DNA of 64,000 nt, from positions 12,249,529-12,313,528 of the forward strand of contig NC_135185.1 in the NCBI RefSeq assembly GCF_041146795.1. Direction: 5' to 3'. Shown piece after piece: positions 1-64,000 of the stretch. The position numbers and the translations under genes are program-made. The DNA is from Maylandia zebra. Taxonomy: Eukaryota; Chordata; Actinopteri; Cichliformes; Cichlidae. The notes under the pieces were generated by a model. That model made no database searches. It was not told the origin of the DNA and saw nothing but the letters and a program-made list of their open reading frames with translations. Each line of letters starts with the position of its first letter. Positions within the stretch are counted from its first letter, which is position 1.

Positions 1-489
1 GATACTGGCTGGCTTCAGCAGTCTTTGTCTAACTCAGTATCTGGGTGGGGGATAGTATATTTTTTTTAAATCAACACCGAAAAGGGGTCATGACTGGGGA
101 GACTATGGATAGAGGCCAAAATCCTTTTATGTACCAGGATGTAAATGTGCTTTTCATGGTGTAAAGTTGAGCTTTTGAAACTTTTGGCATCATTGGTGCA
201 AACAAACTTTTCTGCAATAAGTAACATGTTAAAGGTCACAGAGCGCTCCTAAAACCTGGTTCGTCTTTTTGAAAAGCCTTCTGTTGATCCAACATGTAGC
301 GAGTGCTGACAGGAAGTAGAACAATAGTGCATATTCGCCTCACATTGGCTTCTCTTCACTGACTTCCCGTTAAATCTAGAATTGAGTCTTAATAGTACCG
401 TATCACACCAACAAATCGCTGTGATATTAGACTGCTGGTTTGATATTAGAGTTTGGAATCAGGAGACAGACACCGTCTGTTGTTTTCCC
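1..489. other. Unannotated start of window
   Basis: I see no gene, RNA or recognisable element here. Two short overlapping reading frames of about 60 codons have no recognisable similarity and run into the repeat that follows. Confidence 0.5.
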
Positions 490-720
490 CTCACCACGAC
501 CAGTGGTGGCAGATGGCCCCGCCCCTCCCTCAGCCAGATCCTGCTGGAGGTTTCTTCCTGTTAAAAAGCAGTTTTTCCTTCCTACTGTTGCCAAATGCTT
601 GCTCATAGGAGGTCGTATGATTGTTGGGGTTTCTTTCTAATATTGTTGGGTCTTTACTTAATAATATAAAGCGCTTTGAGGTGAATTCCCTCAGCTCAAA
701 GTGGGTTTTGTCCTAAATAC
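490..720 (+). repeat. Teleost interspersed repeat fragment (3' tail type)
   Basis: The segment contains the string family ctggaggtttcttcctgtta, a 'gtttttccttcc' block, 'gcttgctcatagg' and 'aatataaagcgctttgag'. I recognise this as a very common dispersed repeat tail of percomorph fish genomes, seen at the 3' end of SINE/LINE-type elements. The exact family is not resolved. It explains the short reading frames at 382-640, which are therefore not genes. Confidence 0.55.
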
Positions 721-3700
721 ACTTTCCATTAACAAAACCACACTTGAATTTACAATTTAAAAAATCAGAAATATGATTTTGTGAAGATTTTAGTTTAAAA
801 AAAAAAATCTGAGTTACTCCAAGATTCCCTGGAAAACTCTTTTTGTAAAAGGGAACCAGAAAAATGCTCATTTTAAAACATAATCTACATTATGGCTCTC
901 TATCGGACTGTACAGTATCTTAGATTGGCATTAGAAATATAGTAACAGAGCACAAAATGAATTAATATTTCTGTTGATGAAAGCCTCTACTTCAGGCTTA
1001 CATGTCGATGAATGTGTCAGTATTCTTAGAGTCGATATTTTTAGACATAATGTAATATATTTTGTTATTGACTTATCCAGTGGTGCATATCAGACAATTA
1101 AAGGGAATTTCTTTAAGGAGGCTTTTAAATGATCCGCAGAATACAGCACATTAACACATACATAAGGTCATATTCTTCTAATATAAAGGTTTTTGCTTTT
1201 TTTAAACGTGGACTCCTGGGACTTCTGGGTTCTCAAACAGGCTGTAAAATAATCTGCCACATCTAGCAAATTCATAGCGTTTAACCTAATTCAGCAGTTA
1301 TTTTATCTTTCTCAGTACGGCAACGTGGAAAAACAAAATGTGCCCACCCCGATGTACAGGAGGAACAGTGCAGGACTGTTTTTCAGCTGAATGTTGTGCG
1401 CTGTATTTGAGGTATTAGAAAGGAAAATGAGGCACAGCGTGTAACACTTTTATGAATGGCTCGCTAATGGCCTTGAGTACGAAAAAGTCCAAGTGGAAGT
1501 GCACGGACGATTTGCGCAGCGATTAATCACATATGAATTAGAAATTAGAAGTGTCCAGTCAGTTCAGCACTCATCACACAACCACCAACCGCAGCCACCA
1601 CCCTCCACTGCCTCTCTGCTGTTTGATCCCAGGCCTGTGTCCACTCACCCACCCCCTCAGTGCCCTCTTTCATCCCCCGCCCACCTGGCGCGAGAAGAAA
1701 GGCTGCCTCTAAACACAGAGCAGAGTAGGCCGGGCCCGACGGGCATCTTGCCATGCGTACATTTCCACATTCTCTCATCGCCTGTGCTGCATTGCCTTCT
1801 CCAGAAGTCATACATCAGCCACTGCTGGGCCTGCGCCTCACCCTGCCCAGCTCCGTTCTGCCTCACAAAGCGACTACAAAGCCACAGGCTAAATGACAAG
1901 GAGTGGAGACGATGCAGAGCATAACAGGAACGAAAGGGAGGGGGCGGGGAGAGTGCATATTTAACTTTGCAGCACTAAAGTGATCAAGCAGAAATAAGGG
2001 CATAGTCAAAAAGTGTTCTGGTGAATTAAAACATTCAGCTGCATCCACAAAACTGGGTGAGGGTGTGGAAGTCATGGCTGGTGGCCAAGCTGGAAGCTCC
2101 AGGCCTTACTAGTAGGGCTCACATTGTGACATGCACCAGTGACCAAACCCAAACCACCATGACCGAGGGTGGAAGTGACATCATTCTCCATGGCTTGGCA
2201 GGCAAGAACGATGGCATTATAATAGGGATGGCGTCGTGCTGGAGGGACGAGCCAAGAATTGGTTAACCGCAGAGGAAAAGACATGGGGGCGCAGTGAATG
2301 ACAAGAAAGGAAAAGGAGGATTTGTCAGTGTTTATCAGGTGAAGGGCAAAAAAGCTCAATTCAATTTCAACAAAAGCTGATTTTTTGATTTAGATTCTTG
2401 ATAAGTTAGGCTTCTTTCAGGCCAACACAAATCCACACAGCCTTATCGAATGGCATGATTTCACACCTATTTCAGGCTTTGCTCTCGGGGAGGTGAACTT
2501 GTCCAACGAGTGATACTCCCGCAGCATCCTGAATGTGTGTTTATAAACAAGACTCAATATTATTGTGATGTCTGAGCTGAATTCGATAGATTCCTCTTCT
2601 GTCAGTTGTGCTTCCGCTGCAACACGATCCGAAATTACATTCAACAGCAACAGGAGACGGGCACCGCTCGCTCTCTCTGTGCCGACTAACACCGCTGCTC
2701 CCTCTCTAACTTCATCATAGGGGCTCACCGGGGCTCGCGAGGGGCCATGGGAGACTGAAAACACCCCGGTCCATTACAGAGTGAGAGGATAACCTGCAGT
2801 TGGCTATCTCCATCAGAGTCTGGCTCGAAGCGATTCCTGCAAGGCTTTTTGGCTTTAATGGACTCTGCTAAACACATTCTCTCTGTATATTACCTTTAGG
2901 TTTACCCCCTATCTGGTTTCTCTTTTAGTCTGTTTACACATAGCTCAAGCTTGTTCTGCTTCTTTTTAGATCCGTTTCTCCAAATATTCTTCCTTTCTTT
3001 TCCCTTTCTGCATTCCTGTGTCGACAGCAATCCTCTTTCCCCTAACATGTACAAGTTGTTGTTTTTTTTTAAATAGACCACCAGTCCAGAGATTTTCACT
3101 GAATATTTTCCCCAGCACCCTGTCTTCTCTTCCCAGGAGGGTCAGATTATAGCCCACATTAGCAGAAACACCTCATTCATTCGCACACATAACCCTGCAT
3201 CACTGCAGATTGTCTGGCTGAGACAGTTCATTGACTCTGAAATATCTGTCATTGTTTTCCCTCCCCTGTTCAGCAATCTCACGTGTGCATCTGCTTTCAA
3301 TGACTGCAGCTCACCCACAGACCTGTTCAAAGTAGATCCACCAAATAGTGCCAATACCACACTGGAAATCTATACACTGTAAAAAATGCACCTTTTTTCA
3401 GTCTGTGCTAGCAGCATAAACTGCTTTGTGGCATTAATTGTATTTGGTTGTCATGGTTTCGTTGCAGGCTATCCCATACTGCAGTCGCTACTGAGTTTCC
3501 CGCTACAGCTCACTCACATTCCCGCTTAAACTGAGCATTCTTTCAGTTCAGCCAGGCCACAAAGTCAGGATTAGTAGCAATCCCAGGGGGATCAGCTAAT
3601 CTCAATGCAAGTCTGCATCAACTGGTGGCTCAGCTAACACCTTCATCCAGGATTCACATGGATCTGTTTCTTTAACCTAGCCAAAAGGATTGGAAATTAG

Positions 3701-3965
3701 CAGTAGCTACAGACTTTCTGTGCAGAACATATTTTCATGCTATCTATGAGAATTATGTTAAAGTGCACCGTGCCTGCTAAATAGAACATAACAAAGTATG
3801 ACTGTGTCCATTCTTGTCTTTGCTGACGTGATCATCATAGAAACAGCCATAAATCACCACAAAGCAAGTTAGCAGTTAGCATTAGCAAAGCTAATAGCCC
3901 GTGATGAACTCTGTTCATATGCAACAGGCTGATTACTCACCACAGCGATCATCTTCCATATTATG
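721..3965. other. Gene-free stretch, no recognised element
   Basis: No exon chain, RNA gene or named repeat was recognised. The longest frames (143 codons at 1493-1924 plus, 115 codons at 2417-2764 minus) have no recognisable domain and no supporting splice structure. In human the gene beyond SYF2 is RUNX3, so regulatory sequence of such a neighbour could lie here; that is inference only. Confidence 0.4.
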
Positions 3966-5880
3966 ATGCCAAACTGCTCGTCATCTCCGAGCATGAAGTA
4001 AGGAGAGCCTTCAAGAGAGTGAACACCAGGAAAGCAGCAGGACCAGACGGCATCCCAGGTCGTATCCTAAGAGACTGCGCATACCAGCTAGCTCCTGTGT
4101 TCACTGAGATATTCAACATCTCTTTATCTCAGTCGGTGATCCCCACATGCTTCAAAGAGTCCATCATTGTTCCTGTCCCGAAGAAACCCCACCCTGCTTC
4201 TCTCAATGACTATCGCCCTGTAGCCCTCACCTCAGTAGTGATGAAGTGCTTTGAACGCCTGGTCAGAGACTTCATCATTTCTTCACTACCAGACACACTG
4301 GACCCACTACAGTTCGCTTACCGTCCAAATCGTTCCACAGATGATGCCATCTCTCATCTCCTCCACACATCACTCACTCACTTGGACACTAGAAGGGGGA
4401 ATTATGTTAAAATGCTCTTCATAGACTACAGCTCTGCATTTAACACCATAATTCCCTCCACACTCACCACCAAGCTGGAGCATCTGGGACTCAGCTCATC
4501 TATGTGTCAGTGGATCTCCAACTTCCTAACTGGCAGACCACAGGCAGTAAGGATGGGCGGACATGTCTCAGCCTCCACCACTCTCAGCACTGGAGCCCCC
4601 CAGGGGTGTGTTCTGAGCCCCCTGCTGTACTCTTTGTACACATATGACTGTGTGGCCACTACCAGCTCCACCACCATCATCAAGTTTGCTGACGACACCG
4701 TCGTGGTGGGCCTGATCTCTGATAACAACGAGACGGCCTACCTGAAGGAGATTAGGAATCTGGAGAACTGGTGCCAGAGGAACAACCTCCTTCTAAACGT
4801 CAGTAAGACAAAGGAGCTGATAGTGGACTTCAGCACTAAGCAGGAGAGGAACTACCAGACCCCCGTCATCAACGAGTGCCCAGTGGAGAGAGTGGACAGC
4901 TTCAAATACCTCGGAGTTCACATCACGCAGGACCTGTCATGGTCCTGTCACATCAACACCGTGGTGAAAAAGGCCCGACAGCGTCTCTACCACCTCAGAT
5001 GCTTGAGAGACTTCCAACTGCCCTCCAAGGTGCTCAGGAACTTTTACTCGTGCACCATAGAGAGCATCCTGGCGGGAAACATCTTAACCTGGTTCGGGAA
5101 CAGCACCATGCAGGACAGACGAGCTCTACAGAGGGTTGTGCGATCAGCTGAGCGCACCATCCGCTCCGAGCTCCCTGACCTGCACTCAATCTACAGCAGG
5201 CGGTGCTGGACCAAGGCCAGGAAGATCGTGAAGGACCTCAGCCATCCCAACAACAGACTGTTCTCTCTGTTGAGGTCAGGAAAGCGATTCCGCTCCCTGA
5301 AGACCAACACAGAGAGACTGAGGAGGAGCTTCTTCCCGCAGGCGATACGGTCTCTCAATCACACCACCACACAGTACTGACCCACACATATGGTTCTTAC
5401 ACACACACTGGACTTTCTGGACTTTGGTTTTGCACAACACTGGTCACTATATTCTTCATTTCCGGTTAATACTTGTACAGCTGCTGTTATTGTGTATATA
5501 TTTATTTATATTTAGATTCCTTCATACATTCTTATATAGTTCTATATTGTGTATTGTGTATTTTGTTGTACAGTTATTTTATTTTCAACTTTAATTTATA
5601 TATTTATCTTTATCTTATTCTTCCCAGTTAAATTTACCCTTCATTCTAATTTGTGTTGTACAGTTATTTCATTTTTAACCTTAATTTATATTTTATTCCT
5701 TCCTAGTTAAATTTACCCTTTTTAATTTTTCATATTTATTTCCTATCTTATTCATAGCCTTTTCCTTTTTTGTTTTCTTTAGGTCACGAGCAGTTGTCCA
5801 AGCATTTCACTACATATCGTACTGTGTATGACTGTGTACGCGACAAATAAAATTTGAATTTGAATTTGAATTTGAATTTG
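3966..5880 (+). mobile_element. 5'-truncated non-LTR retrotransposon (LINE, jockey superfamily, Rex1/L2/CR1 group)
   Basis: The element begins inside the reverse-transcriptase region (in-frame residues [15 protein letters not shown] start about 3985) and ends in an A/T-rich 3' untranslated region with a short tandem tail of TTTGAA units at about 5848-5880. The endonuclease part is absent, which is typical 5' truncation by target-primed reverse transcription. The RT frame has no internal stops, so the insertion is fairly young. It is related to, but distinct from, the minus-strand LINE at 18.2-22.7 kb. The clade call rests on the RT motifs and the repeat tail and is not proven. Confidence 0.9.
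3985..5380 (+). CDS. LINE reverse transcriptase, C-terminal part of ORF2 (5' truncated)
   Basis: About 460 codons are open to a TGA at 5378-5380. The reverse-transcriptase motifs occur in order: [13 protein letters not shown] (finger region), [12 protein letters not shown], motif [12 protein letters not shown] with its catalytic aspartate near 4420, motif [13 protein letters not shown] near 4591, motif C FADD near 4684 with both catalytic aspartates, and FKYLGVHI near 4900. The C-terminal region ([13 protein letters not shown], then [11 protein letters not shown]) is the usual conserved tail of these fish LINEs. The enzyme reverse transcribes element RNA at a nicked genomic target. This copy lacks the N-terminal endonuclease, has no promoter and no natural start codon, so it is probably not expressed as a working retrotransposon. 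Confidence 0.9.
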
Positions 5881-8800
5881 AACTGTACAATCAACATATG
5901 CATAAGGTGTTTAGATCAGTTCTAACCCGCTAACACTAACCCTGAGCTGATGCTTGAAAACCTTCAACACAAGCAAAGCAAAGAGATTCAGAAAGCAACT
6001 CGGCAGTCTGTGACATGACCACATTCAAAGCAAAATAGAAATGAGAGCACTGGTGCCTGGAAAACATTCATTCAATACTTTAGCATGCAATTTCTACACT
6101 TCTGCAACCCACCTCTGACTCACTTCCTCCTTTTATCCTAGTGTCATATCTGATGTCTCTGATGTTTGCTCTGGTTTGTGTCACTCACCCCACCGCCATC
6201 TTTCCGTACATGTAGATAAGGCCAAATATAACTTAGTGCAGGTGAAAATAACAGTATTTTTTTGTGTTGCGGATCCTTACTGGTCTACTTCAACAGGATC
6301 TTTTTATCAGTTGGATTTGAACCACAATTTACCTTCAGCATCATGGTTATGGTTACTTGAACATGTTTACATAACCATCACCTTATTTTAATGCCCAGTC
6401 ACACCAAAGAGTGACACACTGAGTGAACGCTGATAGATTATGTAATCCCGTAGGCTCACTATTTTTTTGGCACAGCTAATATGTCGAATTCTGGAGGATA
6501 AAGATCAGCATTTCTAGTCAGTCATCAGTATTACTTACATGTCACCGTTTGAGGCCTGTAATTTGCAAGGATAGACCGATCTTTGAAATAATTAAATAAG
6601 AGTATTTCAAGACTGCAAGCCTCAGGGCAGGGCTGAAATTTCCCTCCACAGCATCCAGGAATTGAGCCTCTGGATCCAGAATAGGATCTGATATTTCCTT
6701 GAGAACGTCGCTGTTTTCTCACGTAAATGTTTGTGAACATGTGATGCAAAATTTCCTTGATCCGCATCCATATCAACTCCATTTGCACTGCCTTTATGTC
6801 CTAATCCTGCTGTGATTCCATCAGTTTGAGCTGGTGTCGCTGATTTGTTATTGGAGAACACTGTTTAGATATCAGACCAGTCACTTTTTATTATTGTTTT
6901 ATACTTGGAGCTTTTGATCATATCACTTAATCTCAGCGTTCATTGAATTTGTTAGTGCTTGTGCATGTTTCCTTCTTTCAGAGCATTTATCATCTTTATA
7001 AGAGATTGCAAAGCTGCCAAACAAGCCGTGTAATGAGATTTTGTATAACCCAAAAGATGTATTTCCACTGCGCTATTGTATTTTCCCACTTTGCAAGTCC
7101 TACTTTGAGATTCTCAGGGAAAATGCTCTCCACCTTGAAGAGTACTAAATTAAAATTTTCTACCTCACAAAATAAGTTTGTTCATGAACACAAAAGATCT
7201 CTTTAAGCCCTAAATAGCTTGGCGAAAAAGCCATATTGTCCAAAGAAAGAACCCATTTATCACACGGCAGTTCACAGTGGTGTTGTTGTTGACACTTGCT
7301 TTACTTATTTGGCGCTGGTTTGTTCATCATCAGACTTGGAATTAGATCATCTGTGCCTTGAACCCGAGATGAAAGAAGCCACTGCACTTTTTGCACTAAA
7401 CAGATTGTTAGTTCCCAGAGAACAAAATTGGGTGGGAATGGGATCCACTTCTTATGCGTTTGAGTTTCTGTGGATGTGTGCGTGCGCGTGCAGCCACATG
7501 CATCCTGACACGTGTGCGTGTCTGCGTAAAGTTATTTGATCAGGCGGCTGATTCTGCGTGTCATGCCGGGGATCAGATAGAGGCGACTGCTGGCCCACAC
7601 AGCTGCATGTCCAGAGGCTGTTGACTGGCCACCTCTTATCAAGCCTCTCTACAATAGTGTATTGTTTGGCCAAGTGAGAACTTTACTCGCTCATTAAGGT
7701 CACTGGGTAAGAGGATGGGAACTCAGAAACGGAAACCCATGACACATTTGGGCCCCGCTTGGGGGAAGACACTGGTGATGAACTTTTGTGTGGGTATTGT
7801 GGTGAATGGATGCTTCACAGCAGATATGGAGCCCAGTGCTTTCATCTGGGGTGAGAACTCATATCTCCTTGTGATTGCTTGCTGTGGGAAGCAAAATTAG
7901 TCATGAAAATGCGGCCTTATTTAATATTATCACTCAGATTTAAAAGGACTGTCACCTTTCGTACATTTTCAGGGAAATGGTTCCCTCTTGTGGTTAGAGT
8001 TGCTGCTTCTCTTGTCATCGCTGCAGTATATGTTCACAGGATGAGCAGCTCACTCACACTTCCCTCTGATAGTCCCACTTGGCCCCGCTTACCGGAATCA
8101 CTCAAACTTTTTTTTTCTTTTATTGCCGTCCTCTGAGTTCATATTGTTGTTGCACTTTAATTTTGATCAGTAATTATGATCATAAAGTTTGTGGATCAGT
8201 CTGAGTTCCTTTGGATGACAGCACAGGAGACATCTGTGCGCCCGCAATGTAGAAGCCGTTGAGCTGCTCTCCCTGCGGTCGCTGCTAGTGGAAAACCCAT
8301 AATGGCCTTTAATTGGGACTTTAATTGTGTGTGGTGCAGGAAAAGCATTGACTACAAAACTGGTGGTATTTGAGTGCATACATGCATCTTTTGTGTAAGT
8401 ATATGTGTCGCTCACCAAATCCTCTTCCTCTGCTGGCCTGTGAATGGCTTTGGTTGGAAACAGGAATCACCTACATGATATTGGCATTGTTTTTCCTGCA
8501 GGGGAAGATGCTGAGCTGAGCTCAGAAGGGACAAACATACGCAGGTGCTTGTGCTCGTACAAAGGTGTTTTTAGTGTGGACAATTTTACAAAGATCTCCC
8601 ATCTAAAAAGCTCCATTCATATTCACTCCATTCGTACTATGTAAATATGACTGTGAGAATTATGTGATGTCTAAAAACTTGCTTGGTGGCATATGACCCT
8701 CTGAAATCTCTCTCATAGAGTATGGTATAGCTGTTAAAAATTATTTGTCAGTATTCTGGCATCATTACAAACAGACACAACCTGCAGAAATCTATGAGAA

Positions 8801-9368
8801 AACAGCCTTTGAACCTGACCGCAGTAAACACCTTCTTGATAAGTATGTAAGTCCATTTTGTAAGTGTTGGTCGCTAGTACATGCTCATGCTAGAGTATTG
8901 TTTGGTCTGTTTATGCAACTGGCCAAACAATACTCAACAACACTGGTAACATAAAAATACTTTTTTATGATTATTCTTGCAGATGCATTCTTTTAAAAGC
9001 TAAAAACAGATCGGTTCAGCCTGCTGGTAGATAGTGGGCTTTGCAGTGTAGCTGCTTTCTAACAAGCCCAAGATCTCTGCCTCAATTCCAGGGAGAGACA
9101 CAAATCCCTTTGCGGTCATCTCAGGAACCTGGTGTAAAAATCTGCCAAATTAAATATGCAAAGCAGAATCAGCAGCTAAAAGTGTTTTTAGCCTGCTGCT
9201 GTTATAGATAAGAACCTTCAGGGGCCTAAGATGTATCTGTGTAACATTCCTCTGTGTGTTTTCTGTGTCAAGTTTGAGTATGTTAGTCTGCGATTTCCTT
9301 TGTGTGTGTGTTTTTTGATAGCTATTTGTCTCCTGTGTCTTGTTAGACTACCCCTGTCTCATTGTCTT
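5881..9368. other. Gene-free stretch
   Basis: No exon series or named repeat was recognised. Several frames of 60-106 codons (for example 6943-7206 and 7219-7539 plus) have no family resemblance and no consistent splice signals. Base composition is ordinary AT-rich intergenic DNA. Confidence 0.45.
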
Positions 9369-9982
9369 TGTCATGGTCCTGGGTCAAGCGACCCAGTATT
9401 TGAGTTCCATGTATCTTCTGTCTTCATTTGCACCTAGCTTAGTTCACCTAGTTAATTTCTAGATTGCAGTTTTGTTTTGTTCCTTAGTTGTTTATGTCAT
9501 CTCCCCCTGTACTAAGTCTCCCCGGTTCATGTGTCATGTCTAATCTCCATGTTTCCTGTTTTACTTTGAAAGTCTGTATTCACTGTCAGTGTATTCAGTT
9601 TCACTTCTCCTGTCCTGTCGTTAGGTTCATGTGTGTCAGCTGTGCTCCCATGTGTGGCCACTTCCCCTGATCATCCCTCATGTGTATTTAGTCTCTGTGT
9701 TTCATACAGTCTGTGTCGCGTCGTCTGTGTTCTCACCCTCCATGTTTTCACGGTCAGTCTTTGCAGTGATCTTAGTCTCTGAGTTTTCTTAGTTTGTCAC
9801 AGTATTAGTTTTCCCAGTTTAGTTATAGTCTAGTCACGCTATCCCTGCTTTGTTTGTACACCTTGTCTTCAGCCATAATAAAGGCTCGCTTTCTGTTAAG
9901 TTCACGCCCGTCTACTCACTTGTGTACGCACCTGGGTCCATTACACACACCACCGCATGGCCTGTCTCTGCAAACCGTGACA
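9369..9982 (+). mobile_element. Solo LTR of an LTR retroelement (fossil)
   Basis: The 614-bp segment begins TGTCA and ends TGACA, the short inverted ends of an LTR. It is flanked by a 5-bp direct repeat, gtctt, at 9364-9368 and 9983-9987, as expected for a target-site duplication. An AATAAA signal lies near 9877, towards the 3' part, which sets the orientation. No internal gag/pol sequence is next to it, so it is a lone LTR left by recombination between two ends. Family (gypsy-like or endogenous retrovirus) is not determined. Intact flanking repeats suggest a moderate age. Confidence 0.75.
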
Positions 9983-9987
9983 GTCTT

Positions 9988-10639
9988 GATTGTTTTCAAC
10001 TGTGTCTTGCTACCCAGGTTTTTTTTCCTATTTCCCTGATTACCTTTTAGTGCATCTGCGTGTGTAAATAGCTGTCTTGCCTTTGTCCATTGTTGTAGCA
10101 TCTGTTTATACTTCCGGTCTGTTTCCTAGCAGTACTCCTGGCTCTAGAGTTATTTTACGTTGTTTATGAACTTTATTATTTTTCTTCTCATTCACTGATG
10201 AAGGTGGATGAAATGGAGAAGTATTTAGGGAGTCTTTTTTTTTGTGTGTCTGTATGAAAGTCCTCAATCCTGCATTTGCTAACAACCTGTTTTCTGGTCT
10301 GGATCTTTTCAAAGGTAGCTGCATATTCAGAGACCGCCCTCATTAACTTCTGATGCATACCCAGTCATTTTGTTTTATAAGCAGGCCTGAAATCTGACAG
10401 ATCTGTCAGATCACTGGTGGTGAATAAATTATTTTAGTTATTTTGTGTCAGTTATTTCAGTAACACGTATTGTGAAAATGCAGCTTTTCTCTGAGCTATT
10501 ATCCAATAATAGAGACAAATATTAAAGTATTTAACATGTTTCAAAACATGCGTTTATAATTTAAATGTCATTTATACCAACCTTCTTCATATTTGTGTCT
10601 TCTCGTACATGTCGATTTATGCCCACAGCCACTCTCTAC
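9988..10639. other. Gene-free spacer
   Basis: T-rich sequence between the solo LTR and the next hAT-like element. No gene or repeat family was recognised. Confidence 0.5.
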
Positions 10640-12008
10640 TAGAGATGGCACGATACCACTTTTTTATGTCCGATACCGATATCATAAATTTGGATATCTG
10701 CCAATACCGATATGAATCCGATATGGTGTTTTTTAATCAACAAAACTGTTTTTTAAATATCTTGCTGCATTTTGCAAGTCTGCAAGTTCATACTCAAGTT
10801 TAAAACAACAACTACACTAAAGCTATTCTGTTATACCTGTATACAAAAAAAATATTTCATAGTTCAGCAATACTGATCAATCTAATAAACTTAAACCTAC
10901 ACCATCCTCCCTATTCTGGTATTTTAAAGAGTACTTAGCGTAAATATTAAGCAACCTAACTAATAGGGTTCCAACTCCCAGCAACAACAAAAATAAATAA
11001 ATAAAAAATAGGGAACCACCCCTCACGCTCCACCTCATGATGCTTAATCGACGTAATCAACCTTAATTTGATGCAGTGTGAAACAAAATGCACAGAAATC
11101 AATTATTTTTCAAGAAATATTAAATAGATTCAACATCTTTCTTCAACAAAATTGCAGACTGCACAGATGGTACCTTCCCAAAGGAAAAAGTACTATAGCT
11201 TACTAGGGTATATATATTAGACTTAATAGTCACTATATACAGTAATTGACTTCTATTCATTTTACATCAAATTAAAACTTTGTGTGTCAGATAATTATTT
11301 ATTAAAAGCTAGACATTTTAAATGAGAATAAGAAAGAAAAGTATGTCTTTGTGCCCCCTTTTCCCTGTTCATGCCCTATCGGCCCCCCTGGCTAAACTTT
11401 GCTAGATCCGCCCCTGCACAGTTACCAGCGTCAGCTACGTAGAAAAAGATCCTCGAGTAGAAAGTAATATTAAATAAATTCTAACAACAGCTGATCAAGC
11501 TTAAACGTGCTGCTGTTGTTCAGCCGCTGGTTTCCTCTTTCTGGTGCAAAGTGGGCCAAAAACAAAGACGGACTCGCGACAGAAAAGCCGATCAGCTGAT
11601 CATTTAAGCAGTTTCACGATTGAAGTAGCAGCCGGAGAGCGAGAGGCAGTCGCTTGTTAAGCTTAACGCAGGAATGCTTTACAAACATTCAGAGATGGAC
11701 TTACACACTTGCTTTACTTCTCTCGGGGATAACTTTGTCGGAGATGAAATGCCAGGTTGCTAGCGAAGCTCCAAATGCTATCCAGACCACAGGTCCCGCA
11801 TGCCACAGCCGCTCTATCACGTGATGCATACTGCGCCGACATGCTAACGTTCTGAGGTGAGTTACGGCGTGTTGCAAGTTTTGTGAGGTGCTTTCGTGAT
11901 ATTTAATGGATCGGATTACATTTTTTATTTTTCTCCGATATCCGATCCAGTCATTTAGGTCAGTATCAGACCGATACCGATACGTAATATCGAATCGGTC
12001 CATCTCTA
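10640..12008. mobile_element. Non-autonomous hAT-like DNA transposon, about 1.37 kb, probably with a nested repeat
   Basis: The ends are inverted copies: left TAGAGATGGCACGATACC, right (reverse complement) TAGAGATGGACCGATTCG. The terminal 100 bp at both ends are rich in CCGATATC/GGATATCGG-type motifs. The TIR is of the TAG(G/A)GNTG type seen in hAT elements. No 8-bp target duplication is clear; only 'ctac' is shared at the two flanks. The interior has no transposase. A segment ending near 11420 (gggcggatctagcaaagttt on the minus strand) resembles a separate fish repeat and may be nested. Confidence 0.65.
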
Positions 12009-12345
12009 CTACTGGGAACACGTTACTATGGCAACCGAAAATATGTCGAGTTTATATACAGTCTATGGCTATCCTCAAGCAAATACATTGCTGCTCTGCC
12101 CTGCTCATTTTCAGCTGTGTATCTTTGTTCTTGGCCTCTGCTTTGCATGTTTTGTAACTGAGAACCTACCAACCATTTTTTTCTGCTATTTCTTTTTTTC
12201 TTCCACTCTGGACAGGGAGCCAGCCTGTTGGGTGGCTAACACAAAGACAGACAGACGGCTAATTTAGAGAACCCAGAGAGAACATGTAAACTCCACACTG
12301 AAAGGACCAAACATGGGACCTTATTGCAGCGGCGCTACGTCGTAT
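12009..12345. other. Gene-free spacer
   Basis: No gene, exon or repeat family was recognised between the hAT-like element and the L2 3' end. Confidence 0.45.
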
Positions 12346-12705
12346 ATCTAATAATAAGAATAATACATTTTATTTAAATAGCGCCTTTCAAAGCACCCAA
12401 GGACACTGTACAACAGATAAAAACTGGAAATATACACAATGATAAAAATAGAAGATAAAAGTTAAAACATACAGAAATTTAAGAATAGGCAATTTTAAAC
12501 AGATGAGTTTTAAGGGTGGACTTAAAAAGAGAGAATGAACTAATATTTCTGAGGTCCGGGGGTAGGGAATTCCAAAGTCGAGGGGCAGAGCAGCTAAAGG
12601 CCCTCCCTCCCATTGTGATCAGACGAGCAGAGGGAACAGAGAGAGAAAGAGAAGATGAAGATCTGAGGCAGCGGGATGGGAGCTTCATCTGTAATATCTG
12701 ACCTC
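12346..12705 (-). mobile_element. L2 (Maui-like) LINE, 3' end fragment
   Basis: On the minus strand the frame at 12479-12688 reads GGRAFSCSAPRLWNSLPPDL followed by a motif like FSLFKSTLKTHLF, the very C-terminus of L2-clade ORF2. It is followed by the typical L2 3' end: gtgtccttgggtgctttgaa, then ggcgctatttaaataaaatg and an ATT-rich tail. Everything upstream of the C-terminus is missing, so this is a short dead 5'-truncated copy. It is a different clade from the LINEs at 4 kb and 18-22 kb. Confidence 0.85.
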
Positions 12706-14588
12706 CATTTATCTTTTGTGCCCTGGCACAAACGGGCTTCTGACCATTTTTGATTGGCTGCCCCTTGCAAACAGGTTTTAGTAGTTGGGAGGAACTTTTT
12801 ATCAGCTTTTAATATGAGTATCCACTATTGTAACAGAATAAATGACAGAGCATAAGAAAAAACCCCATAACATTTTACTTTTTTACCCAGGCATGTTGTA
12901 GATGTTGTTCTAGTTTTATATAACATGTACACTGACACTTGATCCTATATTTTTAAGGTACTTGGAACTACTTCCTCTAAGCAGCTTTGGTTTCCCAAAC
13001 TATGTTTCTCTCTCTTGGGTAGTTTTGCTGTAGTTCAGCTGCTTCTAGTTATTGTTTATTTTCAGATCTGCTTGTTTTAAGTAGTTTCCCCAACACTGAT
13101 TGGAGACATGTCAAAGAAAAGGGTAGAGAGAAGGATGGCGGTGCATGTGTTGAACATACAGAGCAGCAGTAAAAGAACAAGAGCAGAAGTGTGGAAGGGG
13201 GAGGAGGACAGAGATGAAACAGGATGGGTTTTTGCCTGTCATGATTACACTGGCACCACTTGAATGAGATGGAAAACAAGACGCCATCTTGTGTTCCACT
13301 CATGTCTGCAGCAGCTTGGCTTCTGTTCCCTGTACATGCATACACACACACGCTGGCAGAGCACGGCAGGAGCTTGTGGTTCCAGTCCAGTGACAGTGGC
13401 CCGTAGTCAGGGTGGCGACGCTTCAGGAGCAGCTCCTCGTATTGGGGAACCATGTTTGTGTTGGCCCCGAATTAATAACTTTTCATTTAGTGCAGAAATG
13501 ACAGGAATAGTAATTAAGGAAATGGAATGATTTTATTGGCCATGATGTTTATATTAAGTTCCAGATGTGAAGCAGCTGTCTGCTCAGCAAGACGCCCTGC
13601 CCCCCCACGTGCTATCTAGAGGAACTCTTATTAAAAGCACGATAACAGCACCAGTCAAATGGAGGAAAAACATATAGTATCTCATTCACAGTGGCTAAAC
13701 TCACATCTCCTCTGATTAACGAGAAACTGTTATAAAGCACCGTGAGGCCAGCTCTGTATTTACAAAAGTGCAATTTATTTGCAGATATAATGTTACTCTA
13801 TTTAAGACCTGATTTGCCTGACTGGAAAAGTTAATATTAAGGAGTGGCTGTTCAGCATTTTTGGGTGGCCTCCGCAGATGTGCGATTCATGTCGCACTAC
13901 GGGATTGCACAACTGGATTTCAAATTAAAGGCACAGTAAAGGGACAGTTTGTTCCAGGATCAAATATACATATTTTTCCCTTTTTTATTGTTTAGGGTTG
14001 ATATCAGATGTAGAGGTGTGTGCCTTCTCTGGAATACTTTGCATTTAAAGGACACTTTAAAATGTCAAGGAGTTATGTTTTGTCATATTAGGCAACTTGA
14101 AACATAGATTCTTGTGGCAGATGCTGGCAGAGGATCATTGAAGAAGGCTCCCTTTAACCAATAATCAGGTCCCATCTTATCTTAAAGACTTCGTACCGTA
14201 TCACTCCAATAGAGCACTTTGCTTTCACTCTGCTGGCTTACTTGTGGTTCCTGTGGTATTTAAAAGCAGAAGCTTTCAGGCCCCTCTTCCCAATTTGGGA
14301 ACTACAACAGAAAAACTACTGTGGGACTTTAAAAGTGCAGTAGTTAAGGGTGATTATTTATATGAACTTGACTAAATTCACCTCATATGGTTACCTTGAA
14401 TGTTTCAGATTTTTTTTAGAAAGCTAAGGGTGAATGTAATATTTATGTGCTTATAAGGTTTTGTTGCCTTCATTTGCCCAGTAGCCTACGTATAATTAAC
14501 GTCAGTCTGAAAGCGCCTTAAAGCTGAATTTCTTTCCAGTGGCCACCAGGGGGCGGCTTTTCTGATTTTATAGAAGTTTTATGTAGTG
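12706..14588. other. Gene-free stretch
   Basis: No gene or named element was recognised. Overlapping minus-strand frames at 13049-13453 (134 and 62 codons) are Ser/Pro/Cys-rich without a recognisable domain and probably reflect composition. Confidence 0.45.
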
Positions 14589-14814
14589 CAAGGGTCCCCA
14601 ACTCCAGACCTCGAGGGCCAGTGTCCTGCAGATTTTAGATCTCACCCTGGGTCTACACACCTGAATCAAATGATGAGTTCATTACCAGGCCTCTGGAGAA
14701 CTGCAAGACATGTGGAGGAGGTAAGTTAGCCATTTGAATCAGCTGTGTTGGATCACGGACACATCTAATAACTGCAGGACACCGGCCCTCGAAGCCTGGA
14801 GTTGGACACCCCCG
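14589..14814. mobile_element. 226-bp hAT-type MITE
   Basis: The ends are long inverted repeats: caagggtccccaactcc with ctcgagggccagtgtcctgc on the left, matched by gcaggacaccggccctcgaa and ggagttggacaccccc on the right. The flanks atgtagtg (14581-14588) and atttagtg (14815-14822) are an 8-bp target duplication with one mismatch, as in hAT elements. No coding capacity. I recognise the TIR as a frequent fish MITE. Confidence 0.8.
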
Positions 14815-14827
14815 ATTTAGTGTTACA

Positions 14828-15844
14828 TAGGGATGGGTATCGTTTCGGTTTTATCCGATACCGGTGCCAAATTGGTACTTTTGAAACGGTGCCGGTGCTC
14901 AAACCGGTGCTTAAAGAATGGAGAACACAAAATTGGTCCAAAAACCTCTCATGTTCAGCTGGTTTTTGTAAAAAGATAACAATGTTAGCCTTTTCTGCAG
15001 CTATGGGGCATATATGGTATCACTCTTGGATGGAAGCAGTGCTTAAACAATGGAAAAAACACAAACTTTGTCCAAAAACCTCTCAAGTTTAGCCGTTTCC
15101 CTCTTTTTCTTTGGTCATTTTAGCCTTTTTGGCCAGGGTGAAGGGAGTATCTGCCATCAAACAAGAAGACAGCCACATGTATCTATGATGATGTTTGCTA
15201 GTTCACCTTACATGCATTAATGTAATAACGTGGTTAGCCTACTCAACGTAAATTACACACGAACAACATTAAGCTACTGACCCAGAGAAGAACGGCTGCT
15301 GCTGCCGTCATCATCCTCATCATTTCTGCTACACTGGCAGGGCTAGGGGCCAGGACTCTCCTCTTCGTGTTTTTGGGTATGTTGCTAACTCCGGGTCTGA
15401 TAACAGGCAACCCACCCGCAGTAGATGCGCTCGGTGTGAGGTCTCGCAGCAAGCTATCAAATACAGCGCGTTTCTTGGCTTTTGAAAAAAACGCTATGCG
15501 TCGCCAGGTGTTTCATCGGATTCGAGGTGTTACCTCCTTTGACAGTATCACAGTATCAGCTTAAAGCACTTGTTGCTGCTGAGTTTGCATATTTTGCTGT
15601 GAAGTACAGCCAGACTTTTGACCGCTTCGCCTTGGGCATTTTTAATCTGTAGCTCTGCTCTAAAAGAACGTACGTACCTGGGCCCACCTACTATCCTCGG
15701 AAACGTAAAATGATTGGCTAAAAGTGTATCACAGCTCAGGAAAAAAAAAGCACCGAAATAAAGCACCGAAATGTGCGCTGCTTTTCGGTCTGGTTACTAC
15801 CGTTTATGTCAGAACCGGTGCCATGATACCGGTACCCATCCCTA
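14828..15844. mobile_element. Non-autonomous hAT-like element, 1017 bp, with intact 8-bp target duplication
   Basis: The left end is TAGGGATGGGTATCGTTTCG and the right end is the reverse complement of TAGGGATGGGTACCGGTATC. Perfect 8-bp direct repeats gtgttaca lie at 14820-14827 and 15845-15852. Subterminal ACCGGTGCC motifs recur at both ends. Frames inside (15243-15452 minus; 15367-15564 plus) have no recognisable transposase, so the element must have been moved in trans. The perfect duplication suggests a relatively recent insertion, next to an older MITE. Confidence 0.88.
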
Positions 15845-16091
15845 GTGTTACATAAAAAGAGTGAAAATGTGAGCTGAGTTCAAGTCCAAGAGATGTTTTC
15901 CCACAGACTTCTATACACCCCGGTGGCTTTTTGCAACCTCAGCTATCACCTGGCGGCCATTGTTTAAGAAACATTACTTTGTTCGCTCTACTTTTTAGAC
16001 CCGAAAGCTATGAATCTATCTTTATTCAGACTGTGGCTATCTTTTTACATTTCAACTGAAATAGCAAAGCAGTGATAATAAAAAAAAAACA

Positions 16092-16560
16092 CCCAGCACG
16101 CCCCTGCGGGCGGTTTATCCTTCAAGCTCGGGTCCTCTACCAGAGGCCTGGGAGCTTGAGGGTCCTGCGCAGTATCTTAGCTGTTCCCAGGACTGCGCTC
16201 TTCTGGACAGAGATCTCCGATGTTGTTCCTGGGATCTGCTGGAGCCACTCGCCTAGCTTGGGAGTCACCGCACCTAGTGCTCCGATTACCACGGGGGCCA
16301 CCGTTACCTTCACCCTCCACATCCTCTCGAGCTCTTCTCTGAGCCCTTGGTATTTCTCCAGCTTCTCGTGTTCCTTCTTCCTGATATTGCTGTCATTCGG
16401 AACCGCTACATCGATCACTACGGCCATCTTCTTCTGTTTGTCTACCACCACTATGTCCGGTTGGTTAGCCACCACCATTTTGTCCGTCTGTATCTGGAAG
16501 TCCCACAGGATCTTAGCTCGGTCATTCTCCACCACCCTTGGGGGCATCTCCCATTTTGAC
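16092..16560 (-). mobile_element. Rex6/R4-like LINE fragment with restriction-like endonuclease
   Basis: On the minus strand, 16547-16137 encodes a 136-codon open frame containing WDFQIQTDKMV, then QPDIVVVDKQKKMAVVIDVAV. The PD...D spacing is the catalytic signature of the restriction-enzyme-like endonuclease at the C-terminus of R2/R4-type LINEs such as fish Rex6. The sequence downstream (gataaaccgcccgcaggggc on the minus strand, then a T run) fits the 3' end of such elements. The reverse transcriptase is absent (5' truncated), and a TA microsatellite lies directly at the truncated side. The plus-strand frame over the same DNA is a shadow. Confidence 0.75.
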
Positions 16561-16568
16561 CTCGGGAC

Positions 16569-16576
16569 TTATATAT

Positions 16577-16622
<46 letters not shown>
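16569..16622. repeat. (TA)n microsatellite
   Basis: About 54 bp of TA dinucleotides with one interruption, directly abutting the 5'-truncated side of the Rex6-like fragment. Confidence 0.95.
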
Positions 16623-16625
<3 letters not shown>

Positions 16626-18227
16626 CTAAGGTAATATAAAAGGTTGCTAAGAGTGGCCTGTTTTTTAGAAAGTCTGCTAGTACACAGTATTTATATAATA
16701 TGTGAGTTTTTGTTGATTCTTGTGACCCATGCACCGCAAATGAACTTCAGTCCAATAATTTAAATGATGTGCAATCGCTGTTTGCTTTATGCTGCACACT
16801 GTTTTTGGATTACTGTTACCATGTATCTGGTTTAAACTTAGAGTAGTGCTCACTCTTATTGTAAGTACTCATGTTTCTGTTGTGCAAATCTTCTAATTAT
16901 TACAGGTCTCTGATTCTCTTTAATCATTTATATAATTACATTATAATGGAGTGCATGTTACTGAGCTTTGGTTTTGTGCATGACATGAACATTAAACATT
17001 GAGGTTGAAGTTGCTGCTTGCTAACAAGCTGTCTGCCCATTTCTTTCACTTCCCCGTGGACAGATAGCACAACACGACGGAGCTTCCAGGGAAGTGAGCA
17101 AAGGGAAGTTTAGCTAACATATGAGAGTACTTGAGAACACTGAATCATGCGTGGATGACAAAGAGATTAACAGCTATTGGAGAAAAATAGCACACCCACA
17201 ACTGATATATTGTAAACTCTCACGCTTGTCTGGATACTTAACAGTCATACACACCAGCCTTAAATTCCCCTTTCCTGTTGTTTTGCAACTGTTCTGCATG
17301 CTGCCATTTTAAGTCTGAATCAGATACAGAGGAAATGCTGTTTTGTCCCATTCTTGTTTTTTACCCGTTGCTCTCTTACTCATTTGAGAGTCATTCATTA
17401 GGAAGATATTTTCTCCTTTGCATGGCAGTAGTAGAGCCCTGCCCATTACTGCAGCCAATGATGTTTTGCTCTGTTGTGATGTGCTCCCATCTGGTTTCCA
17501 GTGAAAATGCATCACTCCATTAACATTGCCTGTGATCTAGAGGATGCTTTAATCTAAGAGTATAAACTCCACTTAATTACATCCTCCAAAAGAGCTCTAT
17601 TAGTATAATGCAATCAAACAGGGAGCACATCCATTTTGGCAAGTCAAACATGATCAAATGAGTCTTGAAAGTGTTTACTTTCATCTCCTGATCAGATCAT
17701 AGAATCATATTTAGGCGTCCCATGTTCCAAGGCCTTGATTGATACTTGTGTTTTTGTGGGTAAAAATAAGATGCATTGGTAATATATTTCTATGTGGCAA
17801 AAACAACCATAACAATTGAGTTTAGGAGAGTCTAAACAGACTCTGTGTGTTACACCGATGACTTTATGCTTGACCTTTCAAGCCTCTCATTTTATAACCT
17901 CCAGCCATATTCATAATTGCTCTCTGTGTGTGTCATGCCAGTTTCCATTTGTATAGCAGTATTTTTCAATGAATTTAAACTTCAAAAGTAAGTAAAATGC
18001 CCTGGTTTAAAATTATACACAAAGACTTTATTGTATAATAAATTGTGTCTACCAATTACTTTTGCCATGGTACCACAATAAAAAGACCAAGCATGCACAC
18101 AACTGATGCAGTGTCACAATAAATAATCATGAGTTCTCGTAGTTACAGAACATGTTTGTTAATGATTCATGTCTAATAACCTCATGAAACAATCTTACAT
18201 TTGTAGACAGGATAGCTGAATAGCATT
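16623..18227. other. Gene-free stretch
   Basis: No exon chain or named repeat was recognised; the frames of up to 81 codons here lack any family resemblance. Confidence 0.45.
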
Positions 18228-18456
18228 CAGATCAAATCAAATCAAATCACTTTTATTGTCACATCACATGTGCAGGCACACTGGCACAGCACATGCGAGT
18301 GAAATTCTTGTGTGCGAGCCCCACAAGCAACAGAGATGTGCAAACACAACAACACAAACGAGCAAAATACAAGAATGGCCAACCTGAAACTAATAAATAT
18401 ATGTACAATATATAATAGTGTATGCATTTCTGGATGTGTATACTAAATATTTTCCT

Positions 18457-18458
<2 letters not shown>

Positions 18459-18500
<42 letters not shown>
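18459..18500. repeat. (GT)n microsatellite
   Basis: 21 GT units within the 3' untranslated part of the minus-strand LINE, followed by an (ATA)n-rich tract at about 18536-18560. Confidence 0.97.
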
Positions 18501-18502
<2 letters not shown>

Positions 18503-18656
18503 ACATTTTTACAAATTAAATAGTAAAAAAGTAAAAATAATAATAATAATAATAAAATATATAAAATATACAGAGTTGAATATGTGCAAAACAAGTGGCA
18601 TTTATATACAGTGTGGAGTGCATAATGTTGAAGTTCCAGTAGTGAAGCTGAGGTGT

Positions 18657-19117
18657 CTATGACGTGTTCAGCAGTCTGATGGCCTGATGGAAGAAGCTGT
18701 CTCTCAGTCTGCTGGTACGGGACCGGATGCTGCAGAACCTCCTTCCTGATGGAAGCAGTCTGAACAGTTTATGGCTGGGGTGACTGGAGTCCTTGATGAT
18801 CCTCCCCGCTTTCCTCAGGCAGCGCTTCCTGTAGATGTCTTGGAGGGAGGGAAGCTCACCTCCAATTATCCGTTCAGAGCACCGCACTACTCGCTGGAGA
18901 GCTTTGCAGTTGTAGGCGGTGCTGTTGCCATACCAGGTGGTGATGCATCCGGTGAGGATGCTCTCAATGGCACAGTGATAGAAGGTCCTGAGGATGCGGG
19001 GGCTCATGCCGAATCTTTTCAGTCTCCTGAGAAAGAAGAGGCGCTGCTGCGCCTTCTTCACTGTTTTGTTTGTGTGTACTGACCACGTAAGATCCTCAGC
19101 CAGATGTACTCCAAGGA
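18657..19117 (-). pseudogene. LINE ORF2, C-terminal part beyond the hAT insertion
   Basis: Downstream of the insertion the protein resumes in frame with FLGVHLAEDLTWSVHTNKTV, then AQQRLFFLRRLKRF, CKALQRVVRCSERI and SFFHQAIRLLNTS, ending at the stop at 18657-18659. It aligns with the C-terminus of the 4-kb LINE ([13 protein letters not shown]). The split lies exactly at the 8-bp duplicated target, so both halves were one reading frame before the insertion. Confidence 0.85.
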
Positions 19118-19125
19118 ACCGGAAG

Positions 19126-20199
19126 TAGAGCTGGGCGATATATCGAGTTTTTAAAAAATATCGATATATTTTTATACGAGATATAAGATCTGACAATATC
19201 CTTTATATCGATATAGTCTATGTTACGTTATAATTATACTTGTGGAGCCGCAAGTTTGCCTCTCTTTCGTCCACTTCCGTCTCTACGCAACGTTACTCGG
19301 CCTCGCCTCTCTTTCACTGAACACAACTCCCCCTCCTCCCCCATCGCTTCACCTGCAGGAAGCGACAAGATGGACACGGCAAATCTCCGTTAACGAGTTA
19401 CTGCGCATCGCCCCGTGCGTGGGGCTGGACGGCGTCAATGTGTTAGCTAGCTAACCACGCTAACGAGCTAACCACGCTAACGCCATGCAGCCCAGAGGTG
19501 CTGCACGGACTAAAATCCTTTCATTTTCTCAAAAGTTGACAGCGCGCCTTATGTATGAATTCTGGTTGTGCTTGATGGCCGCGAACCGATTTTATGTGGA
19601 ACACGGCGCTCAGCAATCTGTCAAAAAATGTTTTAGTACGACTTTGGTAAGCTACGGAGCTGCACCGCTTGATGGATTGTCGGAGCATTACGGCTACTGA
19701 GGAGCCTCGCGGAGTGATACGTACTGTGCTTCAACGTAATATTACCGTATTGTGTGTGTATAAGGACCATAAATGGCACCTGTTAAGAGACGTGGTTGCG
19801 AAGCGGATTTCAAACTCCAGGCTGTCAGTCACGCAGTACAAGTAGGGAACAGAGCAGCTGTGAAATCTGTCTTTGTTACTATGCTCAGCGTCTTTTAGTT
19901 TACATTTTGACTGCACAATTGTGAGCTTTTTGTTATGCACAAAAACAACATTGTTTTCTTTTATTTATGGAGCATTATTATTTAATAAATGCTCATAATT
20001 TATTTTTGAGTAAATTTTATGTACATCTGCTCTATGTTAATAAAAGTGCCTGTGTGACATCTGGGACACAGCTTTGACTAAGAACTCTCTTCTTGTTCTT
20101 ACTTTATGGCTTTAAAAAAATATATCGAGATATATCTTATATCGCCATCCAGCTAAAAAATATCGAGATATGAATTTTGGGTCATATCGCCCAGCCCTA
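19126..20199. mobile_element. Non-autonomous hAT-like element, 1074 bp, inserted into the LINE
   Basis: The left end TAGAGCTGGGCGATATATCG is matched by the right end (reverse complement TAGGGCTGGGCGATATGACC). Perfect 8-bp direct repeats accggaag flank it at 19118-19125 and 20200-20207, and removing the element with one copy restores the LINE frame. TATCGATATA/ATATCGAGATA motifs repeat near both ends. The interior lacks a hAT transposase but contains a short helix-turn-helix-like reading frame (separate entry). Because it interrupts the LINE, it is younger than that insertion. Confidence 0.9.
19773..19898 (+). CDS. Micro-ORF resembling the pogo/CENP-B-type (psq) DNA-binding helix-turn-helix
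   Basis: A 41-codon frame starting ATG at 19773 reads MAPVKRRGCEADFKLQAV followed by the stretch HAVQVGNRAAVKSVF. The pattern K-R-R-x(4)-F-K-L-x-A-V-x(3)-A-x(3)-G-N-R-A-A is that of the N-terminal psq/CENP-B-like helix-turn-helix of pogo-type transposases and their relatives (K-R-R/K-S-Y-x(2)-x-F-K-L-x-V-V-E-x-A-E-x(2)-G-N-R-A-A-A-R-x-F). After about 34 residues the similarity stops and a TAG follows. It may be the first exon of a lost gene or a captured fragment. Translation is unproven. Confidence 0.45.
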   Translation: MAPVKRRGCEADFKLQAVSHAVQVGNRAAVKSVFVTMLSVF

Positions 20200-20207
20200 A
20201 CCGGAAG

Positions 20208-22669
20208 CTGCTCACTCTCTCCACAGCAGCGCCGTTGATGGTGATGGGGGTGTGTACTTCTCTGCACCTCCGGAAGTCCACTATCAACTCCTTTGTCTAT
20301 GCGACGTTGAGGGTGAGATGGTTGTCTTGACACCAGTGGGTCAGGGCGCTGACCTCCTCCCTGTAAGCCGTCTCATCACCGTTGGTGATAAGACCCACCA
20401 CTGTAGTGTCGTCCGCAAACTTCACAATGATGTTGGAGCTGTTAGTGGCTGTGCAGTCGTAGGTGTAGAGTGAGTACAGGAGAGGGCTCAGTACACACCC
20501 CTGTGGAGCACCAGTGTTCAGTGTGATGGGGGATGAGGTGATGCTGCCCAGTCTGACCACTTGGCGTCTGTCAGACAGGAAGCTAAGGATCCAGCTGCAG
20601 AGGGAGCTGCTCAGTCCTAGATCCTGCAGTTTCCTGTCCAGCTTCGAGGGAACGATGGTATTGAATGCTGAGCTGTAATCTACAAACAGCATTCTCACAT
20701 ACGTGTCTCTCTTCTCCAGGTGTGACAGGGCAGTGTGTAGTGTCAGGGCTATGGCATCATCAGTGGACCTGTTGTGGCGGTATGCAAACTGTAGAGGGTC
20801 CAGTGAGTCGGGTAGTGCAGAGCAGATGAAGTCCCTGACCAGCTTCTCGAAGCATTTGCTTACGATGGGGGTCAGGGCTACAGGTCGCCAGTCGTTTAAT
20901 GAGGAGATGGTGGAGGATTTGGGTACAGGGACGATGGTGGCCATTTTGAAGCAGGCTGGGACTACAGACAGAGAGAGGGAAAGGTTGAAGATGTGCGTGA
21001 ACACTCCAGCCAGCTGAGCCGCGCATGACTTGAGGACGCGGCCGGGAATCCCGTCCGGACCAGTAGCTTTGCGTGCGTTCACCTTCCTGAAGCACTTCCG
21101 CACATCCTCCTCAGACACAGTGTGCGCACTGACGTCATCCGCGGTGCGCACACTGTCCGGTCTCATGGTGTTCGCTGCGTCGAATCTAGCGTAGAATATG
21201 TTTAGATCCTCACACAGAGAGGCCGTGGTCTGCGGTGTGCTGGTTTTCCCTCTAAAGTCTGTGATCGTGTTTAGTCCCTGCCACATACTCCGAGGGTTGT
21301 CAAACTGTTGCTCCACCCTGTCCCTGTACTCACGTTTGGCTGCTTTGATCGTCTTCCGGAGTTGGTAATGTGCGTGTTTGTAGTCCGATGTGTTCGCGGA
21401 GGCAAAGGCGGTGTTCCGTGCCGCCAGTGCCGCGCGAACATCTCCGTTAATCCAGGGTTTTTGATTTGGGAAGGATTTAACTGTTCTGGATGGGACGACA
21501 TCTTCCATGCATTTCCTGATAAATCCACAGACTGAGTCTGTGTACTCATCAATGTCTCTGGCGGCCACGTGAAACATTTCCCAGTCCGCGTGATCAAAAC
21601 AGTCCCGCAGCGCAGACTCCGATTGGTCCGTCCAACAGTGCACCGCCCTCCGGGTTGGAGCTTCCTGTTTCAGCTTCTGCCTGTAGGCGGGCAGGAGCAG
21701 GATAGAGCGGTGATCTGATTGGCCGAATGGGGCGCGGGGGAGGGCTTTGTACGCATCCCGGAAAGAGGAGTAACAGTGGTCGAGTAGCCGGTTTCCACGT
21801 GTGTTAAAAAGGATGTGTTGATGGAGTTTTGGTGAGACTTTCTTCAGGTTTCCCTTATTAAAGTCTCCGGCTGTGATAAACGCTGCCTCTGGGTGTGCGG
21901 TTTCCTCGCTGCTGATCGCGCTGTACAGTTCCCTGAGTGCACGGTCAGTGTCGGCTTGTGGGGGAATGTAAACAGCCGTAATAATCACTGCTGTAAATTC
22001 CCTCGGTAGCCAGAATGGCCGGCACTTAATCATCAGGTACTCCAGGTCCGGTGAGCAGAAGGATTTGACCGGGTGCACGTTCGCATAATCACACCAGCTG
22101 TTGTTGATCATGAAACATACACCACCGCCTCTGCTTTTCCCAGTAAGATCCTGTGACCTGTCCGCGCGGTGCACAGAGAATCCCGGTAGTTGTATTGCGG
22201 AGTCCGGTACTTTGTCCGATAGCCAGGTTTCTGTGAGGCAGATCACGCAGCAGTCCCGCATCTCTCGCTGGAATGAGATCCATGCCCGAAGCTCGCACAG
22301 CTTGTTCTCCAGAGACTGCACATTAGCCAGTAATAAACTGGGTAACGGTGGTCTGTAAGTGCGCCGTCTCAGTCGAACCAGAACGCCAGATCTTCTCCCT
22401 CTGCGTCGGCGTTTGCGGCCTCCAGGGCCAGAGAACAAAGGCGTCTCAGGTGAGATGAATGGGGGGTCTGCAAACGGAGCGTCCGTGTTGCAAAACTTGA
22501 ACTCCGGAAAGTTATAAGAAAGACCGTCTTTTATGTCCAGTAAGGTTTGTCGGTCGTACACAAGGAGACAAGTGCTGCTCGTGAAAAAATAAAGGAAAAG
22601 TAAAATTAAACACAGAAGAAAGCCGTTGCTTGGGGGAGCTCGCGACGAGGCTGCCATACTCGGCGCCAT
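20208..22669 (-). pseudogene. LINE ORF2: endonuclease plus reverse transcriptase (N-terminal and central part)
   Basis: The frame starts at ATG 22669 (MAPSMAASSRAPP); an upstream ATG at 22747 lies inside the Tc1 element and is not used here. Endonuclease signatures are LLLANVQSLENK, ICLTETWLSD (catalytic Glu), FITAGDFNKG and FGQSDHRSI (catalytic Asp and His). Reverse-transcriptase motifs follow: [53 protein letters not shown] and KFADDTTVVGLI. The frame is open for 790 codons and then meets one in-frame TAG at 20297-20299, where relatives have Lys in NVSKTKE. The frame continues unchanged to the hAT insertion. The rest of the protein lies at 18657-19117. Confidence 0.88.
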
Positions 22670-22694
22670 CTTGTCATTTGTCAGATGATACGTA

Positions 22695-23991
22695 CACTCA
22701 ACAAAAAATATAAACGCAACACCTTTGTTACTGCTCCCATTCCCCATGGGATGGACGTAGAGACCTAAAATTCATTCCAGATACACAATATAACCATCCC
22801 TCCCAAACAGTGGTCACAAATCAGTCCAAATGTGTGGTAGTGGGCACATCTGCCATATTGAGATAATCCATCCCACCTCACAGGTGTGCCACATCAGGAT
22901 GCTGATCTGACATCATGAGTAGTGCACAGGTGTACCTCAGACTGTCCACAACAAAAGGCCACCCTGGAATGTGCAGTTTTTTGCGCTATTGGGGGTCTGG
23001 GGACCCAGAACCGGTCAGTATCTGGTGTGACCACCATTTGCCTCATGCAACACATCGTCGCATGGAGTCTATCAGATTGTCAATTGTGGCCTGTGGAATG
23101 TTGGTCCACTCCACTTCAATGGCTGTGCGAGGTTGTTGGATATTCGTGGGAACTGGTACACGCTGTCGTATACGCCGGTCAAGCACATCCCGAACATGCT
23201 CAATGGGTGACATGTCCGGTGAGTATGCTGGCCATGCAAGAACTGGGACATTCTCAGCTGCCATCTGCCCTGAACAATGTGAACCATGATTCATCCGTGA
23301 AGCGCACACCTCTCCAACGTGCCAGACGCCATCGAATGTGAGCATTTGCCCACACAAGTCTGTTACGGCGACGAGCTGGAGTCAGGTCAAGACCCCGATG
23401 AGGACGACGGGCATGCAGTCAAGCGTCCCTGAGACGGTTTCTGACAGTTTGTGCAGAAATTGTTTGGTTGTGCAAACCAATTGTTCCAGCAGCTGTCTGG
23501 GTGGCTGGTCTCAGACGATCTTGGAGGTGAACCTGCTGGATGTGGAGGTCCTGGGCTGGTGTGGTTACACGAGGTCTGCGGTTGTGAGGCCGGTTGGATG
23601 TTCTGCCATATTCTCTGAAACGCCTGTGGAGACGGCTTATGGTTGAGAAATGAACATTCAATGCACGGGCGACAGATCTGGTTGACATTCCTGCTGTCAG
23701 CATGCCAATTGCACGCTCCCTCATTGCTTGTGGCATCTGTGGCATTTTGCTGTGAGACAAAACTGCACATTCCAGGGTGGCCTTTTGTTGTGGGCAGTCT
23801 GAGGTACACCTGTGCACTACTCATGATGTCAGATCAGCATCCTGATGTGGCACACATTTGGACTGATTTGTGACCACTGTTTGGGAAGGATGGTTATATT
23901 GTGTATCTGGAATGAATTTTAGGTCTCTACGTCCATCCCATGGGGAATGGGAGCAGTAACAAAGGTGTTGCGTTTATATTTTTGTTGAGTG
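22695..23991 (-). mobile_element. Tc1-like transposon with long inverted repeats, internally deleted
   Basis: The ends cactcaacaaaaaatataaa (left) and ttatatttttgttgagtg (right) are inverted copies bounded by TA dinucleotides at 22693-22694 and 23992-23993, the Tc1/mariner target duplication. The inverted repeats are very long: about 290 bp on the left and 235 bp on the right, the right one lacking about 50 bp. The transposase relic inside is on the minus strand. At 1,297 bp it is shorter than the usual 1.6 kb. Confidence 0.93.
23043..23749 (-). pseudogene. Tc1 transposase relic, catalytic core largely deleted
   Basis: The N-terminal paired-type DNA-binding region is clear from 23749 down (MPQAMRERAIGMLTAGMSTR, then SVARALNVHFSTISRLHRRF and SNRPHNRRPRVTT). 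It continues past a frame change as LTPARRR-like and FTDES-like residues, where the first catalytic Asp sits. The C-terminal part follows almost at once: NVPVLAWPAYSPDMSPIEHV, which carries the third catalytic residue (Glu in SPIEH). The segment between FTDES and NVPVL, including the second Asp, is missing. It is a dead gene in a deletion derivative that could have moved only with transposase supplied in trans. Confidence 0.85.
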
Positions 23992-24216
23992 TAGATAACA
24001 AAGAAAATCCGCAAACACAGGAAGAGAACAAAACATTCTTCAAATTACTTTAAATCTTTTATCATAAAATGAAGTGAGATGTTTGCTATCACGACAATGT
24101 TTGAGAAAAGATCGAGCTTGAAATTTTGTTTCATACAGTTAATATCAGTTTACGTTTAGATTATTTTTTACATATTTCTGTGATAGAGTGAAGAACAATT
24201 AGTTTCGTTAAATAAA

Positions 24217-24900
24217 TCAAGTGTATGCAAAGAGGCTGTACTTACCAAGTTGACCTCTGTGGCATGCTGCATGATCGAGCCATTCATCTCTTATCGAAGG
24301 GCCATGTTGTTCAGTTTGTGGGTTTCGGCTTTTTAAGGTCTGACCACTAAAATCATCCACAAGCATCAGTTTCTTCAGGAGCAATTTGGTGACAGGCTGT
24401 GCACTTTCCAGCATGTTGCCACTCCATGTCACAAGGCGAAAGGGATGACTAAATGACTCAGAGATCATCATATTAACATTTTGGATCCATTCATGGGAAA
24501 CTCTCAAGATTTTAAGGTCCGATTTTAATGAGATTTTGAAACCATTGGATTTTAAAAGTGAAGTGATAAAGACTTGCAAAATCAAAGGCAACGATTCCAC
24601 CTTTATCAGGCTTATTCATTAAGACAGCTTTCCTAATACTATGGTTTTTCCAAATAAATAAAAAACTGGTGTTGTATGCAACAGTCTGCAAAAACTCTCC
24701 TGCTTTTGCAATTAAAGCTCTCCCTAAAACAGATGGGTGTCTGTGGAGTCACAAACTAAAACTGTGTTCAACTGATTTCATCAGAGGGTTGAACTTGTTT
24801 CTAAAGACATTCTAAGATATTTACATATCATATAAAAAAGAAGGTCTAATAAAGCGCATCTTTAGTCTCATATTCATCCTTTAGAAATAGGGTGGTATCA
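24217..24900 (-). mobile_element. Possible L1/Tx1-like LINE relic
   Basis: On the minus strand, residues SLPLILQVFITSLLKSNGFK then ISLKSDLKIL resemble the region after the RT active site in L1/Tx1-type elements (SLP...L...F...SG-K-N...KS). Another frame nearby reads WKNHSIRKAVLMNKPDKGGI followed by FDF, also reminiscent of the C-terminal half of such proteins. The order and frames are disrupted and no ends were found. Low-confidence assignment. Confidence 0.35.
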
Positions 24901-26149
24901 TCTGCCAGCTTACTGGTGATAATGGGACCAGAAGTGGATCTATGAACTCACTCACACTAGGACAGCTGACTGTGAGCTCATAATATCTTCAACACATTTC
25001 AATTTGCTTTGCAGCTTTCAGTAGGGTCATGCTTTCAAACTAGCTGCACAACCTAAAATCACCTCTTTTTGATTTCAAAGAGACAGAAGTCGTACTTCCC
25101 AAAGTGCGACCTGCATCGACCAATCCACTCAGTCATGCTGGTTTCCATGACCGGTGCAAAAGTATTGAATTACTGTGAGCTAAATAATTAAACTGAGATT
25201 TCACGGCACTTATCAGTGATATGGGTGTTCATGTTTTTCATCACCCAAATTGTATGAGTCACTACTAAGTGTTTGAGTACCATTCAGCTGAAACGACACA
25301 CTGACTTTACTGGATGGGCTTGGACCCCTGAGGCCCATCCATAACACCAACACTGGTCCCTGAGTCACTATAGAGGTAAGTGACCCATGCTTCCCAGTTT
25401 CTGTGCTTACTTTATAAAGAAATAAAGATAGCTTCTTAAAGATCTTTACAAAGCTCTACAGTTAATCCATCTGTGCCAGGAGAATTTTAATTTTTCCCCT
25501 TAAATCTTTGCATGATTATTTAATATTGTTAAGTGAGTCCATAAAAGGAGTAACTTAAAGTTTTTCACTGATTTTGTTTTTAAAGAAGAATTTTGAATAT
25601 GGTCTTCAGTTATATTACTCTTGACGTTTAATTTAAAAATATTTTTTTTCCTTTTTATTTCAAGTTTAAGAAAGATACATTCTTCTTCCTTTTCTAGCCA
25701 TTTTTTCAGTAATGAATAAAAGCTCCTTCAGCCCTTGAAATATAAATGTTTTTATACCTAAGTTGTAAATCTTTTAGATTTGTCTGTTCTTCTAATGATA
25801 GATTTTCTTTTTTTTATGTTGTTGGAGCTTTTATAAACTATTTTCTAAGTTCGTAATCTTCATCAATTCTTCCTACGTGAATTTTGTATAATAACTGTAT
25901 TCTATAAATTCTGTATTTTATTTATTTATTTATTTGTATTACTTTTTATTATATTATTATATTATTTTTATTAAGTTTAGTGACTCGTCCATTAAAATTT
26001 AGTTGTTAAGTTGTTTATTTCAATAAAAATAAGTTGATGATCTGAAAGTGGAGCTGAGATTATATCATATTTGATTTCTGCCGTTATATGAACCGATGTT
26101 GTTCAGCAATTAATCGATTATCTTTGCTTTATTTACGTTTTGTTGTTGT
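24901..26149. other. Gene-free AT-rich upstream region of syf2
   Basis: AT-rich, with TTTATT/TATTA simple sequence around 25915-25970. No exon or repeat family was recognised. Confidence 0.45.
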
Positions 26150-26230
26150 AATTGCGTTGCTTTCTTCTTGTACGTAATATCCGGCGCTAGTGCTGAACTT
26201 CCTGTTTTCTTCCGCATCAATACCACAATA
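26150..26230 (+). promoter_or_regulatory. Probable syf2 promoter / 5' untranslated region
   Basis: Immediately upstream of the syf2 start codon lie ttacgtaatatccggcgc and gaacttcctg, the latter an ETS-type CTTCCTG box, with no TATA box in the last 100 bp. This is the usual arrangement for a TATA-less housekeeping promoter. The transcription start is not visible; the assignment is inferred from position and motif. Confidence 0.4.
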
Positions 26231-29200
26231 ATGGCGTCTTGTAGCGAGGTTAGCGCTTTTTCCTTGTTATTTGTATTTTATTGAGGGTTTTTTTTATGGA
26301 TAGTGGATACGGTAGATGGATGTAACTCGTTAGATTGCGATGTGTCGTTTTGCTGACAGAAGTTGTGTTTCTTCGTCGTGTTTGTTGGTTAAAATGTCGT
26401 GTTTTGTGTACGAGGCTAACGGGAATTTAGCGGCTAATAAGCGTTAGCTTTCTGACTGTCAGTTGTTCTCAGGCGTCTCTTCTTCATTGAACAGTTTGAA
26501 TTAAAACGTTTTACTTGTATTGATAACTGTCTTTGTTAGCAGGGGTCTGCTGCAACTGCCGAAGAGGAGCCGACTGAAACTGTCACGTCCCAGAAGAGAG
26601 AAGCGAGACTGCGAAAATTTCGAGAGCTGCATTTCAAACGGGTGAGCTGTTTAACTTCAAAGCTTCAGTCAAATGTATCGTAAAATCACAGAAACCTCAT
26701 GTTTAACCGCATGGTCAGCAAATTGGGGTCCCAAAGGCCGGAATCGATCCACTGTAGTGTGCAAACCAGTGGCATGTGAAAAACAAAGCTTGAATATGAC
26801 CAGTATATCTCAAACATATCTCTCACGAATGATATCGAATCATCTTGAGCCCGAAAAAACATTCCTGTCACAAAGCAGAAGCTCACAAGCACAACAGCTC
26901 TATAAAGATTGGGCAAAAAAGGACTTGATTAATCATACAGGGTAGTGACAATAACGCAGTCATAAAGATGTTTGCAAAGCAGGTAATTTCTTTATTTTAT
27001 ATAAAACTCACTAGCACATCCTGCTCACTGCAGTATATTTGTTAATATAAGCAAATATATCACAGATAGAGACTTCAGCAATCACTTTTTGGTGTGACAC
27101 CGGCCCAATGGATGGCAGTTGCAGTAAGGTCATTAACTAACCCAGTTTTTCAATGAAACGCACTGCTGCTCCTAGTGTCGTGATGGTGTGATTAATGTGG
27201 ATAAAGTGAGATCTGCTGTTGAATATTTGTTTTTTAAAAGAAAATCTAAGGCTGTTCATCGGTTCTTGTTTACAAGAGAAGAACTTTTCTTCTAGTAAGG
27301 AAATAATGTTTTTAAGCTTGGGCTGCTGGTATCACTAGCAATGGACCATCAGGACCATGCAGCCATTATAACACCCCCCAGTGCATTTGGAGAGTAATCA
27401 GGGCATAAAGAATCACCTGCCAAGTCTAAATATTGCTTTGAAATTTTGCCACAAAATAAGCTTTAAAAAAAACCCACAAAAACCCCCCGTTTTTTTTAAA
27501 AGCTTATTTGCTGAAAGTTTAACTTCTAAAGGCGTGTTTTGGGGAATTGTAGGACTGAACGACAAGTTAAAAACACATTGTTATTGAATTGTAGGTTTCC
27601 AACAGTAGATATGTTAATGTACTATAACAGAAGATGTCTCTGTAAACATCTTCTAAAGATAAGTACTGTGTGTTACTCTTACTTTTCTTACCCATTTTGA
27701 TCAAATTGGGCCAGGTGTGACCCATGAAATGAGGTATAGAGGTTTACAGGTGTATTGTATTTTAGTTTTTTCCCTTTTTTTCTTTCATGCAGCTTCTCCT
27801 CAAACCTGTCATTTGTGTTATTTGTCACTGCAGAATGAAGCACGTAAGCTCAATCACCAGGAGGTCGTGGAGGAAGACAAGAGGTTGAAGCTGCCCTCAA
27901 ACTGGGAGGCTAAGAAAGCCCGACTGGAGTGGGAGCTTGCTGAAGATGACAAGAAAAAGGTATTTCAGTTTTTCTGTAGTCCTGGGTTGGTACACTGGAT
28001 GTACTGATATACTGGTCCTAATTTCAGGCTAATTAAATACCATCATACCGAAGAACATGCAAAATCCCCACCAGGACTCTTAAAGTGATTTTTAGGTATC
28101 CACGACAGCTGTATTAACTGCATCCTTGTCAATCTCATATCATCACTAGTGCAGTTGCCCCAAAGTCTAAAGTGAATCACCTCCAGGCATTGTCAGAAAA
28201 TTCTGTTTCTCTTCTATGTAGCACAACATAACGTGTTATCGCATCACCCAAAAATACTGTGGCAGTTTTATGCTGGATTTACTAGAATCAAAATATCTAA
28301 AAGTTTTGCGGTGGTGCAGCTGAATTTTTCCCAGTTTGAGCTGATTATTAAGTATCGATTACTGATTCAGGAGTGTGCTGCTCGTGGGGAGGACTATAAC
28401 AGAGTGAAACTGCTGGACATCACTGCTGACGATGCAGAGAGGTGGGAGAGGAAAAAGAAGAAAAAGAATCCCGACACAGGATTTGCAGGTCGGTTGTTCC
28501 ACTAAAGACAGATGCAGATTATTTTCTAATGACTCTATTCTTCTATTTATTAATGGCAAAAAATGTGTTAGAAAGTTGAGTCGGAGAAGGATGAGTGACA
28601 GATGACTTTATCATCTACTTGTGCAGTCTAACATTTTATAGTGTGGTTATTAGACTAATTGGTTAAATATGCCATCATAATAGCAGTGGTTGCAAAGCTG
28701 TAGAAACTAGCCACAACATGACCCTGCGTTTGTATTAGTGTCATCGCTGGCACTTAAAAAAAACAAAGAGGAAATAGTGAACAGCGACAAAAATCTGTGG
28801 TCGATCCCATTAAAGATTTGCTCATATTCGCCTACACGGTAATGTTAAGGTGTCAGTAAAATATTTGGCAGCAGGAAAAATGTAACAGGTCTGCCCAGAT
28901 TTAACCAGCAGAGTGATCATAGACTGTTGCACAGCACTCACGATGCATTTAATTTTCACATCTTAGACTTAAAAAAGCTTTTACAGGCAGTGAACTTCAG
29001 TGTGCTGGTAAAAGCTGAATGATTTTCTCCTGGAAATTTGAGTTAATGTATAGAAGCAAATATCAGCGAGTGATTCTTCATTATGTCCAAGACTAAGATA
29101 TTTTTTTCCACTATTTATTTAGTTAAATATGTCATATTTAGCAACAATGTTAGCTTCACCTCCTAATGGATGTAACATTTTTAGTCCGTTCTTTGCTCAG

Positions 29201-32200
29201 AGTTGCTATAAAAAAATTCCTAAATCACTTATAAGCTGAAATTCCTCTTGTTGGTACTTTCTAGGCTAATGTAAGACCTCTCTTAGGTCTTTCTAAGGAG
29301 ACTAGGAGCACACCCTTCTATTTACTTTTTGTCAGCATACACAGAAACTCTGCAGCTGACCTGTATTCTTTGGAAGAGCCAGACTGTCACCAGCCTACCA
29401 AAAAATGTCTGTTTGAATCAAGTTTGAAGCTCAGGCTAACAGCACCACCTTATTTAGCTTGAATCCTAAAAGAATTCTAATCTGATTGCATGATTCTCAT
29501 CCTCTTTAACGTCCAGCATGATTGCTGAACAATGTTTAATACGGTGTAAAAATAGACCACGTCTAATGATTGTATTGGCTGAGGAATCCTTTTGCAGATG
29601 TTATAAGGTGATCAGATCAAACAGCTTTATTTTAGCCGTGGGCAACCCTCTTGTCACGCCAAAGAGCCTCAGTCCAATCATTTACTAGATACTTACTTAA
29701 CTTAATTTACTCTTGAGAAAGTGGTGCACCGTGATTCTCGTCTTCTGTTTAGTTTCCAATTTCTTTATCACAAAAAATTCGAGTGACATAGATGAATGAA
29801 AGATGCTTTGAGCCGACATTACAGCAAAATGTAGGGAGCCAGCTTCTTATGGAAATGCTTGTTTTTGCTATTTGTACCATTCTTTCTGTCCATTTTGGTG
29901 CTGGTTGGATTTTTCTGACTGTTTGGTAGCCGTTACTTTTCATCACACCATCTGTACTTTTTCAGTGATGGCAAGGTTTAGTGTAGCTCCTATTGGAAGA
30001 GTTGGAATAGAAGGTGAATGCCTTTGTGGATAGCTTTTATCTTTACCAGGATCTTTGTGACTAGGAACAACCTTTAGCATCAGGAAGCTTTGTGAACACA
30101 GATCCTGGCCTTACCGTGTCAGACTGCTCCTGCTTTAATCTGCTGGGAAAAAAACATTTGCTGTGTCTCCTAAATATGGCTGCCATGTGTGGCATCAAAA
30201 CCTCCCCTGAATTAAAACCTCTGGGGAGAAAATAATCAGCAGAGGGGCTTCAAAAAAAAAGGGAGGGGGGGGGCTGAGGTGGAGAGATGCCTCTTCAGCC
30301 CTCCTTAACAAGCCGCAGATTGTGATTGCTGAGCCTCGTGCCTGCTTGCTGTTTGTTCCACTAATTATAACTCTTTTTCTTTTTTCCTTTCCTCCTCTCA
30401 CACACAAACGCACACATGATGGACTACAGGATATGCAGAAGCCCAGTTCCGGCAGTACCAGAGGCTTACCAAGCAGATCAGGCCAGACATGGAAAATTAC
30501 GAGAAGCAAAAGGAGGAAAGGTGAGTTGGGCCTCCGTCAGACCCCAAGCAACCTCTGTATTCTCCAGCCAGGTGGTGAGTGGCTGCTGGCAGGGGAAATA
30601 TGAACGTATAGATATAGAGGCACACAGCACCTTACTTGAAAGCTTCTTTAGTTTGCCTGGAAGGCACCAACTTGTTTGCAAAGACTCAAAATCACAGAAC
30701 TGGGGACGTTTGCGTTCCCAGTACACCCTCCACTGGCATTCATCGTCGTCACACAGGAAGTCGCTGCAGTATAGCAATAGTTGCTGTCGCTTGGACAATA
30801 CCACCACATCAATCTCCTACCAAAAATTGTGCAAACTGGCCGAAGCAACGCCAAAATGGCAGCTGACATTGATTTTTTTTTTTTTGGCACATCACCATGT
30901 GACAGGGAGCAAACAGGGAATTGGAGCGACAAAAACGAGGCTCATTGTTTTACAGATTTACTACTGGCGCATCTTTGTAGTAAAACCCCCATTAAGGGCA
31001 TCACTGCATCTTGGAACCAAAACTAGAAGAAGAAGAAAAAGAATCCTTTAATTGTCCCAGATGGGGAAATTTGGGTATAACAGCAGCAAGAAAGACACAT
31101 ATACAAACAAACAGTATACAAGACACAGAACAGAAACATAAACAATTTTTACATATTTACATCAAGGACAATGGTTACCAAAAACAGAGTACTGTACCAT
31201 TATTAAATTAAATGAAGTTAAGAGGCAAAATCTGGTTATAGTGTGAATCGGTTGATAAAATAGTGCAAGTTACAGCGCTGATGTAAACATCTGTGTTTGT
31301 TGGGAGCAGTTCTGATTGTACAGTCTGACAGCTGCAGGGAGGAAGAACCTGCAGAAACGCTCCTTCATGCATCAAGGATGCAGCAGTCTGTCACTGAAGG
31401 AGCTCTGCAGTTCAGCAGCATTTACATGCATGGGGTGGGAGACTCTGTCCATCAGAGGTGTTATTTTGGCCAGAGTCCTTCTGTCTCCCACCACCTGCAC
31501 TGGGTCCAAGGTGCATCCCAGAACAGAGCTGGCCTTCTTAATGAGTTTATCCAATTATTATTAACTAACGTATGTTGCAAGTTAGATTTTGTACGTTGAT
31601 TAAAATAAATATTACATTTAACTGACTAGCACTTCTGGAGTCTTTATTAATCCGGTTACACAGACTACTCAAATTATGAAGAAATGTCCTTGGGAGTTAG
31701 TTTGACGAATTTCCTCTAACAGTGTAATAAAAATGATGCATGAGGAGGTCTTTCTGTGACCCGAACTGTGAAATTTCCAGTCAAGTAAAATTAATTGAGA
31801 AAATGAAGCTTGGTGATATTGATCTATAACGCCCACCATCATGTGTGTGCAAAGCATTTTCTGTATATTAATTCACATATCCCCGATTTTCCCTGGGCGA
31901 TATGTTAACTTAGCTGCACACTCCAGAAATAATTTAAAGATTTATTTTTTTTAATGTGGAGAATGCGCACCAAGGTCAGAGAGGAATTCACTGCCCTGGA
32001 GGTGTTTTCCAGACTGTAAAAGCCGCCACATGCAGAACCATGAAGGATGCACCATCACGACTGGCCCCAAAGCGACATCATCTTCCCTCATTGGGATGTG
32101 CATAATCACAATGATGGGATAGAAAAGTGGATTTAGGAATGTTAAAGTGCCGATTATCTGTGGTTATGCATTTCTAATTGTTTTGCTGGTGCTCCACAGC

Positions 32201-34593
32201 GGTGAGGACTTCCACCCCACGTCCAATAGCCTGATCTACGGCACCCATGTTCCCACAAAGGATGGCATTGACCGCATGGTGGAGGATGTTGAGAAACAGT
32301 AAGTCACACTTTTCACGAAAGCAGTTCCCTATCCACTTCTGACCATCTCTTAATTTTATATCTACACCAGCCTGATTCACGGGGCAGACCGCTAAGATAA
32401 ACCTCTGTACCCACTGATGCTCTGTGGTTACACAAAATCAAGCATGTGACGTAAAACAGAATTTTATCCACCTGTGGCTGTGTGGAAGAAAAGCCAAGCA
32501 CTGATTTGGTTAAAGCTTGGTTATTATGATTGGTTTGCACCATCAAAGCTGCACAAAATGTTTGTTTTGTCTCAGGATGACCGTGGGTTCATGTCAGTTA
32601 AATCCCTGCTTCCCAATGCTGGCACACCACAAACGCAGTGTGAAGATAAGCAAAGGCAATGGGAGGCAATCTCTGAGTGGAAGAATTCAACCCCGGACCA
32701 TAAATTCTGGTCCAAATGAGGATAGGAGGCAGTTCATTATCTGCCACCTTCTGACCAAGGTTTAAACTGAGTTTTCAAATACTGGGAAGTTCAACCTGCT
32801 AAACTGAACATAACCGTAACCAAGCTGGCAGGGTCACGTCTTGTTATGCCAGGAAGAGGAGGTGATTGGTTGTGCAATTTGACAAGAAAGTTTGAGCAAT
32901 AAGTTGGTGACAAGCAGCGGGCTGCTAACTGCCTATGAAAGCTCCGTTGTGCTGCAGTCACACCGAGGAAAACAGTGGTTGGAGACCGGAGCACAATCAA
33001 GATACTGCAAAATAGTTGCTTCAGAAGACTGGGACCAGGTGTCGTGTTCAAAGCAACTTTTATGGTAATAAGACAAAGTTTGTTTGTTTACAGCCCACGA
33101 GTAAAGGGTCAATTACATGCAGTCTGTTTGTGATAATACAGAAATTGACTTTAAAAAATGTGAAATTTGTTGCTTGTCTTCAGACACAGAAAGTCACATC
33201 AAACTTCCAGAACCTCAGAGATTTGAAACAGAACTTCGAAAATGCCTCAAGAAATCGTGATGTAGTTTCAATCACTTGAGATCCATCAAAAACAAGATGC
33301 ACCCGTTGGTGAAATGACTGTACAAACTCCATGACTGTACAAAGTCCAACTGCGATTGTTTGTAGATGGGTTGCCTCACACTGACGAGCATGCAACGTCT
33401 TCAGCCTCTGGGTGACCTGTTTCTTGCTGCAGCTGCTTGTAGTCAGTCTCCGAATGTGGAAAAAAATCAGTGCGGTGACAACAAAACCACCAGTGTTTCA
33501 TAATAGCAACAAAGTTGCCACCCTGTGTTAATGTGACCGAGCCATTGCTCGTCTCATAAGTGACCGTTGGTTCTTGATATGATAATCATAACATCACATG
33601 TGACATCCATGAGCTATGATGCTTTTATGTATTTCAAATGTTCAAATATGACATTGGTTTTTGGGGGTGTTTTGAAAATTGTTTGCAGCCAGTGACTGGA
33701 TGTCTCCTCCCTTGAAATTCTCCAGCAGACCTGCAGAGCCTTGCAGATGTTTTCAGTTCAGAACTTTCAGACAGAACTGTGTTGAATAAAGTTCGGAGAT
33801 CTCACAGATTAAATGAGTGTTGGCCAGTCTGTAAGTGACCGACTAGGTCACGTGATGGTGGAACCGGGTCATAGTCGGGGAACTGTCAAACCTGAACAGC
33901 CTGTGTGCACGGCTAAATGTCAGACAGATGGTGTGATGCTTTTGCAAAGCTTTATGATAACCACACTGGAGGCTACTTTAAGGTGGCGAGACAAAGAGGT
34001 CTAACAGTACCTTCTGCCTCACTCACTTTTAATGTCACTCAGCTGAAGGTTTTCTCTTTCCTCCAGAAATCTTTGACCTTTTTCTTACCCCGGTCTTCCC
34101 CCAAGCTCTTCTATATTTAAGACAGTCGAAGGACTGTGTTGGAGATGCAACTGCAGGGCATTAGACAAGGATTCGGTTGCCAGGGTATGACGCACAACAA
34201 TGCTTTGAAGACACGGTGGATGAGGAGTAGGAGCTCACAAATTGACAGTATTTTCCTCCGAGTATGTGCGCTAGGTTTTCCATCGCTACTCGGCTTGCCA
34301 AATTTAAAAATGCATGCTTCCAAATTATTGCCTGCAGCCAGTTATTGTTATTGGATCTGCCACAGTTGGAGGCCACGCCAGTTTATGAAAATGTCTCTAA
34401 GCTGCTTTTATTTTTGCTTTGTGTCAGGATTGAGAAGCGGTCCAAGTACAGCCGACGCAGGGCCTACAACGACGACGCCGACATCGACTACATCAACGAG
34501 AGGAACGCCAAGTTCAACAAGAAGGCGGAGCGTTTCTATGGCAAATACACAGCAGAGATCAAGCAAAACCTGGAGAGGGGCACAGCGGTGTAG
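26231..34593 (+). CDS. syf2: SYF2 pre-mRNA-splicing factor (p29), 7 coding exons
   Basis: SYF2 is a small nuclear protein of the spliceosome, associated with the Prp19/NTC group in the catalytic-stage complexes; in mammals it also binds the cyclin-D-binding protein GCIP. Exons by GT/AG junctions: 26231-26248, 26543-26641, 27834-27959, 28371-28488, 30430-30520, 32200-32298, 34428-34593. These join in frame to 717 nt, 238 residues (human about 243). N-terminus MASCSE then [14 protein letters not shown]; central helical region [20 protein letters not shown] and [21 protein letters not shown]-terminal SYF2 domain with [59 protein letters not shown] and the ending [12 protein letters not shown], nearly identical to mammals. 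The first exon carries only six codons; its ATG follows an ETS-type motif. Every junction keeps phase, so the gene looks intact. It converges with rsrp1. Confidence 0.97.
26249..34427 (+). other. syf2 introns
   Basis: The six introns hold 294, 1192, 411, 1941, 1679 and 2129 bp. Intron 5 carries a Rex1-type LINE fragment (separate entry). In the other introns I recognise no gene, RNA or named repeat; frames of 60-211 codons there (for example 30416-31051, which runs out of frame through exon 5) are shadows or noise. No intronic snoRNA C/D boxes were identified by eye. Confidence 0.5.
31026..31560 (-). mobile_element. Rex1/Babar-like LINE, 3' fragment in syf2 intron 5
   Basis: On the minus strand a 60-codon frame (31554-31372) reads [20 protein letters not shown] and then [20 protein letters not shown], ending [10 protein letters not shown]. 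This is the conserved C-terminus of fish Rex1-type ORF2 (KLIKRASSVLG...LMDNPSHPLH...FS.RLL). The 3' end (cccatctgggacaattaaag then a CTT-rich tail at 31029-31040) is typical. It is a short 5'-truncated copy, antisense to syf2, and spliced out with intron 5. Confidence 0.85.
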
Positions 34594-34761
34594 AGCGTCA
34601 GGTCACTTTAGAGCTTCGCTTTTTATTTTTTCCTTCTTGCTTAAAGTCTCTGTGTTTATGAGCGAAAATGCAGTGTTGCCAGGTTTTTGAGCTGACATAT
34701 GTAAAAAAAATTTGTTTTACTTGTACAGTATGAAAAGTCTGTCTCTGAACTCTTATTTTTT

Positions 34762-34767
34762 AATAAA
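34762..34767 (+). terminator. syf2 poly(A) signal
   Basis: AATAAA lies 169 bp after the syf2 stop codon, followed by a T-rich downstream element at about 34808-34820. The 3' untranslated region is therefore short. Confidence 0.8.
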
Positions 34768-34807
34768 CCACTTCCAATTATCTCATTATCTTGCACACTT
34801 GTTGTGC

Positions 34808-37800
34808 TTTTTTTTTTTTCCTGTGGCTGCTTCTGTGTGTGGTCTCATGACGAGAGCGATTTTGAGCGTGAGAATGAACTGTTAGCTCACCATTGAATCT
34901 CTTTGGGGGCATGTTTAGCACAGAATGTCAGCCAACAGGGTTTCAGCGTAGGTGCACGAAGAGAACGGGACACGGAGCAACAGCAATTCAATTTATCGCT
35001 TTTATCATCTGCATCTTGCCACTAACTTCCCCAGAGCAGATATGTGAACACAAAGCCTTGTGACTTCAGAGCAGACATGCAAACAGCTTTCCATGCCTGA
35101 ACGTAGGGTCACTGTGCCCTCTACTGGATAAGCAGCGACAGGACAGAGCCAGAAGGGTTAAATGACATGAAATGTGTCCTTACTTGAAATTTATTTTATT
35201 TGGATGAGTCAGACCCTTAAATTTATGAGATCTTCTTAAACACAATGCATGTTTATGTTTTGCTGATAAAAAGCAGGGGAAGTCTTCAGATTTTCCTTTT
35301 GATATCTGACTTGCTGTTGGTGTTCAGGTTTAAGAAGTCTTATCTGATTAGCCTGAGGACACTGGCTGTAGAAACGTTGCATAAATTCAGTTGTGTCTGA
35401 CACTTTTGATTCATTCACAGCCAACCGACAGTTGGTGTGTCCTATAAAGCAATACTGATTTAAAACTAAGGCACAACTGATGCCAATGTCTGCTCATAAA
35501 GGTGGGGGATCATTGAGTCACGCAGAAATGTCAGGATAAACCTGTCTTCTCACCTTTTCCTGTTAAAACAAGCTCAACGCTTGCTTTGTGTGTCAGTACT
35601 AAGTAATCAGCAGTATCTCCCATCAGTCATTAATCACAATTACAAGTCAGCTTACAGCCAGAGACGTTTAGTCTGGCAGTAAGGCGCTCAAAGCGGTGAA
35701 TCCACCTTTGAATATCTTAGTATCAAGCTCAGATTTACCAGTATCGCACTATTTATATTGTATTTAATATTTTCCAGGAAAAATATTAAATACATGTGCA
35801 AACATACTTTGAAATACATTAGGCACATCCTGAACTGTTCTCCAACACCACTATTTAAAATGTAGCTCCAAGAACATCCCCTTAAGAAAGTTTTTGCATT
35901 CAAAGTTGGCTGCCCATGGTGCCTACCCTGCAGGATGATAATACTCCATCACCCTTTGCAGTGTAAAAGAAAAACTACACTACAAAAATGTCTTACCCAT
36001 TGGAAGCCAAATCTAGTGAAGTCAGGCCCAGTCAAGTAAATGTACAGCATTATAACTAGAGGTGTTAACCTGGGCTAAAACAGAACAAGTGGAAGTGTCA
36101 TGTCATGCTATGTTACAACAGGTACAGATTTACCAATAACTGTTCTAAAAGATTTAATTTTAACACCTGGAGGCGTCTTAAAAATGCATCCACCTTTGTG
36201 CTTAACGACAATAAATGTCCATTCCCCAAAAAGTGCTATAAAAACTTTATATATTCATATTTTTTTTCACTTTAAATTGGTCAGTCTTTTAAAACTATTT
36301 CTCCCTGAAATATTTATATAAAGTTTTAATTATATTTTCGTTGTTTTAACCCTTTAAATACCAGTTTCATTACATGAGCACCCTGTTTTTTTAGCCCCAA
36401 AAAACAAAAAAACTAAATATTTTCAAAAAAAACCATTTGAAGTAATATTTGATTGTTATTATAATTAGGCCTTCAGATGGACAAAAGATTGGCACCAAAA
36501 TGAATTTTGACCTGCCATTATTTTTTTTGCAGGAGCACATTAAAAAAATCCATGAAAAATGCAAATTCCCCAAAAGTGCAATAAAAATATTAAATATTAA
36601 ATTTTTTTTTCACTTTAAATTGGTCAGTCTTTTAAAACTACTTCTCCCTGAAATATTCATATAAAGTTTTAATTATATTTTCGTTGTTTTAACCCTTTAA
36701 ATCCCAGTTGTATTACAAAAAAACTAAAAAAAAACCTAAAAAACTAAATATTTTCCAAAAAAAACATTTGAAGTAATATTTGATAGTTAATATAATTAGG
36801 CCTTTAGATGGTCCAAAGATCGGCACCAAAATTAATTTCGATCTACTTTAAAAAAAAATTTCCGGAACCGAAAATAGTCTCCAGGCGGTCAATGCTGGTC
36901 CTCTAGGCCGAAATTAGTGCCTCTTCCCGGGGTAAGTTGCGACGAAGAACCGGGGCATGTTGCGTGGGACTCCTTTCTCCAGCAGACACATCCATACCAC
37001 GTGACAACAAATACGTCATTTCCTGTTGATTGAAAAAAAAAAAATCCACGGATTGGTCTCGCCCGATCAGCGGGCATAGCCGGTGATGCAAGCCGGAAAT
37101 CAGACTTCCTTTCCCGCAGTTCAGTTCTGCAGCCCGCTGTTTTCGAGCAGAGGTCAAATGTGAAGCAAGGGCGCCACTCGGTGGACAAATAAAAAAATTA
37201 CAACTATAAGGTCTCTAGTTAAAAACAAAACCTAAGGTGGAAACCTGACGATCCCTTAAACCTTAATTTTTCTGGCGTGAAAAATAGCGTTTATAATGGG
37301 TTTCAATGGGACAATTTTTGTCCAAAGGCATAAAGGTGGATGCATTGCTGTAGCTTAGCCATTTTAGGCTAATTTAATGAATTTACACCACAATTAAAAA
37401 AAAAAAGTTAAAAAAAGATTCTTTGACAAATTTGGCTTTAATCCACTCAACACAGTGAAAATGGTTTAAAACTAAAAATTCAAAAGACAATAAATGTCCT
37501 TAAGACCCTCCAGGGGTTAATGTTCAAGGTTTTGGAGATGCACTTTTTGATCTGCGTTACCACTGCTTGAATCAGCTGAACAAATCAGATCTGACAATTG
37601 AGGTCAGGAACCTTCTGGAAGCAGGCCTTTATATAACCAACCTTGCAGGCAGTGGAAATGCTGACACCATGTGGCTATTTCAGATACTGCAGGTCACTTT
37701 CCAGCTGATTTCCAACTACTAAACCCTTGGGGGTTTAAGTGGGGAAAAAAAGAAATTACACAAGTCTCTTTGGCACTGCTGCATCTTCACGTATGAAAGG

Positions 37801-37815
37801 ACGTCCAGAAACAAG
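34808..37815. other. Intergenic region between convergent syf2 and rsrp1
   Basis: No gene was recognised. It contains a two-copy tandem duplication (separate entry) and, at 36840-37200, a GC-richer stretch whose frames (99 codons at 36889-37188 minus) resemble nothing I know. 'ttaaccctttaaatc' at about 36698 and 'ccaggggttaa' near 37510 might be decayed ends of a TTAA-target MITE. Confidence 0.4.
36220..36847. repeat. Two-copy tandem duplication, period about 342 bp
   Basis: Copy 1 (36220-36516) and copy 2 (36562-36847) share long stretches, for example cactttaaattggtcagtct and gttttaattatattttcgtt, then catttgaagtaatatttgat and ggcaccaaaa. The copies have diverged by scattered substitutions and short indels in A/T runs, so the duplication is not recent. 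Confidence 0.85.
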
Positions 37816-37831
37816 TATTATGTGAAATAAC

Positions 37832-37837
37832 TTTATT
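37832..37837 (-). terminator. rsrp1 poly(A) signal
   Basis: AATAAA on the minus strand, 186 bp beyond the rsrp1 stop codon; it defines a short 3' untranslated region. Confidence 0.75.
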
Positions 37838-38022
37838 GAGTTTATAAACATCACAAAAAACACAAGGAAACAAAAAAAAAATAATAATCCCACCTGAACG
37901 ATTCTTCACTTCTTCCCACAAATCTTTAACATCTGCAAGAAAACACCGATGTGTGAACATCTCATATGTACAGTATATACAGCATGTACAGTGTCCATGT
38001 GCTCTGCCCCGCAAGTGCGGGT

Positions 38023-40196
38023 TTAGGTATGTTTGCGTGCACTCGAGGATTGGCCTGATCTGACTGGGATCCACTGGCCGTAGGGCTTCCTACGCTCTAC
38101 GCTGTCCACTCGGGGAGTTACCTTTGCTGTAGGAGGAGCTGCAGCTGTTGGCTTAGCAACAGAGTTCTGAAAACAAACAATTTTTATTTTATTTTATTAT
38201 CACGAGTGATTCAGAGCAGTGTGAAACAAAGGAAGACTCACTTTAGTTTAGGTCACTTACGTTAATGCTGAAAGCAATTTTTCCTTTCTGGGACGACCTT
38301 GGGCTGGAGACGTCATCAGGCTCCTCCTGTGTGCCCTGTTGAAAAACAAGGACAACAAGTAGTTACTCACAAGCCCCAAACTGGAGGCAGAGTGAGCTTT
38401 GACAGTTTGTGAAGGTCATATTAGATTAACTGCTTCTAACACAGTTAAGCTTTTCTACTGCGTAGGTAGGTATAACTTCAACAAACTACAGCTCTCATGC
38501 AACCCCCAAACACTTAATCCAAGCTTCAAGGTAAGACCTTGAAACAGAATCTCAAAACAAATTATTAAAAAAAATAAAATAATAATAAAAAGAAAAATAT
38601 ACAGTTTCAGAATGGTGGTCACGCAGCTTTCCCAGCCCCTTAGCACACACCATGTGTACCAACTTATCTTTGGTATATGGAGAGGAGTTCTTCATCTGTT
38701 TTTAGCTCTATAATGCAGTCCACACACGTGCGCTCCATCAGCGAGTGGAGGGCTCTGCTAAATAAACAACCCACTTCAACTGCAAGCATAAATACATTTG
38801 TAATATCAAATTTTTACTTCCTTTCTACAAGGTGAATCAGTAATAACACATCTGAGTTGGCTGCATCTATGTGTGCAATTAGCAAGTATCTAAAATGTGA
38901 GATGTGACATCTACATTTGCATTTATTTGGCCTCTAGTGGAGAAAATGCAGATTGTGAAGATTACAAGGAGTACATTTTGTTATCACCCAAGTCACATGA
39001 CAGCCCTTTAATCCCAGGTGCCGATGAGTGAAGGAGACCACTGTCATGTCATCTATGAAGACAGGAATAAATAAAGAGCATGTGTTCCCCTCAAGGTCCA
39101 AAAGGTTAAACAAGACAGGAAAGTCAACAACACAGACCACAATATAGTCACAGCTATAAAGTCTGAGTGCTGAATCATTTAAAAACAATGCATTAACCTC
39201 TACCTTGTGATTAAAAGTTAGAGAGCACTGCTGTGCACAGGAGATATTTCTAAGCTTCTTCATATCCCTCGTCTTTATATGGAAAGAAAATGCACATCAA
39301 AATCTTTAGAGTATTAAAAGCTCCGCCTTCAGTGAATGGCAGGTTCCACATACAGGTAACGTTTCCTCCCACACTCACCTGTGCTGCGGTCTTTTCGGAG
39401 CCGTGTCTCACCCTTTTCTCTGGCTCACGCTCGGGTTCTGACAGGATTGGTTTCACACTCTCAGGAAGTTCCAGTTTCTCCACTCCCAGAATCTTCATGG
39501 CGTTTGCCTTTGCAGCTTCGAGGAGTTCCCTTTTATCTGCTCGACACAAACCAAATGAAGACATTTAATACGAGCATTATTACTGCTTGCTGCCAATTTC
39601 TACTGACATCAACTACAGAGCTTACCACACAGACTGAGGCTGACAGAACGTCCAACAGATCGGGATCGGCTCCTGGATGAGGATTGTGAAAATCTGCATC
39701 GATACTGGCTCACGCGGCCCCTGGACCTGCGGAAGGATGACCTGGATCGGGAAATTGAGCGGGACCTGGAGGGAGACCTGTACCGTCTGCGATGCGAGCA
39801 TCTGGCTGGCGAGCGGCTGAATGAGCGAGTGTGGGCCCTGTAACAGCGGGGTGGGGAATGACTAGAACGACCTCTGCTGCGTCTGCTGTGGTCGTCACAT
39901 CGACAGCGAGAGGAGCGTCTGTGGCAGCGGGGGTAGGAGCGTGACCTGGAGCGAGAAGACCTGCTCCTGGAAGAAGATGAGGACGATGAAGATGATGATC
40001 TGTAATAGCGTCTGCGTCTGTCGCGCCCTCTGTAAGAGCCTGAGGAGTGGCTGCTGTCATAGCTGCTCCTGGACACAGAGCGGGATATGGAATAGGATCG
40101 GGATGACCTGGGGCTTTTCTGGTCAAAGATCACATTGAGGCCATCGCTCTGGCGAGCACGGGCCATTTCGGAATGAGAGCCTGTTCCCTTGGCCAT
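38023..40196 (-). CDS. rsrp1: Arginine/serine-rich protein 1, 4 coding exons
   Basis: RSRP1 (formerly C1orf63) is a nuclear RS-rich protein, presumably tied to splicing; its biochemical role is poorly defined. Coding exons on the minus strand: 40196-39626, 39536-39379, 38335-38261, 38166-38023, joining in frame to 948 nt, 315 residues (human 290). The start MAKGTGSHSEMARARQ is the first ATG after an acceptor at 40218. Residues about 28-185 form the RS domain with a ten-Ser run. Then comes DKRELLEAAKANAMKILGVE, matching human DRMELLEIAKTNAAKALG, then GKIAFSINNSVAKP spanning the last junction, and the C-terminal KPYGQWIPV (human SPYGLWIPI). The fish protein has an extra tail after WIPV. Unusually, the RS domain contains many Arg-Cys pairs. 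The gene looks intact. Confidence 0.93.
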
Positions 40197-40627
40197 TATC
40201 TGGTCTTCTGTCAAAGGCTGGAAAGAGAAAAGAAAACCTGCATAAAACGACAAGAACACTAAAATTACTAAGCTTTTTTTTCCCCTCCCCCTGTCTCCTC
40301 CCCTGGTGCAAGTCCCTACTACTAGATTTACTAGCCCTGCGCAAATTTGCATAAATTCCCCTGAACCCAACACCCTGCTTTCACAGGCCTTCAGCTCCAT
40401 TGTTCTCCTGCTTTTTTTGTGCAAACACCCCCTGCCCCCCAACCAGGAGAGATTCTGGTCTTTCCTTACCTGCAAAGCTACTTTCCTTCCTTACCTGCAA
40501 CCTACAATACACTATGGTAGTTTTTATGTGCAATATTTCTCATGCATGCCTGTCCATAAACATACATACACACACAGAGTACATATATTTATATAGCCAC
40601 AACTTACATAACATGCATAAAGTCTAG

Positions 40628-40630
<3 letters not shown>

Positions 40631-40669
<39 letters not shown>
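40631..40669. repeat. (CA)n microsatellite
   Basis: About 19 CA units inside the piggyBac copy; it generates the spurious poly(Val-Cys) frames nearby. Confidence 0.97.
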
Positions 40670-40672
<3 letters not shown>

Positions 40673-40946
40673 CATATTTATGTTTCCAGACGTTTGTATA
40701 GTGCACTTTCTATACTGTGCTCTGTGTACAGTTTTTATTTTTGCTGCTTTTGTCTTGCACTGTCCACTTTTCTGCAATAACAATGCAGATTTTCCACTTG
40801 TGGGACTAATGTCGATTTGCTGCGTGCGCAACATTGCCATTTGTTTACTCCGATCCAAGGCCAAACCTCTGTTACAACCTTCAGAAATTCCTACCAAATC
40901 GATACAAAAGACAGACATTCACAATATATGGGTACACAAGTCTGTT

Positions 40947-41770
40947 TTATTTCAGCGTTTCAAACTTTACAGCGTTTGCAGACCCAGTGTCCATCATCCC
41001 TGCATTTGGCACAGGTGAATTTCTGACATGTTGCACAGGTAAACCTGCTGCGATTCCCGTTGCGGCTCTCTTGCACTGCGTTGTCTTTACAGTCCCTGGC
41101 ACAGCAGCTGCAGCAGCTTGCCTCTGTGCTAATATTTCCTTGTGCTGTATGAATCGGCAACGAAGTTCCTGAGCTAGAAGACTCAGAAACAATCTTCTTT
41201 TGCCTGACCACCCTGTACATGCCTTGTACAAAATGTAGGCATTCACCACCGCCAGGTCCAGTATATTGCAGAAAACCGCTACTGGCCACCTGCGTGTTGC
41301 TGCTCTTACGGAATACATCCGCGCAAGTTGAGGAAGTTCACGCCAGACTTTATTCACTGTGCCCCTTAACGTCGTTTTGCGTTGCAGCAGTCTGTGCGAC
41401 AGTGACAGTGAAGTAAAGAAATTGTCCATTGTGACATTTCTCCCATCAAACAAAAACAGTTTCATGACCACGTTCTCTGCCAGCCTCTCTCCCTTCTGAT
41501 CACTGGGGTCCTTTCCCAAGTAAGGAGATGCACTGTGGACATATTCCTCTTCCGTGGAGGCATGTTGGTTTCTTGTTCCGTCTCCTTTTCAGATTCTTCT
41601 GAGGAGATATCAGTGGCCTGCTGGACAAATGAAACCTCTCCATCATCAGTCTGCTTCGTCCATTTCCTGAAGCAAGGCAAAGCCTGTTGCGTGGAGAGGT
41701 TCTTCCTGCTGGCAGTGATATGGAGGCCATCCTGATGTGTGTGTGATTCTCCCGCCTGGTCGGTCTGCAT
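40947..41770 (-). pseudogene. piggyBac (PGBD-like) transposase relic
   Basis: The N-terminal acidic region lies near 41770-41530 (SSEESEKETEQE). After a gap in which the first catalytic region is missing, 41519-40947 reads VVMKLFLFDGRNVTMDNFFT, where the Asp of MDNFFTS is a catalytic residue of the DDE_Tnp_1_7 domain. It continues with RWPVAVFCNILDLAVVNAYI and LYKACTG, strongly typical of piggyBac. The C-terminal Cys-rich zinc-binding domain survives in a neighbouring frame: FTCATCQKFTCAKC then GHWVCKRCKV. Several frame breaks; non-functional. Confidence 0.85.
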
Positions 41771-41996
41771 TTATGCACAGCGCTGTGCTGTAGTAATGCA
41801 ATGCCAGTCATACACATACACAGTCACAATGGAATAATGGAAGATCTGTGCTGAGAGTCAGGGAAGGTGTGAATGTGTGCCTTTCATAATTGCAGATCAG
41901 TCAATGTGTGGGATATTTTATAGACATTTGTGACGGTTGTAACAGAGGTTTGGCCTGTCTTGGATCTGAGCTACTCTGAGTAAACAAATGCATTAT

Positions 41997-42042
41997 CCAT
42001 TATCCTTGAGGCCTGGCACATTGCAGACCTCAAGGATAATGG
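41997..42042. repeat. Hairpin with 15-bp arms
   Basis: ccattatccttgagg (41997-42011) and its exact reverse complement (42028-42042) are separated by 16 nt, within the subterminal region of the piggyBac copy. It may be a transposase-binding or folding element of the transposon. Confidence 0.8.
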
Positions 42043-42755
42043 GTGGTTGGCACAACAAAAGCTGGAGGAGAAACGAGCTGACGACCTGTGAAAATCTCAG
42101 CAGGGGTGATTTACACCTCAGAACTTGCACCAGAAAATAAAAAAGCCAGTAATTCTAGTAGGTGTTGGATTGAGGGAAGTTACGCAAATTTGTGCAGGTT
42201 TAGTACATCTAGTGTTAAGTGATCAACACGCCTCAGTAATTTTAAATACTTTACTGGAACGAAGTCTTTTTAATGTGGCATTACCACCACTTTCTCAATG
42301 ACCTAGAGAGAAAGATCCCTAGAGCAAAACGCGACTGCAGACTACTGGTAAATCACATTTCAAGGCAAGCTAAAACTAAAAACTGCTCCCTGAACATTAA
42401 ACAGCTTATAAAAGGAATACTTTAAGTTACATTCTGTGTTAGAAACGTGTGTCAGCGGTTAAAGTCTATTAAAAGACAGCATAACCGTTGCATAACCACT
42501 CTGCTGCCCCTAGTGAGCAAAGCAGTGTTGTGTAACCTCACCGGCTAAACCGGCTTGAACTGGAAAGTTCCAGGTTGACGTAACCCTGAGCTAACGCGTC
42601 TCCATCGTTGAGCAACATTCGCAAATAATAACTTATCCACATCACTCAATTTGCATTAGTCACAACCTTTTTTGTTTGTTTGTTTTTAATCTGAAACCGT
42701 TTCGTGTAACTCTAACTTAGAAATAAAATAAAGCCAACGGCGATGTTTGTCTTAC

Positions 42756-42965
42756 CAGTTCGACTGTAACTAGAAGGTCTTCTTTCTGTTGAAGTCGATT
42801 CAAAGGGCAAACGCTGTGGCAAATTGTTGCCCCCCAGAAGTATATCAAAAGACGAAAAGCTGTCAGAGAAACTCAAAATGCTCGAATTTGTTGGTTTGTA
42901 GCCAATTAGCTCAGAAAAAAAGCGACCGTAGCGTCTTCCTCGAAGTTCACTCTTCCACCGTCGTC
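42756..42965 (-). promoter_or_regulatory. rsrp1 non-coding first exon and promoter region (approximate)
   Basis: A donor site CTG|gtaag on the minus strand ends a presumptive 5' untranslated exon at 42756, and the next acceptor is at 40218, just before the coding ATG. The GC-richer DNA at 42900-43060, with no TATA box, is the likely promoter. The transcription start is not visible, so the upper boundary is a guess. Confidence 0.45.
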
Positions 42966-42979
42966 ACTCTAATGTAGGC

Positions 42980-44504
42980 GGGGAGAGACCGCAGCGGGCT
43001 TTAAACCTGCTTCTGGAAATTTCCATTCACGTGATGTTCGCGACGATTGGATTCTTTTGAATGACTCGCGGGCTTAACGACTCTTTTTAGGAACAAAATA
43101 AGTCGAGTTATCTTCCCTTTAGCGGCTTCTGCTTTTTTAAATCTCCGCAATATTCATTCTTCCTTTAATCGTTGTTTATGAATCGTGCCATATTTGTGTT
43201 TCTACAATCAGTATAGGTTAAAAACAAGGTAAAAGAAACCGATTCAGCGGGTAACTGATACGGTTGGTGAAAATAATCAAATCGTTCAGGGCGACCGATA
43301 AACCCACTGAGAAAAAGGCGCATTGAGGGTTTTGTGTTTTGAAGGCCTCAGTGCTGCAGAAAAAGCTGCACACGCAGTTCTGAGATGCAGTAAAAGCTAT
43401 TATTTAAGTATTATTTATAGAGGAGTTTAATCCTGATACCGAGCAAAGATTAGGATGGATGTATTCAGTGTATTATGTGCAGGATAGAGTTTACAAATGA
43501 ATTCGGCAACGATTATGATTTCATTATATTGCATTTAAACAAAAGCTTGCTGCAGCAAATAGCAGAGCATGATGCGGTAGGTGAAGGGAGGGGGGCAGTT
43601 TGGAGTTTCTAGAAAATTCACATAGACCTGAAAGATTACATTATATCTGCAGCATTATCATTGATAAAGGGATAAAAGATGCATCACAGCATCAGCAGGT
43701 TATTGCTGTATTACAAGTCTGAGTGGTGAGTAAACATAGACTAGACATCAGTGTGATTCTCCATATCATTTCATTGATACTCAACATAAACAGCCAGTAA
43801 ATGGCCAGATGGATTACATAATACTTCAAATTTAACTGCATTTATTATACGGGAAGAAAACGGAATCCGTGAAGTGCAGAGGAATTATTTTGATATTACA
43901 AATTTACGACTTGTTCTAACCCAGTTCTTACTTAGCATCATCCATTTTGTTGGACTAAAAAAGAGTTGCAATGATTTGCATTAACCTATCCTTTCAAATA
44001 ATGTTATATATTGCTATAGGTCTTTTGGTATTGGTTTACTTTGATAGCTGCTTGTTTCAGTCGAGGTTTCTTTTAGGATAAGGGATGGGAAATCCTTTAA
44101 ACATGTTGGGGGGCCAAGCTTCAGCTGCTATAACTCAATCAAATGTGTCTTTGTTCTTGTTGAGTATTTGTTGAGTTGAGTAACTGATACTTTCCCATGT
44201 TTCTGATGTCTCCCTATCAGCGTCATTATCTTCCCTCCTCACTATTGCCCGTGTTTTATTTTGCTAATCTCTCTTCTGTTATTCATTTAGCTTTGCCTCT
44301 TTGTAACGTCTACCCCACCCACATTGGCTTGTCCTCCTATTGTTCGTTGTTTTGGTTTGTTTCTTTTTTTTTTCGCTTTTTTTTGGGGGGGGCATTGGCC
44401 ATCAAGTCTTTTCCCCTTTCTATCAGTCTAAAGAACTCAAATATCTGGGTAAAAAGGTGCAATTTCAGTATTATATTAGTTTTTCTACATTGTAAAGGAA
44501 TGTT
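42980..44504. other. Gene-free stretch between rsrp1 and the CACTA-like element
   Basis: No gene or named repeat was recognised. The 120-codon plus-strand frame at 44197-44559 is hydrophobic from T-rich DNA and crosses the left end of the CACTA-like element, so it is not a gene. Confidence 0.45.
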
Positions 44505-45444
44505 CACTGTTAACCTTTGCTGTATTTCTCACAGTAAAATACCACAAAATGCCCAGTAACTTACCTGAAAACATTTCTACAGTTAATTACTGTAATTTGC
44601 TTTGCATTATGGGTATATTAAGGTTATTTACATTTACTTACTGTATTTTTTAAAATTGCGGTAGTAGTTATACCTACCGTTAACACATTAGCAGTAGTGC
44701 TACTGTATTATGTGATTTGAATGGTTCATCATACTGTTTGTGCATTTTTACTCTTTCAGTGGTTGGTTGCAATAGTGCATTACATTTTAACTCTTTCACT
44801 GCCAACCATTTCCAGATTTTCCTCCAACCTATGCCATTTGTCAGTATGATACCAGTGAAAGTATTATGGTTTTGACTTTTTAGGGGACTTGCCTGTGTGT
44901 AAGGTTCAAGAATTCTGATCATCTAATCTGCTGCATGCAGTTGTATGCACATGCACAGCTGCTGCAAATGTGTGCTTGCCACTGCGTTGCCAAAGGCGAA
45001 CTTCAGTCAGTGGAGAATATTGTAATAATTTGGCGGAGGCTTCTCAGTCGAGCAGTAACTGAATTGCTCATTTACTGAACGTGCAACATGTACAGAACTC
45101 TTCTGGGAACTAGTCAACCCAACTTAGTGAAACACACACTGAATGCATGCTGGCCCCGCCCACCCACCTACCTCTACCAACCACCACTCCATATCCTGAC
45201 TGACATGACCTGTGATCCAGTGATTGACAGGAGAGGAAAGACAGTCCAACTTTGTTAACTCTTCATTACGATATGCTCGAGAGGACAAAAGATTTTGCAC
45301 CTCGTTATTGTTGGGCCTCTGTGTGGAAACTGCAAACGGGACGTCATAAGGTAATGCAAAGGACTCTCCTACCTAACATACTCGTTTATTAATTCTTAAG
45401 AGCATATATATTTTTTGTGTGTGGGGGGAGGGGGCTTAAAATCG

Positions 45445-46172
45445 GTGTTAGCTTGGTCGGAATAGCACATTAGCTGAATTATTCTGGAAAAAATAGGTTG
45501 TGTGTGTTTTTTTTCTTTTCTTATTTAAATATATATTTAGATATATATTTTCCACGGGGAGGGGCGAAGAACACAGGCGCAACGACAGTCTTTGTCTTTT
45601 TCCCGCCGAGTGTGGTGCATTGTTCTCCTGCGCTTCTGTTCTATGACTATTGAGAAGCTGGCCATGCTAACAGTGGGACATTTAGCTTCAGCTAAAGCAG
45701 CAGGTAAAAATACACATTTAATGAGAATAAAGAAAGACAACTTTTTTTTGGAAATTTAGAGACTGCTAAAACAATCTTATCCAGTTTTGAGCTTGCTCAT
45801 GTAGGTTAGCCTGCTTTATTTAATTTTGTGTGAGCTGCAGTACACAACATTAAAAAGTTAATATAACATTAGGTTGGTGGCGTGAGGAACTCCAACCTAA
45901 GTTTAATATTTATTTATTTTTTTAAGTGGGAAGGGGAGCATGTTTTTTTCCCTTTAATACAACGTCTTCCAGGGTCTTTTTCATAGGAAAACCATGTAAC
46001 GTCTGTGTTAGGTTGGTCAAAAGAGCAATTAGTTGAATTATTCTGGAAAAGATGGGTTGTGTGTTTTTTTTCTTTTATTTACTTATGTAAATATATTTTT
46101 CAAGGGTTAAATAAATGCAACATTAAATTAACAATTGTCTCTCTGTCTTTTCCCGCCCAGTGTGGTGCATTG
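45445..46172. repeat. Internal direct duplication in the CACTA-like element
   Basis: The segment 45445-45622 recurs at 46005-46172: both have gtgttag(c/g)ttggtc, gaattattctggaaaa, a gtgtgtttttttt run and end in (t)cccgcc..agtgtggtgcattg. The period is about 555 bp. The repeat lies just upstream of the SAMD3-like start codon and may duplicate promoter or 5' untranslated sequence. Confidence 0.75.
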
Positions 46173-46252
46173 CTGTTCTCCTGCCCTTGCTGGCTGCGCT
46201 GACAGTGTGATGTAGCCTCAGTGTTTGTGTTTTAAAGGCTTTTTCCACCAAG

Positions 46253-47197
46253 ATGTCTGTTGAGAGAGAGATGACCTTACCCATCACACCAAGGGTAATA
46301 GCGCTTGGTAAGTAAATACTTTCAATCCTCTTGTAATATTTTTGTAAAAAATCTATGTAATTATTGTGGTATTTGTACCCACAACAACTTACTTAACAGG
46401 GGTTTGTCTGTTTTATATTGTATAAAAATAGAATACACACAGTTTGCTGCTGTTTCTCTTATTTATTATACACAATGACCAACAGGAAAAAACAGCCTAA
46501 CATTTCAGCACAGGCCAAAATGCCAAAACATTAGGCAGTTTTTTCCTGTAATTGATCATAATTTTCATTACATAATAAATAATAAGAGAAATAGCAGCAA
46601 ACTGTGTGGATTCTATTTTTGTACAGTGTGAGGCCTGCTATCCACCATTCTTGTGGAAACCTTATTTGTAACGGTGAGCACATTGTCTTATTGGACTCTT
46701 GTCTGTTTTTAGGGAATAATTTCATGTCTGCAAGCCGCTGGATGATCAGTTTGGAGGGCAAGGTATTTTATGAGCCTGAGCAGATGCATGACTTTGCCAG
46801 CACCCTTGCTGTCTTCTTTGCGTCATACTACGTTTTCAACCTTGAGTATCAGGAGTCAGCGTCCATCACACAGGAGATGATACAGAGGTAAATACTTTAC
46901 ACCATTAAAGCTTACACCATTTAAGAATGAAATATATGTGATAGCTTGACTACAGTTGCAGAAACATATAGGTGATTGCTGTAATGTATGTTTTAATTTT
47001 GAAATTAAAGCAGCCTTTTTTCCGTTAAAAGGTTCTTTGTGAGGATCAATCCAGACATGGGAACAAAATGCCCTGCAAAACTTGGTACAAGCTGCAAGAC
47101 AGATCGTGTCGTAAAGAGGAAGGTTACAAGCATCAGCTCTCGGATCACCACCTTCCTCCAGCGGCTCTCTGAGTTTGAATGGAGGACTTCCAACTAG
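46253..47197 (+). CDS. SAMD3-like C-terminal protein, 3 coding exons, inside the CACTA-like element
   Basis: Exons 46253-46307, 46713-46887 and 47032-47197 have good GT/AG junctions and join in frame to 396 nt, 131 residues. The protein runs MSVEREMTLPITPRVIALG, then SASRWMISLEGKVFYEPEQM, FASTLAVFFASYYVFNLEYQ, ITQEMIQRFFVRINPDMGTK and RITTFLQRLSEFEWRTSN. This matches my memory of the C-terminal domain of the many 'sterile alpha motif domain-containing protein 3-like' proteins of teleosts (TPR.I.LG...W.ISIEG...FFASYYVFNLQY...FIQR.F..INP..GTK...L..FEW). The SAM domain itself is absent, so this is a short derivative with its own ATG. All three exons are open and the two introns sit at codon phases 1 and 2, implying a spliced gene rather than a processed copy. 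Function unknown. Confidence 0.65.
46417..46626. repeat. About 210-bp foldback (palindromic) insert in SAMD3-like intron 1
   Basis: Left ttgtataaaaatagaat then cacacagtttgctgct and tctcttatttattat pairs with right attctatttttgtaca, agcagcaaactgtgtg and ataataagaga. The pairing continues inwards to caggaaaaaac / gttttttcctg. Almost the whole segment folds on itself, like a foldback MITE. It lies wholly within the intron 46308-46712. Confidence 0.85.
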
Positions 47198-48068
47198 GTA
47201 AGAATACAGAGATGATAATATCTTTTACATAGCTGATAATTATATACATACTATACACTCATCCATACAACAGTATGAATGATCTCAGACAGATGTGAAC
47301 AAGTGAATAACCTGAGCAAACATGAATATTGATGATGTGTCTTTGACAGGTGGTGATAAAGACTACGCTGAACCCGACCATCCTGGTAACGGAAATCTAA
47401 ATCCCATGTCACATTCTATTTCCTGGGACCCACTGATAATTATTACATTTTGTAAATGATTTTTGTTTTACAATTGTAATAGTTTATTTAATGTTCATGC
47501 TGGTGGGTTTGACCTGTTTTTAGTGGAATGAAAAACTGTTTTCCTTAAAAAAATCAGACACAGAAAGGTGAAGGACTGTGTAGTTTTCATGTACGCTTCT
47601 ATTTATTTTGGTTATTGACATTGTTTTTATTCAGTTGAAAAATGTTTTTCTTGTTAAAAAAAATATCAACAATAAATGTTGGTTTAATTCACTATTCTGA
47701 GACTACTTTATTGAATTATATTGTTTTTGTAAATGTTCTTATATTGAATATGAATGTTAACATTATTTTTATTTGCTGTAAAACACAATTACAGTCTAAA
47801 CAAATTATACTGTACACAATTACAGTGTTATACCATAAACCACATTTGCAGTACAGTGATACTATAAAACTTAATCACGGTAAGTCTTTCTAACTGTAAA
47901 CCACGTTTACAGTAAAGCTGTTATACTGTAATATATGTTTACAGTAAAGTGGTTGAACTGTAAAACATCACAACAGTAAAGATACTGTAGATCAGTAATT
48001 ACAGTAACTTACTGGCAATAGTGTTGCCAGTAAGTTGCTGTAAAAATACAATAAAATGTCTAACAGTG

Positions 48069-48844
48069 TTGCAGAAACTCAAAGAAACCAGTCAGCACAC
48101 ATCTTCAAACTTAAGAGTAAATCAAATAAAACAAAATTTCAAAAAAGGCCTTGAAACTAATTATCCAAACTTTGTCCTACATAAAAGAGAAATTTTATTT
48201 TAAATAAAAAATGACAAATTTCACTATTTCCACATTTAATAGTATAAACCCAATAAGTTTTATGGTTTTTAGTGGAATAATAATTGTTTGTTTTTGTTGG
48301 CTTCTTAAATTGTATTTTAATGGTTTATTTTTGGCTTTTTGTACTTTGCCGTTGCTTGTCAGGCCATGACTGAGGTCTTTCTCAGCAGGAAGGCTGTTAA
48401 AGTGACAAAAGACAATTAAAAATCTGCTTACATTCTCTAAGGCCATCCAGTGTAATTGAATTTAAGATATTATCAGTCAGCTGAATGGGAGTTATCATTG
48501 CGTCTTCAACCAGAATGGGTCTTCAACACCTTCTAGACTCTAGAAGGTGTTGAAGACCCATTCTGAAATCTTAATGAATGATTCTTTCATATATTCTCCT
48601 TCCGTGAACGGCTTCCCATGCTTGACTATTTGCTAAATGGCCATAAAACTTGCATAGTTGAATTTGCAGACTTCATCCACTTCTTCAACTGATTTTTCCT
48701 CAGATCAGCCTTCCGCTTCAGTTCTTCAGCTTTATTTCTCTCCCTCCGGGTATTGTTCTGCAAAGGCTGTGTTTTTATTTTGGAAATGTCTTGCGACATT
48801 TGACATTTTATTGTTAGCCAATCTCTCTACACAAATTAGGCATA
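48069..48844. other. Spacer with a perfect palindrome
   Basis: No gene was recognised. The only notable structure is the palindrome at 48511-48565 (separate entry). Confidence 0.5.
48511..48565. repeat. Perfect 27-bp-arm palindrome with 1-nt centre
   Basis: The arm cagaatgggtcttcaacacc + ttctaga (48511-48537) is matched without error by its reverse complement (48539-48565) around a single C. No transposon ends are evident. Confidence 0.97.
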
Positions 48845-49440
48845 CTGGTGGGCCACTCTGATCAGAAGTAAATGCAAATGCTCAGGATTTTCTACGAGTC
48901 TGTGGCCAGTGCAATCCTCTACACTATTGCATGCTGGGGGAGCAGGCTGAGGGTCGCTGATGCTGACAGACTCAATAAATTGATCTGTAAGGCCAGTAAT
49001 GTTGTGGGGATGGAGCTGGACTCCCTTAAGGTGGTGTCGGAGAGGCAGATGTTGTCCAAAAATAAAGACAATGTTGGATAATACCTCCCACCCACTCCAT
49101 GACATGCTGGTCAGTCACAGGAGCACGTTCAGTGAGAGACTTGAGTATCAAAAAGCACCACTGAACGCCACAGGAAATCATTCCTGCCTGTGGCCATTTC
49201 CCTGTACAACTCATCCACTTAAGACACTGTATACTGCAATAGCTACACCCTTTTTGCACACGCTCTTCTTCTTATTCAGCTATTTATCAATAAGTGACTT
49301 ATATCTATATAAGTCATGTATATATTGTATATATTGTGTCTATTTCTTACTTAGTGTATTGTCTTTCTTTGTTACTGTTTATACTGGAGCACTGTAACCA
49401 AAATAATTTCCCCTAGGGATTGATGATTCTGAAATGAATC
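48845..49440 (+). mobile_element. Rex1/Babar-like LINE, 3' fragment
   Basis: The plus-strand frame 48872-49081 reads MQMLRIFYESVASAILYTIA then CWGS and DRLNKLICKASNVVGMELDS, the C-terminus of fish Rex1-type ORF2. The following DNA in other frames continues with the FS.RL and FLP...LYN-like end, and a 3' end 'aataatttcccctagggattgatga' ends near 49440. It is a 5'-truncated, decayed copy, similar to but in the opposite orientation from the one in syf2 intron 5. Confidence 0.85.
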
Positions 49441-49562
49441 TGCCCGAGCATCATTAAATGTTTCATTTTCTTCAGATATTTTTCTTTCCTGACATTTCTC
49501 CATACTTGGCCTCCCTGGGGTTGAAAGTCTTGATATGCTTATTTTGAGCAACAAAAAAATAA

Positions 49563-49710
49563 ATAGTCAAAGGAGCTTCAGAACTGAAGAAGCATCTCGG
49601 ATGAGAGGTGAAACATCTTCAAGCAACTTAAAGAAGTCCACACGCTTTTCTTTGCAAGCTCCTTTGACTACGATGACCTGGATGAATGAGAACCTTCACA
49701 GACAAAAAAA
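49563..49710 (+). repeat. Teleost dispersed repeat (element family not resolved)
   Basis: Contains gaagaagcatctcggatgag, then aggtgaaacatcttcaagca and actacgatgacctggatgaa. I recognise this block as very frequent in fish genomes, usually next to retroelement 3' ends. Its flanks tcaaaggagctt and aagctcctttga are an inverted pair about 100 bp apart, which could allow a hairpin. Confidence 0.6.
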
Positions 49711-51779
49711 TAAATAAATAAAAAAATTAGAACTACAATTTAAAAAAACGTTTTAAAAAAAAGAACTGACACAAATAAAATACACTTCAAATAAATTCTG
49801 ATAATTTATTTTCCCAAGGAGCTGCATGTGACCCCTGTTCTAGAGGTCAGGAGGTTGTTATCACTGGCAGGAATCATTTACCGTATGCTTGACACCTCTA
49901 CTGTCTGTTTCCTATGCAAATAATTTCACAACCTTACAGCTTCATTAACGACCCAGTCAACCTCCCTGCTCTCTCATAAAAGCCCAAGTGAAATGTGATG
50001 TTTATTTATGTTATAAATACAGGATTTTCCTCTATCATGAGATGGAGGACTAGAAGATGAGTCTGGTAACAATTGTAGGTTAAAACGATGCCTTTCATAT
50101 GCTGCCTTTTTTGGAATACATAAGGATGAAAGTTTACCCAAAATGCACTTTTTAAAGTTCTCTCCATTGTATTATCAGAAAACAGCTCAAACACCCAGAG
50201 TACCAAGATTTGTTCCTGTTCCTCTGTGTCACAGACATTTAACTGGTGGAGGTTTTCTATTCAAACTGTGATATATTCCCTGATGTTGATGCTGAGTGTT
50301 GGAATCATTGCTTGGACTGTGATGCAGAGTAAAATGAATTTGGTAAATTGACTGGTACTTATACTATGCCTTTCTACTCAACTTGAGCACTCAAAGCGTT
50401 TTTTATTCCAATATGTTATGATCCCTGAGTGGTGGACACAGTTTTATTTATGGTTCCTTTCTGAGGAGGACTCATGTTTGTGTTTTTTACAGAACTGTGA
50501 ACCGAACCTTAACAATACTTTTGTTTAATTATTCCTCCCTGAGGGAATCTCTACAGTCTGTCATTTATGTCTTATATTTTATGTTATCTTTTTGTTTGGA
50601 TTTTCTGTGTGTCTACGTTCAAATTAGTATTTAGAGTTCTATTCATGGGGTTATTGTTTACAAGTCTTGTTTATTTTGTGATGCTTTCTGTCTTTATGGT
50701 TCATTTTCTAGCGTTGCGGTTTTGGTATACACACATTACTTTTAGTTACCATCCCTACATCAGTCTCTGCTCTGTTTGTCTTTCACTTTGCTTCTGTGTG
50801 ATTCTGTCTTCCCCTGTGTTTTGTTGTGTCTTAATTCCTGTTTTATTTCAGTAGCTGTTGGTCTCCTGTAACTTGTCTGGTTTTACTTCCTCGGCTTGTT
50901 GTCTTCATTGTTTTCAGCTATCTTTAATTACACTCCTAGTTCTATTTCAGTCATTACTTCTTGTATGTGTATATCACCTGAGCATTTCTGCACCCTTTGT
51001 TGTGTTATCCATTTAATTGTGTGTCTTGGGTTTCCTGAGCTTGAGCTCCATGTGATTTCTGAATATGTGTATTCCTTGGCATTGCTACTTGTGTAATTTT
51101 GGATTTGTCCTTATCAGCATGAAATACGTGCCTCTCTTGACTGCTCTCTTTTGCGTCCTGCTCTTGTCTTCTCAAAATTGCCAGCTGACTATGGTATAAA
51201 AGGAAATTAAATGTAGGCTATTTTTCAGCTTTGAACACTTAATTTGGATATTTCCCATGCTTATTAAATTACTCAAATACTAAAAAGTAATTTAAACTGT
51301 TGTCCCATCCCGATGTACTTTGATACATACTATTAATATGTGTGGTATGAAGATCACCTTTTGTACAGCATCATTAAACGCATTAAATTTATAAAAGGTG
51401 AGACAGCATTTATTTAATTGTTATAGCTATGAAAGTGTTATGCTTTGCAATTTATTTATTAATTTATTTTTGGTTCAAAATCGGAGCAGTTGTATTTGCA
51501 TAGATGTGGTATAGAAACTTTTTTCTCCTGTAAAAAAAAATGACCCCATAAGTCTCAAATTTTTTACATACTAACAAAAACTTTTTCAGACTAAACTTTG
51601 AGAACCTTTAATAAAATCTGAAATTTTATATCGCTATACCTACAAACTATCTATCTATCTTGTAAGCCTGCAGGCTTATAATTTGTATTTGATTAGGGCT
51701 TAAAAGGGAGAAACTAACGACTGTACCGTCATTGGGAGAAAGTGAAGTCGTGAATGCATTTCAAATGCAAATAAAGGAA
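49711..51779. other. Gene-free stretch upstream of mgst3
   Basis: No gene was recognised. 50380-50420 resembles a fish repeat tail (tgagcactcaaagcgttt). 50560-51120 is T-rich, giving hydrophobic frames of 66-95 codons; it may be an eroded retroelement untranslated region but I could not place it. Confidence 0.4.
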
Positions 51780-51861
51780 GTCTCGGGCGATCTCGCGAAA
51801 TTTTATGTAACGTCTACTTAGCAGTACTGTTTACTTTGTCGCTTCCTCCTCTTTCCTGCGT

Positions 51862-51869
51862 TATAAAAG
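51862..51869 (+). promoter_or_regulatory. TATA box of mgst3
   Basis: TATAAAAG lies 51 bp before the mgst3 ATG, with GC-rich DNA on both sides, predicting a start near 51893 and a 5' untranslated region of only about 25-30 nt. Further up at 51787-51798 is gatctcgcgaaa, close to the TCTCGCGA promoter motif. The TATA call is from sequence; use is inferred. Confidence 0.7.
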
Positions 51870-51919
51870 CGGAGCGTGCGCACACCTCGCTGTTCACCTG
51901 ATTTGATCGCAGGCTGAAA

Positions 51920-54685
51920 ATGGACCCGCTCACCGTGCTGCCATCCAACTTCGGATATGTTATCCTCACGTACCTGTACAGCTGGATCATGCTGGGGTAT
52001 TTGGCAGTTAAGGTTGGGGGAGCCAGAAAGAAGTACAACGTGAAAGTAAGTGAAAAACGAACACTGCACGCTCTGAAGTGATTTTTATTTGCATCTCGGG
52101 CTTATTTCACGCTGTTTATTCTGCAGTATCCCACCATGTACAGCGACAAGGAGCAAGTCTTTAACTGCATCCAGAGGGCGCATCAGAACACCCTGGAAGT
52201 GTACCCTCAGTGGCTGGTTTTCCAGACCATCGCAGCTCTTGTTTACCCGGTAAATTTGATCATATACACTTAAATCAGTCTTCACTACTAAGTTTTTTGT
52301 TTTATGCATTTATTGTGTTAGTGCAGTGGGTCAGGGGCCGAGCAGGAACACGCCCGCGTGAACTTTGGCATGATTTTTCCAGATAACAGTCTAGTTCAAA
52401 CGTTAGTGTCAGAGTGAATAAGCAGATTTTCCTCGATCACAGGGGTGTGTCCACGACTTTTTTTTCTCTGTGGTGGATTGGGGGTGCACAGTAAAACAGA
52501 AGTTATGGTCATAAATAAACAGAGTTTATAAAATATAAATCTAATAATGTTAATTAGGTTAAAAATCTGGGATATCTCACTACAGATCACATAAGAACGG
52601 TTTACGATATATAGATAGCATGCAAATATCCTGTTAGGCAGGTTTGATGTATGTGCAGAGAGCGGGAAGATCCTTAGAGGAAAGTAAGTTTACAGAAAGT
52701 TTAAGTGGTCGATAATGAGATGTCAGTGAGGAAGTGAAATGTTTGTAGCTGCTGAAGTGAGCACAATTAAAGATGTCAGAAGAATTGTATTTGCAGGCTC
52801 AGTGCTTTTGAAAAACAGATTATTGTAGCAGATTACTAAATATAAAAAATTCAGTGCACATATCAGACTCATCTGTGGAGTGGAGACTCTGGTGGAGCAC
52901 TCTCTGTCTCTTTTTTTTCTTTTTAGAAAAAAATCTGTGCATATGCTTGGTTTGTTACTTTATTTGATAACTGTTTGTTAGTAATGATCCAGGCCAAAGA
53001 CCAGCGGTTACTCAAAGACCTCACTGAACCTGTTAGAGCCCCTGATACCTGTGAGAGTGCATGACAAAGAAAGAGAGACAAGAAGGCATTTAGACACTTA
53101 TGACAGTAGGGGGAGTGTTTGAATAGAGGTAAATGATCTCAAATAAATAAATAGACGTGATCTTTATGTATGTTCATGGACACAAATCACCATATATTTA
53201 TATGATGGTTTTCCAGACGAAGCGGTGAAATGTTGAAATACCTCATGAAAGGGCTTCAGCACATGTAGCGATTGTTATTTTAACCAAAATTGCAATCTTT
53301 TTCTGACCTTGACCTGGTAGTTTTTAATGCCTTAACAAACCCAATGAAGGCATTTTTAATTAATAATATAAAAAAGGGCAGCACAGTGGCATGGTGGTTA
53401 GCACTGTTGCCTTATAGCAAGAAGGTCTTTTTGTGTGGAGTTTGCGTGGTCTCCCCGTGTTTCCCCGGGGCCTCCGACTTCCTCCCACAGTCCAAAGACA
53501 TGTACTTAGTGGGGTACGGTAAATAGGTGATTCTAAATTGCCCATGTGAATGTGAGTGCATATGGTTGTCTGTCCCTCTGTGATAGACTGGCACGGTGTA
53601 CCCTGTCTCTCACCCTGTGACCCTGATAAGGATAAACAGAAGAGAAAGGATGGGATATAAAAATAAAATGATATGAATGCAATGTGTGAATCTGTGGTGT
53701 GTAGGACCCAAACTGGATAATTATCGATTCGTTAATGTGTACTTGTGTTTAATATTCCAGGTAGAAGTAATTGTACTTTATATTCTGCTGGATGGTCATA
53801 TCTTTAATAATTCATTATATTTTTAGGATATTGCTTTATAATGTGCTGAAAGTAGCACAACAGGAATATTTAAATAAAATAAAAGTAGTTTAAATCTATA
53901 TTTAAGTTGAATTCATGAGTAATGTAATGATTCTGTGTGTACTTTATATCAGCGGCTTTGGTGAGGGGCAGCTGTGCCCTCATCTGGAAACTCTCCTGAC
54001 TTCCTCCATTCTTTCTAACTCTTATTTGTGTGCGCTTCTAACCAGCTGTCAGCATCTGTCTTGGGGGTTATTTGGGTGACCAGCAGGTTTTCCTATGCCT
54101 GGGGCTACTACACAGGAGGTAAGACTGAAATTAAGTGAATGGAGTCATGATACGTAAAATTTATACACTCACGTTAATATTTTATTAATAAATACAGAGT
54201 TATGTTAGTATTAACCCCTAATCAATACCACAATCAGTAATGTCTACATTGGGTTGGTGTCTACAATTATGCCATGTCATAATATGCATGATATGGCAGT
54301 TAGACAGATGTTCAGAGCTGAAGTCCAGGTGCTGCAAGAGTTACAGCCCTGTGATAGTCTGAGCAGTTTTATTGCTCAGTATCTACGTTGTTTAATCATT
54401 TACATTTGATAACATATGGGTGAAAAGTTACTAAGCTAAGAAGTCAATGATCTGCATTATTAATGGAAGCAAAACATTTAAATGATCATGTGTTCAGAAC
54501 TTCAGAGAAGACAGAAAAGTTTAGCCTCGTTTTCTTCGTATAATCCTGATTTGATCAATGTTTACTTTGTCCTTTTTATTGCAGATCCTGCCAAGAGGAT
54601 GAACGGTGCTTACGGCTACATTGGCTATTTCGGAGTCATCATTCTCTCCATATCTGTTGCCCTGCAGCTGCTCGGCTTCCTCTAA
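51920..54685 (+). CDS. mgst3: Microsomal glutathione S-transferase 3, 4 exons
   Basis: MGST3 belongs to the MAPEG membrane enzymes, conjugating glutathione to leukotriene A4 and reducing lipid hydroperoxides in the endoplasmic reticulum and mitochondrial outer membrane. Exons 51920-52045, 52127-52249, 54046-54118 and 54585-54685 join in frame to 423 nt, 140 residues. Start [20 protein letters not shown], with TM1 through about residue 30; [20 protein letters not shown]; the MAPEG signature [18 protein letters not shown]2 [15 protein letters not shown]3 [20 protein letters not shown] then [19 protein letters not shown]4 [17 protein letters not shown]. Compared with human (152 residues) it stops right after TM4 and lacks the Gly/Cys-rich tail. 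In human the gene is on 1q, not beside the RH genes. Looks intact. Confidence 0.96.
52250..54045 (+). other. mgst3 intron 2
   Basis: 1.8-kb intron with one SINE-like repeat (next entry). No other feature was recognised. Confidence 0.6.
53375..53650 (+). repeat. SINE-like teleost interspersed repeat in mgst3 intron 2
   Basis: Begins gggcagcacagtggcatggt then ggttagcactgttgcc and agcaagaaggtc, a tRNA-like head with a TGGTTAGCAC A-box-like motif. It continues with tgtgtggagtttgcgtggtc, ctcccacagtccaaagacat, attctaaattgccc and ends with gataaggataaacagaag. I recognise this family as extremely common in percomorph fish. It carries no coding sequence; short frames on both strands are shadows. Confidence 0.8.
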
Positions 54686-54880
54686 GATGACTGTCATCTT
54701 GTGTTTGCCCATCTTACTGAAGAATCTGCTCGTGTATAGTGAACAATATTGCATCTTAACAAAACTATGCTATAAACTGTCTATATACGACTTAAAACCT
54801 TTTTTATGAACCACTAACCTGATATTCTGATATTTCTGTGACTATATACTCCATGTAATCAAAATTCTACAATAGTCATC

Positions 54881-54886
54881 AATAAA
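54881..54886 (+). terminator. mgst3 poly(A) signal
   Basis: AATAAA 195 bp after the mgst3 stop codon, followed within 25 bp by a TG-rich stretch (tgctgtctgatggtg). Confidence 0.8.
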
Positions 54887-55496
54887 GTAAATGCTGTCTG
54901 ATGGTGCAGCCTTAAATGGATTCTGCGTGCACTCAGGTAGTACAGATTATGGTCACTGAGAGTGTCAGAGGCAGCAGGGCTAAAGAGCGTGTCATGTGAC
55001 TCACACATGAGGTATCAGGCGCAAATCCCCCATCTGTTCGAGCCCATAGTCAGTGGCTTCTAGATGATCTACATCCTGAGAAACAAGTCCACCAAGGTCA
55101 GCCCAAGATAATAAAGTCCTTTTTTTATAACTACTGTACAATAGAATTACCACAGAAAATGTTTTTTTTTAATTGACAGGGAATAAGTCCAGGTGATGAG
55201 CTGGTGGGGTGTTTTCTTTCATTTTGCACACTAAAAGCTAAATAAAACTTCTTCTTTTTTTTTTGTCTATGTTAAAATGTTACAGCCCATATAGTTGTAC
55301 AGAGGGGTTCCTTTGATGTATAAAAACTGAGATGTATTATTGGAAGTTAAGACATCTCATCTCTTTGCCATAGTTTAACAAAATGTAAGATACTTTGTTC
55401 AACAGACAGGAGCAGAGAAACCAAAATGTTATATTCTCATATGACGACGTGAGGTTTCAGGAGGTTAATTTGGGAATGAAAGAAGACAAAGGATGA

Positions 55497-55640
55497 AAGA
55501 AATAAGATGTACTTCATTTATCCCAAAAACTGAGAAACTAGTGTGTTACAGTCACCAAAACACGAAATAATTGTCTCTCAATAACACAAATTTAACCAGC
55601 TCAGAAAGATTATGCCCCCGCCCGCCCCCACACACACACA
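55497..55640 (-). mobile_element. Possible LINE 3'-end fragment (Rex1-type)
   Basis: agatgtacttcatttatccc followed by gtgttacagtcacc on the plus strand reads, reversed, like the non-coding 3' end of Rex1-type LINEs (gggataaatgaagtacatct). No coding part is left, so confidence is low. Confidence 0.35.
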
Positions 55641-55756
55641 CAACAATAACAAAATAAGGAGCTCAGTTAAATAAAGATAAAAGAAGTGAAGAGTTCAATA
55701 AACCCAAATCAAAATATCATACAACAAGGAGATTAATGAGTAAAATATATAAGGTC

Positions 55757-55867
55757 ATGCTATATATGATTCCAATGGTTTATATGAATAAGATGTACTT
55801 TATTCCAATAATAAATAAAGTACATCTATATATGATTCCAGTGTTTTATTGGAATCATATATAGCAT
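55757..55867. repeat. Nested double hairpin
   Basis: Outer arms atgctatatatgattccaa (55757-55775) and its exact reverse complement (55849-55867) enclose inner arms agatgtactttatt (55791-55804) and aataaagtacatct (55814-55827). A third copy of atatatgattcca follows the inner hairpin. Possibly a tiny foldback element. Confidence 0.9.
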
Positions 55868-56539
55868 CGCTGTGATTTTAAAAAGGATAGTCAGAGGAAT
55901 AAAGAGTGGGAGAGCTGTGTGACACAAGGAAAAAAGTAGGATTAACTGTTTTATTGGAATCCGGTAAAATAAGCCTAACGGGATATTGTTGTCTTTATTT
56001 GTTTTGTATGAACTCTGAATCTGAATTCTTTTGCAATTAATTGTTTAAATCATATAAAGAAATGTGGACAGAAATGTAAAGTATTTTATTGTATTAGAAT
56101 AAAGTGCCACAATTCTACTTATATGTCACATATATATATATATATATTGATTATTATCATATCATATCATTCCCTTATATTATAAATAGCATATAAGTGT
56201 GCCAAATGTGCGGCCCAGTAACAGGTCCTGGTCCTCCAGAGGATCCTGTTCAGCCCGCTCAATAGCTGTGCAAAGAGTGATGAACAGTGTTAAAATGCGC
56301 AGGTACTGTAGAGATGTGATGCCAACCTTATTTCAGAAACACTAGTGTCATTAATGAGTCATTAAATGGGAAACTGTGAATCCTTTTTATATTAATTGCA
56401 CTTATTTAGAAACCTACTATGCAATAATTTTACTGGTCAGGAGTAACTGGAATTAGAAAGGAGAGATGTTTACAAATTCACACTTTATCCGTTGCTCCTG
56501 AAGGCAACAACATCAACAGCGTCTTTGATCGAAAAGGGT

Positions 56540-57000
56540 GTGGGTTGACTGCGCATGTGCATGACGAACCTCTGTCGGAAGCAAAGTCGGGTTTGTCCAA
56601 AGGTTTTACACACCAAAAAGCGAGAATAAAAGGTAGGAATTCCTTTGAAAATGGCACGAGGAACGGGTAACACTGTCGGGATGTGTGTTTCTATCCGTTC
56701 CCACCGCTGTCGTTTGGCTCGTGGTATTTTTTCAGCAACTTCGTAGCGAGAAGAAACCTTCAAGGAAATGTTTGCTAGTACCAAAGCGATGAACAAAAGA
56801 AAGCGACAGCGCAGGGTTTTAATCAAACACACGAGCATTGTTTGAGTTTCTAAAACTTATACCTGCTATTATCATCCCTTTAGGGGCTTAATGGATATTG
56901 CATGTGGCGATTAAACGGGATAAATGTGGAGTTACAGTATTGTTGGTGTTTGTGCGCGAGCACGAGCCTACTGTACGGCGCCTGCGCACTGATGGATTTT
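56540..57000 (+). promoter_or_regulatory. Probable tmem50a promoter and 5' untranslated exon region
   Basis: Contains two NRF1-like sites, ctgcgcatgtgcat (56551-56564) and gcctgcgcactg (near 56980), and several CpGs in an otherwise AT-rich region. The first coding exon has an acceptor (tttttccag at 58041-58049) four bases before its ATG, so at least one non-coding exon must lie upstream, plausibly here. Exact exon ends were not found. Confidence 0.35.
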
Positions 57001-57954
57001 TGTGTCAGATTTCAGTCCACTTTTCTGACTTCGCTTATTGATTATTGGAAATAAGCATAATGAACAGCTGTTTTTCATGTTGCCCGCACTTACATTAGTG
57101 GAGTCAGGAATACACCTGGCTGGCTGTGGAAAGTGTGATGTCATCATTTATTTAAACTTTAATAAATCAGCTGTTCCTCCTGTACACAATGGGGTGGAAA
57201 TTTTGCTGAGACACTTTTCCTTACTGCATTCAGTGACCTATTTTTACTGTTTTAAGAGTCACATAACGAGTCATCTGTGTCATTGTTGTTATGCATTCTC
57301 CAGACGGTGGCCTCCAGGGACGCTGTAATAATCTAGTAGCTGTGGCAACAGCCAGAGCGTTGATGTTCAGTTATTGAACCTAAAGTAGACGGCTTAGCAT
57401 CATTATTTGAGTAGGTAGGTTTCCACGAGTCCTGAGGTTCAGGACAAATCCAGAGTACTTGTGTCCTCCACACCTCCATCAAAAGTCAATGGGAGCTGAA
57501 ATCTACTCCTGGACAAGCTACTGTTCTGTCCGGTGTTATTTGTGTATTATTTTCAGTTGTATAATTTTTTTTGTTTTTGTTTTTTACCAATTTCATTATT
57601 TTGCTATTTGTATTTTATTTCATTATACTGAACATTTTAAAAAAAAAATTATATTACTGTTTCGCCCCTTTTCCCCTCTTGACCTCCTTAATTCAATACA
57701 TTTATTTGATATTTAACAAACAGTTTTAGCCTGTTGGGTTTTATAGTTTTTCTTTTCTGAACTTTTAAATTTTTTATAGTCAGTGTATATATTCTATGAA
57801 AATATGTATTTATGATTGAATTGAATTATTTTATTTCGATTTTTTTCTTATTCACCTTCTCATTGTATTATCTTCAGCTTTTTAAGGTTTGACTTGATTT
57901 GATTTTAACAGATTTTTATGTGTAATATTTATATTTTACATTTTACATTAATAA

Positions 57955-62587
<4,633 letters not shown>

Positions 62588-63122
62588 TGAACTCTGCGTG
62601 TCTCTTCATGTCCACAGTTATACACTCTGCTTTCTATACTGTATGAGACTGTATGCTTCAGTGGGTATTCACTTTATATATAAACTATTTCCTTTTTTTT
62701 TTTAGCCTTCAGATTAACATGTTTAATTTATCTGGTTTGCTGTATAAAAGCTAAATCATAATTAAGCACAAATCTTCATAGATTTCTTTAAAGTTTGAAT
62801 ATTTTCAAATGTGGCATGTCTATTTGCAATCGGACTCTGTAGCCATGTTGTTAAAATGGTTTACTTATGCATAAACAAAATTGTGTATTTTGGGAGCTTC
62901 AAGACACTAAACTGTCTCCATCTCCTTTGTTTTATGGCATCCCCTAATTTAGCCTGCCTGCCAAGCGCACATTCCATAAGTGGTTATGGTACAAAATATT
63001 AACTGACGGATTTTTCGTAGATGTGTACACATACATGTTTCATTGAATGTAACCATGGGGGGTTGTTTGTAATTTTCCAGGAATAACACTATATCAGCTC
63101 TGAAAGTTTGCAGCAATCCAGA

Positions 63123-63128
63123 TTTATT
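63123..63128 (-). terminator. Candidate rh poly(A) signal
   Basis: AATAAA on the minus strand 324 bp beyond the rh stop codon; a plausible end of the rh transcript. Confidence 0.45.
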
Positions 63129-63290
63129 GTTGAGTTTCAGTTAGCCACAGTGCTGACCTCTGGCAGACAGAGGTTTCACATCTGTAGGGTGTCCTCTCAG
63201 TGCTGCGACTTTGTATTTGAATGCAACATCTGTCCATTCAGCTTGTGTAACACCCAGAGCATCAGGGCAGTGTTTCACAGCCATGGCAGC

Positions 63291-63296
63291 AATAAA
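63291..63296 (+). terminator. Candidate tmem50a poly(A) signal
   Basis: AATAAA about 700 bp after the tmem50a stop codon. If used, the tmem50a transcript would extend into the 3' untranslated region of the opposing rh gene. Confidence 0.4.
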
Positions 63297-63451
63297 AACA
63301 TACTGAGCAGTAAATCAGTCTGACACTCCTCACTCCCGATTTTTATCCTCCTTTTTTTTTTTCCTCCCTCACACAAAAAAATATATCCCACTACATTATT
63401 TTATAAAAGTCAGGAGAGAGTGTGAAATTATATACAGGGGTCTTCGTCTTC

Positions 63452-64000
63452 TTATTTGCGCACAGCCAGATGAGAAAACTGCAAAAACATGAAAACATTT
63501 TGTCTGTTTAAGGTTTTGTGAAGGTTTTAAAGTTCAGCATGGTGGAAAATATGTCAGAAATATCTTCAGACTTTAATTATTGAAAGGGAAGCATTAAAGA
63601 AGATGACTGCATACCTCCCAGAAGGCTTGATCATCAAAGCAATTCTTGTACTGGGGTGGTCTCCAAAACTTCAACCTGATAAGGAGCCCTTCAAACAAGG
63701 AGATGAAACTTATAAAGAAGACGGCGCACTGACTGTACCTGCTGCTGGAATAGAGGTTAAGGCATACTGTACCTGTAAGGATTCCCAGCGTCACACTCAG
63801 AGCGATGGTGATGAGGAGACTACAGATGTGAAATACAGCAAACCGGATCGCTCTGTCAGAAGAAGAAGGAAAGAAAAACAAATAATTAAGCAGGGTATTC
63901 CTTCTTTTACGTGTTGCAGTCCAACATCACGGGACCGTTTCATTCTTACACTGTGTGATCATCTGAGTCTTTGATCTGCAGGACAAGATGCGCTATCCAT
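63452..64000 (-). CDS. rhd/rhce-like: Rh30-type Rh blood-group protein, last three coding exons (gene continues beyond window)
   Basis: Rh30 proteins are 12-span erythroid membrane proteins related to Amt/RhAG ammonium channels and partner with RhAG. Minus-strand exons: 63852-63773 (80 nt), 63688-63615 (74 nt) and 63478-63452 (27 nt to the TAA). Joined: AIRFAVFHICSLLITIALSV, TLGILTGLLIRLKFWRPPQY, KNCFDDQAFWE, FSHLAVRK-stop. The human counterpart ends GLLTGLLLNLKIWKAPHEAK, YFDDQVFWKFPHLAVGF. The exon sizes 80, 74 and 27 coding nt equal those I recall for human RHD/RHCE exons 8, 9 and 10. Introns here are only 84 and 136 bp. Upstream exons were not seen in 63853-64000, which appears to be intron. 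Symbol chosen by similarity; fish have one Rh30-type gene. Confidence 0.92.

Follow-up and report, generated by a model that had tools for sequence, protein, structure and literature searches.

A Deleted CACTA-like Transposon Copy in Maylandia zebra and the SAMD3-like Gene That Probably Belongs to It

Is the spliced SAMD3-like frame found at positions 44505-48068 of the window (the whole 64,000-nucleotide stretch of the Maylandia zebra genome that we analyzed) a piece of host cargo carried by a transposon, or does it belong to the transposon itself? An earlier note on this DNA had offered both alternatives. Our reading, to which we assign a probability of roughly 90%, is that these positions contain a CACTA-like (CMC/EnSpm-type) element made non-autonomous by an internal deletion, a copy whose parent has both a transposase and a SAMD3-like ORF2. 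The outer features of the copy are as follows.

44505..48068, plus strand (orientation of its genes): non-autonomous CACTA-like element of 3564 bp, with the same ends in other genomic copies
44503..44504, no strand: left target duplication TT, matching 48069-48070
44505..44734, plus strand: left end, CACTGTTA at the start of the element and 4 ACTGTAA/ACAGTAA-type motifs
47761..48068, plus strand: right end, 12 motifs and TAACAGTG at the end of the element, with a near-perfect hairpin at 47999-48043
48069..48070, no strand: right target duplication TT, from flank comparison

The two ends form an imperfect inverted repeat of ~90 bp with a local score of 38, compared with at most 34 in 1000 pairs of 100-bp pieces drawn at random. 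Subterminal motif arrays are present at either end, as expected of a CACTA-like element of the CMC superfamily and as the earlier note had described: the motifs are confined to the left 230 bp and the right 308 bp, with 0 in the intervening 3026 bp, and their clustering was reached in 2/1000 shuffles on the left and 0/1000 on the right. By itself, CACTGTTA is non-significant in the 64 kb (5 seen vs 3 expected), so other copies are required to establish the ends. No tRNA or Rfam matches were found within the 64-kb window.

We searched the species' own assembly (962 Mb, 63 contigs); because the searches score best candidates only, the genome-search counts given here are lower bounds. The 131-aa protein encoded by the frame gave 96 exon matches, and we examined 20 loci with 10 kb around each, of which 17 (L011-L027) make up the closest group and three (L028-L030) are distant. 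The DNA similarity extends far past the exons in all 17 closest-group loci. L011-L018 and L027 are 96-99% identical over the whole element, starting at its first base and stopping at its final base or the one before, some with inserted or extra DNA, and the remaining loci of the group give partial matches with main pieces ≥90% identical. When used as a genome query, the left end finds 14 places, all 14 being loci of the window's SAMD3-like family with ORF2 exon 2 kept, and the right end finds 18 full matches, 17 of which are such loci (the exception is C3:8244963); end matches and protein-match loci were compared by eye.

Both ends are in view in 11 copies, the window copy included. Nine of these have intact tips and matching 2-bp duplications (TA in five, TT in three, TG in one, and a 3-bp match in none), and the tips of L024 and L027 are damaged. 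Empty sites were found for L015, the one copy examined in this way, where 8/40 rows span the joined flank with a single TA and the insert is absent; the L015 insertion site lies inside a repeat. These observations bear out the earlier note in its placing of the ends and in its proposal that the exons travel with the element, and they answer two of its questions, whether other copies have the same ends around SAMD3-like exons and whether related empty sites lack the insert. It had also named an alternative in which the ends belong to separate short MITEs that happen to flank the gene, which would then be a host gene between two unrelated MITEs. Neither end is long, and CACTGTTA is not a rare motif, but L011-L018 are eight other insertions with both ends intact and the same interior in different flanks, one of them with the empty sites just described, and such copies refute this alternative, the chance of which we regard as negligible.

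The interior of the element is laid out as follows.

45442..45703, plus strand: duplicated 5' region, first copy, a likely 5'-UTR exon with donor GT at 45704; repeat with 46002-46192
46002..46222, plus strand: duplicated 5' region, second copy, shortened by internal deletion
46222..46223, no strand: deletion junction common to the window copy, L011-L017, L022, and L027; longer copies have extra coding DNA here
46238..46307, plus strand: ORF2 exon, internal in longer copies; the ATG of the 131-aa frame is at 46253
46419..46625, no strand: inverted-repeat (foldback/MITE-like) stretch in the intron with 51-bp arms, present in sister copies
46713..46887, plus strand: ORF2 exon, AG/GT kept in 17/17 other copies examined
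47032..47197, plus strand: last ORF2 coding exon with TAG stop, whole in 15/17 copies
47198..47349, plus strand: probable 3'-UTR intron, GT donor after the TAG and TTGACAG acceptor at 47343-47349
47671..47676, plus strand: AATAAA polyadenylation-type signal

The 131-aa SAMD3-like frame is made up of 46253-46307, 46713-46887, and 47032-47197, both introns are GT/AG, and with stops as frequent as they are in this element, one given frame would stay open for 131 codons with a probability of 3e-4. The last exon is interrupted or lost in L023 and L026, and the TAG is gone in L021. A splice acceptor AG (46236-46237) lies upstream of the ATG, and further coding exons precede it in longer copies, so that what had been taken for the first exon is an internal one. 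The intact three-exon gene of the earlier note thus keeps its splice sites and open frame, but it consists of only the last three coding exons that remain after the deletion. The note had seen no recognizable transposase in 44505-48068, and transposase coding is absent from the window copy; the N-terminal SAM domain by which the SAMD3 family is recognized is missing as well, its region being deleted. For the region at 45442..45703, we infer a promoter or UTR role.

The content of the deleted part is seen in longer copies. L018-L021 have extra DNA inserted relative to the window at 46222/46223. L018 and L019 jointly encode a C2H2-like stretch (repeated C..C..H..H patterns, by eye), a DDE-type core with the letters DGFEVVNPLGSGKKKHK ... 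GDNLGSH ... FCRYC, a transposase C-terminal part, a SAM-like exon, a middle module, and the window's exons, whereas the extra DNA of L020 and L021 is ORF2 part only. The earlier note had asked whether longer copies include a CACTA transposase; in L018 and L019, transposase coding lies upstream of the SAMD3-like exons. We infer the parent of the window's family because these two copies are each internally deleted, and no complete member of that family is among the copies examined. The window copy is an internal-deletion derivative of a larger transposon.

That ten copies have exactly this junction points to a single origin of the deleted form and to its amplification in trans, presumably with transposase supplied from elsewhere; another junction is common to L024 and L025. 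A tree separates the window copy and L011-L017 from all others (support 0.96), and the mean noncoding difference among these copies is 0.8%, which together with the shared junction indicates that the deleted form amplified recently. L022, L023, and L027 are not grouped with the other short copies in the tree, which is poorly resolved there, with near-zero branches; the shared junction nevertheless favors a single deletion.

Such an amplification could have been aided by the short form itself if the 131-aa protein were functional, for instance as a shortened ORF2 with a repressor or helper role. The retention of ORF2 exon 2 at every left-end place is in keeping with this, as is the finding that the frame and splice sites are kept in all 8 young short copies; however, purifying selection on the frame was looked for in these eight copies and not found, the variability of coding columns (9/396) being equal to that of noncoding ones (72/3068), with 7 of the 9 coding changes nonsynonymous. 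Mean divergence is below 1%, so that intact frames are expected without selection, and the older short copy L027 has a stop inside the frame. We consider a functional 131-aa protein unlikely, and the frame in the short copies is probably a remnant.

Across the genome, at least 151 places match the DDE core of L018, many of them within open frames of 800-930 codons, and the middle module gives 65 matches with L019 and 66 with L047. The latter is an independent relative of 7275 bp with CACTGT ends, flanked by TA/TA, in which an 896-codon stop-to-stop transposase frame is followed by ORF2 exons. Two genes between the ends, a DDE transposase and ORF2, are therefore found in L047 with both ends and in L018 and L019 with deletions, and the window copy lacks this arrangement, being a deletion derivative. 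When the 3 kb that follow a distant transposase (43% identity with the query core) were sampled blindly, an ORF2 relative was found in the one case sampled (1/1). This relative, the L049 type, has 374 codons, a different head, and 113 matches of its own.

We tallied the pairing of ORF2 with transposase for 60 SAM-type and 107 L049-type ORF2 loci and 150 transposase rows among the at least 151 matches; the SAM-type set consists of the L019 rows plus 14 that were non-overlapping (by eye) from the 66 rows of the L047 middle module. A transposase core lies within 12 kb of 24/60 SAM-type and 70/107 L049-type loci, with median ORF2-core gaps of 1684 and 1450 bp, respectively. In all 94 pairings, the two genes are on the same strand with ORF2 downstream, and the number expected by chance is about 0.6 (about 0.2 for the SAM type plus 0.4 for the L049 type). 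One core is common to two SAM-type loci, and one is paired with both ORF2 types, so that 92 of the 150 listed cores are paired with ORF2. Without a listed partner within 12 kb are 36/60 SAM-type loci, 37/107 L049-type loci, and 58/150 core rows; decay, deletion, or excessive divergence could account for these, and some could be genes of the host.

ORF2 is also found in a third family. L028 has CACTGTTAG ends, AA/AA flanks, and the last ORF2 exon, L030 has ends of the same kind with mismatched flanks (TA vs CA), and L029 shows the left end only. The last exon of this L028-L030 family compared with that of the window has a dN/dS of 0.07-0.09 with synonymous sites saturated; ORF2 is thus conserved as a protein between families.

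These data bear directly on the question of cargo, in which the element would have taken up a fragment of a SAMD3-like gene from the host and spread it as a passenger. The presence of SAMD3-like exons and no transposase in the window copy, the 36 SAM-type loci with no listed core within 12 kb, and the existence of SAMD3 as a mammalian gene count for capture, but ORF2 has the same place and orientation in distinct families, whose co-located loci show 32-53% identity to the query in their middle parts among the stronger rows, and the 92 listed cores that adjoin ORF2 are what a resident second gene would give. We regard capture of a host passenger as quite improbable. The 94/94 colinear pairings, the paired cores, and the longer copies support the SAMD3-like gene as the element's own ORF2, comparable to the ORF2/TnpA of CACTA elements, and not host cargo. 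Of the two alternatives raised earlier, the element's own accessory protein is thus the supported one, and cargo from the host is not. An ancient capture of ORF2 before the families split is possible.

An in-frame splice of the transposase to ORF2 is conceivable in L019. A reading of the SAMD3-like part as the C-terminal half of a single transposase polypeptide is weakened by a Met near the start of the SAM-like exon in L019, L047, and L036, with an AG just before the Met in L019 and L047.

Domain searches gave weak matches for the most part. With the 131-aa protein, nothing significant was found in Pfam and PDB (best E 0.18 and 0.22). Viral, bacterial, phage, and plasmid collections gave no relatives; two viral loci, L001 and L002, were discarded as chance 18-mers in phage-like DNA. 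Pfam tnp2 (PF02992) matches L047 at E 0.035, below the cut-off, and gives nothing for L018 at E 1, and one core row, C3:16045222, which is 40% identical to the query, passes the cut-off with 29.3 vs 28.6 bits. No Pfam zinc-finger model matched the C2H2-like stretch better than E 4.6. On the SAM-like heads, SAM_TNK stays below the cut-off at E 0.05 (L047) and 0.02 (L036) and gives none for L019; the best row for L036 is HTH_51 (E 0.004), and L019 has DUF6842 at E 0.14. When PDB was searched with a profile of the SAM-like exons, no SAM chain was among the rows listed, the best row being protein A (E 0.0012 over 19 residues). The L049-type head matches Coilin_N, which we take to be a ubiquitin-like fold, at E 0.006.

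On our reading, parent elements carry two same-direction genes between CACTGT ends. The first encodes a DDE transposase of Tnp2-like type, headed by a C2H2-like stretch, and the second, downstream, is ORF2, for a SAMD3-like protein with a short SAM-like head, a middle module, and a C-terminal domain. In the window copy, a single deletion took most of both genes and spared the ends, the motif arrays, the 5' region with its duplication, and the three final ORF2 exons. By analogy with plant CACTA elements, CACTG would be the cleavage site of the transposase, and ORF2 may play the part of TnpA of En/Spm, attaching to the subterminal arrays and bringing the ends together by self-association via its SAM-like head; we give this role about even odds. 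The head matches fit self-association weakly.

The relation to cellular SAMD3, in its middle and C-terminal regions, was assessed with a provisional human SAMD3 sequence. It scores 32.5 bits against the ORF2 profile (best of 200 shuffles, 3.5), and against the L049 ORF2 it gives E 3e-10 over about 220 residues in a two-sequence blastp comparison and 25.9 bits with phmmer (best shuffle, 2.3). If that sequence is right, these scores indicate that cellular SAMD3 and ORF2 are homologous, and one would have given rise to the other, or the two would go back to a shared ancestor. Mammalian SAMD3 is regarded as an ordinary cellular gene, and in this the vertebrate gene differs from the ORF2 that its provisional sequence resembles. 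We raise tentatively, and think it somewhat doubtful, that SAMD3 and the teleost "SAMD3-like" genes descend from a CACTA-like ORF2 (a vertebrate TnpA counterpart that would coat the arrays and polymerize via a swappable head, SAM-like or ubiquitin-like depending on the family, so as to join the ends), one copy having been domesticated as cellular SAMD3. SAMD3 as a domesticated transposon protein is a lead.

The results suggest that many of this genome's "SAMD3-like" genes belong to transposons and not to the host. The earlier note had sought to explain the multi-copy spread of such genes in fish, and its explanation holds for a good part of the family in this genome, where a testable answer is that they are the second genes of abundant CACTA-like transposons. 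Fish papers count samd3 or samd3-like among the host genes of their pathway, marker, or association lists (PMC7037442, PMC10298005, PMC11258905, PMC8945855). Fish samd3 and samd3-like annotations are worth checking as possible transposon ORF2s.

How does the element compare with known systems? In the openly accessible literature that we covered (titles, abstract starts, and some passages), a SAMD3-like ORF2 in such elements is not described. EnSpm/CACTA appears as a Repbase class in a passage of PMC5753468. Strict CACTA elements, as passages of one paper define them, have CACTA...TAGTG tips and a 3-bp target duplication (PMC4158355). Here, the tips are CACTG...CAGTG in 9/11 copies, the damaged tips of the other two are neither CACTA nor TAGTG, the duplications are 2 bp in 9/9, and the empty sites have a single TA. 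These departures and the tnp2 results lead us to the label CACTA-like: the element is CACTA-like, as the earlier note had it, and departs from strict CACTA in its tips and duplication length. Passages of the same paper describe plant full-length elements with two ORFs, a transposase and an ORF2 that aids excision or transposition in specific families, and a title cited there states that the tnpA and tnpD products are both needed for Spm in tobacco (PMC4158355). The element resembles plant CACTA and En/Spm, as those passages present them, in terminal inverted repeats that begin with CACT and in the transposase plus ORF2 of full-length elements (PMC4158355). It differs in its CACTG tips, 2-bp duplication, SAMD3-like ORF2, and C2H2-like stretch before the DDE core, and its ORF2 is a candidate animal counterpart of the CACTA ORF2/TnpA. 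Animal EnSpm/CMC-type elements have CACTG tips and 2-3-bp duplications; the element described here shares the CACTG tips and short duplications and presumably belongs to this kind.

The 5' region of the CACTA-like element is duplicated, and the intron of its SAMD3-like second gene (ORF2) contains a foldback:

Window 45442-45638 and 46002-46192: the two copies of the 5' region, which probably includes a 5'-UTR exon
Window 46419-46625: foldback stretch within the ORF2 intron, with 51-bp arms

The duplication could supply the element's two genes with two promoters. The foldback is common to the element's sister copies and thus predates their spread.

Elsewhere in the window, a LINE reverse transcriptase fragment, which we take to be Rex1-like, spans 4000-5870 and ends in an AATTTG repeat. 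Self-comparison of the window aligns 4097-4831 with 20273-21004 on the opposite strand at 71% identity, and gives inverted repeats of ∼144 bp (98.6% identical) for an element at 22686-23995 that we classed by eye as Tc1-like. Next to this element, at about 20180-22680, the minus strand carries LINE-like sequence.

When the M. zebra genome was searched with the SAMD3-like protein, 13 matches consisted of the last ORF2 exon alone, seven on contig C2 (e.g., C2:9861237) and six on C33 (e.g., C33:1000947), each 86-88% identical with frames of 62 codons. None of the matches to the element's right end lies on these two contigs; these single-exon copies are possibly carried by another repeat. The same search returned SAMD3-like C-terminal copies, 58% identical, in pairs 11-17 kb apart:

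C16:241353 and C16:252230: paired copies
C21:38276581 and C21:38293991: paired copies
C5:674099 and C5:691577: paired copies
C10:139626 and C10:155002: paired copies

These copies are without an intron, carry one TAA per matched stretch, and in several cases lie close to contig starts; they are perhaps a duplicated subtelomeric fossil.

A second ORF2 class comprises positions 969-2090 of L049, a locus downstream of a distant transposase, and 107 merged loci in the same genome, often downstream of open transposase frames of 800-930 codons. In this class, a possibly ubiquitin-like head replaces the SAM-like head; it scores E 0.006 against Coilin_N and is perhaps PB1-like.
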